Part shown: piece after piece, positions 1-64,000 of the stretch
Position numbering within the stretch: position 1 is the first letter of the stretch
Layout of the letters: every line of letters starts with the position of its first letter
Assembly (NCBI GenBank): GCA_018434945.1
Contig: JAHDOI010000061.1
Coordinates: forward strand, 1-64,000
Direction of reading: 5' to 3'
Length of the DNA: 64,000 bases
Source: Selenomonadales bacterium
Lineage (GTDB): Bacteria; Bacillota; Negativicutes; Sporomusales; UBA7701
Notes under the pieces: generated by a model
Told to the model about the DNA's origin: nothing
Seen by the model: only the letters and a program-made list of their open reading frames with translations
Databases searched by the model: none
Position numbers and translations under genes: made by a program

Positions 1-45
1 CGTCGGGGGAAACATATACAATTCTATCCAAATGCCCACAAACCT

Positions 46-76
46 AAAACACACCTGACCTCGTCAGGTGTGTTTT
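46..76 (-). terminator. terminator overlapping the rlmD stop codon
   Basis: A perfect 13-bp inverted repeat (46-58 and 64-76) closes on a 5-nt loop and ends in a T run in both directions. The first arm on the minus strand encodes the last residues and the TGA stop of rlmD, so the gene ends inside its own terminator. It could also serve a plus-strand gene lying left of the window. Confidence 0.85.
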
Positions 77-1437
77 CTTTGCAGCCAAACTACCGACTCG
101 ACGTGAAATGTCTGCGGGAACATATCGACAGGCTGAATCTCTTGCACCCTGTACCCGCCGCCCGCCAAGATAGCCAGGTCGCGGGCCAGCGACGCGGGAT
201 TGCAGGAAACATACACGATCCGCTGCGGCCTCATGCCGACGAAGGTGTCAAGTACAGCCGGAGCGCAGCCGGCACGCGGCGGATCGACGACAATGGCGTG
301 AGGCTGCACGCCGCGCGCCCGCAGCCTGGGCATAACCTCAACCGCGTCGCCGACGATGTATTCCGTATTGCCGACGCCATTGGCGGCGGCGTTGGCGCGG
401 GCGTCTTCGACGGCATCGGCCACCACCTCGATCCCATAGACCTTGGCGGCTCGGCGGGCAAGAAAAAGCGTGATCGTGCCGGTACCGCAGTAGGCGTCGA
501 TAACAGTCTCCACGCCCGTAAGGCCGGCGTATTCCTCCGCCTTTCTGTACAGCACCGCCGCCTGCGCGGTGTTCACCTGAAAAAAGGACCTGGCCGAGAC
601 CCGGAACAGGAACTCGCCGATTCGGTCGACGATTGTATCCTCACCCCAGATCGTCGCCGTCTGCCGGCCGAGGATTACGTTGGTCCGCGCCGGGTTGACG
701 TTGTGAACTACGCTGACCAGTCCCGGTATATCGCGCCTCAGGCTGGCGACGATACTTTCCTTTTTGGGCAGGTCGGCAGTGGCGGTGACGATCACCGTCA
801 TCACCTCGCCGCTGGCTGTGCCCACTCGTCCGAGGACATGGCGGACGACACCGCGGCCGCTCTTCTCGTCGTACGGCGGAACACCGAGCCCGGCCAGCGT
901 GGCGCGGACGGTGCGGGCGATGGCATTGTTGGCGGCGTGCTGTATACAACAGTCGTCCACATCGACGATGTCGTGGCTGCCGGACGAGAAGCAGCCCACC
1001 GCCAGCCGGCCGCCCGCAAACCCCACCGGAAACTGCATCTTGTTGCGGTAGTACCAGGGCTCGACTGCGCCGATGGTTGGGTGGACGGTTACGTCGCGCA
1101 GTTTACCGATACGGGAAACGGCGTCAATCACCGTCTGGCGTTTCGCGGCCAACTGCGCCGGATACGACAAATGCTGTAGCTGACAGCCGCCGCAGCGCTG
1201 GTAAACGGCGCAGCGCGGCGCCACGCGGTCGGGCGAAGGCACCAGCACCTCGTCGAGGCGGGCCTTGGCGTAATTCTGCTTCACGACCTCGGCGGTGGCC
1301 GCCACCCTTTCGCCCGGTAACGCTCCGGGCACGAAGACGGTGAAGCCGTGGTACCGGCCCACGCCTTCACCGCTATGCCCCAGGCTGGTTATTTCGAGCT
1401 CGTATTCCCCGCCGCGCTCGACAGGCTGCATGCTCAT
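64..1437 (-). CDS. rlmD: 23S rRNA (uracil-5-)-methyltransferase, RlmD/RumA type
   Basis: This 457-residue protein methylates a uridine of 23S rRNA (U1939 or U747 type) with S-adenosylmethionine. A TRAM RNA-binding domain covers residues 3-65. Cysteines 76, 82 and 85 (CxxxxxCGGC) plus C163 or C164 are placed as the 4Fe-4S ligands of RumA enzymes. The SAM-binding motif DAYCGTGT lies at 314-321 and the catalytic cysteine is C412 in VSCNP. Length and motif order are normal. The start ATG overlaps the TGA of the upstream Lon-like gene as ATGA, which suggests translational coupling. Firmicutes often carry several paralogues, so the exact target uridine is not fixed by sequence. Confidence 0.93.
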   Translation of the reverse strand: MSMQPVERGGEYELEITSLGHSGEGVGRYHGFTVFVPGALPGERVAATAEVVKQNYAKARLDEVLVPSPDRVAPRCAVYQRCGGCQLQHLSYPAQLAAKRQTVIDAVSRIGKLRDVTVHPTIGAVEPWYYRNKMQFPVGFAGGRLAVGCFSSGSHDIVDVDDCCIQHAANNAIARTVRATLAGLGVPPYDEKSGRGVVRHVLGRVGTASGEVMTVIVTATADLPKKESIVASLRRDIPGLVSVVHNVNPARTNVILGRQTATIWGEDTIVDRIGEFLFRVSARSFFQVNTAQAAVLYRKAEEYAGLTGVETVIDAYCGTGTITLFLARRAAKVYGIEVVADAVEDARANAAANGVGNTEYIVGDAVEVMPRLRARGVQPHAIVVDPPRAGCAPAVLDTFVGMRPQRIVYVSCNPASLARDLAILAGGGYRVQEIQPVDMFPQTFHVESVVWLQRKHT

Positions 1438-3863
1438 GTGCCGCCATCCTTCGGGCCGGGCTCCTCAGCCGATTTACCCATCTTGATCAGCGTTTCGGTG
1501 TAGGCGGCCAGCTGCTTGCCGACAAGGTGGTGAATCGTGCCGGGCGGAAAAACCCCATCGGCACCCTTCTCCCCTGCCGGCACGCCGGTGAGAATTTCAA
1601 TCCCCTCGTCGATCGTCGCCACCGGCCAGATATGGAACTTCCCGTCTCTGACCGCTGCGATCACCTCGTCGTCGAGAGTGAGGTTGGAAATGTTCTGGTG
1701 AGGAATCATAACGCCCTGGCGGCCTGTCAGCCCCTTGATTTTGCACACCGCGAAGAAGCCCTCGATCTTTTCCGTAGCCCCGCCGATGGGCTGGATCTCG
1801 CCTTTTTGATTTACCGACCCGGTCACGGCGATATACTGACGGATAGGTACGCCCGCCAGACTGGACAGGATGGCGTACAACTCGGTGCTCGAAGCGCTGT
1901 CGCCGTCCACCCCGTCATAAAGCTGCTCGAAAGTCAGGCTGGCGGTGAGGGTGAGCGGCCGCTCCTGGGCGTACTGCTGCCCCAGGTACCCGCCGAGGAT
2001 CATTACCCCCTTGCTGTGGCTGGTACCGCTCATTTTGGTTTCCCGTTCGATGTTCACGACCCCGCTCTTGCCGAGAAACGTGTTGGCCGTTATCCGCGAC
2101 GGCTTGCCGAACATATACTCGCCGACCGACAGCACCGCCAGGCCGTTTACCTGGCCGACCTTCTCGCCGTCGGTGTCGATCAGCAGCTTGCCGTCGGCGA
2201 ACATCTCCTGCAGCTTTTCCTCGTACTTGTTGTAGCGGAAGCGTTTCTCCTCAATCGCCCGGGCCACGTGTCCCGCCCCCACCAACTCGGCGCCGTCGAC
2301 GCTCGCCCAGGCATCCGCTTCGCACAAAAGCTCGACGACCTCGCTGAAGCGAGTGGTGAACTTCTGCTGGCTGCCTGACAGACGGGTGGCGTACTCTACC
2401 ACCCTGGCCACCGCCGCCCGCTCGAAGTGCTTCAGTTTTTCCCTCTGAACGGTGGAGGCGACGAACCCGGCCAACTTGCCGATGTTGGCCTCATTGTTGG
2501 GCATCTCGGTGTCGAAATCGGCGTAGACCTTGAACAGCTTGCGGAAATCCTCGTCGTAATTGAAGATCATGTGGTACAGATATGGATTGCCGATGAGGAT
2601 GACTTTAACGTTAACCGGGATCGGCTCCGGCTTTACCGACGCCATCGCCAACATTCCGTACTGTTCGCCGAGGTTTTCGATATGGAGCTTCCTCGTCTTG
2701 AGGACGCGCTTCAGCCCCTCCTAGGCGCCCATATTGGCGAGGATATCCTTGACGTTGATGATGAGGTAGCCGCCGTTGGCCCTGTGCAGGGCTCCCGGCT
2801 TGACCATCGAAAAATCGGTGTTGACGACACCCATCCGGGCCTCGTACTCCACCCGGCCGATCAGATTGTAGTAAGTCGGGTTGACCTCTACCACCACGGG
2901 GGCGCCCGCCAGCTCCCGGTTGTCGACAAGCAGATTGACCTGGTATTTGTCCTTCACAGCCTCCTGCATACTCTTGCGGAACATCAGCAGCGGATTGCTT
3001 TCGTCCTCCGCTGACGGCTTGAAATCGTTGATGTTCTTGACAACGTCGTTCTTCACGGCTTCAAGGTAGTCCACGACCGCCTCGAAGGCAGCGTACTTGG
3101 CCTTTAGTTCGTCGATGAAGTGGCCGACGGCAAACAGCCCGACCTTGGAATCGAGGCCCTTCAGTTCCTCACGCGCCTCCCGCTCCAGGTGCTGCACCTG
3201 GCGGATGGCCTCCATGGCCTTCTCGTGAACAGCCAGCATCCGTTTCTCGATCATTTCCTTCTTATCGCGGTCAAGCTGCTGAAACTCCTCAGGAGTCAGC
3301 GGCTTGCCGCCCTCGACCGGCAGCCCCACGAATCCGGTTGTCGTCCACTGTGGCATAATGCCGTGCTGGTCGGCCTGTTGGCCGAACACGTCCATCACCT
3401 GGCCGCGGCTGTCCTGAAATTTTTTCATGATCGCCGCCTTGGCCTGCTCGTATTCTTCACCGCTGAAGACTTTGGGAATATCGTTCTTGAGATCGTCGAC
3501 CAGTTCCCGCATATCCTGCCGGAAAACGCTGCCCATACCGGCCGGCAGGCTGAGTGCGACCGGCTGGCCGGCATTCTCGAAATTATTCACATAACACCAA
3601 TCTGGCGGCACCGGTTCGCCGCAGGCGACCTTGGTCACCGCCGCCTTGGCGTAAGTGATCTTGCCGGTCCCAACCAGACCTGACACATAAATGTTATACC
3701 CGAAGTTTTTGGCGTACAGACCGAATTCGATAGCCTTCACGGCCCGTTCCTGGCCGATCATGACATCCAGCGGCGGCACCGAGGCTGTCGATTCGAACGG
3801 GAGACTAGTCTCGGCACAGAAATAACGGAGTTTCTCTGGCGGCAGTTCCAGCCGTTTGGTCAT
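1434..3863 (-). pseudogene. Lon-like AAA+ serine protease interrupted by an in-frame amber codon
   Basis: Two open segments (3863-2724 and 2720-1434) lie in the same frame and are separated only by a TAG at 2723-2721. The codons after it continue the family sequence, and the position is normally the Trp of an AWEGLKR-type motif, so one G-to-A change (TGG to TAG) explains the break. Read through, the product has 809 residues, the usual size for this LonB-related S16 family. Residues 61-68 hold the P-loop SGLVGTGK, but the next residue is Ile69 where Ser/Thr is usual. The protease dyad is Ser656 (GDSAS) and Lys699 (ATEKIEGF). The start is the ATG with GGAGG nine bases upstream. As written, only a 380-residue ATPase half is made unless the codon is suppressed or translation restarts at 2654. 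A sequencing error remains possible. Confidence 0.85.
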
Positions 3864-3867
3864 TCCT

Positions 3868-3966
3868 TCAAACCTCCTCGCCAAAACTCGCCTCCAGGGC
3901 GGACAACATGTCGGCATACGGTGCGGATTCTTTCCTTATCCGCCTTATGCAGGCTTGAGAAGTCAT
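3868..3966 (-). CDS. small protein or leader peptide, 32 aa, before the Lon-like gene
   Basis: A 32-codon frame starts at ATG 3966 with the strong ribosome site GGGAGG placed correctly and stops at 3868, four bases before the Lon-like start at 3863. The Lon-like ribosome site lies inside its last codons. The peptide is charged, with no membrane segment (it begins MTSQACIRRIRKESAPYADM). I recognise no family. Position and spacing fit a translated leader or a small co-translated partner. Evidence is limited to the ribosome site and the tight packing. Confidence 0.45.
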   Translation of the reverse strand: MTSQACIRRIRKESAPYADMLSALEASFGEEV

Positions 3967-4035
3967 TTACTTTCCTCCCTTTGGCGTTTGTGGATAAATA
4001 TTCTTTTTCTCAAGCCTGTATTCCTTTTTCGCTTC

Positions 4036-4281
4036 TCAGCCCGCCCATTCCACATCCTGGCTGCCGCAGACGAGGCAGGTGTCGAAATAATCCGCCGGCT
4101 GGCCACCGGCGGCTCTGGCGGTTGCCTTGTCGGCCCCGAGACGGGTAAGGGTGATAAGCTCGCCGCCGGTGTCGAAATCGCCGAGGAGACCGGAAGCGAA
4201 CCCGTTGGCGGTCGGGGCGGCAGGCGGAACGCTGCTGGCGGCAAACAGGCGGCGGTTTCCACAGGAACGGCAGTAAGGCAT
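4036..4281 (-). CDS. small zinc-ribbon-like protein, 81 aa
   Basis: The 81-residue product has two CxxC knuckles, CRSC near the N-terminus (residues 4-7) and CLVC near the C-terminus (residues 70-73). This arrangement can hold one zinc ion, as in zinc ribbons. Between them is a low-complexity Ala/Pro stretch and a DFDTGGELITL segment. The start chosen is ATG 4281, preceded by AAGGGGGTG. A longer frame reaching 4443 has no better ribosome site and would overlap the CPBP gene. It lies 17 bp behind that membrane protease gene and is probably co-transcribed with it. The function is unknown. Confidence 0.6.
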   Translation of the reverse strand: MPYCRSCGNRRLFAASSVPPAAPTANGFASGLLGDFDTGGELITLTRLGADKATARAAGGQPADYFDTCLVCGSQDVEWAG

Positions 4282-4298
4282 GGCGACACCCCCTTCAT

Positions 4299-4979
4299 TT
4301 AGATAAGCGGCACATTGTAAAACAGCATTGCGATCTTGGTTGTGTTGATGAAAGAATGCGCGGCGATCGAGGCCAGCAGCGATCCTGTCCAGTGGTAGAG
4401 AACGGCTAGGCCGACGCCTACGACCACCATCTCGGCCAACCAATAGGGATTAAAGTGAAAAAGGGCGAAGATGGCGGCGCTCATCACCGCCCCGCCCCAC
4501 AGCCCGAAACGATCCCGGAGGGCCGTGAATGTGAACAGACGGTAAAGCACCTCCTCGGCGACCGGCGCCGCCAAACCGGCCAAAAACAGCGGCAGCAGCA
4601 GATCGCGCCACGAAAAAGCCTGCTCGACCATCGCCAGTAGCGGATGCTGGGTCGGGGACAGGAAAAGCACCGTGGTATAGATGCGCTCGGTGAACAGGCT
4701 GACGGCAAGAAGAACGACGCCGCCCCCCAGTCCGGCGGCGAGGTTGCGCATCGGCCTGGCGAAAGCCAGACCCCAGGCGGTTAGGGTGCCCCCGTGGCGG
4801 TGGACGGCAAACCAAACGAGACCGACGACCACCAGGCGGTCGGTCACTTCCGCCACCGGCGGCGGCGCGGCGAAGAACAGCGGATACACGAACCTCACGA
4901 CGATAAAACCCACCGCCAGGCGCAGAAAATGGACAAGAGCCACATCCCTGATGTTCCACGGCGCTTTGCCTCGCAGCAT
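4299..4979 (-). CDS. CPBP-family intramembrane metalloprotease (Abi-like)
   Basis: The 226-residue integral membrane protein has about six hydrophobic segments and the three CPBP motifs in order: EEVLYR, FALFHF and HSFINT. These supply the Glu, Glu, His and His/Asn residues used by Rce1-type intramembrane proteases. Family members cut prenylated proteins or peptides, process bacteriocins or give self-immunity, and the substrate here cannot be told. AAGGAGG lies just before the ATG. It is the first gene of a two-gene unit with the zinc-ribbon protein; the gap to the M42 peptidase gene carries inverted repeats only. Confidence 0.85.
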   Translation of the reverse strand: MLRGKAPWNIRDVALVHFLRLAVGFIVVRFVYPLFFAAPPPVAEVTDRLVVVGLVWFAVHRHGGTLTAWGLAFARPMRNLAAGLGGGVVLLAVSLFTERIYTTVLFLSPTQHPLLAMVEQAFSWRDLLLPLFLAGLAAPVAEEVLYRLFTFTALRDRFGLWGGAVMSAAIFALFHFNPYWLAEMVVVGVGLAVLYHWTGSLLASIAAHSFINTTKIAMLFYNVPLI

Positions 4980-5053
4980 TATTTCGCCTCCTTGTCGGCA
5001 GGGTCACAGTACCATTATGCGCGGGCCATTTTCGTTTCATGCATTAGAAAACT

Positions 5054-5090
5054 TTGCTTCGCCAAGCCTCTTGAGGCGCTGGCGAAGCAA
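5054..5090. repeat. inverted repeat upstream of the CPBP gene
   Basis: The 11-bp arms TTGCTTCGCCA (5054-5064) and TGGCGAAGCAA (5080-5090) enclose a second short inverted repeat GCCTC/GAGGC, giving a long hairpin. On the minus strand it is followed by AGTTTTCT, so it may be a weak terminator after the M42 gene. Confidence 0.5.
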
Positions 5091-5138
5091 CAGTGCACTT
5101 GTATATGTCGGAAATGTTGTCTTTCTGTCAACCGAAGC

Positions 5139-5181
5139 GGGGCTGCCTAAAAAGCCCATCAGGAGGTTTTCAGGCAGCCCC
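5139..5181 (-). terminator. inverted repeat after the M42 peptidase gene
   Basis: The 10-bp arms GGGGCTGCCT and AGGCAGCCCC face each other across 23 bases, 25 bases downstream of the peptidase stop. No clear T run follows, so termination is likely but not certain. Confidence 0.5.
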
Positions 5182-5206
5182 GCTATTTATGAGTCGCAGG
5201 CAATCG

Positions 5207-6301
5207 TTAAAAAAACTTCGTCAAATCGCCGACCGCGTTTGCCGTCAGCCGGCGCAAATAGGCATCAAGCAGGGCGGCGGTGTTGGCGATGTCGCCGATG
5301 TCCGCTACCTCCACCGGAGCGTGGCTGCAGCGCCGTGGCATGAAGATCCCGCCGCTGGGCACGCCCTCGCCCGAGTATGCGACCGTGGCCGCGTCCGTCC
5401 AGGTGCGGAAGACATCCTCCTGGTAGGGGATGCCGGCTTCTTCGGCGGCGCCTCGCAGCCCGCGCACGATCTTCGCGCTGTATACGGCGCCGAGCATGGC
5501 ATGGCTCAGGAAATCGGCCGAGCGGATTACAGGCCCGCCGCCCAGCCTCGCTGCCGACTGCTGGGGCGGGGTGTAAGGATCGGCCGCCGGCACGGTGTCC
5601 AGGCAGAGCGCGATATCGGGTTTCAGCCGCTGGGCAGCCACCTTAGCGCCGCGGGAGCCGATTTCCTCCTGCGCGGTGGCTACGAGACAAAGGGTATATG
5701 GCAGCGGCTCGGCAGCCATAGCCTCGGCCACCGCGAGCAGCACGGCGCAGCCGGCCCGGTCGTCGATAGCCTTGCACGTGAAACGGCCGCCTGCGAGGAG
5801 ATCGAAGTGGCGGCGATAGACGATCGAGTCCCCGACCCTTATGCCCATCGCTGCAACGTCGGCGGCCGAATCGGCGCCGACATCCAGCCACAGGTCGCCG
5901 ATGTTCACCGGCCGGGCCAGTTCCTCCGGCGTCATCAGGTGACGGCTTTTGATGCCGATGACGCCAACATGTACGGTGCCGTCGCCGGTAATCACCTCGA
6001 CTTTTGTATCAAGCAGCACCCGTTCGTCGAGGATGCCGTTGGCCTCGAAATAGATATAGCCCTGGTCGTTTATGTACTTGACGAACATTCCCACCTCATC
6101 GGTATGGGCCGACACCATCACCTTGCGCTCACCCTGACCGAAAAAGGCGTACACGTTGCCGACGGCGTCCGCCTCCACCCGCGAAGCGTAGCGGCGGAAT
6201 GCTTCGGCCATGTAGGCCGCCACCGCCTGCTCGCGCCCTGCTCCGCCCGGCAGCGCGGTTAGCTCGCGAATAAGGGTCAGGAGTTTTTCCTTATCCATCA
6301 T
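5207..6301 (-). CDS. M42 family metallo-aminopeptidase
   Basis: The 364-residue enzyme has the M42 (glutamyl aminopeptidase/cellulase M) layout. Metal and catalytic residues appear as AHTDEVG, KAIDDRAGC, AQEEIGSRGA, LDTVPA and SHAPVEV, matching the His, Asp, Glu-Glu, Asp and His sites for two metal ions. Enzymes of this family are cytosolic, often dodecameric, and remove N-terminal residues from peptides. The ATG (6301) overlaps the TGA of the upstream diguanylate cyclase as ATGA; a second ATG follows at once. It is the last gene of the pcrA-lig-gat operon. The exact specificity is not predictable. Confidence 0.9.
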   Translation of the reverse strand: MMDKEKLLTLIRELTALPGGAGREQAVAAYMAEAFRRYASRVEADAVGNVYAFFGQGERKVMVSAHTDEVGMFVKYINDQGYIYFEANGILDERVLLDTKVEVITGDGTVHVGVIGIKSRHLMTPEELARPVNIGDLWLDVGADSAADVAAMGIRVGDSIVYRRHFDLLAGGRFTCKAIDDRAGCAVLLAVAEAMAAEPLPYTLCLVATAQEEIGSRGAKVAAQRLKPDIALCLDTVPAADPYTPPQQSAARLGGGPVIRSADFLSHAMLGAVYSAKIVRGLRGAAEEAGIPYQEDVFRTWTDAATVAYSGEGVPSGGIFMPRRCSHAPVEVADIGDIANTAALLDAYLRRLTANAVGDLTKFF

Positions 6302-7539
6302 TTTCCCTCCTGCGGTTTATCATTTTCCTGGTCAGCTTCCGTTACAACACGGTTGCGGCCCAGCTGCTTGGCTTTGTATAGGGCCTGGTCGGCCCGCGCG
6401 ATGACCGCCAGCGGCTGGCCGTCAGCTTCCGGCAGGACGCTGGCCGCACCGAGGCTGACGGTAACCACAGGCCTGACCTTTGAGGCGGCGTGGGGTATAC
6501 CCAGTCCCTCGACCGCCGCCCGCAGACGTTCCGCCACCGCCACCGCGCCGCCGGCGTCAGTGTCGGGGAGAACGACGGCGAACTCCTCGCCGCCGTAACG
6601 GGCGACAAGATCGGTTGCCCGCTGGATACCGCCGCTGAGCGCAGACGCCACTTGGCGGAGACACTCGTCACCCGCCTGATGGCCGTAAGTATCGTTATAG
6701 AGTTTAAAATGATCTACGTCGGCCATTATGACGGTGAGCGGCTGTTTGGACCTTACCGCCCGCTGCCACTCGGCGACGAAAAAGTCGTCGAACAGCCGGC
6801 GATTGGCGACCCCGGTCAGCCCGTCGACATTCGACAGCCGCGTAAGTTCCGCGTTGGCGGCCGCGAGTTGTTCGGCCTCCAGGCTGATGGCGCGGGCCGC
6901 CGGCTGAAATATGAAAAGGAACTCGAAAATTAGCACCAGCAGCATCACGGATAGACCGGCCGCCCCCACGCCGTTGATCTCTCTCTGCTTTGCCTCGCTT
7001 TCGCCCTGGAGCCTGTCGACCACCTGATTCATATAGTCGACAAGTTCGGCGGCGGCGGCGACGATTCTTGCCTGGCGATAATACTGCGTCTCAAGCTCAC
7101 TGTCAGGCACGGTTGCCAGCATCGTTACTTCCCGCAGAAAAGCCGTCAACTTATCCTCGATGCTGTAAGGCGGATCGAAGAACATTGCCCGTACCCCTGG
7201 CGGCAGATTGCCGGGCAAGCCGAGCGCGGGGTCGCCGTACAACAGCCCGCGATGGGCTGCCTCCATCTGGGAAACGGTGTGGTGCGTCTCCATCCTTATC
7301 AAGTTCCGCAACTCGCCGCTGTCCGTATCCGTAAGGCGCAGGCTGAGGAGGGCCGCCTTCTGGGTCAGCATCCGCTGCCGGCCGCTGACGTTGATGATCG
7401 CCGCCGTAGCGTTTTCGGACTCAATAAGACTGTTTAAAGCAAAAAAGTTGACTAACGCCAGGACGGCGATGATCGTCAGGCCTGCGATGTATCTTATCCT
7501 CAACGACCGGACATCCACGCTTTTCGCTACCGCCTGCAT
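6298..7539 (-). CDS. membrane diguanylate cyclase with PilJ-type sensor
   Basis: The protein makes cyclic di-GMP. One N-terminal transmembrane helix is followed by an extracytoplasmic domain with the PilJ/NarX-like signature NVSGRQRMLTQ, a second transmembrane helix near residue 205, a short linker and a C-terminal GGDEF domain. The active loop is GGEEF. An RATD motif lies five residues before it, which is the product-binding inhibitory I-site, so both catalysis and feedback inhibition look intact. The start at 7539 avoids overlap with gatB; an upstream ATG at 7575 would overlap the gatB 3' end by 32 bases. Its place between gatB and a peptidase gene gives no clue to the signal sensed. Confidence 0.88.
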   Translation of the reverse strand: MQAVAKSVDVRSLRIRYIAGLTIIAVLALVNFFALNSLIESENATAAIINVSGRQRMLTQKAALLSLRLTDTDSGELRNLIRMETHHTVSQMEAAHRGLLYGDPALGLPGNLPPGVRAMFFDPPYSIEDKLTAFLREVTMLATVPDSELETQYYRQARIVAAAAELVDYMNQVVDRLQGESEAKQREINGVGAAGLSVMLLVLIFEFLFIFQPAARAISLEAEQLAAANAELTRLSNVDGLTGVANRRLFDDFFVAEWQRAVRSKQPLTVIMADVDHFKLYNDTYGHQAGDECLRQVASALSGGIQRATDLVARYGGEEFAVVLPDTDAGGAVAVAERLRAAVEGLGIPHAASKVRPVVTVSLGAASVLPEADGQPLAVIARADQALYKAKQLGRNRVVTEADQENDKPQEGK

Positions 7540-7543
7540 GCCG

Positions 7544-8977
7544 CTATATCCGTTCGCGCAGCAGCTTGTTGACAAGCTCGGGGTTGGCGCGGCCCTTCGT
7601 CTCCTTCATGATCTGACCGACGAGAAAGCCCAGCGCCCTTTCCTTGCCAGCCTTGAAATCGGCCACCGACTGCGGATTGGCGGCGATAACCTTCTCCACT
7701 ATCGCGACAACCTCCCCCTCGTCGGAAATCTGCACAAGGCCCTGCTCCTTCACGATGACGGCGGCGTCCTTGCCGCTGGCCCACATCTCCTCGAACACCG
7801 TCTTGGCAATCTTGCCCGAGACGGTGCCCTTGGCCTGGAGGTCGATAAGCGCCGCCAGCTGGCCCGGGGCCACAGGGCATTCTTCGATCTCCCGGCCCGC
7901 GGCGTTGAGGTGCCTCGAAAGCTCGCCCATGATCCAATTGGCCGCCGCCTTGGCGTCCGCGCCGGCAGCCACGGTGGCGTCGAAAAAGTCAGCCATCGCC
8001 CGGCTCGCCGTGATGACACCGGCATCGTAGCCCGACAGGCCGTATTCCTTCATGAGGCGGGCCTGTCGGGCGTCAGGCAACTCGGGGAGGCTGCGCCTAA
8101 TGTCCTCGACCCAGGTCGAATCGACTACCATCGGCACGAGGTCGGGCTCGGGGAAATAACGGTAATCGTGGGCCTGTTCCTTGCTCCTCAGCGACACCGT
8201 CTGGCCGCGGGCATCGTCCCACGAACGCGTCTCCTGCACGATGCGGCCGCCTTCGTCAAGCACCTCCGCCTGGCGGAGCGCTTCGTATTCGAGGCCCTTC
8301 TGCACAGCCTTGAAAGAGTTCAGGTTTTTGATCTCTGCCTTGGTACCAAGCTTGGTTTCCCCCTTCGGCCGGAGCGAGATGTTGGCGTCGCAGCGCAGGC
8401 TGCCCTCCTCCATCTTGCAGTCCGAGACGTCGATATACTGCAGAATGGCCTTGAGTTTTTCGAGGTAGGCCTTGGCCTCCTCCGCCGAGCGGATATCCGG
8501 CTCGGAAACGATCTCCAGCAGCGGCACCCCGGTGCGGTTATAATCGACGAGGGTATAGTCGGCCTTGGCGATCGTACCGGCGTGAACAAGTTTGCCGGCG
8601 TCTTCCTCCATGTGGACGCGGGTGATGCCGATGCGTTTGGTTTCGCCGGCCACCTCGACATCGAGGTGCCCGTCCACGGCGATCGGCAGATCGTATTGAG
8701 AGGTCTGGAAGTTCTTCGGCAGGTCGGGATAGTAGTAATTTTTACGGTCGAACTTGCTGAACGGCAGTATTCGGCAATTAAGGGCCAGGCCGGTGCGGAC
8801 GGCGAACTCCAGCACCTTGGCGTTCAAGACCGGCAGGACGCCGGGCAGGCCGAGGCAGACCGGACATACGTTGGTATTCTGTTCAGCGCCGAACGAGGTG
8901 CTGCAGCCGCAGAAAATCTTCGAAGCGGTTTTCAGTTCGGTATGAACTTCGAGGCCGATGACGACTTCGTATTCCAT
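7544..8977 (-). CDS. gatB: Asp-tRNA(Asn)/Glu-tRNA(Gln) amidotransferase subunit B
   Basis: GatB is the kinase and tRNA-binding subunit of GatCAB, which converts Glu-tRNA(Gln) and Asp-tRNA(Asn) to the amidated forms. The 477-residue protein begins with the standard [15 protein letters not shown]. It has a zinc site CGC...CPVC near residues 23-41, the cradle domain in the middle and the YqeY-like helical tail at the C-terminus. It follows gatA by 3 bp within the order gatC-gatA-gatB. Presence of the full set implies that Gln-tRNA and/or Asn-tRNA is made by the indirect route. Confidence 0.97.
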
Positions 8978-8980
8978 CTT

Positions 8981-10444
8981 CTACACCTCCCCCAGCGGCG
9001 CCTGGCGCCGGTGGTAGTCGTTGGCCTGCTCGAAGGCATAGGCCGCCCGCAGGATGGTCTCTTCGCCGAGCGGCCGGCCGATGATCTGCAGCCCGATGGG
9101 CAGGCCGCCGGCGAAGCCGCATGGCAGCGAAATGGCCGGCAGACCGGCGAGGTTGATCGGCACCGTGCATACGTCCTGCAGGTACATGGCCAACGGGTCG
9201 TCCACCTTCTCGCCCACCTTGAAAGCCGTAGTCGGCGCTATCGGGGCGACGAGCACGTCCACTTCGCCGAAAGCCCGGTCGAAGTCCTGCTTGATGAGGG
9301 TGCGGACTTTCAGCGCCTTGAGATAGTAAGCGTCGTAATACCCGGAGCTGAGGGCGTAGGTGCCAAGCATTATGCGCCGGCGCACCTCCTCGCCGAACCC
9401 CTCGGTGCGCGAGCGCTTGTACATGGCGACGATATCGTTGCCCTCGCCGCGGTGGCCGAAGCCGACCCCGTCGAAGCGGGCCAGGTTCGAGCTGGCTTCG
9501 GCGGTTGCGATGAGGTAGTAGGTAGCGAGCGCGTATTCGGTGTGGGGCATGGAAACTTCCTTGTACTCCGCCCCCATCGCCTTGAGCTGGTCGATGGCGG
9601 CGTAGACCGCCTTCTCCACCGCCGGGTCCATGCCGGCGACGAAATATTCTTTGGGAAGGCCGATCTTAAGCCCCCTGGCATCGGGGACGAGCGCTTTGGA
9701 ATAGTCGGGCACGGGCGCGTCTATCGAGGTAGAGTCGCGGCCGTCGTGGCCGGCGATGGCGGCGAGAACGAGGGCGCAGTCGGTGACGTCGCGAGTGATC
9801 GGCCCGATCTGGTCGAGCGACGAAGCATAGGCCACCAGTCCGTAGCGGGACACGCGGCCGTAGGTTGGCTTCAGGCCGACAACGCCGCAGTAGGCGGCCG
9901 GCTGACGGATCGAGCCGCCGGTGTCCGAGCCGAGAGCCCACACCGCCTCCGCCGCCGCCACCGCCGCCGCCGAGCCGCCGCTCGAACCGCCGGGTACGGC
10001 TGCAGTGTCCCACGGGTTGCGGGTGGGAAAGAACGAAGAATTCTCACACGAGGAGCCCATGGCGAATTCGTCGAGGTTGGCCTTGCCGACCACAACGGCG
10101 TCAGCGGCCGCCAGCTTCTCGGCCACGGTCGAGTCGTAGGGCGGAACGAAATTGGCCAGTATCTGCGAAGCGCAGGTCGTCTTGACCCCTTTGACGCACA
10201 TATTGTCTTTGAGGGCGCCGGGTATACCGGCCAGCGGCGCGATAGCCTCGCCCCGCGCGATCTTTTCGTCCGCCGCTTTGGCCTGAGCCATCGCCAGGTC
10301 GCGGGTCTGGGTTATATAAGCGCGCACCTTGCCTTCCACCGTGTCGATGCGGTCAAACACCGCGGCGGTTATTTCCGCCGCCGACACTTCCTTGGCGGCC
10401 AGCTTCGCATGCAGTTCGTGGGCTGTCTGTTTATAAAGCTCCAA
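8981..10444 (-). CDS. gatA: Asp-tRNA(Asn)/Glu-tRNA(Gln) amidotransferase subunit A
   Basis: GatA is the amidase-signature glutaminase that releases ammonia for GatB. The 487-residue protein carries the Ser-cisSer-Lys triad: the Lys in [11 protein letters not shown] and the serines in the glycine-rich stretch [10 protein letters not shown] followed by [11 protein letters not shown]. Length and motif order match the family. The gene starts 11 bp after gatC and ends 3 bp before gatB. A long open frame on the opposite strand is only a GC-bias shadow. Confidence 0.97.
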
Positions 10445-10455
10445 GCGTCTCCCCC

Positions 10456-10746
10456 CTAACCTTCCAGAATCTTCGGCACCTTGAAGTAGCCGTCTTCCTG
10501 CTCCGGAGCGTTGGCGAGCGCCAGCTCCCGCGGCAGCGAAGGCCTGGCTTCGTCGGCGCGCATGACGTTCTTGACAGGCAGCACGTGGGCGGTGGGCTCG
10601 ACGCCGGAGGTATCGACCTTGTTCAAGACATCGATGTAATCGAGGATGGCGTTAAGCTGGCCGGTGAACTTCTCCACGTCGTTCTCGCCCAATTCCAGCC
10701 GCGAGAGAAGGGCCACTTGTTCAACGTCCTTACGGGTAATTTTCAT
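10456..10746 (-). CDS. gatC: Asp-tRNA(Asn)/Glu-tRNA(Gln) amidotransferase subunit C
   Basis: The 96-residue GatC belts GatA and GatB together. It has the typical start [19 protein letters not shown] and the tail [11 protein letters not shown]. It begins 50 bp after ligA in the same operon and directly precedes gatA. No promoter is obvious in the short gap, so transcription probably comes from pcrA. Confidence 0.95.
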
Positions 10747-10796
10747 CGTCTGTCACCACCAAATCATTATATGTAGAAAAATCCATATCCCCAGTA

Positions 10797-15025
<4,229 letters not shown>

Positions 15026-15107
15026 CTTGTCCTCCGGATATATGCTTTAAAAATAAGTAATTTCGCCCACCAGGATAGTATTTCCTGTCATGCGAGGTAA
15101 AATAATA

Positions 15108-15126
15108 GGGCCCGAAAAACGGGCCC
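15108..15126 (-). terminator. terminator of the yedE-tusA-DUF3343 operon
   Basis: GGGCCCG and CGGGCCC form a 7-bp stem with a five-base loop, followed on the minus strand by TATTATTTT. It lies six bases after the DUF3343 gene. Confidence 0.8.
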
Positions 15127-15131
15127 GTCCG

Positions 15132-15380
15132 TCACCATATACTCTTGCCGTCGATCCTTATACCCTCCCTCACCATCGGCACCCCTGCCGCCGTCAGCAC
15201 AGCCGCCGCCCGCGGGACATCCTCGCCCGCCAGCTTCGCGGCCAGCCCCTCGCACGCCCCTGTAAGCTGGCGTGGCACGGGAATGAGGTCGGCGGCGATC
15301 CCGGCCGCTTTCAAAACCTTCTCGGCCCGGAGGGAGGAGAAAACCGACGGAAAGGTTATTACCCAGAAGTCTTCCGGCAT
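15132..15380 (-). CDS. DUF3343 family protein (putative Se/S-relay partner)
   Basis: An 82-residue protein beginning MPEDFWVITFPSVFSSLRAE, with the DUF3343 pattern: an N-terminal strand, a helix that carries the AEKVL motif, and a C-terminal GVPMVREGIRID segment. DUF3343 proteins frequently occur beside YedE and TusA/YedF in selenium- or sulfur-handling clusters; no reaction is proven. The start at 15380 is chosen because GTGAGGAT lies immediately upstream, overlapping the tusA stop; an upstream ATG at 15416 would overlap tusA more deeply. Confidence 0.8.
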   Translation of the reverse strand: MPEDFWVITFPSVFSSLRAEKVLKAAGIAADLIPVPRQLTGACEGLAAKLAGEDVPRAAAVLTAAGVPMVREGIRIDGKSIW

Positions 15381-15384
15381 ATCC

Positions 15385-15591
15385 TCACTTCCGGATGACG
15401 ATGGTGTACTCGCCACCTGACGCCGTACAGTCCACCCGGTAATTCTGCGACTTGGCGAACTTGATGATGTTCTCCCGCGGCGTCGGCTCGTCGACGACGA
15501 CGGTGACGACAGCAGCCTCCGTCAGGGCATCCCGCGCCTTTATCAACGGTATCGGGCAACTCAGCCCCCTGAGATCAAGCTTCTTTTCCAT
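15385..15591 (-). CDS. TusA/YedF-type sulfurtransferase, single domain
   Basis: A 68-residue SirA/TusA-fold protein. The motif LDLRGLSCPIPLIKA (residues 5-19) contains the conserved Cys12 in CPxP, which carries persulfide, or selenide in YedF relatives. It starts five bases after the yedE stop. It lacks the C-terminal DsrE domain of full YedF, so YedF function is suggested only by context. Together with YedE (import) and DUF3343 it would form a relay for imported sulfur or selenium. Confidence 0.88.
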   Translation of the reverse strand: MEKKLDLRGLSCPIPLIKARDALTEAAVVTVVVDEPTPRENIIKFAKSQNYRVDCTASGGEYTIVIRK

Positions 15592-15596
15592 TCTGA

Positions 15597-16669
15597 TCAC
15601 GCCTCCGCTTGAGCAATGATTGTTTCCCGAAATGCGAGGCCTATCATGGTGGCCATGACGATGCCGGCGACGACGGCTATCTGGCCGGCTGCCGTCACCC
15701 CGGCGGCGCTGGCGGCGGCGTTCAGGCCGTGGGATATGCCCGCCCCAGCCAGCATGCCCAGCACGGTGAACATGGCATCGGTATTGCCCTCGCCGGACTG
15801 GATGAGCTGGCGGAGGGGACAGCCGCCGGCGAGAGTCGCCGCCAGTCCGGTGAGGAAGAGGCCGAGGAAATTCCACAAATGCATGGTATGGGCCAAGGGC
15901 TGGCCGGCAAAACCGAGCTTGAACGTCCCGAAGGCCAGATTGCCGGCCAGGGCGGCCGCGAAGATGACGGCGTAAACCTTGAGGAGATATGTGTCGCGCA
16001 CCAGCAGGAAATCGCGGATGCCGCCGCTCAGGCACATGCGGGTGCGCCAAGCCAGCGCGCCAGCCACAATCCCGGCCGTCAGGCTGAAGAATACCGGCGC
16101 ATGCTGGGAGCCGGGGCCTTTGGCGCTGAAATTCAGCCAGGCGGCGTTGGTCGCGACGCCGATAACGAGCGCGATGGCGGCGGCTACCGCCAGATATCCG
16201 GAAAAACGGCCTGCGCCGCCTTTATACGCGCTCGACCGTCCGAGGTTGAAGCCGTTCCTGAGGAAAACGATCCCGCCACCGATCCCGGCGGCGAACCCGG
16301 CCAGGCCCGTAATGCCGTTGAGATCCCCCCCGCCAGGCGCAGGATGCCGCGCAGCGGACACCCGAGGAAAACCAGCGCCCCGATGACCATCAGCGCGCCG
16401 AGGACGAACCGGACAAGCGGCCTCGACCCGCCGCGGGGCCTAAACTCGCCGCTCGCTCGGGAAAGAGCGAAGGCGCCAAGCACAAAGCCTGGGATCTCCG
16501 GCCGCGCATACTGCAGCACTGCCGCCTGGTGGATACCCAAGGCACCGGCGATATCGCGCAGGTGGCAGGCGGCGCAGAAGCCGTAATTGCCCGGATTGCC
16601 GGCCGCGACCAGCAGCACCGCCCCGAGACCGAACACCACGCCTGTGGCGATTATCAATAGCAAACCCAC
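15597..16669 (-). pseudogene. yedE: YeeE/YedE transporter, frameshifted in a run of seven G
   Basis: Two overlapping frames together give one YedE protein of about 357 residues. The first starts at GTG 16669 and runs through GFCAACHLRD and FLGCPLRGILRLAGG. The family sequence then continues in another frame from DLNGITGLAGFAAG to 15597, including RMCLSGGIRD and GGCPLRQ. The switch falls at a run of seven G (minus strand, 16325-16331); eight would restore LAGGDLN. YeeE/YedE proteins are multi-helix membrane transporters that pass thiosulfate or related species by cysteine relay, and a subgroup is tied to selenium use. All the conserved cysteines are present across the two frames. Slippage, a true mutation or a base-calling error cannot be separated here. 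Confidence 0.85.
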
Positions 16670-16853
16670 AAAACCACTCCCTGTATATTAATAGATTATA
16701 CTTATAATACTTCCAGATTTATTCTATGATTTTAATTCTATTCCTGCCCTCAGGCAAGAAAAATCCTCCTGCGGCGGAGGAAAAAGTCAAGGAAAAACCT
16801 CTTGCGCGCCGAAGGAGGTATATATATTTTCGATACTTAACGAGGTGATGCCC
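16670..16853. promoter_or_regulatory. divergent yedE / lysR control region
   Basis: This AT-rich gap separates the divergent yedE and lysR starts. It contains TATAAT-like boxes toward yedE, a hairpin TCCTCC/GGAGGA at 16764-16781 and a short repeat around 16745-16756. LysR proteins normally bind such divergent regions. No operator of T-N11-A form could be fixed by eye. Confidence 0.45.
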
Positions 16854-17798
16854 ATGTCTCACTGGCAGTCGCTGTCCGTTTTTCTCGCCGTCGCCGAAGA
16901 GGGCAGTTTTTCCGGCGCGGCGAAAAAGCTTGACCTCACCCAGCCCACCGTCTCGTTCCACATCGACAACCTGGAAAAAAGGCTCGGCTGCCCGTTGGTG
17001 GAGAGGACGGCGAGAGGCGCAAGCCTGACCGTATACGGCGAGGTATTATACGGCAACACGCGCAAAGCCGAAGCCTTGCTTACAACGACAGAGAACCAAC
17101 TGAAGGCGATGGTGGCTGGCGCCTCCGGCCGGGTAATCGTCGGCGCCAGCACCATCCCGGCCGAATACATCCTTCCCGGCCTGATCGCCGCTCACCTGCG
17201 GCAAAACCCCGCCGTCACGGTCAACCTGCGCACCGGCGACAGCCAGACGATGTTGGACGCGTTTCACCGCGGCGAACTGCCCATCGCCGTCGTAGGCTCC
17301 CGCCCCGCCGGCGACTGCGAAGCCCATCCCCTTTGGCAGGACGAACTGGTGCTGGTCGCCCATCCCCAACTGGCCGCCCGGTTGCGCGAAGCCCCGTCGC
17401 CGGAAGACGTGCTGGCCCTGCCGCTCGTCGCCAGAAGCAAGACTTCGGGGTCGATGCGGGCTGTCTACGATGCCTTTTCCACCCACGGCATCGGGCCGGA
17501 CAACCTGCGTATCACCTTCCAGGTGGGCGGCAACGAAGCTCTCAAAGCGGCAATCGTCAACCAGGCCGGCATCGGTTTCATCTCTCGCTGGGCGGTGACC
17601 GGGGAACTGGAGGCCGGCCGGTTGACCATCATCCACCTGCCGGCGCTGAAAATCGTCCGCCGGTTCTACGCCGTCAGCCGCCTGCCCCTGGTGCCGGAAT
17701 GCGTGAAGGCGTTCTGGGATTATTTATTGACTAGCGCGTCGCTTCCACCAGCGGCGGCACCACCTGCTTCTTCCGCGACATCACCCCCGGCAGGCTGA
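16854..17798 (+). CDS. LysR-family transcriptional regulator
   Basis: An N-terminal winged helix-turn-helix (about residues 4-63, with SFSGAAKKLDLTQPTVSFHI) is followed by a periplasmic-binding-like effector domain starting near GRVIVGASTIPAEYILPG. The start at 16854 (MSHWQSL) has GAGG eight bases upstream; in-frame GTG 16845 and ATG 16848 are alternatives. It is transcribed away from yedE-tusA-DUF3343, the usual place for their regulator, and the head resembles CysL-type and selenium-metabolism LysR proteins. The 3' end overlaps the convergent pyrophosphatase gene by 68 bp, adding a Pro/Ala/Ser tail. Confidence 0.88.
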   Translation: MSHWQSLSVFLAVAEEGSFSGAAKKLDLTQPTVSFHIDNLEKRLGCPLVERTARGASLTVYGEVLYGNTRKAEALLTTTENQLKAMVAGASGRVIVGASTIPAEYILPGLIAAHLRQNPAVTVNLRTGDSQTMLDAFHRGELPIAVVGSRPAGDCEAHPLWQDELVLVAHPQLAARLREAPSPEDVLALPLVARSKTSGSMRAVYDAFSTHGIGPDNLRITFQVGGNEALKAAIVNQAGIGFISRWAVTGELEAGRLTIIHLPALKIVRRFYAVSRLPLVPECVKAFWDYLLTSASLPPAAAPPASSATSPPAG

Positions 17799-19356
17799 GC
17801 ACCCCGCCCTCGCCCGCCTTGCCGAACGCTGTCGGGATGAGGGCTGTAGCCTGCCCGGCGTAGATCAGGTGGCTCGTTTCGCGTAAAATATCGGTCACCA
17901 TCAGGATGACGAGGTCGTAATCCTCCTTCTGGCCCAACGCCTCCATCGCGACCTGCAGCTTCTCCTTCGCCGCCAGCAGAGCGTCCGGATCCATGACGGA
18001 AAGCTGCGCGATCGCCACCCGGTACTCGCCGATCTGGAACTCCTTGAGATCGCTGGCGATGATCTCGCCCGGCGACAGGCTGCCGGGCGCCCAGCCCGCC
18101 TTGAACATCGCCTGGCCGAACGAGTCGATGTCCACGCCGGTGGCGTCCGCCAGCCTGCGGGCGGTATCCCGGTCCTTGACGGTGGCGGTCGGCGAGCGGA
18201 ACAGCACCGTATCCGACAGCACCGCCGCCAGCAGCAGCCCCGCGATCGTCGCCGGAATCTCCACTCCCCTGTGCCCGAACATGTTTGCGACGATCGTCGC
18301 CGTCGAACCCACCGGCTCGTGACGGATGAATATCGGCTCGCCGGTTTCCAGTCCACCGAGGCGGTGATGGTCGATAATCTCGACGATATTAGCCTCCTCG
18401 ATCCCTTCCACCGCCTGGGAGCGTTCGTTATGGTCGACGAGGATGACCTTTTCCCTCTCCGGCACGATCAGCCGGTCGCGGTCCAAAAGGCCCACCAGCT
18501 TTCCCTGGTCGACGACGGGGTAGTTGCGGTGCTTGGTGCGGACGATGACATTCTTGATTTCGGCCACAAGATCGCGGGGGCTGAAAGACACCACGTCCCG
18601 CTGCATGACCATCCGCACCGGTACGCTCTGGTTGATAAGGCGGGCCGCGGTGTAAGTATCGTAGGGGGTTACTATCACGGCAACGCCGCTGTGGCTCGCG
18701 GCGTCCCGCACCGCCGGGGAAACTCCCGCCCCGCCGGTGATTATCAGGCAGGAGATTTGGCGGCCGATGCAGGCCAATTGGGCCTCCTCGCGGTTGCCCA
18801 CCAGAACTACGCCGCCTGGCTGGATCACTTTTACCATCGTCTCGGCTTTGGCGGCGCCGATCCACACCTTGCCCGCCACCTCCCGCTCGGGGCTGTCACC
18901 GACGACGAGGCCGCCGTCGAGGACGCGGAGAACGCCGGCGAAAGTGACGCCCGCCTCCTTCAGATCCTGCATCTCCAGTTCCTCGATATACCTTTTCGCC
19001 AGGTCGCCCACCGACACTATGCCGGCGAGCCTGCCATCCTCAGCCACCACCGGCACCGACTTCACGCCGTGCCGTTTCATCACGGCGCCGAGCTCGTGAA
19101 GCGTATCCCCCGGCTCGACCGACACGGTGGCGGGGTGCATCACGTCCTCGGCGCGAGGGTGAAGATCGGCCACCAGCAGCGGGGCATCCACCCCGAAATG
19201 GTCGAGCACGAACTTGGTCTCGGCGTTGATCTTTCCGGCCCGGGCGGCGACAGCCTCTTCGCCCAGGGCCTTTTTCAGATACGCATAAGCGATGGCGGAA
19301 CAGATGGAATCCGTGTCGGGATTGCGGTGACCGATAACGTACAGCGGCTTGGCCAT
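17731..19356 (-). CDS. Mn-dependent family II inorganic pyrophosphatase with CBS and DRTGG domains
   Basis: The 541-residue enzyme hydrolyses pyrophosphate. The DHH-type catalytic half is split around a regulatory insert. GHRNPDTDS near residue 9 starts the catalytic part. Two CBS motifs (EDVMHPATVSVEPGDTL and a second ending NYPVVDQGKLVGLLDRDRL) flank a DRTGG domain. The catalytic part resumes with LVDHNE, EIIDHH and SDT, with the DHHA2 domain at the end. CBS-PPases of this build in Firmicutes are known to respond to adenine nucleotides and Ap4A. AAGGAGG precedes the ATG, and a TATAAT box sits at 19389-19394. Converges with and overlaps lysR. Confidence 0.94.
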   Translation of the reverse strand: MAKPLYVIGHRNPDTDSICSAIAYAYLKKALGEEAVAARAGKINAETKFVLDHFGVDAPLLVADLHPRAEDVMHPATVSVEPGDTLHELGAVMKRHGVKSVPVVAEDGRLAGIVSVGDLAKRYIEELEMQDLKEAGVTFAGVLRVLDGGLVVGDSPEREVAGKVWIGAAKAETMVKVIQPGGVVLVGNREEAQLACIGRQISCLIITGGAGVSPAVRDAASHSGVAVIVTPYDTYTAARLINQSVPVRMVMQRDVVSFSPRDLVAEIKNVIVRTKHRNYPVVDQGKLVGLLDRDRLIVPEREKVILVDHNERSQAVEGIEEANIVEIIDHHRLGGLETGEPIFIRHEPVGSTATIVANMFGHRGVEIPATIAGLLLAAVLSDTVLFRSPTATVKDRDTARRLADATGVDIDSFGQAMFKAGWAPGSLSPGEIIASDLKEFQIGEYRVAIAQLSVMDPDALLAAKEKLQVAMEALGQKEDYDLVILMVTDILRETSHLIYAGQATALIPTAFGKAGEGGVLSLPGVMSRKKQVVPPLVEATR

Positions 19357-19450
19357 AAGAACCTCCTTGACACTGCGTCCATACCCATATTATAGCACGG
19401 CCGGACCGAGTCAATTAACCGCGCAGCCGCGTCAATAAAAAGCCGTCAAA

Positions 19451-19479
19451 AAACGCCATTCCAGCTTGGAGTGGCGTTT
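19451..19479 (-). terminator. terminator of the CBO0543-type gene
   Basis: Thirteen-base arms with one mismatch (AAACGCC.../...GGCGTTT) and a three-base loop are followed on the minus strand by TTTTGACGG. It lies 39 bases after the stop at 19518. Confidence 0.75.
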
Positions 19480-19517
19480 AATTAACCATTTAAAGACCGA
19501 TGGCACTGTATAAAAAT

Positions 19518-20057
19518 TTATTCCTGCTCCTCATCTTTTTGATCCTTCGCTAGCGGCTTGGTGGCTGCCGGTTGCAGGCCAAATGAAAAACGTTTCCTTT
19601 CAGTTTGACCGGCAAATATCTCTGCCTGCCACATTTGATAACCGTATGCTATCGCTGCGTGGATAAGCGTGATCGGCAATGTACGGATAGGGTGAACATT
19701 CATAAAAAGTATGCCTCTGGCAGGCAAAAAGTATCCCAAAAACAAGAAGTTGAAACCGATATCCAAGATAGTATTCGTAATCATATACAGCCAAAAGCGT
19801 CCATAGGTAAATTTAAAAACCCAGAGAGTAATCACGAGCAAAGGGCCAAAAAGGTGCGGCGACAGATAACTGAACGGATAAATTTTCTCTCCGATAGTCC
19901 AAAGCCCAAATGTATAACCCATGTCACTGATTATTGCCGACAAGATTGCCGTGAATAGCGCGACAGGCATAAAACGTTTCAAGTCTTCTTTCCTCATTAA
20001 GAAGAGAGTGAACCACGGAGCGATGAACATGAGCCATGTAAGCACCTGATTGTTCAC
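19518..20057 (-). CDS. CBO0543-family membrane protein
   Basis: A 179-residue protein with about five hydrophobic helices and a charged C-terminal tail. It resembles the CBO0543 family of small spore-former membrane proteins (pattern SDMGYTFGLWTIGEKIYPF near residue 45). No function is established. It starts with GTG at 20057, preceded by GGGGGG seven bases upstream. Its base composition is lower in GC than the flanking genes, a possible sign of separate ancestry. It is transcribed alone and divergently from the radical SAM gene. Confidence 0.75.
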   Translation of the reverse strand: MNNQVLTWLMFIAPWFTLFLMRKEDLKRFMPVALFTAILSAIISDMGYTFGLWTIGEKIYPFSYLSPHLFGPLLVITLWVFKFTYGRFWLYMITNTILDIGFNFLFLGYFLPARGILFMNVHPIRTLPITLIHAAIAYGYQMWQAEIFAGQTERKRFSFGLQPAATKPLAKDQKDEEQE

Positions 20058-20139
20058 CGGAAAACCCCCCTCATGACGATTAGTATATTATTATTCGCAG
20101 TTAATCCCAATTCATCCGCCCACTTGGCAGCGAATCGTA

Positions 20140-20179
20140 GAACAAACGTTTGCCAAACTGGTGTTCTGTCAATTATAAT
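20140..20179 (+). promoter_or_regulatory. promoter with LexA-like box for the radical SAM repair pair
   Basis: TTGCCA (20150-20155), an 18-base spacer and TATAAT (20174-20179) form a sigma-A type promoter. GAACAAACGTTTG (20140-20152) overlaps the -35 and differs at one conserved position from the Gram-positive LexA pattern GAAC-N4-GTTC. The promoter lies inside the longer open frame, which supports the TTG start at 20229. Confidence 0.5.
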
Positions 20180-20228
20180 TAGAGCGAAGGGTTTTCTGCG
20201 GCATCTGAGCGGGAAAGGGCGTGGTCAC

Positions 20229-21563
20229 TTGGATGTTTTCGAAAAGCTGAAAATTCTCACCGACGCGGCTAAATACGATGTCGCCTGCACCTCGAGCGGT
20301 GTGGATAAAAAGGCTTCTGCCGGAGGCATCGGCAACGCGGCCGCCTGCGGCATCTGCCACAGCTTCTCCGCCGACGGACGCTGCATCTCCCTGCTGAAGG
20401 TGCTGATGACCAACGTCTGTGCCTACGACTGCAAATACTGCGTCAACCGGCGCTCCCACGACACGCCGCGGGCCGCTTTTTCCCCCCGGGAACTGGCGGA
20501 ACTGACGATAAACTTTTACCGGCGCAATTACATCGAGGGCCTGTTTCTCAGCTCGGGGGTGCTGAAGAACCCCGACTACACCTGCGAGCAAATGATCGAA
20601 GCCTTGCGCATCCTGCGGGAAGATTACCGTTTTTCCGGCTACATCCACGCCAAAGCCATTCCCGGGGCGGACAGCACGTTACTGACCCGCCTCGGAATGC
20701 TGGCGGACCGGCTGAGCGTGAATATCGAGCTTCCTTCCCAGAACAGCCTGCGTCTTCTCGCCCCCGACAAAACCAAACAGGCCATATTTTCGCCTATGGG
20801 CCATATCCAGAAAAGCATCCAGGAAAACGCGCGCGACATCGTCAAATACCGGCATGCGCCCAAGTTCGCGCCGGCAGGCCAAAGCACGCAGATGATCATC
20901 GGGGCGACCCCCGACACCGATTATCAGATCTTGAACCTCGCGGAAGGCCTCTACAAGAAATACCGGCTGAAACGCGTCTTTTTCTCCGCCTACACGCCGG
21001 TAGCCGAAGACAGCCTCCTGCCAGCCCCGGACACGAAACCGCAGCTGTGGCGGGAACACCGGCTCTACCAGGCGGACTGGCTCCTCAGATACTACGATTT
21101 CTCAGCCGGCGAACTGCTCGACCAACAGCATCAGAACTTCAACCCGTATCTCGACCCCAAATGCACCTGGGCACTTAACAACCTGCATTTTTTCCCGGTG
21201 GACGTAAACCGCGCCGCATACCGCGACCTGCTCAGAGTACCGGGCATCGGCGTGCTGAGCGCCAAGCGGATCATAGCGGCCCGCCGGACATGCTCTCTCC
21301 GGTTCGAAGGCCTGAAAAACCTCGGGGTTGTCCTCAAACGGGCCAGGTATTTTATCACTTGCGGCGGGAAAGCCGCTGACGGCTTTAAAATCTCCGAAAA
21401 CACTATGCTCCATTCCCTGCTGTCTGAAAAAACGTTGGAGCAATACCGCTGCGATTTCTCGCAGCAGCAGCTTTCCCTTTTCGACCAGACGCCGCCGATT
21501 AATCCGCATCCCGGGAGGGTATACGAAGATGCCTGTGCAAGCGGACCTAACCTACTACTATGA
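20229..21563 (+). CDS. putative DNA modification/repair radical SAM protein
   Basis: A 444-residue radical SAM protein of the family that co-occurs with uracil-DNA-glycosylase-like and DUF4130 proteins (TIGR03916 type). The cluster motif is CAYDCKYC (CxxxCxxC), preceded by further cysteines (GICHSFSADGRC). A helix-hairpin-helix segment LLRVPGIGVLSAKRII near residue 350 suggests DNA binding. The start is taken as TTG 20229 (MDVFEKLKILTDAAKYD), which matches the usual family start and lies after the promoter; the frame is open further upstream. The stop overlaps the partner gene by 35 bp. The reaction is unknown. Confidence 0.85.
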   Translation: MDVFEKLKILTDAAKYDVACTSSGVDKKASAGGIGNAAACGICHSFSADGRCISLLKVLMTNVCAYDCKYCVNRRSHDTPRAAFSPRELAELTINFYRRNYIEGLFLSSGVLKNPDYTCEQMIEALRILREDYRFSGYIHAKAIPGADSTLLTRLGMLADRLSVNIELPSQNSLRLLAPDKTKQAIFSPMGHIQKSIQENARDIVKYRHAPKFAPAGQSTQMIIGATPDTDYQILNLAEGLYKKYRLKRVFFSAYTPVAEDSLLPAPDTKPQLWREHRLYQADWLLRYYDFSAGELLDQQHQNFNPYLDPKCTWALNNLHFFPVDVNRAAYRDLLRVPGIGVLSAKRIIAARRTCSLRFEGLKNLGVVLKRARYFITCGGKAADGFKISENTMLHSLLSEKTLEQYRCDFSQQQLSLFDQTPPINPHPGRVYEDACASGPNLLL

Positions 21564-22353
21564 CGGCAGCTTCGACGGGCTGCTGTGCTGCGTCTTCGAA
21601 AGCTACGACAAGCGCGAGATACCCATAGACATCCTTTCGGCTTCCGCCGCTCCCCAGCTTTTTTCCGGCCGCTCGATCCCGACCGATCCGCACAAATCCG
21701 GCCGGGTGCTGGCCTCCATCCCCCAAAAAATCGGGGCCGCGGCCCTGAACTTTGTCCGGCACGCTTTTCTGACCTGCCTGCCGCAAAAAGAACTATACAT
21801 CCTCCTGTTCCTGCGCCTCGGCTACCGTCACGGCCCCCAGGTGATGAACATGCTCACGAACGAGGTTGTGAACAAACTTTTCAAGGCTGTCACCCATCTG
21901 AACCGGGAAAGCCATCTGCTCAAAGGCTTCCTGCGTTTTTCCATATGCAACGGCGTCCTTGTCGGCGAAATCGAGCCGAAGAACTACGTCCTCCCGCTGC
22001 TCACGCAGCATTTCTGCGAGCGCTACCCCGAAGAACGCTTCCTGATCGTCGACAAAACCCACGGTATGGGCTTGCTTTACCAACCGTACCAGGCAAGGGT
22101 CGTTCCCATCGCCGGCCTCGAGCTGCCGGAAACCGACGAAGACGAGCAGGTCTACCGCGGACTCTGGCAGCTGTTCTACGACACCATCGCCATCCGTGAG
22201 CGGTACAATCCCGTCTGCCGCATGAGCCATATGCCCAAACGCTATTGGAAATACATGACGGAGTTCGGCCGGCCCCAGGACGGCGCCAAGCCGAAGCTCG
22301 CCGCTTTCGGCGGCAAGCTGTTGAACCCGGCCGCCGCCGAAGCGCAAAATTGA
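21529..22353 (+). CDS. DUF4130-domain putative DNA-repair protein (TIGR03915 type)
   Basis: A 274-residue protein with the start MPVQADLTYYYDGSFDGLL and the uracil-DNA-glycosylase-like C-terminal region (MSHMPKRYWKYMTEF) of the family paired with the radical SAM protein just upstream. GGGAGGGT eight bases before the ATG supports this start, which lies 35 bases inside the upstream gene, so the two are translationally linked. By association the pair is thought to act on DNA lesions; neither has a proven substrate. Confidence 0.83.
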   Translation: MPVQADLTYYYDGSFDGLLCCVFESYDKREIPIDILSASAAPQLFSGRSIPTDPHKSGRVLASIPQKIGAAALNFVRHAFLTCLPQKELYILLFLRLGYRHGPQVMNMLTNEVVNKLFKAVTHLNRESHLLKGFLRFSICNGVLVGEIEPKNYVLPLLTQHFCERYPEERFLIVDKTHGMGLLYQPYQARVVPIAGLELPETDEDEQVYRGLWQLFYDTIAIRERYNPVCRMSHMPKRYWKYMTEFGRPQDGAKPKLAAFGGKLLNPAAAEAQN

Positions 22354-22379
22354 CGCTGGCGATTTGGCCGCGCTATAAT
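22350..22379 (+). promoter_or_regulatory. promoter of the TtcA-like gene
   Basis: TTGACG (22350-22355), 18 bases and TATAAT (22374-22379) form a near-consensus promoter. It overlaps the end of the DUF4130 gene and lies 28 bases before the start codon. Confidence 0.75.
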
Positions 22380-22406
22380 ATAGGAAAAATCTACGCGAGG
22401 CCGGAT

Positions 22407-23189
22407 ATGACAGCGAAAATGCCGCAAAAATACTACTCCCGCCTCTGGCGGGCCATCCTCGAATTCGACCTCCTCGCAGACGGCGACAGAATCCTCGTCG
22501 GTCTTTCCGGCGGCAAGGACAGCGTATTTCTCACATATGCCCTCGCCGCCATCCGCGACTCTTCCCCCCGGCGCTTCGAGCTGGCCGCCGTCACCCTCGA
22601 CCCCCAGTTCAGCGCCGACTTCGACCCATCGCCGCTGACGGATTTCTGCGCGAGTCTCGGCGTACCACATCACCCCCTCACGGCCAATATCGCCGGCGCC
22701 ATCGCCAAAGGCGGCGGCAAAAACCCCTGCTTCGTCTGCTCCTACTTCCGACGTGCGGCCATCAACAGCTTCGCCGTCGAACACGGCTTCAACAAAGTCG
22801 CCTACGCCCACCACCACGACGACGCCGTCGAAACCTTCGTCATGGGCATGCTCTACACCGGCCAGCTCAAAACCTTCCTGCCGAAAACCCAGCTCGACCG
22901 CACCGGCCTCGCCGTAATCCGGCCGCTCATCTTTTTCCGGGAGAAAGAACTGCGCGCCACCCCCCGCCTGCACGGCTTCACCCCCATCCCCAGCCCCTGC
23001 CCGCTCGACGGCAAAACCAAGCGCCAGGAGGTCAAGGAACTCATCCGCGGCTGGGAGCGGACCAACAAACACGTATTCCGCCACCTGGCCGCCGCAATGC
23101 GCGAAAGCCCGGCCTCCGAGCTCTGGCCGCCAACCCCTTCGCGGGCGGAGCTGCAGGCCAAACATCGTGCTTTTTGGAACAAGCGTTAG
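22407..23189 (+). CDS. TtcA-family tRNA thiolation / PP-loop ATPase
   Basis: The 260-residue protein has the PP-loop ATP-pyrophosphatase motif SGGKDS near residue 34, the motif CFVCSYFRR in the middle, the helix AYAHHHDDAVETF, and a later Pro-Cys-Pro. These cysteines match TtcA-type enzymes that bind an Fe-S cluster and thiolate cytidine 32 of tRNA. Firmicute relatives of this group may act on other substrates. The start at 22407 has GAGG six bases upstream and its own promoter. Confidence 0.82.
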   Translation: MTAKMPQKYYSRLWRAILEFDLLADGDRILVGLSGGKDSVFLTYALAAIRDSSPRRFELAAVTLDPQFSADFDPSPLTDFCASLGVPHHPLTANIAGAIAKGGGKNPCFVCSYFRRAAINSFAVEHGFNKVAYAHHHDDAVETFVMGMLYTGQLKTFLPKTQLDRTGLAVIRPLIFFREKELRATPRLHGFTPIPSPCPLDGKTKRQEVKELIRGWERTNKHVFRHLAAAMRESPASELWPPTPSRAELQAKHRAFWNKR

Positions 23190-23214
23190 GCTTCCTTTTT
23201 CTGATTATTTTCGC

Positions 23215-23243
23215 TTGCGTCCCGGTCCCATTCATGCTATTAT
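23215..23243 (+). promoter_or_regulatory. promoter of the T-box leader
   Basis: TTGCGT (23215-23220), a 17-base spacer and TATTAT (23238-23243) precede the leader RNA by a few bases. Confidence 0.6.
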
Positions 23244-23249
23244 AAGTAC

Positions 23250-23490
23250 CAAATCGACATCGCAAAGGCGATGAGCGGGAAAGTACGGGCGCTGCATCCT
23301 CCAAGAGAGCCGGGTTAGGTGGAAGCCGGCAGGAAAAGCGTTCGGAAAGCCCCCCGCGAGCCGTGGGCCGAAACACAGTAAGCCCTACCGCGTCCCCGGC
23401 GTTACAGGGCAGAGGCGAGCCGCAAGTCGGCTAATCTAGGTGGTACCGCGGGATAATAACCCCGTCCTTGTATAAGGACGGGGTTTTTTG
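23250..23490 (+). promoter_or_regulatory. T-box leader with terminator
   Basis: The leader has a full T-box layout. Stem I has a lower helix GCGGG (23275-23279) with CCCGC (23353-23357), the loop-E sequence AGTA (23282-23285) facing GAA (23345-23347), and an 8-bp upper helix (23286-23293 with 23337-23344). The conserved AGAGAG and GGTGGAAGCC stretches follow in the arm. The T-box AGGTGGTACCGCGG is at 23438-23451. The terminator pairs 23460-23469 with 23474-23483 and ends in six T. After GAA the loop reads AGC CC, so the specifier is AGC (Ser) or, shifted one base, GCC (Ala). The bulge TGGT expects a tRNA with A73, which fits Ala better than Ser. No synthetase gene follows. Confidence 0.92.
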
Positions 23491-23503
23491 TATCTTCGGT
23501 CGC

Positions 23504-23610
23504 CTAGGAGGGGCATCCGCTGCGTTGCTCCTCGGCTGACACCGGAAGCGTACGTCCGTGTACGCTTCCGGTGTCAGCCTCCGGTGCGCCTTGCATCTGC
23601 ACCCTCCTAG
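23504..23610. repeat. palindromic repeat, copy 1
   Basis: Outer arms CTAGGAGGG and CCCTCCTAG enclose a perfect 20-bp hairpin (23534-23553 with 23560-23579) around the loop GTCCGT. It shares GCATCYGC-GCGTTG and CGTACGT-CG-GTACGC with the elements near 40098 and 51338. It lies between the T-box terminator and the Lrp gene. Confidence 0.8.
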
Positions 23611-23655
23611 ACAACCTGCCGCAAGACAATTATTTTTATTGAGAGGTGGATTTTC

Positions 23656-24135
23656 ATGCGCGAATTACTGGAACTACTGGAAAAAGACCACACCCTCACC
23701 GTGGCGCAGCTGGCCGTCATGCTCGACAAGCCGCAGGAAGAGATCGCCGCCCTGATAAAGCAGTACGAAACCGATAAGACGATCGTCAAATACCAGACGA
23801 TCGTCAACTGGGAGAAAGCCGGTGCCGACAGGGTAACCGCCATCATCGAGGTCAGGATAACCCCCCAGCGGGAAGTCGGCTTCGACGCCATCGCCGAGCG
23901 CATCTACCGGTTCCCGGAGGTACGCAGCCTCTACCTCATGTCGGGCGCCTACGACCTCCTCGTCATCGTCGAGGCCAAGACGCTCAAAGACGCCGCCCAG
24001 TTTGTCTCCACCAAACTGTCGACCATCGAGGGTGTCATCGGCACAACCACCCACTTCATGCTCAAGCAGTACAAAGAAGCGGGCGTTATCCTCGAGGACG
24101 AGGAAGAAGACCGCAGGCTGGTGGTGTCGCCATGA
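23656..24135 (+). CDS. Lrp/AsnC-family regulator
   Basis: A 159-residue regulator with an N-terminal winged helix (LLEKDHTLTVAQLAVMLDKP) and a C-terminal RAM/AsnC ligand domain beginning near ADRVTAIIEVRITP. Such proteins form octamers and bind amino acids. GAGAGGTGG precedes the ATG. It overlaps the aminotransferase gene by four bases (ATGA), so it probably controls that gene or shares its ligand. The T-box terminator and a palindromic repeat lie upstream. Confidence 0.9.
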   Translation: MRELLELLEKDHTLTVAQLAVMLDKPQEEIAALIKQYETDKTIVKYQTIVNWEKAGADRVTAIIEVRITPQREVGFDAIAERIYRFPEVRSLYLMSGAYDLLVIVEAKTLKDAAQFVSTKLSTIEGVIGTTTHFMLKQYKEAGVILEDEEEDRRLVVSP

Positions 24136-25301
24136 CAACCTGGGCCGACCGCGTCTCGCCCACCGTCAAAGCCATCCCTCCCTCCGGCATCCGCCGCTTC
24201 TTCGACATCGTCGCCGAAACCAAAGGCGTCGTTTCCCTCGGGGTCGGCGAACCCGACTTCGTCACCCCCTGGCATATCCGCGAAAGCTGCGTCTACGGCC
24301 TCCAGCAGGGCTACACCGCCTACACCTCGAACTACGGCCTGTTGGAACTCCGCGAGGAGATCGTCAAAAACTGCGTCGCCAGCTACGGAGTGACCTACGA
24401 TCCCCGCAAAGAAGCGCTGGTCACGGTCGGCGTGAGCGAGGCGCTCGATCTGGCGATGCGGGCCATCCTCAGCCCCGGCGACGAAGTCCTGGTGCCCGAA
24501 CCGTGCTACGTCTCCTACAAAGCCTGCGTAGCCCTGGCCGGCGGCGTGCCGGTGACGGTACCGACAAAAATGGCGGACTGCTTCCGGGTTACCGTCGCCC
24601 AGCTCGAAGAACTCGTCACCCCCCGCACCAAGGCGCTGCTCATCGGTTACCCCAACAACCCCACCGGCGCAATCATGTCGAAAGCCGAGCTGGAGGCCAT
24701 CGCCGCCTTCGCGCTCAAGCACGACCTCATCGTCATCTCCGACGAAATTTACGCCAGCCTCACCTACGACGGCACCCACACCTGCTTCGCCGCCCTGCCC
24801 GGCATGCGCGACCGCACCATTCTTTTGAACGGCTTCTCCAAAGCCTACGCCATGACCGGCTGGCGGATCGGCTACGCCCTATCCAACGCCGACTTCATCG
24901 GCGCGATGACCAAGATCCACCAATACACCATGCTCTGCGCCCCCATCACCGCCCAGGTGGCCGCGATCGAGGCGCTGCGGCACGGCCAGTGCAACATGCT
25001 GCGGATGGTCGAGGAATACAACCGCCGCCGCCGCCTGATGGTGGATGGCTTCAAAACCATCGGACTCGACTGCTTCGAACCCAAGGGCGCCTTCTACATC
25101 TTCCCCTCCATCAAACAGACTGGCCTCAGTTCCCTCGCCTTCGCCGAGGAACTCCTCAAGGCCGAGAAAGTGGCCCTCGTGCCGGGCGACGCCTTCGGCG
25201 AAAGCGGGGAAGGCTTCGTGCGCTGCTCGTACGCCTCCTCGACCGCCAACCTCACCGAAGCCCTGACCCGCATCAACCGCTTCGTAAAAAAGTATATCTA
25301 A
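24132..25301 (+). CDS. PLP-dependent class I/II aminotransferase
   Basis: A 389-residue fold-type I aminotransferase. The cofactor lysine is in NGFSKAYAMTGWRIGY; YPNNPTG and SDEIYASL give the Asn and Asp/Tyr that hold PLP, and the C-terminal VRCSYASS holds the substrate-carboxylate arginine. Relatives include alanine, aromatic and PatA-type enzymes, so the amino donor is open. Translationally linked to the Lrp regulator. If the T-box controls this pair, alanine or serine metabolism would be the first guess (inference). Confidence 0.9.
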   Translation: MTTWADRVSPTVKAIPPSGIRRFFDIVAETKGVVSLGVGEPDFVTPWHIRESCVYGLQQGYTAYTSNYGLLELREEIVKNCVASYGVTYDPRKEALVTVGVSEALDLAMRAILSPGDEVLVPEPCYVSYKACVALAGGVPVTVPTKMADCFRVTVAQLEELVTPRTKALLIGYPNNPTGAIMSKAELEAIAAFALKHDLIVISDEIYASLTYDGTHTCFAALPGMRDRTILLNGFSKAYAMTGWRIGYALSNADFIGAMTKIHQYTMLCAPITAQVAAIEALRHGQCNMLRMVEEYNRRRRLMVDGFKTIGLDCFEPKGAFYIFPSIKQTGLSSLAFAEELLKAEKVALVPGDAFGESGEGFVRCSYASSTANLTEALTRINRFVKKYI

Positions 25302-25310
25302 ACTAAAAGC

Positions 25311-25334
25311 GACCCCCCGAAGCTTCGGGGGGTC
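25311..25334. terminator. bidirectional terminator
   Basis: A perfect inverted repeat GACCCCCCGAAG/CTTCGGGGGGTC serves the aminotransferase gene on the plus strand and, with CGCTTTTAGTTT after it, the deacetylase gene on the minus strand. Confidence 0.85.
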
Positions 25335-25340
25335 TTGCGA

Positions 25341-26549
25341 TTACCTCACCAGTTGCGAAACGAACACAAACTTTATGCCGGCGGCCTCCAGCTCCGGTAT
25401 CATCTCGCGCACAGCGATGGCCGTAGCCGGCCGGGCGTGGCCGATGGCGATCGCGTTGCCGTCCCTGACCGCCAGGCGGGCCGCCGTCCTCAGCTGGCCC
25501 TTGATATACTCGACCTCGTTCCTGCCGTCGAGGAAGACCTCGTTAACTCCGGCGCGCAGCCCCGCCTGGCGGGCCGCCTCGTACGCCACCGACTGGCCGC
25601 TGGTGCGGCTGTCGACGAAGAACAGGTTATTGGCCTTGAGGACCCCCAGCACCGCCTTCATCACCCGGCGGTCGGCGGTCGCCCTGGAGCCCTGGTGATT
25701 GTTGACGCCGATTATCCCCGGCACGGCCTTGATGGCCTTGGCCGTCATGTCGCGGATCTCCTGGTCGCTCATCGCCACCGTTATCGTACTTGCTTCCGAC
25801 TGCTCGGACGCCGCCAGCGGCTCCATCGGCAGATGGAGCATCACCTGGTGGCCGGCGCTCAGAGCCCGCGACGCCGCCTCGCCGCTGTGGGGCCGGTAAG
25901 GCAGGACAGCAAATGTCACCGGGCGGGGCATTGCGGCGAAAGAAGAAATCGTCTCGGAGCTATAGCCGAAGTCGTCGATGAGGAGCGCCAGGTTGCCGTG
26001 ACCAGGCGGTTTCGGCACCGGCGTCTCGCCCTTTTTCCCCGGCAGCGGGATGAAGATCCGGTCGGTGATGAGGGTAAGCGGCTCGCCGGCGAGCTTGTCG
26101 CGGATGCCGACATCCACCCGCGTGGCCGCCTGCCCCTGATAATTGTCGTTCTGGGTCGCCAGCACCTCGCCGCCGGTATTGAGAAGCTGCGCGCCCAGCG
26201 CCTGCTTCACGGCATCCGGCTGGGTATCGGTCGCCAGCAGCAACTGGCGCGCGTGCCAGCGGATCGTGCCCTCCACCGCCGTGCGGGGCGTCTCGCGCCG
26301 TCCTTCCTGCACCTTGCGGGAATCGAGCTTGGCCCCCGCCAGGCTGTTATCTACCGCAGCATGGATGCGCTGGGCGGTGGCGGTATAATCGGCCACAGCG
26401 CCGGCACCGGTTTTTTCGAGCGAATAGAGCTGCTTGGGCGGCACCGTCGTCTCGCGGGACTTTTTGTCCGGCACGTTGAGATAAAGAACGACACCGACAA
26501 GCACCATCAGCAACAAAATCAGCCGTACTTTGCTAGATTTGAACATCAT
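25341..26549 (-). CDS. divergent polysaccharide deacetylase family protein
   Basis: A 402-residue protein with an N-terminal signal anchor (LILLLMVLVGVVLYL, about residues 10-24), a variable middle part and a C-terminal divergent polysaccharide deacetylase domain (PF04748 type) starting near LALLIDDFGYSSETI. Conserved segments VMLHLPMEP, GVNNHQGSRAT and DSRTSGQSVAYEAAR follow. The domain keeps the barrel of carbohydrate esterases, but the catalytic role is poorly defined. The start at 26549 has AGGGAGA before it; upstream frame extension to 27053 is spurious, overlapping the next gene. Probably faces the periplasm. Confidence 0.87.
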   Translation of the reverse strand: MMFKSSKVRLILLLMVLVGVVLYLNVPDKKSRETTVPPKQLYSLEKTGAGAVADYTATAQRIHAAVDNSLAGAKLDSRKVQEGRRETPRTAVEGTIRWHARQLLLATDTQPDAVKQALGAQLLNTGGEVLATQNDNYQGQAATRVDVGIRDKLAGEPLTLITDRIFIPLPGKKGETPVPKPPGHGNLALLIDDFGYSSETISSFAAMPRPVTFAVLPYRPHSGEAASRALSAGHQVMLHLPMEPLAASEQSEASTITVAMSDQEIRDMTAKAIKAVPGIIGVNNHQGSRATADRRVMKAVLGVLKANNLFFVDSRTSGQSVAYEAARQAGLRAGVNEVFLDGRNEVEYIKGQLRTAARLAVRDGNAIAIGHARPATAIAVREMIPELEAAGIKFVFVSQLVR

Positions 26550-26585
26550 TCGTCTCCCTGTGCAGATATTATGTTGAAAAAAAAT

Positions 26586-26609
26586 ACCTGGCTTAATTAT
26601 AAGCCAGGT
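26586..26609 (-). terminator. terminator of the metallo-hydrolase gene
   Basis: ACCTGGCTTA pairs with TAAGCCAGGT, and nine T in a row follow on the minus strand. Confidence 0.9.
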
Positions 26610-26635
26610 GCTCGAACGGTACAACCAGAATCCTT

Positions 26636-27388
26636 TTACAATTTCACAGTCTCGCCGTCCGCCGGCACCGTCACCAGCCCCGATAGCCCTTCGCGCGCGA
26701 GGAATTCCCGCAGGAGGGGCCGGGTGAGCAGGCAATGGTTGAAAGCCTCCAGATGGACCACCACCACCCGCGCCGCCGGCGCCGCTGCGCACACGGCCGC
26801 GATATCGGCGGTGTCCATCGTTATCGGTCCGCCGCTCAGGAACCGCGCCGCTCCCGCGAACAGCACGACCACGTCCGGCCGGTGCCCGGTCAAAGCCGCG
26901 GCCACCTCCGGGCACCATACAGTGTCGCCGGCGATATACAGCACCGGTTCGCCGGGGCTGCGGAGCACATAGCCCGACACCGGCCCCATCTTCTCGGCCA
27001 GCTCGCCGCTGCCGTGCCGCCCGCCCGTCCTTGCCAGGGACACGCCCCGCCATTCGGCCTTATCGTGGACGGCGGTCACCTGCGAAAAACCGAATCCTTG
27101 CAGCTTGGCCTCGTCGGCCGGCTGACAGAAAACAGGCAGCTCCTTGGGCAGCCTTTCGGCCGCCGCAGCGTCAAAATGATCGCGGTGGGTATGGGTGCAC
27201 AGTATGCCGTCCACCGCCGCCAACTCACTTTCATTTATCGGCAGCCCTACAAGAGGATTCCGGAGGGGGTTCGGGGAATTGTCAATAGGCGGCATATCCC
27301 CGGCGGCCCCGAGGACCGGATCGACAAGCAGCCTCGTCCCACCCATGTTCACAATATGGGTCGCGTGCCGTATCAGACGTATTTCCAT
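26636..27388 (-). CDS. metallo-beta-lactamase-fold hydrolase (UlaG-like)
   Basis: A 250-residue protein starting MEIRLIRHATHIVNMGGTRL. THTHRDHFD carries the HxHxDH metal motif, IAGDTVW the bridging Asp, and VVHLEAFNH the last His region, in the order of UlaG-type and Zn-dependent hydrolases. The substrate is unknown. GGGAGG lies eight bases before the ATG; the open frame continues upstream without support. Divergent from the Lrp gene at 27507. Confidence 0.85.
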   Translation of the reverse strand: MEIRLIRHATHIVNMGGTRLLVDPVLGAAGDMPPIDNSPNPLRNPLVGLPINESELAAVDGILCTHTHRDHFDAAAAERLPKELPVFCQPADEAKLQGFGFSQVTAVHDKAEWRGVSLARTGGRHGSGELAEKMGPVSGYVLRSPGEPVLYIAGDTVWCPEVAAALTGHRPDVVVLFAGAARFLSGGPITMDTADIAAVCAAAPAARVVVVHLEAFNHCLLTRPLLREFLAREGLSGLVTVPADGETVKL

Positions 27389-27506
27389 ATCATCAGCCTC
27401 CCAAGCGATCTCTCCCTCTATTGTAAACAACGCCGCGCCAAAAAACGATAGCGCGGTGAAAGAGTTGGCCTTAGTTTGATTACGCCGGGAAAGGAAAAGG
27501 CCGCAA

Positions 27507-27920
27507 ATGATTGACGAAACCGATCTGGCCATCATCAGGCTCCTTCAGGAAAACTCCCGCCGCCAGTGGAAGGAAATCGGCGCGGCCGTCCACCTTACCG
27601 GCCAGGCTGTCGCCGCGCGGGTCAGAGCCCTTGAAGAGGCGGGCGTCATCACCGGATATTCCGCCGGCGTCGATTTAGCCAAACTCGGCAAGCCGCTGAC
27701 CGCCTTCATCACCGTGTTCATGGCCAGCGCCGACCACGCTGCCTTCCACCGCTTCCTCGAAGGCGAACAAGCCATCACAGCCGCCCACCGGGTGAGCGGC
27801 GACGGCTGCTACTGGCTGCGGGCCGATCTCGCCGCGCACGAAGACCTCAACACCCTGCTCGAAAAAGTCCTCCGCCACGGCAACTACCGCCTCCACCTTT
27901 CCATCGGCCGCATAAAATAA
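27507..27920 (+). CDS. Lrp/AsnC-family regulator (second)
   Basis: A 137-residue regulator with the N-terminal helix-turn-helix (IIRLLQENSRRQWKEIGAAVHLTGQAVAARVRALE) and a short RAM domain. The phrase RQWKEIG and the tail VLRHGNYRLHLSIGRIK are typical of AsnC-type single-target regulators. It is transcribed divergently from the metallo-hydrolase and 14 bp before the Fe-S protein gene, and may control either side. Confidence 0.88.
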   Translation: MIDETDLAIIRLLQENSRRQWKEIGAAVHLTGQAVAARVRALEEAGVITGYSAGVDLAKLGKPLTAFITVFMASADHAAFHRFLEGEQAITAAHRVSGDGCYWLRADLAAHEDLNTLLEKVLRHGNYRLHLSIGRIK

Positions 27921-27934
27921 AAGGAGGTGGCCAC

Positions 27935-29032
27935 ATGGGCCATCTTGGCAACGGCAAAACCGACGTATTCCTGGCGCTCGCCGCCCGCCTCGCCAAAAAC
28001 CCCGTCGGCGCGCCTCATAACGAAACTCTCATGCGCATCCTCAATATCATGTACACCGAGAAGGAGGCGACCGTCGGCAGCCTGTTCCCGCAAGGGTTTA
28101 CCACCATCGACAGACTGGCGGCCCTGACCGGCCTTCCGGAAACCGAACTCGTCCCCCTTCTCGAAACCATGGCGGCCAAAGGCTTGGTCGTCGACATACC
28201 GCGCCGCGACAAAGTGCTCTACTCCCTCTCGCCCCTGGTCGTCGGCTTCTTCGAATACACATTCATGCGCACCGGCGGCCCCCTGCCCCTGGGCGAGCTG
28301 GCCGATCTCTTCGAGCGCTACCACCATGAACGGGGCGTCGCCGAGGAATTTTTCGGCGCCGACACCAAGATATTCCATACCTGGGCCTACGAAAGCGCAA
28401 TGCCGGCCGACATAACCACCGAAGTCCTCGACTACGAAAAAGCGTCGGCAATGATCCGCGCCGCCGGCTCAGGCGCCCTGTCGATGTGCTACTGCCGCCA
28501 CCAGGCCCACCACCGGGGCACCGCCTGCGCCGCCCCGGTCGACGATATCTGCACCTCGCTCGGCCCCGCCGCCGAATGGCTTATCCGGCGCGGCTTCGCC
28601 CGCCCGGCCGGTGTCGACGAATTGCTGCGCGTCCTCGACCGCACTGAAGGGCTCGGCCTCGTGCACCTCGCCGACAACGTCGCCAACAGACCCGCCTTCG
28701 TCTGTCACTGCTGCGGCTGCTGCTGCGGCGTGCTCCGCACCATCAACGAACAGGGCATCCACTCCGTCCATCCCAGCAACTTCATCGCCATTATCGACGC
28801 CGCCAAATGCACCGCCTGCGGCTTGTGCGCCCGGCGCTGCCACGTCAGGGCGATAACAGCCGCGGCACCGGCAGCCGCCATCGATTCCGGCCGCTGCCTG
28901 GGCTGCGGCGTATGCGTCAAAAGCTGCCCGCAGAGGGCGATAACTCTGATCCGCCGCGACATAATCCGCATTCCGCCACGGGATAAAACGGAACAGATGA
29001 AAGAGATCGCCCGCCAGCGCGGCAAAATATAG
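27935..29032 (+). CDS. winged-helix / 4Fe-4S ferredoxin-domain protein
   Basis: A 365-residue protein combining an N-terminal winged-helix-like region (about 1-90), a middle cysteine/histidine region CYCRHQAHHRGTAC, the dense motif CHCCGCCCGVL, and at the C-terminus two 4Fe-4S motifs, CTACGLCARRC and CLGCGVCVKSC. Similar proteins in anaerobes are annotated only as 4Fe-4S binding proteins. The cluster-rich tail suggests electron transfer or redox sensing in the cytosol. AAGGAGGTGG precedes the ATG. It lies between an Lrp gene and an EamA transporter gene in one likely operon. Confidence 0.8.
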   Translation: MGHLGNGKTDVFLALAARLAKNPVGAPHNETLMRILNIMYTEKEATVGSLFPQGFTTIDRLAALTGLPETELVPLLETMAAKGLVVDIPRRDKVLYSLSPLVVGFFEYTFMRTGGPLPLGELADLFERYHHERGVAEEFFGADTKIFHTWAYESAMPADITTEVLDYEKASAMIRAAGSGALSMCYCRHQAHHRGTACAAPVDDICTSLGPAAEWLIRRGFARPAGVDELLRVLDRTEGLGLVHLADNVANRPAFVCHCCGCCCGVLRTINEQGIHSVHPSNFIAIIDAAKCTACGLCARRCHVRAITAAAPAAAIDSGRCLGCGVCVKSCPQRAITLIRRDIIRIPPRDKTEQMKEIARQRGKI

Positions 29033-29043
29033 GAGGCCACATC

Positions 29044-29934
29044 TTGAACCAGTACCATAAAGGCGTCGCCCTCGTTTTCCTCTCCGCCCTGGGCTTCAGC
29101 CTGCTGCCCATCTTCGCCATCTTCGCCTACCGCGAAGGCGCCAACGTCAGCACCCTCCTCTTCCTGCGCTTCACCCTCGCCTCCCTCACCCTGTTCGCTT
29201 ACCTGGGTGTCAAGAAGCGGCTTTCGACCGTCTCCCGCCGCCAGCTTGCCATGATGTTCGTCCTCGGCGGCGTCTGCTACTCCTCCCAGGCGTCCCTGTA
29301 CTTCTCGGCGCTGCATTATATCTCCGCCTCGCTCACCGGCCTGTTGCTCTACACCTTTCCCCTGTTTGTCGCCTTCCTCGCCGCCATTGTCGACAAGGAA
29401 AAACTGACCGGCCAAAACCTGCTGGCCACCGCCGTCGCCATGGCAGGGCTGGCGTTCGTCCTCGGCGCCTCGCCTACGGCCATTAACGTCACCGGCGTAC
29501 TGCTCGCCCTGGCGGCCGCCCTCGTCTACTCCGTCTACCTCGTGCTCGGCACACGGGTAGTAAAGGAACTGTCGCCCATCGTCACCAGCGCCTTCGTCGC
29601 CGGCTTCGCCGCCCTCTCACTGCTGACCGCAGGCACGGCCGGAGGCACGCTTGACTTCGCCCTCTCCCCCACCGCCTGGTTGGCGGTCGCCGGCATCGTC
29701 GCCTTTCCCACCATCCTGGCCATGCTCACCCTCTTCCGCGGCCTCGAACTCATCGGCCCCACCCGCACCTCCATCCTCAGCATGGTCGAGCCGCTCCTCA
29801 CCTTCGCTTTCTCCGCCCTCCTGTTCGGCGACCGTTTCAGCGCCCTGCAGCTGACCGGCGGCGCGGCAGTAATTGCCGGCGCAACCATGGTAGTGCTGTC
29901 GCGGGGCAAGGATGAGCCGCAAGCCAAACAGTAA
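29044..29934 (+). CDS. EamA/DMT-superfamily transporter
   Basis: A 296-residue protein with ten predicted hydrophobic helices in two EamA repeats (about 8-140 and 150-285). The substrate is unknown; family members export amino acids or metabolites. It starts with TTG at 29044, supported by AGGAGG seven bases upstream. The C-terminus ends in a short charged tail and the stop touches the bidirectional terminator. Probably co-transcribed with the Lrp and Fe-S genes. Confidence 0.88.
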   Translation: MNQYHKGVALVFLSALGFSLLPIFAIFAYREGANVSTLLFLRFTLASLTLFAYLGVKKRLSTVSRRQLAMMFVLGGVCYSSQASLYFSALHYISASLTGLLLYTFPLFVAFLAAIVDKEKLTGQNLLATAVAMAGLAFVLGASPTAINVTGVLLALAAALVYSVYLVLGTRVVKELSPIVTSAFVAGFAALSLLTAGTAGGTLDFALSPTAWLAVAGIVAFPTILAMLTLFRGLELIGPTRTSILSMVEPLLTFAFSALLFGDRFSALQLTGGAAVIAGATMVVLSRGKDEPQAKQ

Positions 29935-29960
29935 AACCCTTGCCTAAAGGCAAGGGTTTT
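29933..29960. terminator. bidirectional terminator
   Basis: AAAACCCTTGCC pairs with GGCAAGGGTTTT across TAAA. It contains part of the EamA stop codon and part of the stop codon of the convergent gene ending at 29959. Confidence 0.9.
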
Positions 29961-30909
29961 ACACAATCCCCTTTATCGTCAGTACAAGCATCAGCACCAT
30001 CACCGCCTGAGTGACCGCGAACCCAGCTGCCGCCACCCTCACCCCCAGCCGCCGGCCGAAAACGCCGACAGCCCGGGGCAGCGATGAAGCGAACAAGTCG
30101 TAGAAATTATGCAGCAGGGAAACCGTCAGCAGCAGCGGCACGACCGCCGCCGCCGGCACCGCCCCGTCGCGCACCGCCGCGCCCACCGCCGCGACGCCGC
30201 CTATCATGCTCACAAGCCCGGCACCGGCGAGCGGCAGCAGTCCGGCGTCAAGTCCCAGGCTGGCGAGGAGCGGCAGATAATCGGTGAGCCGCTGCAAATA
30301 GCCGGTCTTGATGAAGAACATCGCCACATACGACATCGCCGCCATCCAGGCCGCCATACTCACAAACGGCCGCCAGCTTCCCGCCACAGCCGCCCGCACC
30401 GCCGCCGGCCAGCCCATCACCGGTTTATCCGCCGGCGCCGGGCAACCGCCAGACCGGCCGCCGCCCAGCAGACGTGCATAGACCACCCCGGCCAGGGAAA
30501 TAATCACGAAGGCTGCGAAGTAGACGACCAGGAAACGCACGGCCACATACGGCGGATAAAGAGCCGCCATTATGGGGATAAAAGAAAACACAAAAAACTG
30601 CAGCACCGACGGAGCCTTGGCCACCAGATTGGCGGCGATAACCTCTCCGTCCGACAGCCCCGCCCGCTCCTTCGCCAGCGCCACCGCCGCCATGCCGGCG
30701 GTCCGGTCGCCGGCCGCCAGCACCACCGACAGCGCGCAGGCCGGCGGCAGGCCGGTCAGCCGGGCAACAGCGGGCAGCAGCAGCCGGCCGCCGATCACGC
30801 CGCCGCGGTTGGCGAACAGGCCGGCGAGAAACAGGCCGATATACAGCGAAGGCAGCACGCTCCTCATTATATCCGCCGTCGCCCAGGCGGCGGCAGCCAG
30901 TTCATTCAT
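29959..30909 (-). CDS. nucleoside-recognition (Gate) domain membrane protein
   Basis: A 316-residue protein with about eight hydrophobic helices and two Gate-type segments, one near GGVIGGRLLLPAVARLTGLP and one near PLAGAGLVSMIGGVAAVGAA. Gate domains occur in SpmA/SpmB, FeoB and nucleoside transporters; the cargo here is unknown. The start at 30909 overlaps the upstream gene by eight bases, so both are translated together. A longer frame to 31035 has no support. Confidence 0.75.
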   Translation of the reverse strand: MNELAAAAWATADIMRSVLPSLYIGLFLAGLFANRGGVIGGRLLLPAVARLTGLPPACALSVVLAAGDRTAGMAAVALAKERAGLSDGEVIAANLVAKAPSVLQFFVFSFIPIMAALYPPYVAVRFLVVYFAAFVIISLAGVVYARLLGGGRSGGCPAPADKPVMGWPAAVRAAVAGSWRPFVSMAAWMAAMSYVAMFFIKTGYLQRLTDYLPLLASLGLDAGLLPLAGAGLVSMIGGVAAVGAAVRDGAVPAAAVVPLLLTVSLLHNFYDLFASSLPRAVGVFGRRLGVRVAAAGFAVTQAVMVLMLVLTIKGIV

Positions 30910-31732
30910 CGCCCGTCCCCCGCCAGTAGATGCAACCGGCGTGCCTGGCGCAGTAATAGCCGCCCGCATCGCACGATGCGAAGCTGTCGGCGGCGCCGGC
31001 CAACGGCCGTCCCTTCTGGGCCGCAATAATGGCAAAAGCTTTGTCCACCTGCTCGCCCGTCCCCTCCACCAGCATCGTCGTCGCCCCTTCCGCGCCGCAC
31101 AAGCCGCCGGCGCCGATCACCGTCACCGTCGCACCGGTCAGCATTTCCAGCGCGTCCTTCTCGGTCACCACCCTGCCGAACAGCGGCAGCAAACCCACAG
31201 CCATCCCCATCGCCTTGTCGACCCTCCCGCGGCCCGCCTTGAGACTGGCATCAGCTATCGACCCCGGTATTAGCTTCTCCAGGCCGACGCCGATTATCGT
31301 CCGTATCCCTTCAGAATAAAGCATATTCAGCGCCCGGCCGGCCGTGCCGCCGCCAGCCAGCCCGGCCATCAGCCCGGCCGTCCCGTTCATATCCAGGGCG
31401 TTGGCGCCGGTGATGAAAACATCTTCGGGCCCCATCGCCGCCAGCTCCTCGTCGAGGCACCCGTCCACACACCGCCACCGGCCGCCCTTGATCAGCACGA
31501 TATGCGGCGCCTCGACGAGCCGTTTGGCGGTCCGCGCCCCATCCGGGGTAATCCGCCCGCCGAGACGGAGCGGCGGCGTGCCGAACAGCTCAGCCAGCGC
31601 GGCCACGGTCGTGCCCGACTTCAGCACGATCTTCCCCCGTTCCCTTGCCGCCCTCACCTCGGGCATCCCATAGATCGCGAGGGCGATCAGCCTTTTTGCT
31701 GCCGGTACGCTGACGACTACCTGGCCGGTCAT
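30902..31732 (-). CDS. conserved protein of unknown function, paired with a Gate-domain protein
   Basis: A 276-residue soluble protein, alanine- and glycine-rich, with the segments IVLKSGTTVAALAELFG, DVFITGANALDMNGTAGLMAG and IGVGLEKLIPGS. These recall the sugar-phosphate-isomerase-like fold of DeoR sensor domains (GANALD and later glycine loops), but there is no helix-turn-helix. The C-terminus has four cysteines (SFASCDAGGYYCARHAGC). AAAGGAGG supports ATG 31732. I do not recognise a named family. The 8-bp overlap with the membrane protein gene suggests a two-part system. Confidence 0.7.
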   Translation of the reverse strand: MTGQVVVSVPAAKRLIALAIYGMPEVRAARERGKIVLKSGTTVAALAELFGTPPLRLGGRITPDGARTAKRLVEAPHIVLIKGGRWRCVDGCLDEELAAMGPEDVFITGANALDMNGTAGLMAGLAGGGTAGRALNMLYSEGIRTIIGVGLEKLIPGSIADASLKAGRGRVDKAMGMAVGLLPLFGRVVTEKDALEMLTGATVTVIGAGGLCGAEGATTMLVEGTGEQVDKAFAIIAAQKGRPLAGAADSFASCDAGGYYCARHAGCIYWRGTGDE

Positions 31733-31829
31733 AAATACGCCTCCTTTTGCGTCCCGCTGGAAAGCGGGCCCGCCGTTACCGGATAAATTCCCGGCCGGCG
31801 CGCGCCAATCCTGCCAAGGAGCTGATAGA

Positions 31830-32366
31830 GTGCAAGAAGTCCGCGACATCATCCGCCCCGGCCTCGCAATCCTGTTCGTCGGCTACAACCCCGGCGTCCG
31901 TTCGGCCGCAACCGGGCACCACTTCGCCGGCCACTCCAACCGTTTCTGGAAGCTGCTGCACGCCGCCGGCCTCACCCCGCAGCAGCTCAGGCCGGAAGAG
32001 GACGACGAATTGCTGTCCTTCGGCTTGGGCATCACCAACATCGTGTCCCGCCCGACAAGAGCCGCGGCGGAAATAACCCGCGAGGAATACCGCCGGGGCC
32101 GCTCGGCGCTCATCGACAAGCTTGCCCGCTACCGGCCGCGGATCGCCTGCTACGCCGGCATCGGCGTCTACCGCGAGCTTGCCGCCCTCAAGGAGGTCGC
32201 CTGCGGCCTCCAGCCCGTAAAGGTCGTGCCGGGAGTACTCGACTTCGTCGTGCCCAACCCCAGCGGCCTCAACCGCATGTCCTTCGCCGACCAGCTCCGC
32301 CATTACGAGGAATTGAAACTCCTCGCCGCCTTACCGGATAGTACTGCCGCGCCGGGTAAACACTAA
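31830..32366 (+). CDS. mismatch-specific (G:T/U) DNA glycosylase, Mug type
   Basis: A 178-residue member of the uracil-DNA glycosylase superfamily. The motif GYNPGVRSAATGHHFAGHSNRFWK matches Mug/TDG motif 1 (GINPG type) and PNPSGLN is motif 2. It removes U or T opposite G. The start is GTG 31830, with AAGGAG upstream. It stands alone on the plus strand, followed by a 43-residue gene. Confidence 0.88.
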   Translation: MQEVRDIIRPGLAILFVGYNPGVRSAATGHHFAGHSNRFWKLLHAAGLTPQQLRPEEDDELLSFGLGITNIVSRPTRAAAEITREEYRRGRSALIDKLARYRPRIACYAGIGVYRELAALKEVACGLQPVKVVPGVLDFVVPNPSGLNRMSFADQLRHYEELKLLAALPDSTAAPGKH

Positions 32367-32395
32367 CGGAAATACTCTTCACGGGAGGGAAAAAC

Positions 32396-32527
32396 GTGGA
32401 AAAAACCAACTTCCCCCAGATAACCGGCCAGTCGGACCTGCTCGACCCCTTCCACCCCGGCCGCTTCCAGTATAACTTCTTCGACCGGTGGGACGAACTG
32501 GAGAAAGAGTATGATAAACGGCTATAG
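32396..32527 (+). CDS. small acidic/aromatic protein, 43 aa
   Basis: A 43-codon frame starts at GTG 32396 with GGGAGGG upstream and ends 16 bases before a strong terminator. The peptide begins MEKTNFPQITGQSDLLDPFH and continues with an aromatic FQYNFFDRW segment and a charged end DELEKEYDKRL. It is too short for family assignment. The ribosome site, the terminator and the tidy spacing after the glycosylase gene support a real gene. Confidence 0.6.
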   Translation: MEKTNFPQITGQSDLLDPFHPGRFQYNFFDRWDELEKEYDKRL

Positions 32528-32543
32528 CGCCTAAAAAACTCGG

Positions 32544-32579
32544 GGCCTATTATGGAGCCAAGTCGCTCCATAATAGGCC
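32544..32579. terminator. bidirectional terminator at the end of the his operon
   Basis: A perfect 15-bp stem (GGCCTATTATGGAGC and its complement) with a six-base loop. The minus-strand side is followed by GAGTTTTTTAGG, serving hisIE; the plus side serves the 43-residue gene. Confidence 0.9.
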
Positions 32580-32584
32580 TCGCT

Positions 32585-33229
32585 TCATTTCCGCCGGCCC
32601 TCGAGCTCGGCGAAGAGCTCCGTGGGCGTGATGTCGTGATGGGACAGCAGCACCAGGCAGTGGTACCACAGATCGGCCATCTCGTAGAGGATTTCCTGCT
32701 TATCGTCGTTCTTCGAGGCGATGATCGTCTCCGCCGCCTCCTCGCCCACCTTCTTGAGGATTTTGTCCCGCCCCTTATCGAACAGGTAATTGGTGTAGGA
32801 CCCCTCCTTGGGGTTAGCCTTGCGGTCGTTTATGACATTGAAAAGTTCGTAAAGCACCGTCATCGCCGGCTTATAATCGACCGCCGCGGATGTGTCCCGC
32901 TCAGACTCGGCACCGTCCAGGCGGCGGCTGAAACAGGAGAACGTGCCCTCGTGGCACGCGGCGCCCTGCTGTTCCACCTTGACCAGCAGCGTATCGCCAT
33001 CGCAGTCGTAGTAAACCTCGCGCACCTTCTGCACGTGCCCCGAAGTCTCGCCCTTCTGCCACAGCGTCCGCCGGCTGCGGCTGTAGAACCAGGTCACCCC
33101 TGTTTCCAGCGTCTTCGCCAGCGACGCCGCGTTCATATACGCCACCATCAGCACCGTTCCGGAGGCGGCGTCCTGGATGACGGCCGGCACCAGGCCGTGC
33201 GGGTCGAATTTAATCACTGCCGTGTTCAT
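32585..33229 (-). CDS. hisIE: bifunctional phosphoribosyl-AMP cyclohydrolase / phosphoribosyl-ATP pyrophosphatase
   Basis: The 214-residue fusion does steps 2 and 3 of histidine synthesis. The HisI part (about 1-115) has the metal-binding [14 protein letters not shown] and the cysteine CHEG motif. The HisE part (about 120-210) has [22 protein letters not shown] and EMADLWYH. The ATG overlaps the hisF stop as ATGA. Last gene of the operon, followed by the terminator. Confidence 0.95.
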
Positions 33230-33984
33230 AATCTGACCTCCACGCCGCGTGTGCGGAGATATTCTTTCACCTGGCGGACGGTGAACTGCCCGTAGTGGAA
33301 CACCGACGCGGCCAGCACGGCGTCGGCCTTCCCGTCAACTAACACCTCGTAAAAATGGGCCAGTTCGCCCGCCCCGCCCGACGCGATCACCGGCACGTCC
33401 ACCGCCTCGGAAACGGCCCGTGTCAGGGGGATGTCGTAGCCATCCTTCGTCCCGTCGCGGTCCATGCTCGTGAGGAGAATCTCCCCTGCCCCGAGGGCGG
33501 TGCCCTCCTTGATCCACTCCAGCACATCGATGCCGGTCGGAGTGCGGCCGCCGTTCACATAGACCTCCCACTTGCCCGGCCCCGCCTGGCGGGCGTCCAC
33601 CGCAAGCACGATGCACTGGCGGCCGAACCGTTTCGCACCCTCGGCCAGAATGTTCGGGTTCTTCACCGCCGCCGTGTTGAGCGACACCTTGTCGGCGCCT
33701 GCCTTCAGCATTGTCCTTATATCCTGCAGGGTGCGGATGCCGCCGCCGACGGTGAAGGGTATGAATACCTGGGCCGCCGTCCTGTTGACCACATCCACCA
33801 TCGTGTTGCGCTCCTCGGCCGACGCGGTGATATCGAGGAAAACCAGTTCGTCGGCGATCTCGCGGTCGTAGACCGACGCCAGCCCCACCGGGTCGCCGGC
33901 GTCGCGCAGGCCGACAAAATTAGTGCCTTTCACCACCCGCCCATCCTTCACGTCCAGGCAGGGGATTATCCGTTTCGTATACAC
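33226..33984 (-). CDS. hisF: imidazole glycerol phosphate synthase subunit HisF
   Basis: The 252-residue cyclase subunit joins PRFAR with ammonia from HisH. It begins [19 protein letters not shown], with catalytic Asp in CLDVKDG and the second Asp in [12 protein letters not shown], and ends at [13 protein letters not shown]. The start is GTG 33984, with GGAGG seven bases upstream; it lies 19 bases inside hisA. A longer open frame would duplicate hisA sequence in another frame. Confidence 0.95.
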
Positions 33985-34721
33985 GCTGCGCCCTCCTCCC
34001 CCCGGGCCGCTTTCAGCGCTGCCGGCAAGCTGACCGCGCCGGTGTACAGGGCCTTGCCGATGATGACGCCTTCCACCCCGTCGGCAGCCGCCGCCCTTAC
34101 CGCGGCCACGTCGGCCAGGCTGCTCACCCCGCCGGAGGCGATTACCGGCACGCCCGCGGCCCGGGCCAGGGCGCGGGTGGCGGACACGTTTACGCCGGCG
34201 AGCGTACCGTCGCGGGAAATATCGGTGTAAATGATGCGGGCCACCCCGGCGGCCGCCATGCGGGCGGCGAGTTCCTCCGCCCCCACGCCGCCGCTCACGC
34301 CCCATCCCTCCACGGCCACGACGCCGTCCTTGGCGTCGATGCCGACCACGACGCGGTCGCCGTAAGCGGCGCAGGCTTCCTTCACCAGCTCCGGCTGTTT
34401 CACGGCCACCGAGCCGAGGATGACCCGCGCTACGCCGGCCGCGAGGACGGCGTCGATAGTCGCGAGGGTGCGGATGCCGCCGCCCATCTGTATGGGAATG
34501 TTCACCGCCGCGGCGATCTTCGCCACGATGGCGAGGTTGACCGGCTGACCGGCAAGAGCGCCGTCGAGGTCGACGACATGGAGGTATTCAGCGCCCTCGG
34601 CCGCCCAGCGCCGCGCCATGGTAGACGGGTCGTCGGCGTAAACCGTCTCGGCGTCGAACCGGCCCTCGGTGAGGCGCACGCATTTGCCGCCGCGGATATC
34701 GATCGCGGGAAAAATTATCAT
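33966..34721 (-). CDS. hisA: phosphoribosyl-formimino-AICAR-phosphate isomerase HisA
   Basis: The 251-residue (beta/alpha)8 isomerase starts [20 protein letters not shown] with the catalytic Asp8 in AIDIRGG, and the other Asp in [14 protein letters not shown]. It converts ProFAR to PRFAR. It overlaps hisH (ATGA) and hisF (19 bp). Confidence 0.95.
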
Positions 34722-35335
34722 ATGGCAAGCTCCTTAAAATTGGCGAGGATTTTCAAACCGGCGTCCCCGGATTTCTCGGGATGGAACTGGACGGCGTAAA
34801 CATTGTCACGCCCCACGGCCGCCGTCACCCGTCCGCCATACTCCGTCCAGGCGGTGACCAGGGCGGAGTCGTCCGGCACGGCGTGGTAGCTGTGTACAAA
34901 ATAGACGTAAGGATTTCCCGTCAGTCCGGCGAACAGCGCGTTAGCCCCGCTGAACTCCAGGCTGTTCCACCCCATATGCGGCACCTTCAGGCCGGGGGCG
35001 ACCAACCGGCGCACCATACCGGGGAAAATCCCCAGTCCCGGCACCCCCGGGTCCTCCTCGCTGCCGGCGAACAATATCTGCAGTCCCACGCAGATGCCGA
35101 GCAGCGGCGTGCCCTTGGCCGCCACCTTGCGGACGACGTCGGTAAGCCCGTACTCGGCAAGGTTGCTCATGCAGTCGCCGAAAGCGCCCACCCCGGGCAG
35201 CACCACCTTGGCGGCGCCCATGATCGCCGCGGGATCGCTGGTTACGACCGCTTCCGCGCCCAGGCGGACAAACGCCTTCTCCACGCTGTACAGATTGCCT
35301 ACCCCATAATCGATGATCGCGATAACGTTACTCAC
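34718..35335 (-). CDS. hisH: imidazole glycerol phosphate synthase subunit HisH
   Basis: The 205-residue glutaminase delivers ammonia to HisF. The triad cysteine is in LLGICVGLQILF and the His-Glu pair in VQFHPEKSGDAG. It starts with GTG at 35335, sharing one base with the hisB stop (TAGTG). Confidence 0.94.
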   Translation of the reverse strand: MSNVIAIIDYGVGNLYSVEKAFVRLGAEAVVTSDPAAIMGAAKVVLPGVGAFGDCMSNLAEYGLTDVVRKVAAKGTPLLGICVGLQILFAGSEEDPGVPGLGIFPGMVRRLVAPGLKVPHMGWNSLEFSGANALFAGLTGNPYVYFVHSYHAVPDDSALVTAWTEYGGRVTAAVGRDNVYAVQFHPEKSGDAGLKILANFKELAI

Positions 35336-35925
35336 TACAATACCCCTTTGCTCGACATGACACCGACGATGCGCCCGTCCACGCGGGTCGCCTCGGCGAG
35401 CGCCCGGCCGAGAGCCTTGAAGATCGCCTCGTGGATATGGTGGGCGTTCCGGCCTGCCAGGAGACGGACATGGACTGTCAGCCCGGCGTTCACCGCCAGC
35501 GCCCGCAGGAATTCCTCGGTGAGTTCGCCGGCGTAGCTGCCGATAACGCAGGCCGGAGCCTCCACATCGTACTGGAGGAAGGGCCGGCCGCTCACATCGA
35601 GGGCCACCATCGCCAGCGCCTCGTCCATCGGCACGAAAGCCGTACCGTAGCGGCGGATACCCTGCTTGTCTCCCAGCGCCCGGGCGAGCGCCTGTCCGAG
35701 GACGATGCCGGTATCCTCCACTGTGTGATGGGCGTCGACGTGAAGATCGCCGTTAACCCTGGCATCAAGGTCGAACAGGCCGTGCCTGGCGAACAGCACC
35801 AGCATGTGATCGAAAAAACCCACCCCGGTGGCGACCTCCGCCTGCCCCGAGCCGTCCAGCCCCAGCTTCAGCTCGACATCTGTTTCCGTTGTCTTGCGGC
35901 TGATACTGCCGATACGTTCCATCAT
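35335..35925 (-). CDS. hisB: imidazoleglycerol-phosphate dehydratase
   Basis: A 196-residue monofunctional dehydratase with no phosphatase domain. The signature segments are GFFDHMLVLFARHG, HVDAHHTVEDTGI and AHHIHEAIFKALGRAL, whose histidines and glutamates bind Mn. It sits directly after hisC with no gap, and two ATG codons stand in tandem at the start. Confidence 0.95.
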   Translation of the reverse strand: MMERIGSISRKTTETDVELKLGLDGSGQAEVATGVGFFDHMLVLFARHGLFDLDARVNGDLHVDAHHTVEDTGIVLGQALARALGDKQGIRRYGTAFVPMDEALAMVALDVSGRPFLQYDVEAPACVIGSYAGELTEEFLRALAVNAGLTVHVRLLAGRNAHHIHEAIFKALGRALAEATRVDGRIVGVMSSKGVL

Positions 35926-36984
35926 CTACACCTCACCCCGGATGAATTTTCCGGTCGCAGCCAAAAACACGTCGTTTTCTGACACCGTCCCGACCGTGAC
36001 CCGCAGACAGCCTGCCAGGGCCGGCGCGGCGCTGAAATCACGCACCCCGACGCCCTGGGATGCAAGGTAATCGGACAGTTCCTTGGCGCGAGCGCTCCTT
36101 AAGAGCAGGAAATTGGTCGCCGACGGGAACACCTCGATCGGCATTTCCCGGAGAGCCGCCGCCACCCGCTCCCGTTCGGCCACCGTGCGGGCGATCCCGG
36201 GCGCGAACTCGTCCCTCATCCCCCAGACAGTCTCGGCGGCCGCCAGAGAAAATGCGTTTATGTGATAAGGCAGCAGCACCTTGCCGACGGCGGCGATTAT
36301 CTCCCTGCCCGCCGCGGCATAGCCCACGCGGGCGGCGGCAAGACCGTAAGCCTTCGAGAATGTGCGGGCGACGATCAGGTTGGGATACTTGCCGAGGAGC
36401 GGCAGAACCGACTTCCCGGCGAATTCGCCGTAAGCCTCATCCACCACCACCGGGCAGCGGGCGCCGGCGACAATGTACTCGACAGCCTCCGTGGCCATCG
36501 CTCCACCCGTGGGATTATTCGGGTTGCAGAGGATGATCAGGCCCGCCTGCTCCTTAAGCGCGGTGGTGAAAACCTTTTCCGGCGAGAGCGCGAACCCTGC
36601 GTCGAGTTCCACCGTCAACGGCTCGCTGTCAGCCAGCAGGCAGTATATCTTGTACATCGAGAAGGACGGATGCGGGTAAACGATTTTCCTCCCCACACCG
36701 CCAAAAACACGGCAGATGGCGGCCAGCACCTCGCTGGAGCCGTTGCCGAGGACTATATTTTCAGGCTCGAGTCCCAGGCCTGCGGCCAACGCCTTCTTGA
36801 GGCTGTGTTGGCCGATTTCCGGGTAACGGTTGGCCGCCACCGCGGCAAGGCGTTCGGCTATCCCGGCCTGCACCGCCGGCGGCAGCGCTTCGGCCCGCTC
36901 GTTGGCATCCAGTTTGACCGGCCAGGCAACATCGGGAACATAGTAAGACTTTACACTTTCAAGTCCGGGTCGAATCTGCCACAT
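35926..36984 (-). CDS. hisC: histidinol-phosphate aminotransferase
   Basis: A 352-residue PLP enzyme. GNGSSEVLAAICRVFGG, NPNNPTGG and VDEAYGEF are the cofactor-site motifs, and the lysine is in TFSKAYGLAAARVGY. The start at ATG 36984 overlaps the hisD end by 26 bases. The position inside the his operon fixes the substrate as imidazole-acetol phosphate. Confidence 0.95.
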   Translation of the reverse strand: MWQIRPGLESVKSYYVPDVAWPVKLDANERAEALPPAVQAGIAERLAAVAANRYPEIGQHSLKKALAAGLGLEPENIVLGNGSSEVLAAICRVFGGVGRKIVYPHPSFSMYKIYCLLADSEPLTVELDAGFALSPEKVFTTALKEQAGLIILCNPNNPTGGAMATEAVEYIVAGARCPVVVDEAYGEFAGKSVLPLLGKYPNLIVARTFSKAYGLAAARVGYAAAGREIIAAVGKVLLPYHINAFSLAAAETVWGMRDEFAPGIARTVAERERVAAALREMPIEVFPSATNFLLLRSARAKELSDYLASQGVGVRDFSAAPALAGCLRVTVGTVSENDVFLAATGKFIRGEV

Positions 36985-38329
36985 CCTTGCGCCTCCTAAT
37001 CCGTACCGCGTTGGCGTGCGCCTCCAGCCCCTCGGCGGTCGCCAGGCGGATAACGTCCTCGCCCACCGCGCTCAGGGCCGCCTCGGTGTAGGCGATAACG
37101 CTCGTCTTTTTCATAAACGTCTCGGCCGACAGCACCGAGTAGAACCTGGCCGTGCCGCCGGTCGGCAGCACGTGGTTGGGACCGGCCAGATAATCGCCCA
37201 GCGGTTCGGGCGAATACGGCCCGAGGAACACAGCGCCGGCATGCCTCACTGCCGGCAGCTGGGCAAACGGATCGGCGGTCAGGATCTCCAGGTGTTCGGG
37301 AGCGGCGATATTGGCGAGCTCCATAGCTGCGTCGACATCGTCGGCGATGATTATCAGCCCGTTGCGCCCCAGCGCCTCGCCGGCGATGCCTGACCGGGGC
37401 AGGGCGGCAAGCTGGTTGGCCGTCTCCCGCTCGACCGCCGCCGCCAGAGCGGGACTGTCGGTGATCAGGACGCTCGCTGCCAATACGTCGTGCTCGGCCT
37501 GGCTCAGCAGGTCGGCGGCGACGTAGGCCGGGTCGGCCCCACCGTCGGCGACGATGAGGATTTCGCTCGGGCCGGCGAGCATATCGATGTCGCAGTAGCC
37601 GTACACCGCCTTTTTCGCCAGGGTGACGAAAATGTTGCCAGGACCGGTGATCTTATCAACCTTGGGAACGGTGGCCGTACCGAACGCCAGGGCGGCAATC
37701 GCCTGGGCGCCGCCCGCCTTTATTACCGTCGTCACCCCGGCCGCCTCGGCGGCGGCCAGCACATAGGGGTTGACGCTGCCGTCCCGCGCCGGCGGAACGG
37801 TCATGATGATCTCCTTCACCCCGGCCACGACCGCCGGCACGATATTCATGATCACCGACGAAGGGTATGCGGCCGTCCCGCCGGGGACATACACACCCAC
37901 CCTTTCAAGCGGCAGGCACCTCTGGCCAAGCATCGCCCCGTGCTCCCGCTCGGTCAGCCACGACTTCGGCACCTTCTCGGCGTGGTATCTGCGGACATTG
38001 GCGATCGCCTTCGCCAACGATGCCATCACCGCCGGCTCCACCGCCGCCCGGGCGGCGGCGAACTCGGCCTCGCTCACGACCATCGTGGCGGGCGTCAGCC
38101 GCGGACCGTCGGTCAGCTCGGTATAACGCAGCAAAGCAGTGTCGCCTTCCGCGCGGACCTCGGCGATAATCCTCGCCACGACCTCGGCCGCAGTCAGCTC
38201 GCGACCGAACATCGCCTTCACCCTGGCGCGTGCCCCTTCGCCGAGTTCCACAGCGTCGAAAGGCGGTTTGGCAAGAAAAGGCCGTATATCTTCCGGAGAA
38301 TTATTGCGGGCGTCGATTATTCTCATCAT
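36959..38329 (-). CDS. hisD: histidinol dehydrogenase
   Basis: The 456-residue NAD-dependent enzyme does the last two oxidations to histidine. Family motifs include VYVPGGTAAYPSSV, GAQAIAALAFGT, AGPSEILIVADG and LSQAEHD, with the active-site region GPNHVLPTGGTARF. The ATG overlaps the hisG stop as ATGA. Confidence 0.95.
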   Translation of the reverse strand: MMRIIDARNNSPEDIRPFLAKPPFDAVELGEGARARVKAMFGRELTAAEVVARIIAEVRAEGDTALLRYTELTDGPRLTPATMVVSEAEFAAARAAVEPAVMASLAKAIANVRRYHAEKVPKSWLTEREHGAMLGQRCLPLERVGVYVPGGTAAYPSSVIMNIVPAVVAGVKEIIMTVPPARDGSVNPYVLAAAEAAGVTTVIKAGGAQAIAALAFGTATVPKVDKITGPGNIFVTLAKKAVYGYCDIDMLAGPSEILIVADGGADPAYVAADLLSQAEHDVLAASVLITDSPALAAAVERETANQLAALPRSGIAGEALGRNGLIIIADDVDAAMELANIAAPEHLEILTADPFAQLPAVRHAGAVFLGPYSPEPLGDYLAGPNHVLPTGGTARFYSVLSAETFMKKTSVIAYTEAALSAVGEDVIRLATAEGLEAHANAVRIRRRKDVADSTRT

Positions 38330-38988
38330 TTCTTCTCGCTTTCGGCCAGTATCCTCAGATCCTCGGTCAGCCGGTTGATGCGTTCGAACTTCATCTTGAA
38401 ACTCACCCGGTTGGCGATGAACCGGGCGGTCGCCTGGTTGATCTGGGCAACCTCGACAAGCTTGTTCTCCTTAAGGGTGCGGCCGGTCTCCACCAAATCG
38501 ACGATCATCTCCGCCAATCCGACGATCGGGGCCAGCTCTATCGAACCCCCGAGCTTGATTATCTCCATCTGGATGCCGGCGTCGCGGAAAAACCGTTCGG
38601 CGGTATTGGGATATTTGGTCGCCACCCGCATATGGGCGTAATCGGTCAGTTTCTCCTGGCGCAACGCTTCGGGCACCGCTACCACCATTCGGCAGAGCCC
38701 GAACTTCAGATCGAGGAGCTCGTAAACATTCTTGCTCTCTTCCGCGAGCACGTCCTTGCCGATTATACCGACATCGGCCGCGCCATACTCCACGTACGTC
38801 GGCAAGTCGGCCGTCTTCGTGATGATGAACCTGATCTTATGCGCCTCGTTGGCGATCACCAGCCGCCGTGAATCCTCGCTCAGCCCGTCGGCGGTATAAC
38901 CGGCGGCAGATAGCAGCCTGGCGGCCGGCGCGAACAGTTTCCCCTTGGGCAGGGCGATCGTCAGGTAATTCATATCACTGGAAGTCAT
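38326..38988 (-). CDS. hisG: ATP phosphoribosyltransferase, short form
   Basis: The 220-residue short HisG lacks the C-terminal regulatory domain and therefore needs HisZ, which is encoded at 40829-42031. It begins MTSSDMNYLTIALPKGKLF; GAGGGTG supports ATG 38988, and a second ATG at 38973 is an alternative. The PRPP loop segment IVDLVETGRTLKEN is present. First gene of the eight-gene his operon. Confidence 0.95.
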   Translation of the reverse strand: MTSSDMNYLTIALPKGKLFAPAARLLSAAGYTADGLSEDSRRLVIANEAHKIRFIITKTADLPTYVEYGAADVGIIGKDVLAEESKNVYELLDLKFGLCRMVVAVPEALRQEKLTDYAHMRVATKYPNTAERFFRDAGIQMEIIKLGGSIELAPIVGLAEMIVDLVETGRTLKENKLVEVAQINQATARFIANRVSFKMKFERINRLTEDLRILAESEKK

Positions 38989-39032
38989 CAGCGCACCCTC
39001 ACTTTAGTTATTTAAAGTATTAATACGGTAAT

Positions 39033-39062
39033 ATGATATCATCGAGCCACTTGATTCGTCAA
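39033..39062 (-). promoter_or_regulatory. probable his operon promoter
   Basis: On the minus strand TTGACG (39062-39057), 18 bases and TATCAT (39038-39033) lie 45 bases before hisG. The spacing fits a sigma-A promoter and the boxes are moderately conserved. No clear operator or leader peptide with His codons was seen. Confidence 0.5.
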
Positions 39063-39134
39063 CCCCCCCAGTAGGAATTTTTACGTATGTGTAGAAGTAT
39101 TTGACAGATAATAATCCTCGTAAGGGGGCTCACT

Positions 39135-40088
39135 ATGGCAAGCGCGCTCAACATCCTCGTTCTCAACAACCTGGCCGACCGCCACAAAGACGCCATCGCC
39201 GCGGCGATGCCCGGCATCACCGTGACCGTTACCGACCTCGAGCATGCCGGCGAGCATATCGCCGCTACCGATATCCTGGTCGCCTGGGGCTGGACGGACA
39301 TCCGCCCCCTCTACCTTGCCGCGCCCCGCCTCAAATGGGTCCACGCCCTGAGCGCCGGGGTGGAAAGCCTTACCTTCCCCGAAATCCAGGCCAGCGACAC
39401 CCTCCTCACCAACTCCAAAGGCATCCACGGCATACCGGTATCCGAACACGTCTTCGCGATGATGCTGGCCTTCACCCGCGGCCTCAACCTGCTCATCCGC
39501 CAGCAGCAGAAGGCCGAATGGAACCGGGTGCCCACGGACGAAATCCACGAAAAAACCATCGGCATCGTCGGTCTCGGCAGTATCGGCCGTGAAATTGCGA
39601 AGAAGGCCAAGGGGCTTGGCATGGAAGTCGTCGCCACCAAACAGGAGATGACGACCGAGATCTTCGTCGACAAACTCTATAAACCCGAACAGCTCCACGA
39701 GATGCTCGGCGTCTCCGACTTTGTCGTCTCGGCCGTGCCCCTGACCGACAAGACGGCCGGTCTCTTCACCCTCGATGAATTCCGGGCCATGAAACCCAGC
39801 GCATATTTCTTCAACATCGCCCGCGGCGCAGTAGTCCGCGAGGCCGACCTGGTGCTAGCGCTGCAGCTCGGCATAATCAAGGGAGCCGGCCTCGACGTGT
39901 TCGAGAACGAGCCTCTGCCGGCCGACAGCCCTCTGTGGGCGATGGAAAATGTCATCGTCACCCCGCACCTGGCGGCCATCTCACCCTACTACCTCGACCG
40001 GGCCGTCAAACTGTTCGTCGATAACCTCGTCCGCTACACCCAGAACAGGGAGATGTTCAACATCATCGACAAGGCCAAAGGCTACTAA
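39135..40088 (+). CDS. D-2-hydroxyacid dehydrogenase
   Basis: A 317-residue NAD(P)-dependent dehydrogenase. The Rossmann motif is GIVGLGSIG near residue 141. The catalytic residues are the Arg in NIARGAVV, the Glu in DVFENEPLP and the His in VTPHLAA, as in glycerate, hydroxypyruvate or phenyllactate dehydrogenases. AAGGGGG precedes the ATG. The substrate is not predictable. It stands alone on the plus strand between hisG and the hisZ operon. Confidence 0.9.
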   Translation: MASALNILVLNNLADRHKDAIAAAMPGITVTVTDLEHAGEHIAATDILVAWGWTDIRPLYLAAPRLKWVHALSAGVESLTFPEIQASDTLLTNSKGIHGIPVSEHVFAMMLAFTRGLNLLIRQQQKAEWNRVPTDEIHEKTIGIVGLGSIGREIAKKAKGLGMEVVATKQEMTTEIFVDKLYKPEQLHEMLGVSDFVVSAVPLTDKTAGLFTLDEFRAMKPSAYFFNIARGAVVREADLVLALQLGIIKGAGLDVFENEPLPADSPLWAMENVIVTPHLAAISPYYLDRAVKLFVDNLVRYTQNREMFNIIDKAKGY

Positions 40089-40097
40089 ACTTGCCGA

Positions 40098-40257
40098 TAA
40101 AGCCCCATCTGCGGCGTACCCGCAGAGGGCAGGCCGCAGTTCTAGGCGCCGAAGCGCCAAGAACTTGCGCACTTGCTCCTCAAAGCGCTTACTTGCGTAC
40201 GTTCCGAGGTACGCGGCGCGGCGCGCTTTTCCGGTGCGCCTTGCATATGGAGCTTTC
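40098..40257. repeat. palindromic repeat, copy 2
   Basis: The element is bounded by AAAGCCCCATCTGCGGCG and CGCCTTGCATATGGAGCTTT, imperfect inverted ends, with the shared centre GCGTACGTTCCGAGGTACGC (40195-40214). It fills the gap behind the dehydrogenase gene and has no open frame of its own. Confidence 0.75.
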
Positions 40258-40284
40258 TCGACAACTTATCATCTATAATGTTTC

Positions 40285-40316
40285 AAGGACCAAAAGGATT
40301 ATTCCTTTTGGTCCTT
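40285..40316. terminator. terminator behind the HD-domain gene
   Basis: A perfect 14-bp stem AAGGACCAAAAGGA with its complement and the loop TTAT, ending in TTTT on the plus strand. It lies one base after the HD-gene stop on the minus strand and 197 bases after the dehydrogenase gene on the plus strand. Confidence 0.8.
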
Positions 40317-40317
40317 T

Positions 40318-40845
40318 TCAATGTAAATCGTCGGCTTCGCGCAATATCGTCAGCTCCGGCGGCTCGCCTGGAGACGGCGGCCAGTGGTGGCGCCGGATGA
40401 TCGCGAGCAGCCGCTCGTCGGCGCCGATGCCCGCCAGCAGGGCCGCGCTCCGCTCCGGGTGGCGAAAATAGACGTGGAGGGCGTGGCGAAGGTTGGCGAC
40501 CCGGCCGCCGCGACCCGGCCGCCCCCAGCCTTCGGCCCATGAGGGAGCCAACCGGTGCGCCAGAACAGCGAGCGCCTTATCGAACGTGCTAACGTCTCCC
40601 TTGACTTTGCCGACGTCATGGAGAAGGGCGCACCGCGTCAGCAGCCCGGTATCGACGTTCTCCCGCCCGGCGGCGAGACGGCGGGCCGCATGCGCTACCT
40701 GCAGAGCGTGATGCTGATCGGGCACATTCATCGCGAAAAACAGCGCCTGCTCGCCGGGGGTGAGCCACGCGGCGACGAACTCACGGTCGGCCGCCGCCAC
40801 CTTGGCGGTCAGCGCGGCAAAAACCTGTTTAACCCGGCGCCACAT
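40318..40845 (-). CDS. HD-domain phosphohydrolase-like protein
   Basis: A 175-residue protein with the HD metal motif in LLTRCALLHDVGKVKGD and an upstream His in QHHALQVAHAARRL. HD proteins hydrolyse phosphoesters of nucleotides. A later IRRHHWPP adds more histidines. Start ATG 40845 lies 17 bases inside hisZ, so translation is probably coupled. Third gene of yerC-hisZ-HD; its role with HisZ is unknown. Confidence 0.8.
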   Translation of the reverse strand: MWRRVKQVFAALTAKVAAADREFVAAWLTPGEQALFFAMNVPDQHHALQVAHAARRLAAGRENVDTGLLTRCALLHDVGKVKGDVSTFDKALAVLAHRLAPSWAEGWGRPGRGGRVANLRHALHVYFRHPERSAALLAGIGADERLLAIIRRHHWPPSPGEPPELTILREADDLH

Positions 40846-42031
40846 TGCCGTCGAAGTACACCAGCCCGGCATAACCCTTGGCCGCCCGGGCCGCCTCCGC
40901 CTCTGTGCGGGAGCAAGCCTCCAGGGCCATCTCCACCGTCCGTCCCGCGCGGCGCAGGCGGTCGGCTTCGGCGATCGCCTGCGCCAGCCCCCCGTCCCCC
41001 CAGGCCACGTACGCGTCGCGGACGGCTGCCGGCGGCGCGATCCCCTGGCGCTCCAGCGCCAGCAGGATTCTTTCGATCCCCATGGCGAAACCGGTGGCCG
41101 GACAATCCACGCCGAACGCGGCCACCATATTGTCGTAACGCCCGCCGCCGCACAGCGGGAACCCGAGCCCCGGCGTATAGCCTTCGAAAACCATGCCGGT
41201 ATAATAGTCGAAATCACGGATGAGGCCGAGGTCGAAAGTCACGTAGCGCTCCACGCCGTAGCCGGCGAGGAGGCGGCGGATGTCGGTCAGATTATCGAGC
41301 GCGGCGCGGCTGATATCGTTGCCGACCAACCGGTATGCCTCGCTTACCACCTTGTCGTCGCCGTGCAGCAGCGGAATTTCGCGGATAAGCCGCTGGGCGG
41401 CGGCACTCAGCGAGCTGCCTGCCAGTATTTCCCCCAGGCCGACAAGATCGCGGCTGACCATACACTGCTTGACCCGCTGCTGTTCGCCGACCGTCAGGCC
41501 GCTTTCCGCCATCACCCCGTTTATGAACTCAACCTGGCCGATACCGACCTGGAAATTCGTCAACCCGGCCTCCAGCAGCGCGGCGACCGCCAGGGCCACC
41601 ACCTCGGCGTCCGCCGCCGGTCCGCCCGCCCCCAGCAGCTCCACCCCGGCCTGGTAGAATTCGCACTGCCGTCCGGCCTGAGCCTGTTCCTGGCGGAAAA
41701 CGTTCGTCAGATAAAAAAGGCGCAGCGGCGGGACACTCTCACGAAAACGGGTCGCCGCCACCCTGGCGATCGGTGTGGTCATATCCGGCCGCAGAGCGAG
41801 GATGGCGTTATTCTTGTCAAAGAACTTGAACAGACTCTGGACAAGATCGCCGCTGACGCCCACTGTCAGCGTCTCCAGGTATTCGAAGGTCGGCGTCACG
41901 ACCTCGTCATATCCCCAGCGGGCGAACAGGCCGGCCAGAGCGTTCTCGGCCGCCCGCTTGCGTCTGGCGTCGCGGGGGAGAAAATCCTTGGTTCCGTAGG
42001 GAATCTGGGGTAAAAACTGGTCTCTGCTCAT
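40829..42031 (-). CDS. hisZ: ATP phosphoribosyltransferase regulatory subunit HisZ
   Basis: A 400-residue class II synthetase-like protein that forms the holoenzyme with short HisG and confers histidine feedback. IPYGTKDFLP and ALRPDMTTPIARV match the HisZ/HisRS core, while the anticodon-binding domain of HisRS is missing, as expected for HisZ. The ATG overlaps the yerC stop as ATGA. It lies about 1.8 kb from hisG in a different transcription unit. Confidence 0.92.
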   Translation of the reverse strand: MSRDQFLPQIPYGTKDFLPRDARRKRAAENALAGLFARWGYDEVVTPTFEYLETLTVGVSGDLVQSLFKFFDKNNAILALRPDMTTPIARVAATRFRESVPPLRLFYLTNVFRQEQAQAGRQCEFYQAGVELLGAGGPAADAEVVALAVAALLEAGLTNFQVGIGQVEFINGVMAESGLTVGEQQRVKQCMVSRDLVGLGEILAGSSLSAAAQRLIREIPLLHGDDKVVSEAYRLVGNDISRAALDNLTDIRRLLAGYGVERYVTFDLGLIRDFDYYTGMVFEGYTPGLGFPLCGGGRYDNMVAAFGVDCPATGFAMGIERILLALERQGIAPPAAVRDAYVAWGDGGLAQAIAEADRLRRAGRTVEMALEACSRTEAEAARAAKGYAGLVYFDGNVAPG

Positions 42032-42333
42032 CTCTTCTCCTCACCATCCAGGCGGGCAAGAATCGTTTTGTATCCGTCCGCGCCATAATAAAGGCAGCGT
42101 TTAACCCGGCTGATCGTGGCCGTGCTCGCCCCCGTCCGTTCGACTATATCATCGTAAGTATGGCCATGTTTAAGCATCCGCGCCACTTCGAGCCGCTGCG
42201 CCATAGCCTTCAGTTCGCCGATTGTGCAAATATCCTCAAAAAACTGGTAGCACTCCTCCGCTGTCTCGAGAAGAAGCACCCCGGCGAAAAGCTGATCGTT
42301 GAGGGGATCTTTCAGCCTGGGATTTACCGGCAT
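42028..42333 (-). CDS. YerC/YecD-family TrpR-like regulator
   Basis: A 101-residue helical protein with a TrpR-type DNA-binding segment, GELKAMAQRLEVARMLKHGHTYDDIVERTGASTATISR; the helix-turn-helix covers about residues 57-80. YerC/YecD proteins are small Firmicute regulators with few known targets. It is the first gene in front of hisZ, so control of histidine synthesis is a reasonable guess but not shown. Confidence 0.88.
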   Translation of the reverse strand: MPVNPRLKDPLNDQLFAGVLLLETAEECYQFFEDICTIGELKAMAQRLEVARMLKHGHTYDDIVERTGASTATISRVKRCLYYGADGYKTILARLDGEEKR

Positions 42334-42448
42334 AACAACAACTCCTTTACCCTCCGCTTCCGTTTCCTGAATTATTCGGCCTTTCCCCGCCCCGTTCCTG
42401 CTTCACTTCTTTTATTCTTTAATTTATGAAAACGCTTATGCATCCTAC

Positions 42449-42476
42449 TTGCAAAAAAAGCCTGCCACAGTATAAA
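42449..42476 (+). promoter_or_regulatory. probable promoter of the MetQ-like gene
   Basis: TTGCAA (42449-42454), 16 bases and TATAAA (42471-42476) lie 50 bases before the start codon. Confidence 0.5.
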
Positions 42477-42526
42477 CTGTCATTAGCAACGCGCAGAATC
42501 GCGTTTCAGCAATCCGGAGGTTTCCG

Positions 42527-43333
42527 ATGAAAAAAACCTTCCTGCCGATAATCGTCATCGTAGCTATCGCCGGCCTGCTTGCCGGCGTTTTCGGGGCCGC
42601 CGTCCAAACAAGCGGCAACAAACTCAAAGTGGCCACGACCTCCGGCCCCCACGCGGAACTCCTGTACGCGGCCAGCGAAATGGCTGCCAAGGACGGCCTG
42701 GAGATCGAAATACTCGAATACGACGACAACCTCAAACCGAACGCCCTCCTCCTCGCCGGCGACGTCGGCGCCAACTGCTTCCAGTCGCTGCCCTACTTCG
42801 AAAGCCTCGTCGCCGACCGCCGATTGCCGCTGGTCGCAGTGGCCAAGACAATCGTCTTCCCTGTTGCCTTATACTCGAAGAAAATCGCCCGCACAGCCGA
42901 CCTGGCGGCCGGGGCGACTGTCGCCATCCCCAACGACCCCATCGGCGGCGGACGGGCCTTACTGCTGCTCGAGAAAACCGGCCTGATAACCCTGCGGCCA
43001 GGCGCCGGGCTGCAGGCGGCCACAACCGACATCGTCGCCAATCCCCGCAGAATCAGCATCGTCGAAGTAGACGCCGCCGACATCGCCCGGCGGCTGCCCG
43101 AATTCGACCTCGCGGCCCTTGGCAGCACCTACGCCGTCGCCGGCGGCTTCGTACCGGCCCGCGACGCCATCGCCAGCGAGGGGGGCGATTCGCCCTACCC
43201 CCACATCATCGCCGTCCACGCCAAAGACAAGGATAACCCTGCGGTCAAGACACTCGTTGCCGCCTACCAGTCAGACCACGTCAAGGACTACATCGGACGG
43301 CGCTTTCAGGGCGCCGTCGTCGCCACCTGGTAA
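42527..43333 (+). CDS. MetQ/NlpA-like substrate-binding protein without a lipobox
   Basis: A 268-residue protein with an N-terminal hydrophobic segment (about 5-24) followed by the NlpA/MetQ fold: KLKVATTSGPHAELL, NCFQSLPYFES and VAIPNDPIGGGRALLLLEKTG. The family binds methionine or related amino acids for MetNI-type transporters. No Cys follows the signal, so it is anchored by the helix or released rather than lipid-modified. No ATPase or permease gene is near. CGGAGG precedes the ATG. Confidence 0.85.
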   Translation: MKKTFLPIIVIVAIAGLLAGVFGAAVQTSGNKLKVATTSGPHAELLYAASEMAAKDGLEIEILEYDDNLKPNALLLAGDVGANCFQSLPYFESLVADRRLPLVAVAKTIVFPVALYSKKIARTADLAAGATVAIPNDPIGGGRALLLLEKTGLITLRPGAGLQAATTDIVANPRRISIVEVDAADIARRLPEFDLAALGSTYAVAGGFVPARDAIASEGGDSPYPHIIAVHAKDKDNPAVKTLVAAYQSDHVKDYIGRRFQGAVVATW

Positions 43334-43370
43334 AACACTGGGTGTCCCGATATGTATACACAGCACCCCC

Positions 43371-43399
43371 TTGAAAAATCGCCAACAATGTCTTATAAT
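43371..43399 (+). promoter_or_regulatory. strong promoter of a 33-residue gene
   Basis: TTGAAA (43371-43376), exactly 17 bases and TATAAT (43394-43399). It is one of the best promoters in the window, and the only gene it can serve is the small one at 43459. Confidence 0.75.
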
Positions 43400-43458
43400 A
43401 AAGACAAAGGGACGAGCAGAAAAGACAAAACCGAAAAACGGGAAATGGGGTGATTCCA

Positions 43459-43560
43459 GTGAATGGTCCTGACGGAACTCCAACCCAGGTCCCTGGTCTT
43501 CCCACAGACGACGAATCCACGGATCTCACCTGGGACCCGCAATTCAATATCGGCAACTGA
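43459..43560 (+). CDS. small acidic protein, 33 aa
   Basis: A 33-codon frame starts at GTG 43459 with GGGGTG six bases upstream and reads MNGPDGTPTQVPGLPTDDES, then ends WDPQFNIGN. An in-frame GTG at 43450 is an alternative. The product is acidic, rich in Pro, Gly and Asp, without a hydrophobic segment. The gene has its own near-consensus promoter and a strong terminator 60 bases after the stop. I recognise no family. Confidence 0.55.
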   Translation: MNGPDGTPTQVPGLPTDDESTDLTWDPQFNIGN

Positions 43561-43571
43561 CGACACGTTTG

Positions 43572-43612
43572 CGTTTGCCGGCAAACGGTTAGCGGTACAA
43601 TTTAAATTGTAC
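43572..43612. repeat. two perfect palindromes
   Basis: CGTTTGCCGGCAAACG (43572-43587, 16 bp) and GTACAATTTAAATTGTAC (43595-43612, 18 bp) lie seven bases apart between the small gene and its terminator. They may be protein-binding sites or RNA hairpins. Confidence 0.7.
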
Positions 43613-43618
43613 AAAGAA

Positions 43619-43643
43619 GGGGGAGCGCTTAGAGCGCTCCCCC
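43619..43643. terminator. bidirectional terminator
   Basis: GGGGGAGCGCT pairs with AGCGCTCCCCC over TAG; on the plus strand ACGTGTTTTT follows. On the minus strand it lies 38 bases after the RND pump stop. Confidence 0.85.
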
Positions 43644-43680
43644 ACGTGTTTTTGTCACCTATTTCCGGCCGGCGTCCGCC

Positions 43681-46600
43681 CTAGTGCCCGGCCGTGCCCG
43701 TCGCGGTTTTGCCGCTGTCCGCTCCCGGAGCCTCCCGATCCGGCGCCGCCACCTTGAACCAGGCAGCATACATAGTCGGCAGGACAAGCAGGGTAAGGAC
43801 GGTCGCGAAAAACAACCCGCCGGCGATCGCCACCGCCATCGGCCCCCAGAACTTACTTGGCAGCAGCGGAACCATCCCCAGGATGGCGGCCGCTGCTGTC
43901 AGCATTATCGGCCGGAACCTCAGCACCGCCGAATCGACAATCGCCTCCCACGGCGACTCCCCGGCCTTGATATGCTGCTCGATCTGGTCGATGAGGATTA
44001 CCGAATTGCGGATAATCATCCCGCCCAGCGCGAGGATGCCGAGCTCGGCCACGAAGCCGATCGGGCGCTGGGTCAGCAGCATCGCTATGCTCACGCCGAT
44101 GATGCCCAGCGGGGCGGTAAGCAGCGTCAGCAGCATCAGCGAAATCCTCTGCAACTGGAGCATCAGAAGGGTGACGATGACGATAATCATCGCCGGCACC
44201 GGCTGCAGCAGGAACCCGATCGATTCCCTGCTCCTTTGCAGCGAACCGGCGATTTCGATGCTGTAGCCCGGCGGCAGCGTTTCCCGCAGCGCGGCGAGGC
44301 TGTCGAAAGCCTTCATGCTGGCGTCGTTGCCGGTTATCCCCGGCACAACGTCAGCCTGGACGGTAATCGTCGGCTTCAGGTCCCGGCGCCAGATAAGCCC
44401 TTCCTCAGCCTCGAAACTGATCCTGGCTACCTGCTCAAGCGCGACGTATTTGCCGCCGCCGATATGGACGGGAAGGTTCCTGACCGCCGACAGGTCCCTC
44501 CTGTCCCTGTCGTCGAGACGGAACACAACGGCGATCGTCCTGTCCTTCTCGCGAAATTCCGTGACCGGCGCCCCCGACAGCTGCATCTGCAGACTCGACG
44601 CGAGGCTTTGGCTGTCGACCCCCAGCAGCCGCGCCTTATCCTGATCGACGGCCAGCCGCATCACCTTATTCTTCTCGTTCCAGTCGAAATTCAGATCAAC
44701 AAGGTTGGGATCGTTCGCCAGCTTATCGGCCACCTGGCCGGCGATCGCCCTGACCTTTTCATGCTCGTAGCCGCTGACCCGCAGCATCACCGGGTACGGC
44801 GACGGCGGACCCGTCTGAATCAGCTTCACATGGCCGCGCACATTCGGGAAGCTGCCGTCGAGCAGCTTGTCGATCTTCCCCTGCAGCCTGGAGCGCGCCT
44901 GCAGGTCCTTCGCCACAATAACGAACTGGGCATAATTCGAACTGGGCAGAACCGGGTCGGTGGTCAGCACGAACCGGGGCGCCCCCTGGCCGACATAATA
45001 GCTGTAATTGTCGATGTCGCGTTCGTCCGCCAGCAATTCTGCCAGCCTTGCCGCTTCGGCCTCCGTCGCCCGCAGCGACGAACCCTCCGGCAGCGTCATC
45101 TCCACGATGATCTCCGGCCGCACCGAGGGCGGGAAAAATTCCTGTTTCACGAATTTCAGCAGGAAGAGCGACCCCACGAACGCCGCCGCCGTCACCGCGA
45201 GAACCAGCCTGCGGTTGCGGAGGCACCAGGCCAGCACCTCCCTGAACAGCCTGTAAAACCGCGAATCGTAGATATCGTGCCCGCCTTCTCCCGCCATCTT
45301 CGGTTTGATCAGTTTATAGCCCAGCAGCGGGGTAACGGTAACCGAAACAAGCCACGACAGCAGCAGCGCGATCGTAATCACCGCGAACAGGCTGCTGGTG
45401 AACTCGGCCGCATTCCCCTTGGCGAAGCCTATCGGGATGAAGCCCGCGCAGGTTATCAGCGTGCCTGTCAGCATGGGAAACGCGGTCGCCTTGTAAGCGT
45501 AGCAGGCGGCCTCGAAGCGCTCCCATCCCTGTTCCAGCTTGACGGACATCATCTCGATGGCGATGATCGCATCGTCCACCAAAAGCCCCAGGGCGATGAT
45601 CAGCGCCCCCAGCGAAACCTTGTGCAGATCGATACCAGCGATCTTCATCGCCGCGAAAACCCCGGCGATGACCATCGGGATGCACAGCGCCACAACGATC
45701 CCCGAACGCACGCCCAGGCTGAGGAAACTGACGACAAGCACAATGATGATCGCTTCCCGCAGCGAAGCTACGAACTCGCCGATCGACTCTTCGACGACTT
45801 TGGGCTGATTAGCCACCTGGGCTATCTCCAACCCCAGCGGCAGGTCTTTTTTTATTTCCGCCAGCGTTTTGCCCAGATTCTCGCCCAGCGCGAGGATATT
45901 ACCCCCCTTATCCATTGACAGCGCTATACCGATCGCCGGCTGGCCGTTGACGAACATCTTCGGGTCGGACGGCTCCGCATAGCCCCGCTCGACCCTGGCG
46001 ATATCGCCGAGCCGGAACGTGCGTCCGACCCTGATAGGCAGGTTGCGGATGCTATCGAGATCCTCGAACAACCCGGAAACGCGCAGATAAACGTTATCCG
46101 ACGCCGTCTCGATCATCCCCGAGGACGTCATGGCGTTCTGCGCCCTGATGGTGCTTATTATCAGGGCGGGGTCGATGCCCAGCTTGGCCAGCTTGCTGTT
46201 CTCGATTTCCACATATACCTTTTCCGTCTGGACGCCGAGCAGCTCGACCTTCTTGACATTCTTCACGCCCAGCAGGATGCGGCGGATCTTCTCGGCCCGG
46301 TCCCGCATCTCCTCGTACGAAAACCCGTCGCCGGTCAGCGCGTAAATACACCCGAAAACGTCATCGAAGCGGTCGTTGAAATACACCCCCGCCACCCCCG
46401 AAGGCAGCGAGCCCTTGATATCGTTGACCTGATTGCGCACCTCCACCCAGGTTGGGCGGACATCACTCTCCTTCAACGACTCTTTCAGCATAACATAAAC
46501 GACCGCCTGACCGGGGCGCGAATAACTTCTGAGATAATCTAGCCCAGGCGTGTCCTGCAGCTTCTTCTCGATCTTATCGGTGACCTGCTCCTCCACCTCG

Positions 46601-46779
46601 CGGGCGGTCGCCCCCGGCCAGACGGCGGACACGACCATCTGGCGGATGACAAAATCGGGGTCTTCCATCCGCCCCAGCTGGCGGTAGGACACGATCCCCA
46701 TGACAAATATCAGGATGATGAAATAATACACCAGTCCTCGATGGTTGAGCGCCCATTCGGTCAGATTGATATTCTTCAT
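43681..46779 (-). CDS. RND-family efflux pump inner-membrane transporter
   Basis: A 1032-residue RND permease with 12 helices and two large periplasmic loops. It begins MKNINLTEWALNHRGLVYYF, and proton-relay motifs such as GLLVDDAIIAIEMM lie in helix 4. The sequence is closer to the HAE/MMPL-like export group than to heavy-metal CusA, as no methionine cluster was seen. It is translationally coupled to its adaptor (ATGA). RND pumps need an outer membrane; no TolC-like gene is in the window, so the channel must be elsewhere. Confidence 0.93.
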   Translation of the reverse strand: MKNINLTEWALNHRGLVYYFIILIFVMGIVSYRQLGRMEDPDFVIRQMVVSAVWPGATAREVEEQVTDKIEKKLQDTPGLDYLRSYSRPGQAVVYVMLKESLKESDVRPTWVEVRNQVNDIKGSLPSGVAGVYFNDRFDDVFGCIYALTGDGFSYEEMRDRAEKIRRILLGVKNVKKVELLGVQTEKVYVEIENSKLAKLGIDPALIISTIRAQNAMTSSGMIETASDNVYLRVSGLFEDLDSIRNLPIRVGRTFRLGDIARVERGYAEPSDPKMFVNGQPAIGIALSMDKGGNILALGENLGKTLAEIKKDLPLGLEIAQVANQPKVVEESIGEFVASLREAIIIVLVVSFLSLGVRSGIVVALCIPMVIAGVFAAMKIAGIDLHKVSLGALIIALGLLVDDAIIAIEMMSVKLEQGWERFEAACYAYKATAFPMLTGTLITCAGFIPIGFAKGNAAEFTSSLFAVITIALLLSWLVSVTVTPLLGYKLIKPKMAGEGGHDIYDSRFYRLFREVLAWCLRNRRLVLAVTAAAFVGSLFLLKFVKQEFFPPSVRPEIIVEMTLPEGSSLRATEAEAARLAELLADERDIDNYSYYVGQGAPRFVLTTDPVLPSSNYAQFVIVAKDLQARSRLQGKIDKLLDGSFPNVRGHVKLIQTGPPSPYPVMLRVSGYEHEKVRAIAGQVADKLANDPNLVDLNFDWNEKNKVMRLAVDQDKARLLGVDSQSLASSLQMQLSGAPVTEFREKDRTIAVVFRLDDRDRRDLSAVRNLPVHIGGGKYVALEQVARISFEAEEGLIWRRDLKPTITVQADVVPGITGNDASMKAFDSLAALRETLPPGYSIEIAGSLQRSRESIGFLLQPVPAMIIVIVTLLMLQLQRISLMLLTLLTAPLGIIGVSIAMLLTQRPIGFVAELGILALGGMIIRNSVILIDQIEQHIKAGESPWEAIVDSAVLRFRPIMLTAAAAILGMVPLLPSKFWGPMAVAIAGGLFFATVLTLLVLPTMYAAWFKVAAPDREAPGADSGKTATGTAGH

Positions 46780-47864
46780 TTACCGTCACCCGCACGCACC
46801 TTCTGCCCCTCGCGCAGCTTATGCACACCCGCCGTCACGATCGTTTCGCCTTCCCGAAGCCCATCGGTTACTTCGACCTTGCCGTCGCCGAACGCACCCA
46901 GCTTCACTTTCCTCAGGGTAACGGCGCCGTTATCCACCACCCACACGCCGGGATTATCGCCGGTCTGATAAACCGCCGACAGGGGGATAAAAGCATATCG
47001 TCCTTTTTCCGGCCCCGCGGCCGCCACCGTCACCGTCGCGGTCATACCGAGCTTTACTTCCGGCGGGCAGGCCGGCAGGCTGACCCTTACCCTGTAAGTG
47101 CGGGAAACCTTATCAGCCATCGGGGCCACCTCTCTCACCTTGCCGATAACCGTCACCCCCGGCAGTGCCCAGAAATTCACGCTGATCTGCCCGGCCTTGC
47201 GCAACTCCTCGCCGCGGTTTTCGGGAACATCGATCTCCACCTCCCGCTCGCCGTCGCGCACCAGGGTAACGACCGCCTGGCCCGCGCTCACCACCTGACC
47301 AACCTCGGCGTTCACCGCGGCGATGACCCCCGCACCATCGGCCTGCAAAACGCTGTAACCCAGCTGATTCGAGCTCTGGGCATGCTGGGCCGACGCCTGG
47401 CGCGCGGCAGCCAGCGCCGCGTCGTAAGCGTTCTGGTACTGCTCGTACTGCGCACGGCTGACCGCCTGCTGTTCGTATAGCTGCCGGTAACGGCGCAGGT
47501 TGCTTTCCGCCAGCCTCAGCTGCGACTCAGCAGAATAAACCTGCGCAGAACTCACCGCCACCGCCTGGCTGATATCCTTCGGGTCGATCTCCATCAGCGT
47601 GTCTCCCGGCTTAACCGTGCTCCCGAGGTCGACATTCCGCCTCACGATTTTGCCGCTCACCTGGAAGGCGAGCAGGCTCTCGTACCTGCCCCGCACCTCG
47701 CCGGAATAGCTTACCGGCTGTCCTGCACCGTCCAACCTCACAACCTGTGTGCGGACGACCGGGGCCTCCTCCCTGAGTTTCTCCCTGCTCCCGCAACCGG
47801 CCAGCAAAAGGCAAACCGCGAGGACCGCCACGGCGATCCGTCCCGTCATCGGCTTTTTCCGCAT
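46776..47864 (-). CDS. RND efflux periplasmic adaptor (membrane fusion protein)
   Basis: A 362-residue lipoprotein. The lipobox LLLAGCGS has the modified cysteine near residue 24. The barrel-sandwich domain starts with AFQVSGKIVRRNVDLGSTVKPG, and the coiled-coil hairpin covers about residues 100-160 (AESQLRLAESNLRRYRQLYE). The beta-barrel part and a C-terminal region follow (DGLREGETIVTAGVHKLREG). It links the pump to the outer-membrane channel. Downstream of a TetR gene. Confidence 0.93.
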   Translation of the reverse strand: MRKKPMTGRIAVAVLAVCLLLAGCGSREKLREEAPVVRTQVVRLDGAGQPVSYSGEVRGRYESLLAFQVSGKIVRRNVDLGSTVKPGDTLMEIDPKDISQAVAVSSAQVYSAESQLRLAESNLRRYRQLYEQQAVSRAQYEQYQNAYDAALAAARQASAQHAQSSNQLGYSVLQADGAGVIAAVNAEVGQVVSAGQAVVTLVRDGEREVEIDVPENRGEELRKAGQISVNFWALPGVTVIGKVREVAPMADKVSRTYRVRVSLPACPPEVKLGMTATVTVAAAGPEKGRYAFIPLSAVYQTGDNPGVWVVDNGAVTLRKVKLGAFGDGKVEVTDGLREGETIVTAGVHKLREGQKVRAGDGK

Positions 47865-47923
47865 ACACTATCGCCTCCAAATCCTGAAACGGCTCCCGCT
47901 TCCCAGCCGCGCAAGCCCGCGGG

Positions 47924-48505
47924 CTATTTCCTGGCGAGCGCGTTAACGACAAAATCGACCAGCACCTCGGTGCAATAGCCCTGTTCCTCTTTTCCCGGCG
48001 CAAACCTGGCTGTCCGCATATAGCTGAAAGACTGAAACAGTTTCAGCCCCGCATACGCCACGACCTCAGCGTCAACGTCCCTGATCGTCCCCTGCCGTTT
48101 CCCTTCCTCTATTATCCCGGCGATGACCGCGATCAGTTCGCCATCGATAAGCCGCTGATGCTCGGAAGTGAAAAAGGTCGAAAACAGAGAGTAATCGTCC
48201 CTCAGCAGCCTCGTCAGGAAATTATCCTCGTTGAAAAAGGCTATCCCCGTCCTGAGCAAGCGCACGAGGCGTTCGAGCGGATCGCCGCCTTCGCCCATCC
48301 GGGCGAAAATAACATCCCGGGCTGTCCGGCATTCGCGTATGAACAGGCAGTTGAACAGGTTCTCCTTATCCCTGAAGTGCTCGTAAAGCGTCTTTTTGGA
48401 AATGCGGCAGTCCCGGCTGATCTCGTCCATCGTCGTCTTCTTATAGCCGAAACGGTCGAAACGCTCTCGCGCCCTATCGAGGATAATCGCCTTGATATCT
48501 TCCAT
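47924..48505 (-). CDS. TetR-family regulator of the RND pump
   Basis: A 193-residue regulator with the TetR helix-turn-helix at about residues 10-55 (RERFDRFGYKKTTMDEISRDCRISKKTLYEHFRDKENLF). The C-terminal ligand domain is not assignable. GGGAGGG supports ATG 48505; an upstream ATG at 48526 is less well placed. It lies 59 bp before the adaptor gene on the same strand, so it is probably an autoregulated repressor of the pump operon. Confidence 0.9.
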   Translation of the reverse strand: MEDIKAIILDRARERFDRFGYKKTTMDEISRDCRISKKTLYEHFRDKENLFNCLFIRECRTARDVIFARMGEGGDPLERLVRLLRTGIAFFNEDNFLTRLLRDDYSLFSTFFTSEHQRLIDGELIAVIAGIIEEGKRQGTIRDVDAEVVAYAGLKLFQSFSYMRTARFAPGKEEQGYCTEVLVDFVVNALARK

Positions 48506-48646
48506 ATTTACCCTCCCAAAAAACAACCGGCGCGGCGCCAGAAATCTCCGCCCCTTATAAACTATTATAGTATTTCAGTTTCCAGGCAGCAACAATATTT
48601 TCCCCAATCGCTCGGCAGCAGCACCGGAAAAACAAAAAAGTCCCGC

Positions 48647-48663
48647 CCGACCGCACGGGTCGG
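48647..48663 (-). terminator. probable terminator of the second TetR gene
   Basis: CCGACC pairs with GGTCGG; on the minus strand six T follow seven bases later. The short stem makes this a moderate call. Confidence 0.5.
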
Positions 48664-48720
48664 AAAGGGGCATACCGTAGCTGACCACCCGGTCAATGCC
48701 GGTTATTTAAAAGGACCGGA

Positions 48721-49341
48721 TCACTTCCGGGCCATACCGTACAGGAAAGTCTCCGCCACCTCGCGGGCCGATTCATCCACATCTTCCACGAACTGCTGGA
48801 AAGCCAGGGCAACGATCACGCTGAACAAAGCGTAAGAAGCGTGCTTGACATTGACCTCCCTGAGCAGCCCCTGGTCGATGCCTTCCTGCAGCACCCTGGC
48901 CAAAAGACCGATCGTGCGGCTGAAGCCTTCCCGGTACTTATCGCGGGTCTCCGCCTTCACGTAGGACAGGCCGTCGCTGCCGAAGCCGCGGATCTCGTGC
49001 ATCATCACCCGCCAGAGAGCGGCGTTGTCCAGATAAAACCGCAGAAAAAGCCTGATCATCGTCTGCAGTTTCTCCAGTGTAGGCTGGTCGGCGTCCGCCA
49101 CCTGCTGCAGCGCCGCCTCGAACGGCTGGCTGCGCTCGCGGATAAGGGTGTAGAACAACTGTTCCTTGTTGTTGAAGTAATTATACACCGTACCCTTGCC
49201 GGTATCCGCCAGAGCGATGATCTCGTCCACCGTCGCCCGGTGGTAACCCTTGCTGGAGAACACGGTGTAAGCGGCTTCAAGAATCTGCTGGCGCTTGGAG
49301 CGCGAATCGTCGCCATGCTGGTCTTCGCGGTAGTAGGCCAT
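48721..49341 (-). CDS. TetR-family regulator (second)
   Basis: A 206-residue TetR protein. The DNA-binding part is ILEAAYTVFSSKGYHRATVDEIIALADTGKGTVYNYFNNKEQLF (about residues 20-63), close to FadR/YsiA-like fatty-acid regulators in the GKGTVYNYFNNKEQL helix, though this resemblance is not decisive. GGAGGG precedes ATG 49341; the frame extending to 49428 would cross the promoter. Its own promoter carries a palindromic site. Confidence 0.9.
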   Translation of the reverse strand: MAYYREDQHGDDSRSKRQQILEAAYTVFSSKGYHRATVDEIIALADTGKGTVYNYFNNKEQLFYTLIRERSQPFEAALQQVADADQPTLEKLQTMIRLFLRFYLDNAALWRVMMHEIRGFGSDGLSYVKAETRDKYREGFSRTIGLLARVLQEGIDQGLLREVNVKHASYALFSVIVALAFQQFVEDVDESAREVAETFLYGMARK

Positions 49342-49369
49342 GGTACCCTCCATGCTCTTTATACCTTTA

Positions 49370-49398
49370 ATTATAGGAGGCCCACCGAAGGCTGTCAA
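49370..49398 (-). promoter_or_regulatory. promoter of the second TetR gene
   Basis: On the minus strand TTGACA (49398-49393), 17 bases and TATAAT (49375-49370) form a perfect consensus promoter 29 bases before the start codon. Confidence 0.85.
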
Positions 49399-49406
49399 CG
49401 CAAAAT

Positions 49407-49424
49407 TGACTAATCGGTCAGTCA
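49407..49424. promoter_or_regulatory. TetR-type operator
   Basis: TGACTAATCGGTCAGTCA is an imperfect palindrome of the TGACNNNNCGGTCA kind seen with TetR proteins. It lies eight bases upstream of the -35 box and overlaps the DUF456 stop codon. A related TGACC/GGTCA palindrome occurs at 48682-48695. Confidence 0.55.
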
Positions 49425-49934
49425 CCACGCCAGCCGCGCAACGAGCGCAGCCGCCATACCGACCGCCACGGCCAGCTTGAACAACGTGCCCGCGAGCAGG
49501 CCGGCGGCAGCGCCCCGCGCCACCCGCGCCGATTTCTCCCTATCGCCCGTCTTGCTGTACTCGGCGGCATAACTAAGGACGAACGCCCCTACCACCGCCC
49601 CAGCCACAGTACCCAGCACCGGCAGGACAACCGAACCGGCGAGCGCCCCGGCGACACCTCCCGCCAATGTCGCCAGCACCGCCCGCGCCGAGGCGTTCTG
49701 GCGTTTCGCCCCCAGCATGCCGGCAACGAATTCCACCGCCTCGCCAAGCACGAACAACCCGGCGAGCGCGAACAGGAACCCGGCATCGAACCGGCTGAAA
49801 CCCTCGTAAAAACCATAGACCACGGCGGCCAGCAGGATGACGAAATTGCCAGGCAGGGTGAAAAGCGTCAGTCCCACCCCCAACAGCAAAAAGACAATCA
49901 ATATCACATTGGCGGCAACCAGGCCGAAATCCAT
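49422..49934 (-). CDS. DUF456 family membrane protein
   Basis: A 170-residue protein with four to five hydrophobic, glycine/alanine-rich helices. The DUF456 pattern includes LPGNFVILLAAVVYGF near residue 27 and VLGEAVEFVAGMLGAKRQ near residue 62. The function is unknown. It is the last gene of the purine transcription unit, 71 bp after purD, with a small hairpin in the gap, so it might also be separate. Confidence 0.8.
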   Translation of the reverse strand: MDFGLVAANVILIVFLLLGVGLTLFTLPGNFVILLAAVVYGFYEGFSRFDAGFLFALAGLFVLGEAVEFVAGMLGAKRQNASARAVLATLAGGVAGALAGSVVLPVLGTVAGAVVGAFVLSYAAEYSKTGDREKSARVARGAAAGLLAGTLFKLAVAVGMAAALVARLAW

Positions 49935-49960
49935 ATGATTACTTCCTAATTCCTTATTCC

Positions 49961-50001
49961 GGGGAGCAACGCCGCAGATGGACCTAGCGGACAGCCTCCC
50001 C
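49961..50001. repeat. short hairpin resembling one end of the palindromic repeat
   Basis: GGGGAG and CTCCCC pair across the gap between purD and DUF456. The minus strand reads CCATCTGCGGCGTTGCTCC, almost the same as one end of repeat copies 1 and 2, so this looks like a remnant. Confidence 0.5.
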
Positions 50002-50005
50002 TGAA

Positions 50006-51283
50006 TTATTTCCTCAGCCTGTCGATCACCCTGCGGGCAATATCCCGGCGCCAGTGCGCTCCCGCGAAGCCGATACTGTCAACGGCGTCATATGCCTTCT
50101 TGATTGCCCGCAGCACATCCTTATCCATAGCCGTCACGCCCAGCACCCGGCCGCCGTTTGTTACGATCCGGCCGCCCTTCAGGGCCGTGCCGGCATGGAA
50201 AACGACCGCCCCGGCAGACGCGGCCCCCTCGAGGCCGCTGATAGCTTCGCCCTTACAATACTCCCCGGGATAACCGCCGGCGGCCATAACAACACACACC
50301 GCCGCCTCGTCCTTCCAGTCTACCGCCGTTTTGTCCAGCGTCCCGTCGACGCACGCCTCCAGCACCGTCGGCAGGTCGCTGTCCAGCAGCGGCAGCACCA
50401 CCTGGGTCTCGGGGTCGCCGAAACGGGCGTTGAACTCCACCACCTTCGGTCCCGCGGCCGTTATCATCAGGCCGGCGTACAGGCAGCCGACGTAGGGACA
50501 CCCCTCGGCGCGCATCGCGTCCACCGCCGGCTGGAGGATCTCCTTCATCACCCGCTCCAGCACCGCCGGCGTAACCACCGGCGCCGGCGCGTAAGCGCCC
50601 ATGCCGCCGGTATTAGGCCCCCGGTCGTCATCGAACACCCGCTTGTGATCCTGGGCCGACACCATCGGCACGACCGTCTTGCCGTCGGTGAACGCAAGCA
50701 GCGAAGCCTCCTCGCCCTGCATGAACTCCTCGACGACCACCTGCGCCCCGGCTGTCCCGAAAACGGCGTCGGTCATGATCATATCGACCGCCGCCAGCGC
50801 GTCGCCCTCCGTCATCGCCACCACCACGCCCTTGCCGGCCGCAAGGCCGTCAGCCTTGACGACTATCGGGGCGCCCTGCTCCTTTATATAGGCCTTGGCG
50901 GCGGCAGGGTCGGTGAAAACGCCGTAGCCGGCGGTTGGTATGCCGTACTTGCGCATCAGATCCTTGGCAAACGCCTTCGAGCCCTCGATCCTGGCCGCCG
51001 CCTGCGTGGGGCCGAAAATCTTCAGGCCATGGGCGGCGAAGACGTCGACCACCCCGTTGGCCAGCGGCGCCTCCGGCCCCACCACAGTCAGGTCGATCTT
51101 CCTCTCCCAGGCGAAAGTAACCAGTGCGGTATTGTCCGTCACATCGATATCGACACACTCGGCCAGACCACCGATACCTGGGTTGCCGGGCGCGCAGTAA
51201 ATCTTCTCCACCCGCGGGCTGGCCGCCAGCTTCCACACCAGGGCGTGCTCCCGCCCGCCGCCGCCGATCACCAAAACTCGCAT
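50006..51283 (-). CDS. purD: phosphoribosylamine-glycine ligase
   Basis: A 425-residue ATP-grasp enzyme for the second step of purine synthesis. It begins MRVLVIGGGGREHALVWKLA, with PGNPGI, the ATP-grasp segment PIVVKADGLAAGKGVVVA and VVEFNARFGDPETQ. GAGGTGA six bases before ATG 51283 fixes the start; an in-frame ATG at 51292 is less likely. It is separated from purH by a palindromic repeat. Confidence 0.96.
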   Translation of the reverse strand: MRVLVIGGGGREHALVWKLAASPRVEKIYCAPGNPGIGGLAECVDIDVTDNTALVTFAWERKIDLTVVGPEAPLANGVVDVFAAHGLKIFGPTQAAARIEGSKAFAKDLMRKYGIPTAGYGVFTDPAAAKAYIKEQGAPIVVKADGLAAGKGVVVAMTEGDALAAVDMIMTDAVFGTAGAQVVVEEFMQGEEASLLAFTDGKTVVPMVSAQDHKRVFDDDRGPNTGGMGAYAPAPVVTPAVLERVMKEILQPAVDAMRAEGCPYVGCLYAGLMITAAGPKVVEFNARFGDPETQVVLPLLDSDLPTVLEACVDGTLDKTAVDWKDEAAVCVVMAAGGYPGEYCKGEAISGLEGAASAGAVVFHAGTALKGGRIVTNGGRVLGVTAMDKDVLRAIKKAYDAVDSIGFAGAHWRRDIARRVIDRLRK

Positions 51284-51337
51284 CAATATCACCTCTTATA
51301 TAAGTTCAAAGGCTTATTAAATGGCTTAGGCCATTCA

Positions 51338-51439
51338 GAAAGCCCCAGATGCTAGGCGGCTCTGCCGGGCGTGCCGCGACGCGTACTCGGAACGTACGCT
51401 AGCAAGCGCCCGGCAGAACAACAACGCAGATGGGGCTTT
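51338..51439. repeat. palindromic repeat, copy 3
   Basis: The ends AAAGCCCCAGATGC and GCAGATGGGGCTTT are inverted; the inner arms CTGCCGGGCG and CGCCCGGCAG are a perfect 10-bp pair; the centre holds GCGTACTCGGAACGTACGC. It lies between purH and purD inside the purine operon, so it is transcribed. Confidence 0.8.
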
Positions 51440-51453
51440 ATCAATGGCCGTAA

Positions 51454-52989
51454 CTAATGTTTAAAATGACGGACGCCCGTAAATACCATGGCAATGCCAT
51501 GCTCGTCCGCCGCCTTGACCGACTCCTCGTCGCGGACCGAGCCTCCCGGCTGGATGATAGCGGTGATCCCCGCCCTGGCCGCCGCGTCCACCGTATCCCG
51601 GAACGGGAAGAACGCGTCGGAAGCCAGCACGGCACCGTCGGCCGCCTCGCCAGCCTGGGTCAAGGCGATGTTCGCCGCCCCCACCCTGTTCATCTGCCCG
51701 GCGCCCACGCCGAGGGTGCGGTTGTCCGCAGCGACGACGATCGCGTTCGACTTGACATGCTTGACAACCTTCCAGGCGAAATCGAGCTGCTCCAGCTCGG
51801 CGGCGGTCGGCTGCCGCTTGCTCACGACCGTCATCTTCGCCTCAGGGTCGCCGGCGTCGGTATCCTGCACGAGGATGCCGCCCGACACCCGTTTGATATC
51901 CATCGCGCCCGCGTCTTTGCCGAACGCGGCCGCCAGCAGGCGGACATTCTTCTTCTCGCTCAGCACCGCTAAAGCCTCGGCGCTGTAGCCAGGCGCGATC
52001 ACCGCCTCGGCGAACAGTTGGCCGATTTGCTCGGCAGTGGCCTTATCCACCTCGCGGTTGAGGCCGATGATGCCGCCGAACGCCGAAACAGGGTCGGCCT
52101 CATACGCTTTGGCGTAAGCCGCCGCCAGGCTGTTACCCGTGCCGGTGCCGCAGGGATTGGTATGCTTGATGATCGTCGCCGCCGGCGCGGCGAACTCGTT
52201 CACGATATTGAAAGCGGCCTCGAGATCGACGATATTGTTGAACGACAACTCCTTGCCGTGGAGCTGTCTCGCGCCCGCCACCCCCGGCCCCGAAAAGCCC
52301 TGTTCGCGGTAAAAGGCCGCCTGCTGATGGGGATTCTCCCCGTAGCGCAAGTCCTGCACCTTGTCATATACAAGCTGCAGCCGCGCGGGAAAGCGACCCT
52401 GGCCGAGCTGCCCGGCCAGATAGCGGGCGATCCAGGCATCATACTCGGCTGTGTGGCTGTATGCCTCTCTCGCCAGCTCCATCCGTATTTCCTGGGAAAT
52501 TTCGCCCTTTTTCGTCAACTCCTCGGCGATCAGCCCGTAATTGGCCGGATTGACCACCACCGCCACATGGGCGAAGTTCTTGGCCGCCGCCCGGATCATC
52601 GCCGGTCCGCCGATATCGATATTCTCGACCGCCTCGCCCAGCGTTACGTCCGGCTTGGCGACCGTCTGGCGGAAGGGGTACAGATTTACCACCACCATAT
52701 CGATGCCCCTGATCTTGTGGTGGCGCATCGCCTGGACATGGTCGGGGTTATCGCGGATGGCGAGGATGCCGCCGTGGATGTACGGGTTGAGGGTCTTCAC
52801 CCGGCCGTCCATAATTTCCGGGAAACCGGTGACCTCGCTGACATACACCACGGGGATGCCGGCTTCCTTAAGCGTTTTCATCGTCCCGCCGGTCGAGATG
52901 ATCTCCACACCCAGACCGTGGAGGACACGGGCGAACTCGACCACCCCCGTCTTATCGGATACGCTTATAAGGGCCCGCTCAATCTTCAT
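51454..52989 (-). CDS. purH: bifunctional AICAR formyltransferase / IMP cyclohydrolase
   Basis: The 511-residue protein does the last two steps to IMP. The N-terminal cyclohydrolase (about 1-195) starts [20 protein letters not shown]. The C-terminal transformylase contains [24 protein letters not shown] with the catalytic Lys-His, and [12 protein letters not shown]. It begins nine bases after purN. Confidence 0.96.
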
Positions 52990-52998
52990 TTAAGCCAC

Positions 52999-53616
52999 CT
53001 ACCGTTTCTCAGTGATAATCACCTTGCGCCCCTCGATCCTGAGCCGACCTTCGCAGAACATGCCGATCGCCCGGGGATAGAGCCGGTGCTCGACATGGAG
53101 GATGCGCTCGGCTAAAGCGTGCTCGTCGTCGCCGTCCAGCACCGGCACGGCCTCCTGAAGAATGATCGGGCCGGTGTCCACGCCCTCGTCGACGAAGTGG
53201 ACCGTGCAGCCCGATACTTTGACCCCGTACCTGACCGCCTGGGCCTGGGCTTCCAGCCCGGGGAAGGCAGGCAGCAGCGCGGGGTGGATATTCATGATCC
53301 GGCCCGGGAACCGGCCGATGAAATCGCTGCTGAGAATGCGCATGAAGCCGGCCAGCACGACCAGCTCCACGTGATGGAGCTGAAGTTCGGCGGCGATCGC
53401 CTGCTCGAACGAACCCTTGTCGGCGAACTTCTTGCGTTCGATGACGGTGGTGGTGATGTCGAAGCCGGCCACCCGCTTCAAGGCCAGCGCGTTAGGATTG
53501 TCGCTGATCACGACGCCGATCTTCGCCTTCAACCGTTCAGCCAGGATGGCGTCGAGGATGGCCTGCAGATTGCTGCCCCGCCCCGACACCAGAACCCCGA
53601 GCACCGTCCTATTCAT
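52999..53616 (-). CDS. purN: phosphoribosylglycinamide formyltransferase
   Basis: The 205-residue folate-dependent GAR transformylase starts [19 protein letters not shown]. The catalytic Asn-His-Asp set is in [15 protein letters not shown] and [13 protein letters not shown]. It overlaps purM by eight bases. Confidence 0.95.
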
Positions 53617-54661
53617 CGAACACGCCTCCCTTGATGGTCACCGTCCGCTCGCCGGCCGTCACCGTGCCGATGACGTACGACTTTTCGCCGCGGCCGGCGA
53701 GGTCCTGGCGCACTGCCTCCGCCTCGTCCGCCGGCACAACGAGAATCATGCCGATGCCCATGTTGAACGTGCGGAACATCTCCTGCCAGGCCACCTGTCC
53801 CCACTCCCTGAGGAGGGTGAAGACCGGCGGCATCGGCCAGGCCGACGCGTCGACCGTCACGCCGCAGCCGGCCGGCAGCACCCGGGGGATATTGTCGTAA
53901 AAACCGCCGCCGGTAATATGTACGAGACCGCGGAGGTTAAATCTGCCGAACAGCGGCAGGCAAACCTTCGGATAAAGGCGCGTCGGGACGAGCAATTCCT
54001 CGCCCAACGTCCGGCCCAGTTCGGGTATCACCGCATCCACCCCGAACCCCTTCACGTCGAAACAGATCTTCCTAACCAGCGAAAAACCGTTCGAATGAAG
54101 GCCGCTCGACGGCAGGCCGATGAGCACGTCGCCCGCTTTGATAGCCTCGCCGGTTATCAGGCGGGACTTGTCGGCAATGCCGACCGCGAAACCGGCGATA
54201 TCGTACTCCCCGTCAGGGTAGAAGCCGGCCATCTCGGCCGTCTCGCCGCCGATGAGAGCGCAGCCCGACTCGCGGCAGGCGATGGCCACGCCGCTGACGA
54301 TCGCCGCCACCTTCTCCGGCTCCAGGCGGCCCACCGCCAGGTAATCGAGGAAAAACAGCGGTTCGGCCCCCTGCACCAGGATATCGTTTACGCACATCGC
54401 CACAGCGTCCTGGCCGATGGTGTCGTGCTTGTCCATCATGAAAGCCACCCTGAGCTTTGTGCCGACACCGTCGGTGCCGCTTACCAGCACAGGCTCCTTA
54501 TACCCGCCCGCGTTCAGGGCGAACAGGCCGCCGAAGCCGCCGATATCGCCCAGCACCTCAGGCCTGTACGTCGCCCGCACGTGCTTCTTCATCAGGTCCA
54601 CCGCCCGGTTGCCGGCGTCGATATCCACCCCGGCCTGGCGGTACGTCAATCCTTCGCTCAT
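53609..54661 (-). CDS. purM: phosphoribosylformylglycinamidine cyclo-ligase
   Basis: The 350-residue AIR synthetase begins [17 protein letters not shown], with [28 protein letters not shown] and [13 protein letters not shown]. The ATG overlaps the purF stop (ATGA). Confidence 0.96.
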
Positions 54662-56115
54662 CCCTCTCCCCCGCGTTTCATGCGGCTTGCGGCCGCTTCA
54701 AATACGAATTTGCTGCTCGCCGCGTCGTCCCCGCCGGGTATGCTGCAGGGATAGTCGCAGTTGAAACAGGCGTAACACATCCGATCATACTTAATGTTGG
54801 CCACCGACCCGTACAATCCCTCCAGCGAGAGATAATAAAGCGCGTCGGCGCCGATGAATTCCCTGATCTCCTCTATCTGCTTGCTGGCGGCGATCAGTTC
54901 CTTGCGGGCCGATGTATCGATGCCGTAATAGCAGGGATAGCCGATCGGCGGCGAGCTGACGCACATCATGACCGACGTCGCGCCAGCCTCCTTCAGCATC
55001 TTGACGATCTTGCCGCTCGTCGTGCCGCGGACGATCGAGTCATCCACCATGATGACCGACTTGCCCTCCACCACCGCCTTGTTGGCGTTCAGCTTTATGC
55101 GCACGCCCGTGTCCCGTTTCTGCTGCTCGGGCTGGATAAAGGTGCGGCCGATGTAACGGTTCTTTATCAGCCCTTCGGCAAAGGGCACGCCCGATTCGTA
55201 ACTGAAGCCAAGGGCCGCCGTAGTCCCCGAGTCAGGCACCGAGATGACGAGGTCGGCCTTGAAACCGCTCTCGCGGGCCAGCTGGCGCCCCATGGCGAAA
55301 CGGGCCGCGTACACGCTCTGGCCGTCGATGATGCTGTCGGGGCGCGCGAAATAGATATACTCAAAGATACACAGCGCCCGCCGTTTTTCCTCGCCGAAGC
55401 CGTAATAGCGGGGACCGGCATCATCGATAACCACCATCTCGCCCGGCGCCAGGTCGCGGATCATCTCCGCGCCCACAGAATCGAGCGCACACGACTCGGA
55501 CGCCAGCACCCAGCCGCCGTTGAGCTTGCCGATACAGAGCGGCCGGAAGCCGTGAGGATCGCGCACGCCGATGAGCTTGTCATCGGTCATGATCACCAGG
55601 CAATAAGCTCCTTCGATGCGGGCCACGCTCTCCAGCACCCGCTCCTCGATCGTGTTCTTGCCCGAACGGGCGATCAGATTGACGATCACCTCGCTGTCGA
55701 TCGACGTCTGGAATACGCTGCCCTTCTGCTCGAGATCGGCGCGCAGTTCGCGGGCGTTCGTGAGGTTGCCGTTGTGGGCGAGACTGATATGCCCGCCCGA
55801 ATACGTCACCATCAGCGGCTGGGTATTGATCAGCAGGCTCGACCCGGTGGTCGAATAACGCACATGGCCGATGGCGATATACGCCCCCTCCATCTCCGGC
55901 AGCCCTTTGCGGAACACCTCGCCCACCAGGCCCATGCCGCGCTGGATATCCATCTCGCAGCCGTCGGTCAGCGTGATGCCGGCGCTCTCCTGGCCGCGGT
56001 GTTGGAGGGCGTACAGACCCCAGTATGTGTTAAGGGCCACATCGTCATGGCGGGAATAAATGCCGAATACGCCGCACTCCTCGCGCGGTTTGTCACTCAT
56101 AAGTTCACAGTTCAC
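54658..56115 (-). CDS. purF: amidophosphoribosyltransferase
   Basis: A 485-residue enzyme for the first committed purine step. After a propeptide of about 13 residues the N-terminal nucleophile cysteine is in EECGVFGIY. The glutaminase part has RYSTTG and [10 protein letters not shown]; the PRPP site is [13 protein letters not shown]. The C-terminal cysteines ([12 protein letters not shown]) match the Fe-S form of B. subtilis. The start is GTG 56115 after AAGGAG; ATG 56100 is a weaker alternative. Confidence 0.95.
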
Positions 56116-56129
56116 GCTTGTTATTCTCC

Positions 56130-56840
56130 TTAAAACTTTTCGCCTGTCAGCCGGAACAGCACCTCTTTGTAAGCGTCCTCGACATCGCCGAGATCGCGGC
56201 GGAAACGGTCCTTGTCCAGTTTCTGGCCGGTCTCGCTGTCCCAGAAGCGGCAGGTGTCGGGGGATATCTCGTCGCCGAGGAGCAGCTGGCCTTTGTGAAG
56301 GCCGAACTCCAGCTTGAAATCGATCAGCTCGAGCTTCTTTTCCTTGAGATACTGGCCCATGATGGCGTTGATCTTCAGGCCCAGCTCCTGAATAGCCTTG
56401 AGCTGCGCGTCGTCGGCCAGCCCCATCGCCCTGGCGTGGTACTCGTTGATCAGCGGGTCGCCCAGTTCGTCGTTCTTGTAATAAAGCTCGACCACCGGCT
56501 GCGGCAGCTTGCGCCCCTCTTCCCAGCCGATGCGCTTCGCCAGGCTGCCGGCGGCGATGTTGCGGACAACAACCTCGATGGGCAGGATGGTCAGCGTCTT
56601 GACCAGCATCTCGCGGTCGCTGACCATGCGTACGAAATGGTGGGGAATGCCGTTCTTGCCCAGCAGATTGAAAAAGAAAGTGGAAATCTTGTTGTTCAGG
56701 ATGCCTTTGTTGAGGATAGTCCCCTTCTTGACGCCGTTGAAAGCGGTGGCGTCGTCCTTGAAATACACCAGGTACTCGTCGGGATTCTCGGTCGCGAATA
56801 CCTTTTTTGCCTTGCCTTCATAAAGCATTTTTGCCATCAT
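56130..56840 (-). CDS. purC: SAICAR synthetase
   Basis: The 236-residue ligase begins [20 protein letters not shown] with [29 protein letters not shown] and DFKLEFG. GGAGG is just before two adjacent ATG codons (56840 and 56837). It lies 17 bp after purE and 14 bp before purF. Confidence 0.96.
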
Positions 56841-56857
56841 TCATTCCTCCGTATGCA

Positions 56858-57349
56858 TCATTTGTTCAGACTGGCAGTTACTTTGACGGCCTTCTGCTCG
56901 ACCTCGGCGGCCATCGTCCGGCGGTAGGCGGCCAGTCTTTCCCGCAGCGCGGGCTCGGCCGTCCCCAGGATCTGCACCGCGAACAGCGCCGCGTTCTTCG
57001 CCCCGTTGATCGCCATCGTCGCCACCGGGATACCGGCCGGCATCTGGGCGATGCTCAGCAGCGCGTCCATCCCGCCCAGCGAAGTACTGTTCACCGGCAC
57101 GCCGATAACCGGCAGCGTCGTGAAGCTGGCGACGACGCCCGGCAGATGTGCGGCGGCGCCCGCGGCGGCGATGAACACTCCGACGCCGCGGTCGGCGGCC
57201 GTTGTCACGAAATCGTGCACCTTCTGAGGGGTGCGGTGGGCGGAGGCAACAACAACCTCGGCGGCCACCCCGAACTCCTCCAGCGTCCTGAGCGCCGGCT
57301 CCAGCACCGGCAGATCGGAATCGCTGCCCATGATTATCGCTACTTTCAT
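56858..57349 (-). CDS. purE: N5-carboxyaminoimidazole ribonucleotide mutase
   Basis: The 163-residue class I PurE starts [29 protein letters not shown] holds the catalytic His, and [13 protein letters not shown] and [12 protein letters not shown] follow. It lies 30 bp after the permease. No purK is in the window. Confidence 0.96.
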
Positions 57350-57379
57350 GTTATTCCTCCTTATTATCGATGACCTGGC

Positions 57380-58747
57380 CTAGGCCAGGAAAACGAACCT
57401 CACCACGACAAGCGCCGCCATCACGTAGACTATCCAGTGCACCTCACGGCCCCGCCCGGTCACCAGCTTGAGGAGCGGGTAGAAGACCAGGCCGGCGGAA
57501 ATGCCGTTAGCGATGCTGTATGTAAATGGCATCAGAGTAATTGTCAAAAACGCCGGCAAACCCTCGCTCAGATCGCCGAAATCGATATGCCGCACTCCCT
57601 CCATCATCAGCGCGCCGACGATTATCAGGGCCGGGGCGGTTGCCGCGTCCGGGATCAGTCCTGCCAGCGGCGTGAAAAACAGCGCCAGCAGGAACAGCAG
57701 GCCGCAGGTCACAGCCGTAAGGCCGGTGCGGCCGCCGACGCCGATGCCGGCGGCGCTCTCGATATACGACGTAATCGTGCTCGTGCCCAGAAGAGCGCCC
57801 AGGCTCACGCCGGTAGCGTCCACCAGCATCGCCTTCCCGATCCCCGGGAACCGGCCGTGCTTGTCCATCAGCCCGGCTTTGGTAGCCGTCCCGACCAGCG
57901 TTCCCATCGTATCGAACAGCTCCACGAACGTGAAGGTGAAAATAATCGTCACCAGCCCCATATTGAGGGCGCCCCAGATATCGAGAGCCAAAAAAGCGTT
58001 GCGGCTGAAATCCGGCACCGCCACCGGGCTGAAACCGGACGGCACCTTCACCACGCCGAACACAATCGCCAGCACGGTGGTCGTCACGATGCCGGCGAGA
58101 ATGGCGCCCCGCACCTTCCGGGCGGTCAACACACCGATGAGCAGCAGCCCGAACACCGCCAGCAGCACCTGCGGCTCCGCCAGGCTGCCCAGCTCGATCA
58201 CCGTCTCGAAGTGGGCCGGCGTGCCGTTGCCTCTAGCAGCGACAAGCTTCTCCAGCGTCGGCGGAATGAGCGACAGCCTGATCGTCATCAAACCGGACAG
58301 TTTCAGCCCGATGATAGTGATAAACAGGCCGATGCCGGCGGTGATGGCGTACTTCAGCGAAGCAGGTATCCCCTCCACTAGCAGTTGGCGGACGCGGGTC
58401 ACCGTCAAGGCGATGAAAACCAAGCCGGAAATGAACACCGCCCCAAGCGCTGTCTGCCACGGCACACCCATGCCGATAACCACCGTGAAAGCGTAGAAAG
58501 CGCTCAGCCCCATCCCCGGAGCCTGGGCGATCGGGTAATTGACGAACACCCCCATCATGATCGTCACCAAGCCGGCGCCAATGGCGGTCGCCAGCAGCAC
58601 GGCGTTCTTGTCCATCCCCGCCGTCCCCAGGACGCTGGGGTTCACGAGCAGGATATACGCCATCGTCATGAAAGTGGTAATGCCCGCCAGCACCTCAGTC
58701 TTCACGTCGGTTTGGCGCTCGCGCAGCGAAAACAGCTTCTCCAGCAT
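57380..58747 (-). CDS. purine permease, NCS2/AzgA (PbuG-like) type
   Basis: A 455-residue membrane protein with about 12-14 helices. It starts MLEKLFSLRERQTDVKTEVL with AGITTFMTMAYILLVNP and APGMGLSAFYAF, the AzgA subfamily pattern for guanine/hypoxanthine or adenine uptake. The start at 58747 has GGGTGA six bases upstream; a frame reaching 58783 is less likely. It is the first gene behind the tandem riboswitch, so uptake and synthesis share control by guanine and PRPP. Confidence 0.92.
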   Translation of the reverse strand: MLEKLFSLRERQTDVKTEVLAGITTFMTMAYILLVNPSVLGTAGMDKNAVLLATAIGAGLVTIMMGVFVNYPIAQAPGMGLSAFYAFTVVIGMGVPWQTALGAVFISGLVFIALTVTRVRQLLVEGIPASLKYAITAGIGLFITIIGLKLSGLMTIRLSLIPPTLEKLVAARGNGTPAHFETVIELGSLAEPQVLLAVFGLLLIGVLTARKVRGAILAGIVTTTVLAIVFGVVKVPSGFSPVAVPDFSRNAFLALDIWGALNMGLVTIIFTFTFVELFDTMGTLVGTATKAGLMDKHGRFPGIGKAMLVDATGVSLGALLGTSTITSYIESAAGIGVGGRTGLTAVTCGLLFLLALFFTPLAGLIPDAATAPALIIVGALMMEGVRHIDFGDLSEGLPAFLTITLMPFTYSIANGISAGLVFYPLLKLVTGRGREVHWIVYVMAALVVVRFVFLA

Positions 58748-58844
58748 ATCTTCACCCGTCCATTCTGCTAGACTGTTTCCCATTATACCCGCAGGGCCGT
58801 TTTTTACTCACGGCGACGGCGACACCCATTGCCAGTTACGCCCG

Positions 58845-58910
58845 GGAAAACAAATAAACCCGGCGGGGGATTTTCCATCTCGTAATGAGCGAAACCTCCC
58901 CGCCCGGGTT
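58845..58910 (-). terminator. terminator of the purine riboswitch expression platform
   Basis: On the minus strand AACCCGGGCGGGGA pairs, with a slipped base, with TCCCCCGCCGGGTT, and TTTATTTGTTTT follows. The first arm overlaps the 3' part of the PRPP aptamer, so ligand-bound aptamer and terminator exclude each other. Confidence 0.8.
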
Positions 58911-59020
58911 TTTATCCCTCCGGTGTAGCGTCACCGAGTGGCGCCTGTACCACTCGGTCCAGGCCAAGCCGAAGCGCAGCACGAGCGGCGTCGGTCATGC
59001 GGAACCCTAGGTACACTTTC
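58896..59020 (-). promoter_or_regulatory. PRPP riboswitch (ykkC subtype 2b)
   Basis: The minus strand reads GTGAAAGTGTACCTAGGG, then TTCCGC, and later CTGGACCGAGTGGTACAGGC and a 3' GGGAUAAAAACCCGGGCGG-type segment. These are the conserved stretches of the ykkC 2b class that binds PRPP. It lies directly after the guanine aptamer and before the terminator. The 3' edge is approximate. Confidence 0.85.
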
Positions 59021-59021
59021 A

Positions 59022-59088
59022 CCCGTAGTCAGACGATTTACGGTCGCCTGGTATGAACATTTGGGCCGTATCCCCAAAATTATACGAG
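59022..59088 (-). promoter_or_regulatory. guanine riboswitch aptamer
   Basis: The three-way junction is complete. P1 pairs CTCGTA (59088-59083) with TACGGG (59027-59022). P2 pairs TTTGGG with CCCAAA around GATACGG. P3 pairs CAGGCGA with TCGTCTG around CCGTAAA. The junction reads GTTCATACC and GACTACG. The base before the 3' P1 strand is C (position 74 in the usual numbering), which specifies guanine rather than adenine. Confidence 0.92.
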
Positions 59089-59108
59089 CTATTCATTTGT
59101 ACATATTT

Positions 59109-59138
59109 ATTTTACCGCCCGGGGCGGTAAAGTGTCAA
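59109..59138 (-). promoter_or_regulatory. purine operon promoter with palindromic spacer
   Basis: On the minus strand TTGACA (59138-59133), 18 bases and TAAAAT (59114-59109). The 21-base palindrome 59111-59131 (arms TTTACCGCC and GGCGGTAAA) fills the spacer and would be covered by polymerase, as for an operator. Confidence 0.75.
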
Positions 59139-59194
59139 CGAAAAACTGAACCTTTTTGACAACAGGCGCCAAAACGTTCGCATTTTACACCCAC

Positions 59195-60016
59195 CTACCT
59201 CAGCAACATATCGGTCACCGACAACACGATCTCGATGGCGATGAGGATGATCACCGCCCACTCCAGACGATTGCCGCGCTTGGCGTGGGCCAGTCCCGCG
59301 AACACCGTGGTTATATCCATCAGCGCATCCGTCTTGTGGCGGATACGCTCGTTACGGTCGGCAAGCTCGAACAGTGCCCCCAGTTCGTCGTAGAGCGCCG
59401 CCGCGTCCTCGTTCACCCACGTGATATCCGGCTTATCGAGCAGCATGATATACGACAGCGTGCTCAGGCGGAAACCGAGGATGCGTGCCGACATCCGGGC
59501 CAATTGCTCGTCCGACATCGTCAGCCGCCCCTGCCCCAAGAGCGACACAATATCCTCGATCTCGTCCAGCAGAGCATTCGTCCCGAGCTCCGTCCGCTCC
59601 AGCGCCGCCGACTTCGCCAGCACCGTAGCGACCAGTTCCCGCTGATAGCCCTCCTCGCGCGGCACAACCAGGCAATCGTTGTTGACCGACGGCTCCTCCT
59701 CCGCCGAGACTTCAAGGCGATAATCGTCGGTGTGCGCAAGGCTGCTTACATTCGCCAGACCGCTCTCCACCTGCCCGAGATAACGGATCACATCCATGAT
59801 CTCGTGATGCTGGCAATTCACGAACACCAGCGAGCCGAACGAAAAAATATGCACCGACTTATCGGCCGGCTCCAGCAGCACGCCCTTCAGCGCGCTCTCG
59901 CCCAGCGCCAGCGAGTCCTCCCACCGGTACTTGCGGCGAATGCCGAAATGAGCGGCGATGGCGTTGAGACCGATCTCGCTCGTCAGCGCGGCCGCCTTGA
60001 ACTGGGCGGTTGCCAT
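59195..60016 (-). CDS. RMD1/DUF155-family protein
   Basis: A 273-residue protein with the RMD1/DUF155 pattern: LEPADKSVHIFSFGSLVFVNC, DIIRYLG-like stretch near residue 80 and a C-terminal helix (WAVIILIAIEIVLSVTDMLL) that probably anchors it in the membrane. Yeast RMD1 relatives act at mitochondria; no bacterial function is known to me. It follows speD by 13 bp, so it is co-transcribed with polyamine synthesis. Confidence 0.8.
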   Translation of the reverse strand: MATAQFKAAALTSEIGLNAIAAHFGIRRKYRWEDSLALGESALKGVLLEPADKSVHIFSFGSLVFVNCQHHEIMDVIRYLGQVESGLANVSSLAHTDDYRLEVSAEEEPSVNNDCLVVPREEGYQRELVATVLAKSAALERTELGTNALLDEIEDIVSLLGQGRLTMSDEQLARMSARILGFRLSTLSYIMLLDKPDITWVNEDAAALYDELGALFELADRNERIRHKTDALMDITTVFAGLAHAKRGNRLEWAVIILIAIEIVLSVTDMLLR

Positions 60017-60029
60017 CTCGCCACCTCCG

Positions 60030-60854
60030 TCACACCTTGGGAATATTCCGCCCGTAGAAAATCTCCGCCATCTCCCGCTTCAACCGTTGCTTGATCTTCT
60101 TCTTTTCGCCCGGCAGCAGCTCTTTCTTCGCCGTCCCGAACAGATAATTGTCCAGATCGAACTCCTTGAGGATCATCTTTGTATGGAAAATATTCTCCTG
60201 ATAAACATTCACATCGATCATGTTGTACCGGTCGCGGCTCTCCTTGCCGATGTAATTCTGGATGGAATTAATACGGTGATCGATGAAATACTTCTTGCCG
60301 GTCACGTCGCGGGTAAACCCCCGCACCCGGTAATCGAGGATAGCGATATCGGAGTTGAAACTGCCAAGCAGGAAATTGAGCGCCTTCAGCGGCGAAATCT
60401 CGCCGCACGTCGAAACGTCGATATCGGCCCGGAACGTGCTTATCCCCTTGTCGGGATGACTCTCCGGGTAAGTATGCACGGTGATATGGCTCTTGTCCAG
60501 GTGGGCGACAACCGCCTCGGCGGCTTTCACCTCAGGGGCGGCCGCGTTCACCTGGGCAAAAGCATCGCCCTCCTTGCCCTCGGAAATCAGCATTACCACG
60601 CTCGCCCCCTGAGGCTCGTAGTCCTGCTGGGCAATATTGAGGATATTCGCGCCGATTATGTCCGCCACCGTAGTGAGGATGGCCGTCAGGCGGGCGGCGC
60701 TGTACTCCTCGTCGATATAAGCGATATACTCGCTGCGGTGCTGCGGGCTGGTAGCGTAACAGATATCATACATATTGAAGCTCAGCGTCTTCGTCAGGTT
60801 GTTGAACCCATAAAGCTGCAGCTTCTTCTTCAGACCCTTAACATCCATACTCAC
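60030..60854 (-). CDS. speD: S-adenosylmethionine decarboxylase proenzyme (SpeD)
   Basis: A 274-residue proenzyme of the larger bacterial (E. coli) type. The chain is cut before Ser in [14 protein letters not shown], turning that Ser into pyruvate; the downstream His, Cys ([12 protein letters not shown]) and Glu are active-site residues. The product donates aminopropyl groups to spermidine. No speE is in the window. The start follows a terminator at 60861-60885, so a promoter should lie in the small-gene region or the terminator leaks. Confidence 0.92.
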
Positions 60855-60860
60855 AAACCC

Positions 60861-60885
60861 AAGCCCCGGCGCTCGTCCGGGGCTT
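60861..60885 (-). terminator. terminator between the small genes and speD
   Basis: AAGCCCCGG pairs with CCGGGGCTT over seven bases; TTGGGTTTG follows on the minus strand. The weak T run may allow partial read-through into speD. Confidence 0.7.
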
Positions 60886-60896
60886 CCGTCCTTCCG

Positions 60897-61028
60897 TCAT
60901 TGCTCGTGGCCTTCCCCGTCCGGGCTGTCGTCGTGTGTCTCGTCCCCGGGCGCGATATCGGCGGTGGCGGCGATAATCTGGGCCAGCGGCACACTGGAAA
61001 AGTAACCGCCGACAAGCCTCTTCTTCAC
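60897..61028 (-). CDS. small protein, 43 aa, upstream of speD
   Basis: A 43-codon frame starts at GTG 61028 with GGAGGGGG upstream; the GTG overlaps the stop of the preceding gene (GTGA). It begins MKKRLVGGYFSSVPLAQIIA and ends in an acidic tail rich in Asp, Glu and His (DETHDDSPDGEGHEQ). The layout, with two basic start residues and a hydrophobic middle, could be a leader or small membrane-associated peptide. No family is known to me. Confidence 0.55.
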   Translation of the reverse strand: MKKRLVGGYFSSVPLAQIIAATADIAPGDETHDDSPDGEGHEQ

Positions 61029-61231
61029 GCTGAACCCCCTCCTCGTCTTCCGTCTTTCCTGCCCCGGGAAATATCGTCCAGGCCGCGCATGCAGGCGGCG
61101 CGGAAAGAATGCTCGTTGGCGACGTCCCCGGAAACGATCGCCCTGTCGATCCGCTCGCGCGACGCGGCGTTATCGCCGGCGCTCATCGCATACTCCGACG
61201 CGAATGCCTCGCTGTCCGTCTTTTTCGGCAC
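61025..61231 (-). CDS. small charged protein, 68 aa
   Basis: A 68-codon frame from GTG 61231 with AGGAGG upstream. It begins MPKKTDSEAFASEYAMSAGD, contains an RIDRAIV helix and one cysteine, and ends in an Arg/Gly-rich tail (RGRKDGRRGGGSA). No membrane segment. It overlaps the next small gene by four bases. I do not recognise a family. Confidence 0.6.
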   Translation of the reverse strand: MPKKTDSEAFASEYAMSAGDNAASRERIDRAIVSGDVANEHSFRAACMRGLDDISRGRKDGRRGGGSA

Positions 61232-61288
61232 CCATCCCCACCTCCTGGCGTTAGTTTGCCCTGAGCAGCGTAAAAAAAACATTGCCGG

Positions 61289-62632
61289 CTAAACCGAGGG
61301 ATACTCAACAATGCCGTCACCGTTCTCAGGCGGCAAAGCCGCCATAAGCACCTTATCCACCCGTGTGCGGTCCATATCCACCACCTCGAACCTGTACCCG
61401 CCCCACGCGAAGCTGTCCCCCGCCTTGGGGATATCCCCGAGGAACGAAATCACGAACCCGCCCAGCGTCTGATAGCCGGCCCGCTCCTCCTCAGGCAGCA
61501 CGCCGAAACCGTGCAGCGCCTTGAAATCCTCGATATCCATCATCCCGTCGAGCAGCCACGAGCCATCATCCCGGCGGACGGCCTCCTCGCCGTTCGCGCC
61601 CTCGCCCAGCGCTATCTCGCCAACGATGTGCTCCATGATATCGTTCAGCGTAACCAGCCCGTCGATGCCGCCGAATTCGTCGATAACGAGGGCGATGGTC
61701 ATCTTTTCCACCCTGAAAGCCTCAAGCATCTTAAGAGCCGGCATACTGCGCGGCACATAAATCGGCTCACGGGCCGAATGTTCCAGATCAAGCTCCTTGC
61801 CGGCCACATGATCGGCCAGCAGATCCTTCGTGAACACCACGCCCACGATCTCGTCGAGGCTTCCCCTCGCCACCGGAAAGCACGAATGGCGGCCCGCGGC
61901 GATAATGTTGAGATTCTGGTGCGCCGAATCCTCCAGATCAAGCCACTCGATCTGCACGCGGGGGGTCATCAGCGCCCCGGCCCTCATATCGCTGAGCTGG
62001 AAGATATTCTCCACCATCTCCCGTTCGCTCTCCTCGAAAACCCCGTGCTGCGCCCCCTGCCCGATCATCACCTTCACCTCTTCCTCGGTGACCGGCGGCT
62101 CATCCGGCGGCTTCGCGCGGAGCGCCGCCAGCACCAAGCGCGTCGAGATACTCAGCAGCCGCACCAACGGCCGGTTGATCAGCACAAACACGCCTACCAG
62201 CCTCGCCACGAACGCCGCGATCGGTTCGGGATTGTTAAGCGCGATCCTCTTCGGCACAAGTTCGCCGACGATCAGAGAAACATAAGTGATGCCGGCGACC
62301 ACCAGCCCCAGGCTCACCGAATCCGCGAAACGGGCCAACACCGGCACCTCTTTTAGCCAGGCGGCCAAATAGCCCGAAATAGTGGCACCGCCGAAAGCGC
62401 CGGTCAGAATGCCGATCAGAGTGATGCCCACCTGGACGGCCGACAGCATATCCGTCGGCTCCTCGGCCAGTTTCAGCGCCCTCGCGGCGCCGCGGTCGCC
62501 CTGGGAAGCCATATGCTCCAGGCGGCTCGCCCGCGACGAAACGATCGCCATCTCGGCAAGGGCGAAAAAACCGTTCGCGACGATCAGCAGGAAAATTATC
62601 CCCAGCTGCGTACTTATTGAAGGCGTGTCCAA
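61289..62632 (-). CDS. CNNM/CorC-type transporter (hemolysin family)
   Basis: A 447-residue membrane protein: a DUF21 transmembrane domain (about 10-190, starting LGIIFLLIVANGFFALAEMA), a CBS pair (MTPRVQIEWLDL and IDEFGGIDGLVTLNDIMEHIVGE) and a C-terminal CorC/HlyC transporter-associated domain. Members move Mg or Na or act as ion sensors. The start is TTG 62632, after GAGGAGAG at a long spacing, so the start is the least certain part. A TATAAT box is at 62675-62680. Confidence 0.87.
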   Translation of the reverse strand: MDTPSISTQLGIIFLLIVANGFFALAEMAIVSSRASRLEHMASQGDRGAARALKLAEEPTDMLSAVQVGITLIGILTGAFGGATISGYLAAWLKEVPVLARFADSVSLGLVVAGITYVSLIVGELVPKRIALNNPEPIAAFVARLVGVFVLINRPLVRLLSISTRLVLAALRAKPPDEPPVTEEEVKVMIGQGAQHGVFEESEREMVENIFQLSDMRAGALMTPRVQIEWLDLEDSAHQNLNIIAAGRHSCFPVARGSLDEIVGVVFTKDLLADHVAGKELDLEHSAREPIYVPRSMPALKMLEAFRVEKMTIALVIDEFGGIDGLVTLNDIMEHIVGEIALGEGANGEEAVRRDDGSWLLDGMMDIEDFKALHGFGVLPEEERAGYQTLGGFVISFLGDIPKAGDSFAWGGYRFEVVDMDRTRVDKVLMAALPPENGDGIVEYPSV

Positions 62633-63101
62633 ACCCCGATAACACTCTCCTCGAAATTACAACTTTTAGCTAATATTATAGCATGCCCCGGCAACAAAAA
62701 GGAAACGGCCCGCAAGCGCGCCCTGCACCGCGCCGCCGTCATCCGGCGTCAAAAGCGGCCTCCCCGGTCATCGTCCGGCCCCTAGCGCCTGATTTTGCCA
62801 TTTATCGCTCTCTTTCGCCCCTCGGCCGCTTTCCGCCCGCCACGCAAAGGCGCAACCCCGCCCTGCCGCGGAATTGCGCCTCTGTGCTCTCGTTTTCCTT
62901 CTCACGCTCGTTTTGCCGGTAAACCTTCGCATCTTCATTAAACCACAAACAGCCTCGCAAAGAAATCAGACCGGAGACTTAATTACGCGGGTGTCCGGTC
63001 CTATGCCCTTCACACCGTTAGTCCCGGTCCGGCAGGAAAACCTCCCCGTTCTGTCGAATCCGGTACTAGCTTGCAGAACTGCCTCATAAAGAGGGGGCCG
63101 C
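62633..63101. other. non-coding stretch of about 470 bp
   Basis: The gap between the CNNM-type and PilZ genes holds no frame with a ribosome site on either strand. It has hairpins GGCGCAA/TTGCGCC (near 62849-62878) and GACCGGA/TCCGGTC (62969-63000), the CNNM -10 box at its left and a GAGGGGG site at its right. It may be the PilZ leader RNA. No known riboswitch motif was found. Confidence 0.5.
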
Positions 63102-63758
63102 ATGAAAAACTTTCACGTCACCCAGAAAATCGATATAATCGTCGAGGATCCCGATACCAGACAGCGGCAGATCTATTCCAGCCGCGTCGAGGATATCGGC
63201 CCAGGCTCCATGACCATCGCCGCCCCTTACCGCCGGGGCTTTTTTCTGCCTCCCTGGCCCGGCCGCAAACTCAGCGTCCGCGTGGCCGCCGACAACTGCG
63301 CCTTCCTTTTCAACACCATCCTCCTCCGCACCGTCGAAGACCCCATCCCTCTGTGGATAATCTCCCCGCCCGCCGACCTCAAAAAAATCCAGATGCGCGC
63401 CCACGTCCGCCTCCACGACGTCCTCGACGTCAAGTTGGAACTCCTTGAAGACACAGGCGACAACACCATCCTCACCACCCTCACCAAAGACATCAGCGCC
63501 GGCGGCATAAGGGTGGCGTTAAGCAAACCGCTCACGGCCGGCACGAAAGTCAAGATCACCCTGCCCCTTCCCGGTGTCTGCACCCTCGAAACGATGGGCG
63601 AAGTCATCCGCGACATCCCCCCTGAGGAACCCGGCGACCGGCACGCTGCCGCCATCGAATTCAAAGACATCAAAGAGCGGGAACGTGGCGAAATCGTCAA
63701 ATACATCTTCAAAAAACAAGTCGAACGGCGCAAAAAAGAACAGGAACTGTTCAAATAA
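63102..63758 (+). CDS. YcgR-type PilZ cyclic di-GMP receptor
   Basis: A 218-residue protein with an N-terminal YcgR/PilZN-like part (about 5-95) and a C-terminal PilZ domain. The cyclic di-GMP motifs are RAHVR (RxxxR) followed by DISAGGIRVA (D/NxSxxG). Such proteins slow or steer flagellar motors or adhesion. GAGGGGG precedes the ATG. The window also has a diguanylate cyclase, but the two genes are far apart. Confidence 0.9.
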   Translation: MKNFHVTQKIDIIVEDPDTRQRQIYSSRVEDIGPGSMTIAAPYRRGFFLPPWPGRKLSVRVAADNCAFLFNTILLRTVEDPIPLWIISPPADLKKIQMRAHVRLHDVLDVKLELLEDTGDNTILTTLTKDISAGGIRVALSKPLTAGTKVKITLPLPGVCTLETMGEVIRDIPPEEPGDRHAAAIEFKDIKERERGEIVKYIFKKQVERRKKEQELFK

Positions 63759-63776
63759 ACCGCTTCACCGCCCAAT

Positions 63777-63798
63777 AACCCCGGCTTGCGCCGGGGTT
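63777..63798 (+). terminator. terminator of the PilZ gene
   Basis: AACCCCGGC pairs with GCCGGGGTT over TTGC, followed by TATCG. It lies 19 bases after the PilZ stop. Confidence 0.75.
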
Positions 63799-63821
63799 TA
63801 TCGCAAGCTCCCCAAAATCGG

Positions 63822-63850
63822 CAAGGGCCGTGCTCATAGCACGGCCCTTG
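63822..63850 (-). terminator. terminator of the small hydrophobic gene
   Basis: A perfect 13-bp stem CAAGGGCCGTGCT with its complement around CAT, followed on the minus strand by CCGATTTTGG. It lies 53 bases after the small gene. Confidence 0.85.
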
Positions 63851-63903
63851 TTCGCGGAAGACATCGCCCGGTGATACCAGCGGATAATAATCAGCCGCCC
63901 GCA

Positions 63904-63987
63904 TTAACTCTTGTTCTTCCTGTTCATGCACAACCAGATTGTATGAAGTAAAAGCAGCAGCAGTGCCGTGATGTCGATTGCCGTCAT
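63904..63987 (-). CDS. small hydrophobic peptide, 27 aa, toxin-like
   Basis: A 27-codon frame starts at ATG 63987 with GGGGGG seven bases upstream and ends before a strong terminator. It begins MTAIDITALLLLLLHTIWLC, a single hydrophobic helix, and ends in the basic tail MNRKNKS. This form fits holin-like type I toxins of Firmicutes or another small membrane protein. The promoter lies beyond the window. No antisense RNA promoter could be assigned. Confidence 0.4.
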   Translation of the reverse strand: MTAIDITALLLLLLHTIWLCMNRKNKS

Positions 63988-64000
63988 CTGGCATCCCCCC

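Follow-up and report, generated by a model that had tools for sequence, protein, structure and literature searches.

How two aptamers for different ligands can act on one terminator is the question raised by a leader in a 64,000-nucleotide stretch of DNA from a Selenomonadales bacterium (the window; all positions below are those of this stretch). The first-pass annotation read the minus strand of 58845-59138 as a guanine aptamer with C at the specificity base, followed by a ykkC-2b PRPP aptamer and by one terminator whose first arm overlaps the PRPP aptamer. It placed this leader before a purine permease and purE-C-F-M-N-H-D, and took it for a two-input switch known from Firmicutes, in which guanine favours termination and PRPP favours read-through. 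In 2018, Sherlock et al. reported the guanine-PRPP tandem, first in 127 and then in 192 examples, and measured its IMPLY logic with the codA tandem of B. megaterium (PMC5912903). They left the coupling mechanism open, with a steric clash among the options (PMC5912903). Knappenberger et al. proposed that P0 and guanine P1 are mutually exclusive (PMC6031431), and a 2022 paper still described the coupling between the aptamers as not established (PMC9481103).

In the present study, we found that the locus is very probably a transcription-terminating guanine-PRPP tandem, with the PRPP aptamer in the loop of the guanine antiterminator, that would control the permease and most of the genes for IMP synthesis. 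With somewhat less confidence, we consider it likely that P0 is the guanine antiterminator holding the PRPP aptamer, that the PRPP module can be lost with the guanine switch intact (as at xpt in a Pelosinus-type genus), and that a PurR operator is also present, PRPP being sensed twice, by a protein at initiation and by an RNA at termination. Ligand binding, strand exchange, and PurR binding at this locus we infer from the sequence and from what has been published on its relatives. The comparative support for the nested antiterminator, the putative fossil PRPP aptamers, and the double sensing of PRPP are new here. The coordinates are given in Table 1.

Table 1. Features of the leader, its promoter region, and the downstream genes (positions in the window)
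Feature	Position	Strand	Basis or remark
PurBox 1 (AAATG-CGAA-CGTTT)	59172..59185	minus	half of predicted PurR operator
PurBox 2, inverted (AAAGG-TTCA-GTTTT)	59142..59155	minus	3 bp upstream of -35
Promoter TTGACA-18-TAAAAT	59109..59138	minus	11/12 consensus match; same arrangement in relatives
Guanine aptamer core	59022..59090	minus	RF00167, 77.8 bits over 59107-59006
Shared triplet GGG (guanine P1 3' strand and PRPP P0 5' strand)	59022..59024	minus	sequence
P0 (antiterminator) 5' strand GGGUGAAA	59017..59024	minus	pairs with 58894-58887
PRPP aptamer, ykkC subtype 2b	58899..59021	minus	RF00442, 59.7 bits
P0 (antiterminator) 3' strand UUUCGCUC	58887..58894	minus	also within terminator 5' arm
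Intrinsic terminator hairpin	58856..58911	minus	-32 kcal/mol, then UUUAUUUGUUUU; U tract 58858-58847
Purine permease (Xan_ur_permease family)	57380..58783	minus	PF00860, 138.6 bits; start probably ATG at 58747
purE	56858..57349	minus	TIGR01162
purC	56130..56840	minus	TIGR00081
purF	54658..56115	minus	TIGR01134
purM	53609..54661	minus	TIGR00878
purN	52999..53616	minus	TIGR00639
purH	51454..52989	minus	TIGR00355
purD	50006..51292	minus	TIGR00877

The order of the two aptamers on the minus strand was as first annotated. The purine covariance model matched 59107-59006 (-) with 77.8 bits against a gathering score of 37, and no second RF00167 match above threshold was found near the leader or elsewhere in the genome. 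Guanine P1 consists of 59088-59083 paired with 59027-59022. The specificity base, C74, is indeed C (59028, in the context GAC-U), as in aptamers for guanine and not adenine. The folding energy of the leader was better than that of 100 of 100 shuffled sequences (z = -3.25). SCARNA23 and further weak Rfam matches were dismissed as chance.

For the second aptamer, RF00442 (labelled guanidine-I in Rfam) matched 59021-58899 (-) with 59.7 bits and an E value of 3.8e-10, but narrowly missed the gathering score of 63. A score just below gathering is usual for subtype 2; other tandem partners in the class scored about 46-63 bits. The proposed 'ykkC-III/2b' model conflated two families: ykkC-III is guanidine-III, and RF00442 was the sole ykkC-type family matching at the leader.

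Y49 tells subtype 2 from guanidine-I, and G96 tells PRPP from ppGpp aptamers (PMC6031431). In the window, the ykkC fold has U at 58952 for Y49 and a P0 helix of -7.2 kcal/mol, with C75 at 58925 and G96 at 58904; G104 and G105 (58896 and 58895) lie immediately beyond the end of the RF00442 match. The crystal numbering was carried over via the Thermoanaerobacter tandems, where C75, C77, G95-G97, A101, A103, G104, and G105 all match, and the segment containing G96 is equally long in the window and in those tandems. Position 101 is G in the window and in most class members, and A, contacting the pyrophosphate, in the crystal structure.

Recognition of ppGpp (subtype 2a), or of some other ykkC ligand, by the second aptamer has to be weighed, given that the Rfam model cannot tell the subtypes apart, that the single change G96A turns PRPP into ppGpp specificity (PMC6031431), and that three further ykkC aptamers in the same genome resemble ppGpp types. 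Of these three, one is located at a larA-like gene, one between ilvB and ilvN, and one at a glutamate-synthase-like gene (gene names by eye), and their contexts, together with a segment about 2 bases shorter around the G96 position, would fit ppGpp. It is this difference in length and in the kind of gene, with the pur genes downstream here and G96 kept in the window and in 66 of 66 non-redundant tandems (Y49 in 65), that makes a ligand other than PRPP extremely improbable at this leader. The assignment of the two ligands is supported by the diagnostic bases (C74 in the guanine aptamer, Y49 and G96 in the PRPP aptamer), the purine genes downstream, and the close kinship to characterised tandems. 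In L003 (1501-1600), a ppGpp-type ykkC aptamer is found between ilvB and ilvN, within what is usually one operon.

By its arrangement, the window tandem is another case of the published guanine-PRPP IMPLY tandem, which is common in the class. The junction pattern (GACTAYNNNTRAAAGT..CTWGGGTTCC) detected the tandem in 41 of 380 class genomes, which is a lower bound, as the pattern is strict except for the shared triplet, which was left open. Among named species, it was found in 49 stretches, all from Firmicutes broadly defined (Sporomusa, Pelosinus, Thermoanaerobacter, Caldanaerobacter, Brevibacillus, Paenibacillus, Tumebacillus, Geosporobacter, and others). About 48 of the 66 tandems have a permease as their first gene, and the rest have purE or a purL-like, xpt-like, or phosphorylase-like gene, as named from inspection of the N-termini and not by model.

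At the junction, UGAAA separates GGG from GUGUACC, which agrees with the 5-7 nt between the P1 stems of such tandems, and a single terminator is common to both aptamers. The overlap that had been annotated is present: the terminator 5' arm includes the 3' strands of P3 (58908-58906) and P0. The annotated end at 58845 lies slightly beyond the U tract. A simple terminator scan gave no call for the hairpin at 58911-58856, probably due to the internal loops in its stem and the interrupted U tract.

CUC is present as both partners of the shared triplet (59024-59022), which would pair alternately with the 5' strand of guanine P1 or, starting P0, with 58889-58887 in the 3' strand of P0. In folding calculations that leave out ligands and tertiary contacts, P1 and P0 in the window have -6.9 and -7.2 kcal/mol, and the nascent RNA short of the terminator 3' arm has -81.2 kcal/mol with P1 and -81.5 kcal/mol with P0. 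For the full leader, the values are -104.9 (terminated) versus -92.0 kcal/mol. As the completed terminator is favoured over P0 by about 13 kcal/mol, the choice must fall during transcription, and the ligand-free 'on' state would be kinetic.

In the proposed mechanism, P0 can form in the ligand-free RNA and would delay the terminator, leaving the genes on. Guanine would hold P1, so that the full P0 is blocked, the terminator folds, and the genes are off. PRPP would clamp P0 and P3, reclaim the triplet, and occupy the terminator 5' arm even with guanine bound, so that the genes are on (IMPLY). With the PRPP aptamer nested in the guanine antiterminator, this logic would follow directly, with no extra assumptions. 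The directions of both ligand effects claimed in the first-pass annotation agree with the sequence and with the published tandem (PMC5912903).

In the 66 tandems, the shared triplet was GAG (38), GGG (25), GGA (2), or GGC (1), although the search pattern had left it as NNN, and the junction register was almost constant. In both GGA tandems, the guanine 5' strand becomes UUC, by which P1 is kept, and the P0 partner is altered too. As the triplet is nearly invariant, covariation support is thin, and we dropped three-way covariation as the main proof. L069, L090, L093, L109, and L112 have no clean outer P0 helix, and shuffle tests of the antiterminator, performed leader by leader, gave modest results (typically 2-20 of 200).

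We then compared the class guanine leaders in which no PRPP aptamer was detectable. These retain the strand pair GAGUGAAA...UUUCGCUC, with UUUCGCUC within the terminator 5' arm, and thus the guanine antiterminator appears to enclose the PRPP aptamer. About 24 of about 31 guanine leaders without an intact ykkC aptamer (those with a CUC/UUC-type P1, counted by hand) retain 7 or more contiguous pairs from the shared strand to one further downstream, usually UUUCGCUC, and compensated variants of the antiterminator occur (GAGUGGA/UCCGCUC and AUGGAA/UUCCAU). Judged from these sequences, where a guanine leader has no intact ykkC aptamer, its P0 is just a guanine antiterminator of the classical kind.

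These leaders bear on two other readings of the tandem. Tandem riboswitches mostly act independently (PMC9481103), and two side-by-side switches with simply additive outputs (NOT A AND B) and no strand sharing would follow that rule. However, they are very unlikely here, considering the single terminator, the fixed register, the need of P1 and P0 for the same three bases, the retention of both strands in leaders without the ykkC core, and the IMPLY behaviour measured in B. megaterium (PMC5912903). A steric clash between the two aptamers instead of a strand swap, which is among the options of Sherlock et al., is unlikely to a lesser degree: the aptamers are tightly packed, and cleavage at the 5' end of the PRPP aptamer rises with guanine (PMC5912903), but strand sharing accounts for the same probing data and also for the P0 strands kept without the PRPP aptamer. 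We therefore favour strand exchange within a nested antiterminator.

In eight genomes of one Pelosinus-type genus, which takes in P. fermentans JBW45 and P. propionicus (with identical leaders), the guanine aptamer is found at both the pur operon and xpt; the identity of xpt was confirmed by model match in one genome of this genus and in one Sporomusa-order relative. The mean identities among the pur leaders were 95% for the guanine aptamer, 91% for the insert, and 90% for P0 plus terminator, and those among the xpt leaders were 99%, 64% (minimum 40%), and 90%, respectively. In xpt leaders across the class, the RF00442 score of the insert drops from 49 bits to undetectable, with the guanine model at about 70-81 bits. 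This suggests that the PRPP insert in the Pelosinus-type xpt leaders is decaying, with P1, P0, and the terminator retained. The divergent inserts might instead be a new ykkC variant for a different ligand, as some insert helices (UGUAUC/GAUACA and others) survive in part, but a ligand-binding core that drifts freely between flanks held at 90-99% makes this improbable, and we keep to the reading as fossils. Intact tandems precede xpt-like genes in Brevibacillus and Paenibacillus; thus, loss of the PRPP aptamer is likelier than gain.

Some further leaders were observed. In L188 (G038 C21), a guanine leader before a permease, the PRPP aptamer has shrunk to the remnant GUGUUCCG, and the P0 strands, terminator, and PurBoxes are kept. 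In L176, L186, L197, and L200, the same antiterminator belongs to a guanine riboswitch, and the gene that follows begins with MFTI/MFTL..LGGCAFLRMGS and probably encodes a xanthine dehydrogenase FAD subunit (by eye). The guanine leaders L183, L190, and L209, among them a tandem whose junction has one additional base, precede a gene of 359 aa that has GVIVNGLPQGLLALTFGFASVPTAAGF as its N-terminal motif.

Downstream of the leader, the model matches agree with the annotated order of the permease and pur genes. The description as the 'whole purine operon', however, went too far. We found purL on contig C50 (a 1265-aa open frame, with the long single-chain FGAM synthase TIGR01857 as best match) and purB on contig C52, and the operon thus comprises most of IMP synthesis but is incomplete. 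On C50, no purine or ykkC aptamer was detected, and the ykkC match on C52 is about 40 kb away from purB. The gene directly upstream of the operon (59195-60016, minus strand) encodes a DUF155 (RMND1/Sif2 family) protein. Elsewhere in the window, a T-box leader (23262-23472, plus strand; 110 bits) precedes an Lrp/AsnC-like regulator and an aminotransferase-like gene (23656-25301; read from the translations).

Transcription would start near 59102. Upstream of the promoter, two inverted 14-bp boxes with a 16-bp spacer form a predicted PurR operator, in line with the central CGAA and the distance of 16-17 bp expected for PurBox pairs; the centre of the second, TTCA, is one base off TTCG. CGAAC-N24-GTTC is present in 39 of the 39 class tandem leaders with sufficient upstream sequence, with invariant spacing and unconserved intervening bases. 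The PurBox pair was also found in one of the other tandems, and was absent from the xpt leaders examined. PurR is encoded in the genome (TIGR01743, 302.8 bits; cut-off, 258.7), and of the 60 relatives compared, each of the 34 with a tandem encodes it too. A genome-wide PurBox scan gave this site and one other, not more than the reversed-pattern control, and we claim no regulon.

In the case of B. subtilis PurR, the PurBox pair has the same arrangement, and PRPP induces by releasing PurR, which ppGpp counteracts (PMC8789054). At the present operon, PurR on the two PurBoxes probably represses initiation, and PRPP would release it; PRPP is thus probably read twice, by the PurR protein and by the RNA. 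The first-pass annotation placed import and synthesis under one gate. The shared RNA switch stands, but it is not the sole gate, as the PurR operator upstream had been overlooked. Among the open-access papers searched, we found none combining 'PurR' with 'PRPP riboswitch'.

Between -35 and -10, a perfect inverted repeat, TTTACCGCCC-C-GGGCGGTAAA, is located at 59111-59131 (minus strand). In close relatives this spacer has other inverted repeats (GCCGCC..GGCGGC and CTGCC..GGCAG), and in distant relatives none. L211 and L212 are purine-aptamer leaders with PurBox pairs before a lipoprotein that probably belongs to nucleoside ABC uptake systems (by eye).

Since leaders that have lost the PRPP core still have the shared strands, and P1 and P0 are almost equal in energy, the three-strand exchange model is directly testable, with natural mutants at hand. 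The double sensing raises the question of why one operon should need a protein as well as an RNA to sense the same metabolite.

The leader of the B. subtilis pur operon has a guanine riboswitch; to our knowledge, it has no PRPP aptamer, whereas the window has one in the antiterminator loop. The two leaders are alike in the PurBoxes just upstream of -35 (PMC8789054), the guanine aptamer, and the pur genes. In B. subtilis, purL and purB are inside the pur operon, unlike in the window. The guanine riboswitches that precede xpt, xdh-like, and permease genes in the class share with the window the same P1, the GAGUGAAA/UUUCGCUC antiterminator, and the kind of terminator, but their PRPP aptamer is absent or degenerate between the antiterminator strands. 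As in the tandem of Sherlock et al., about 5 nt lie between the guanine aptamer and the ykkC-2b aptamer that directly follows it, the single terminator overlaps the PRPP aptamer, and purine genes are downstream; the window differs in its origin from Negativicutes, the permease as first gene, G for A at position 101, and the PurR operator that closely precedes the promoter. With the T. mathranii tandem (6CK5 and 6CK4; Knappenberger et al. 2018), it shares G96, C75, C77, G104, G105, and P0, and the proposed mutual exclusion of P0 and guanine P1. Beyond that tandem, P0 in the window would also be the antiterminator that relatives without a detectable PRPP aptamer have kept.
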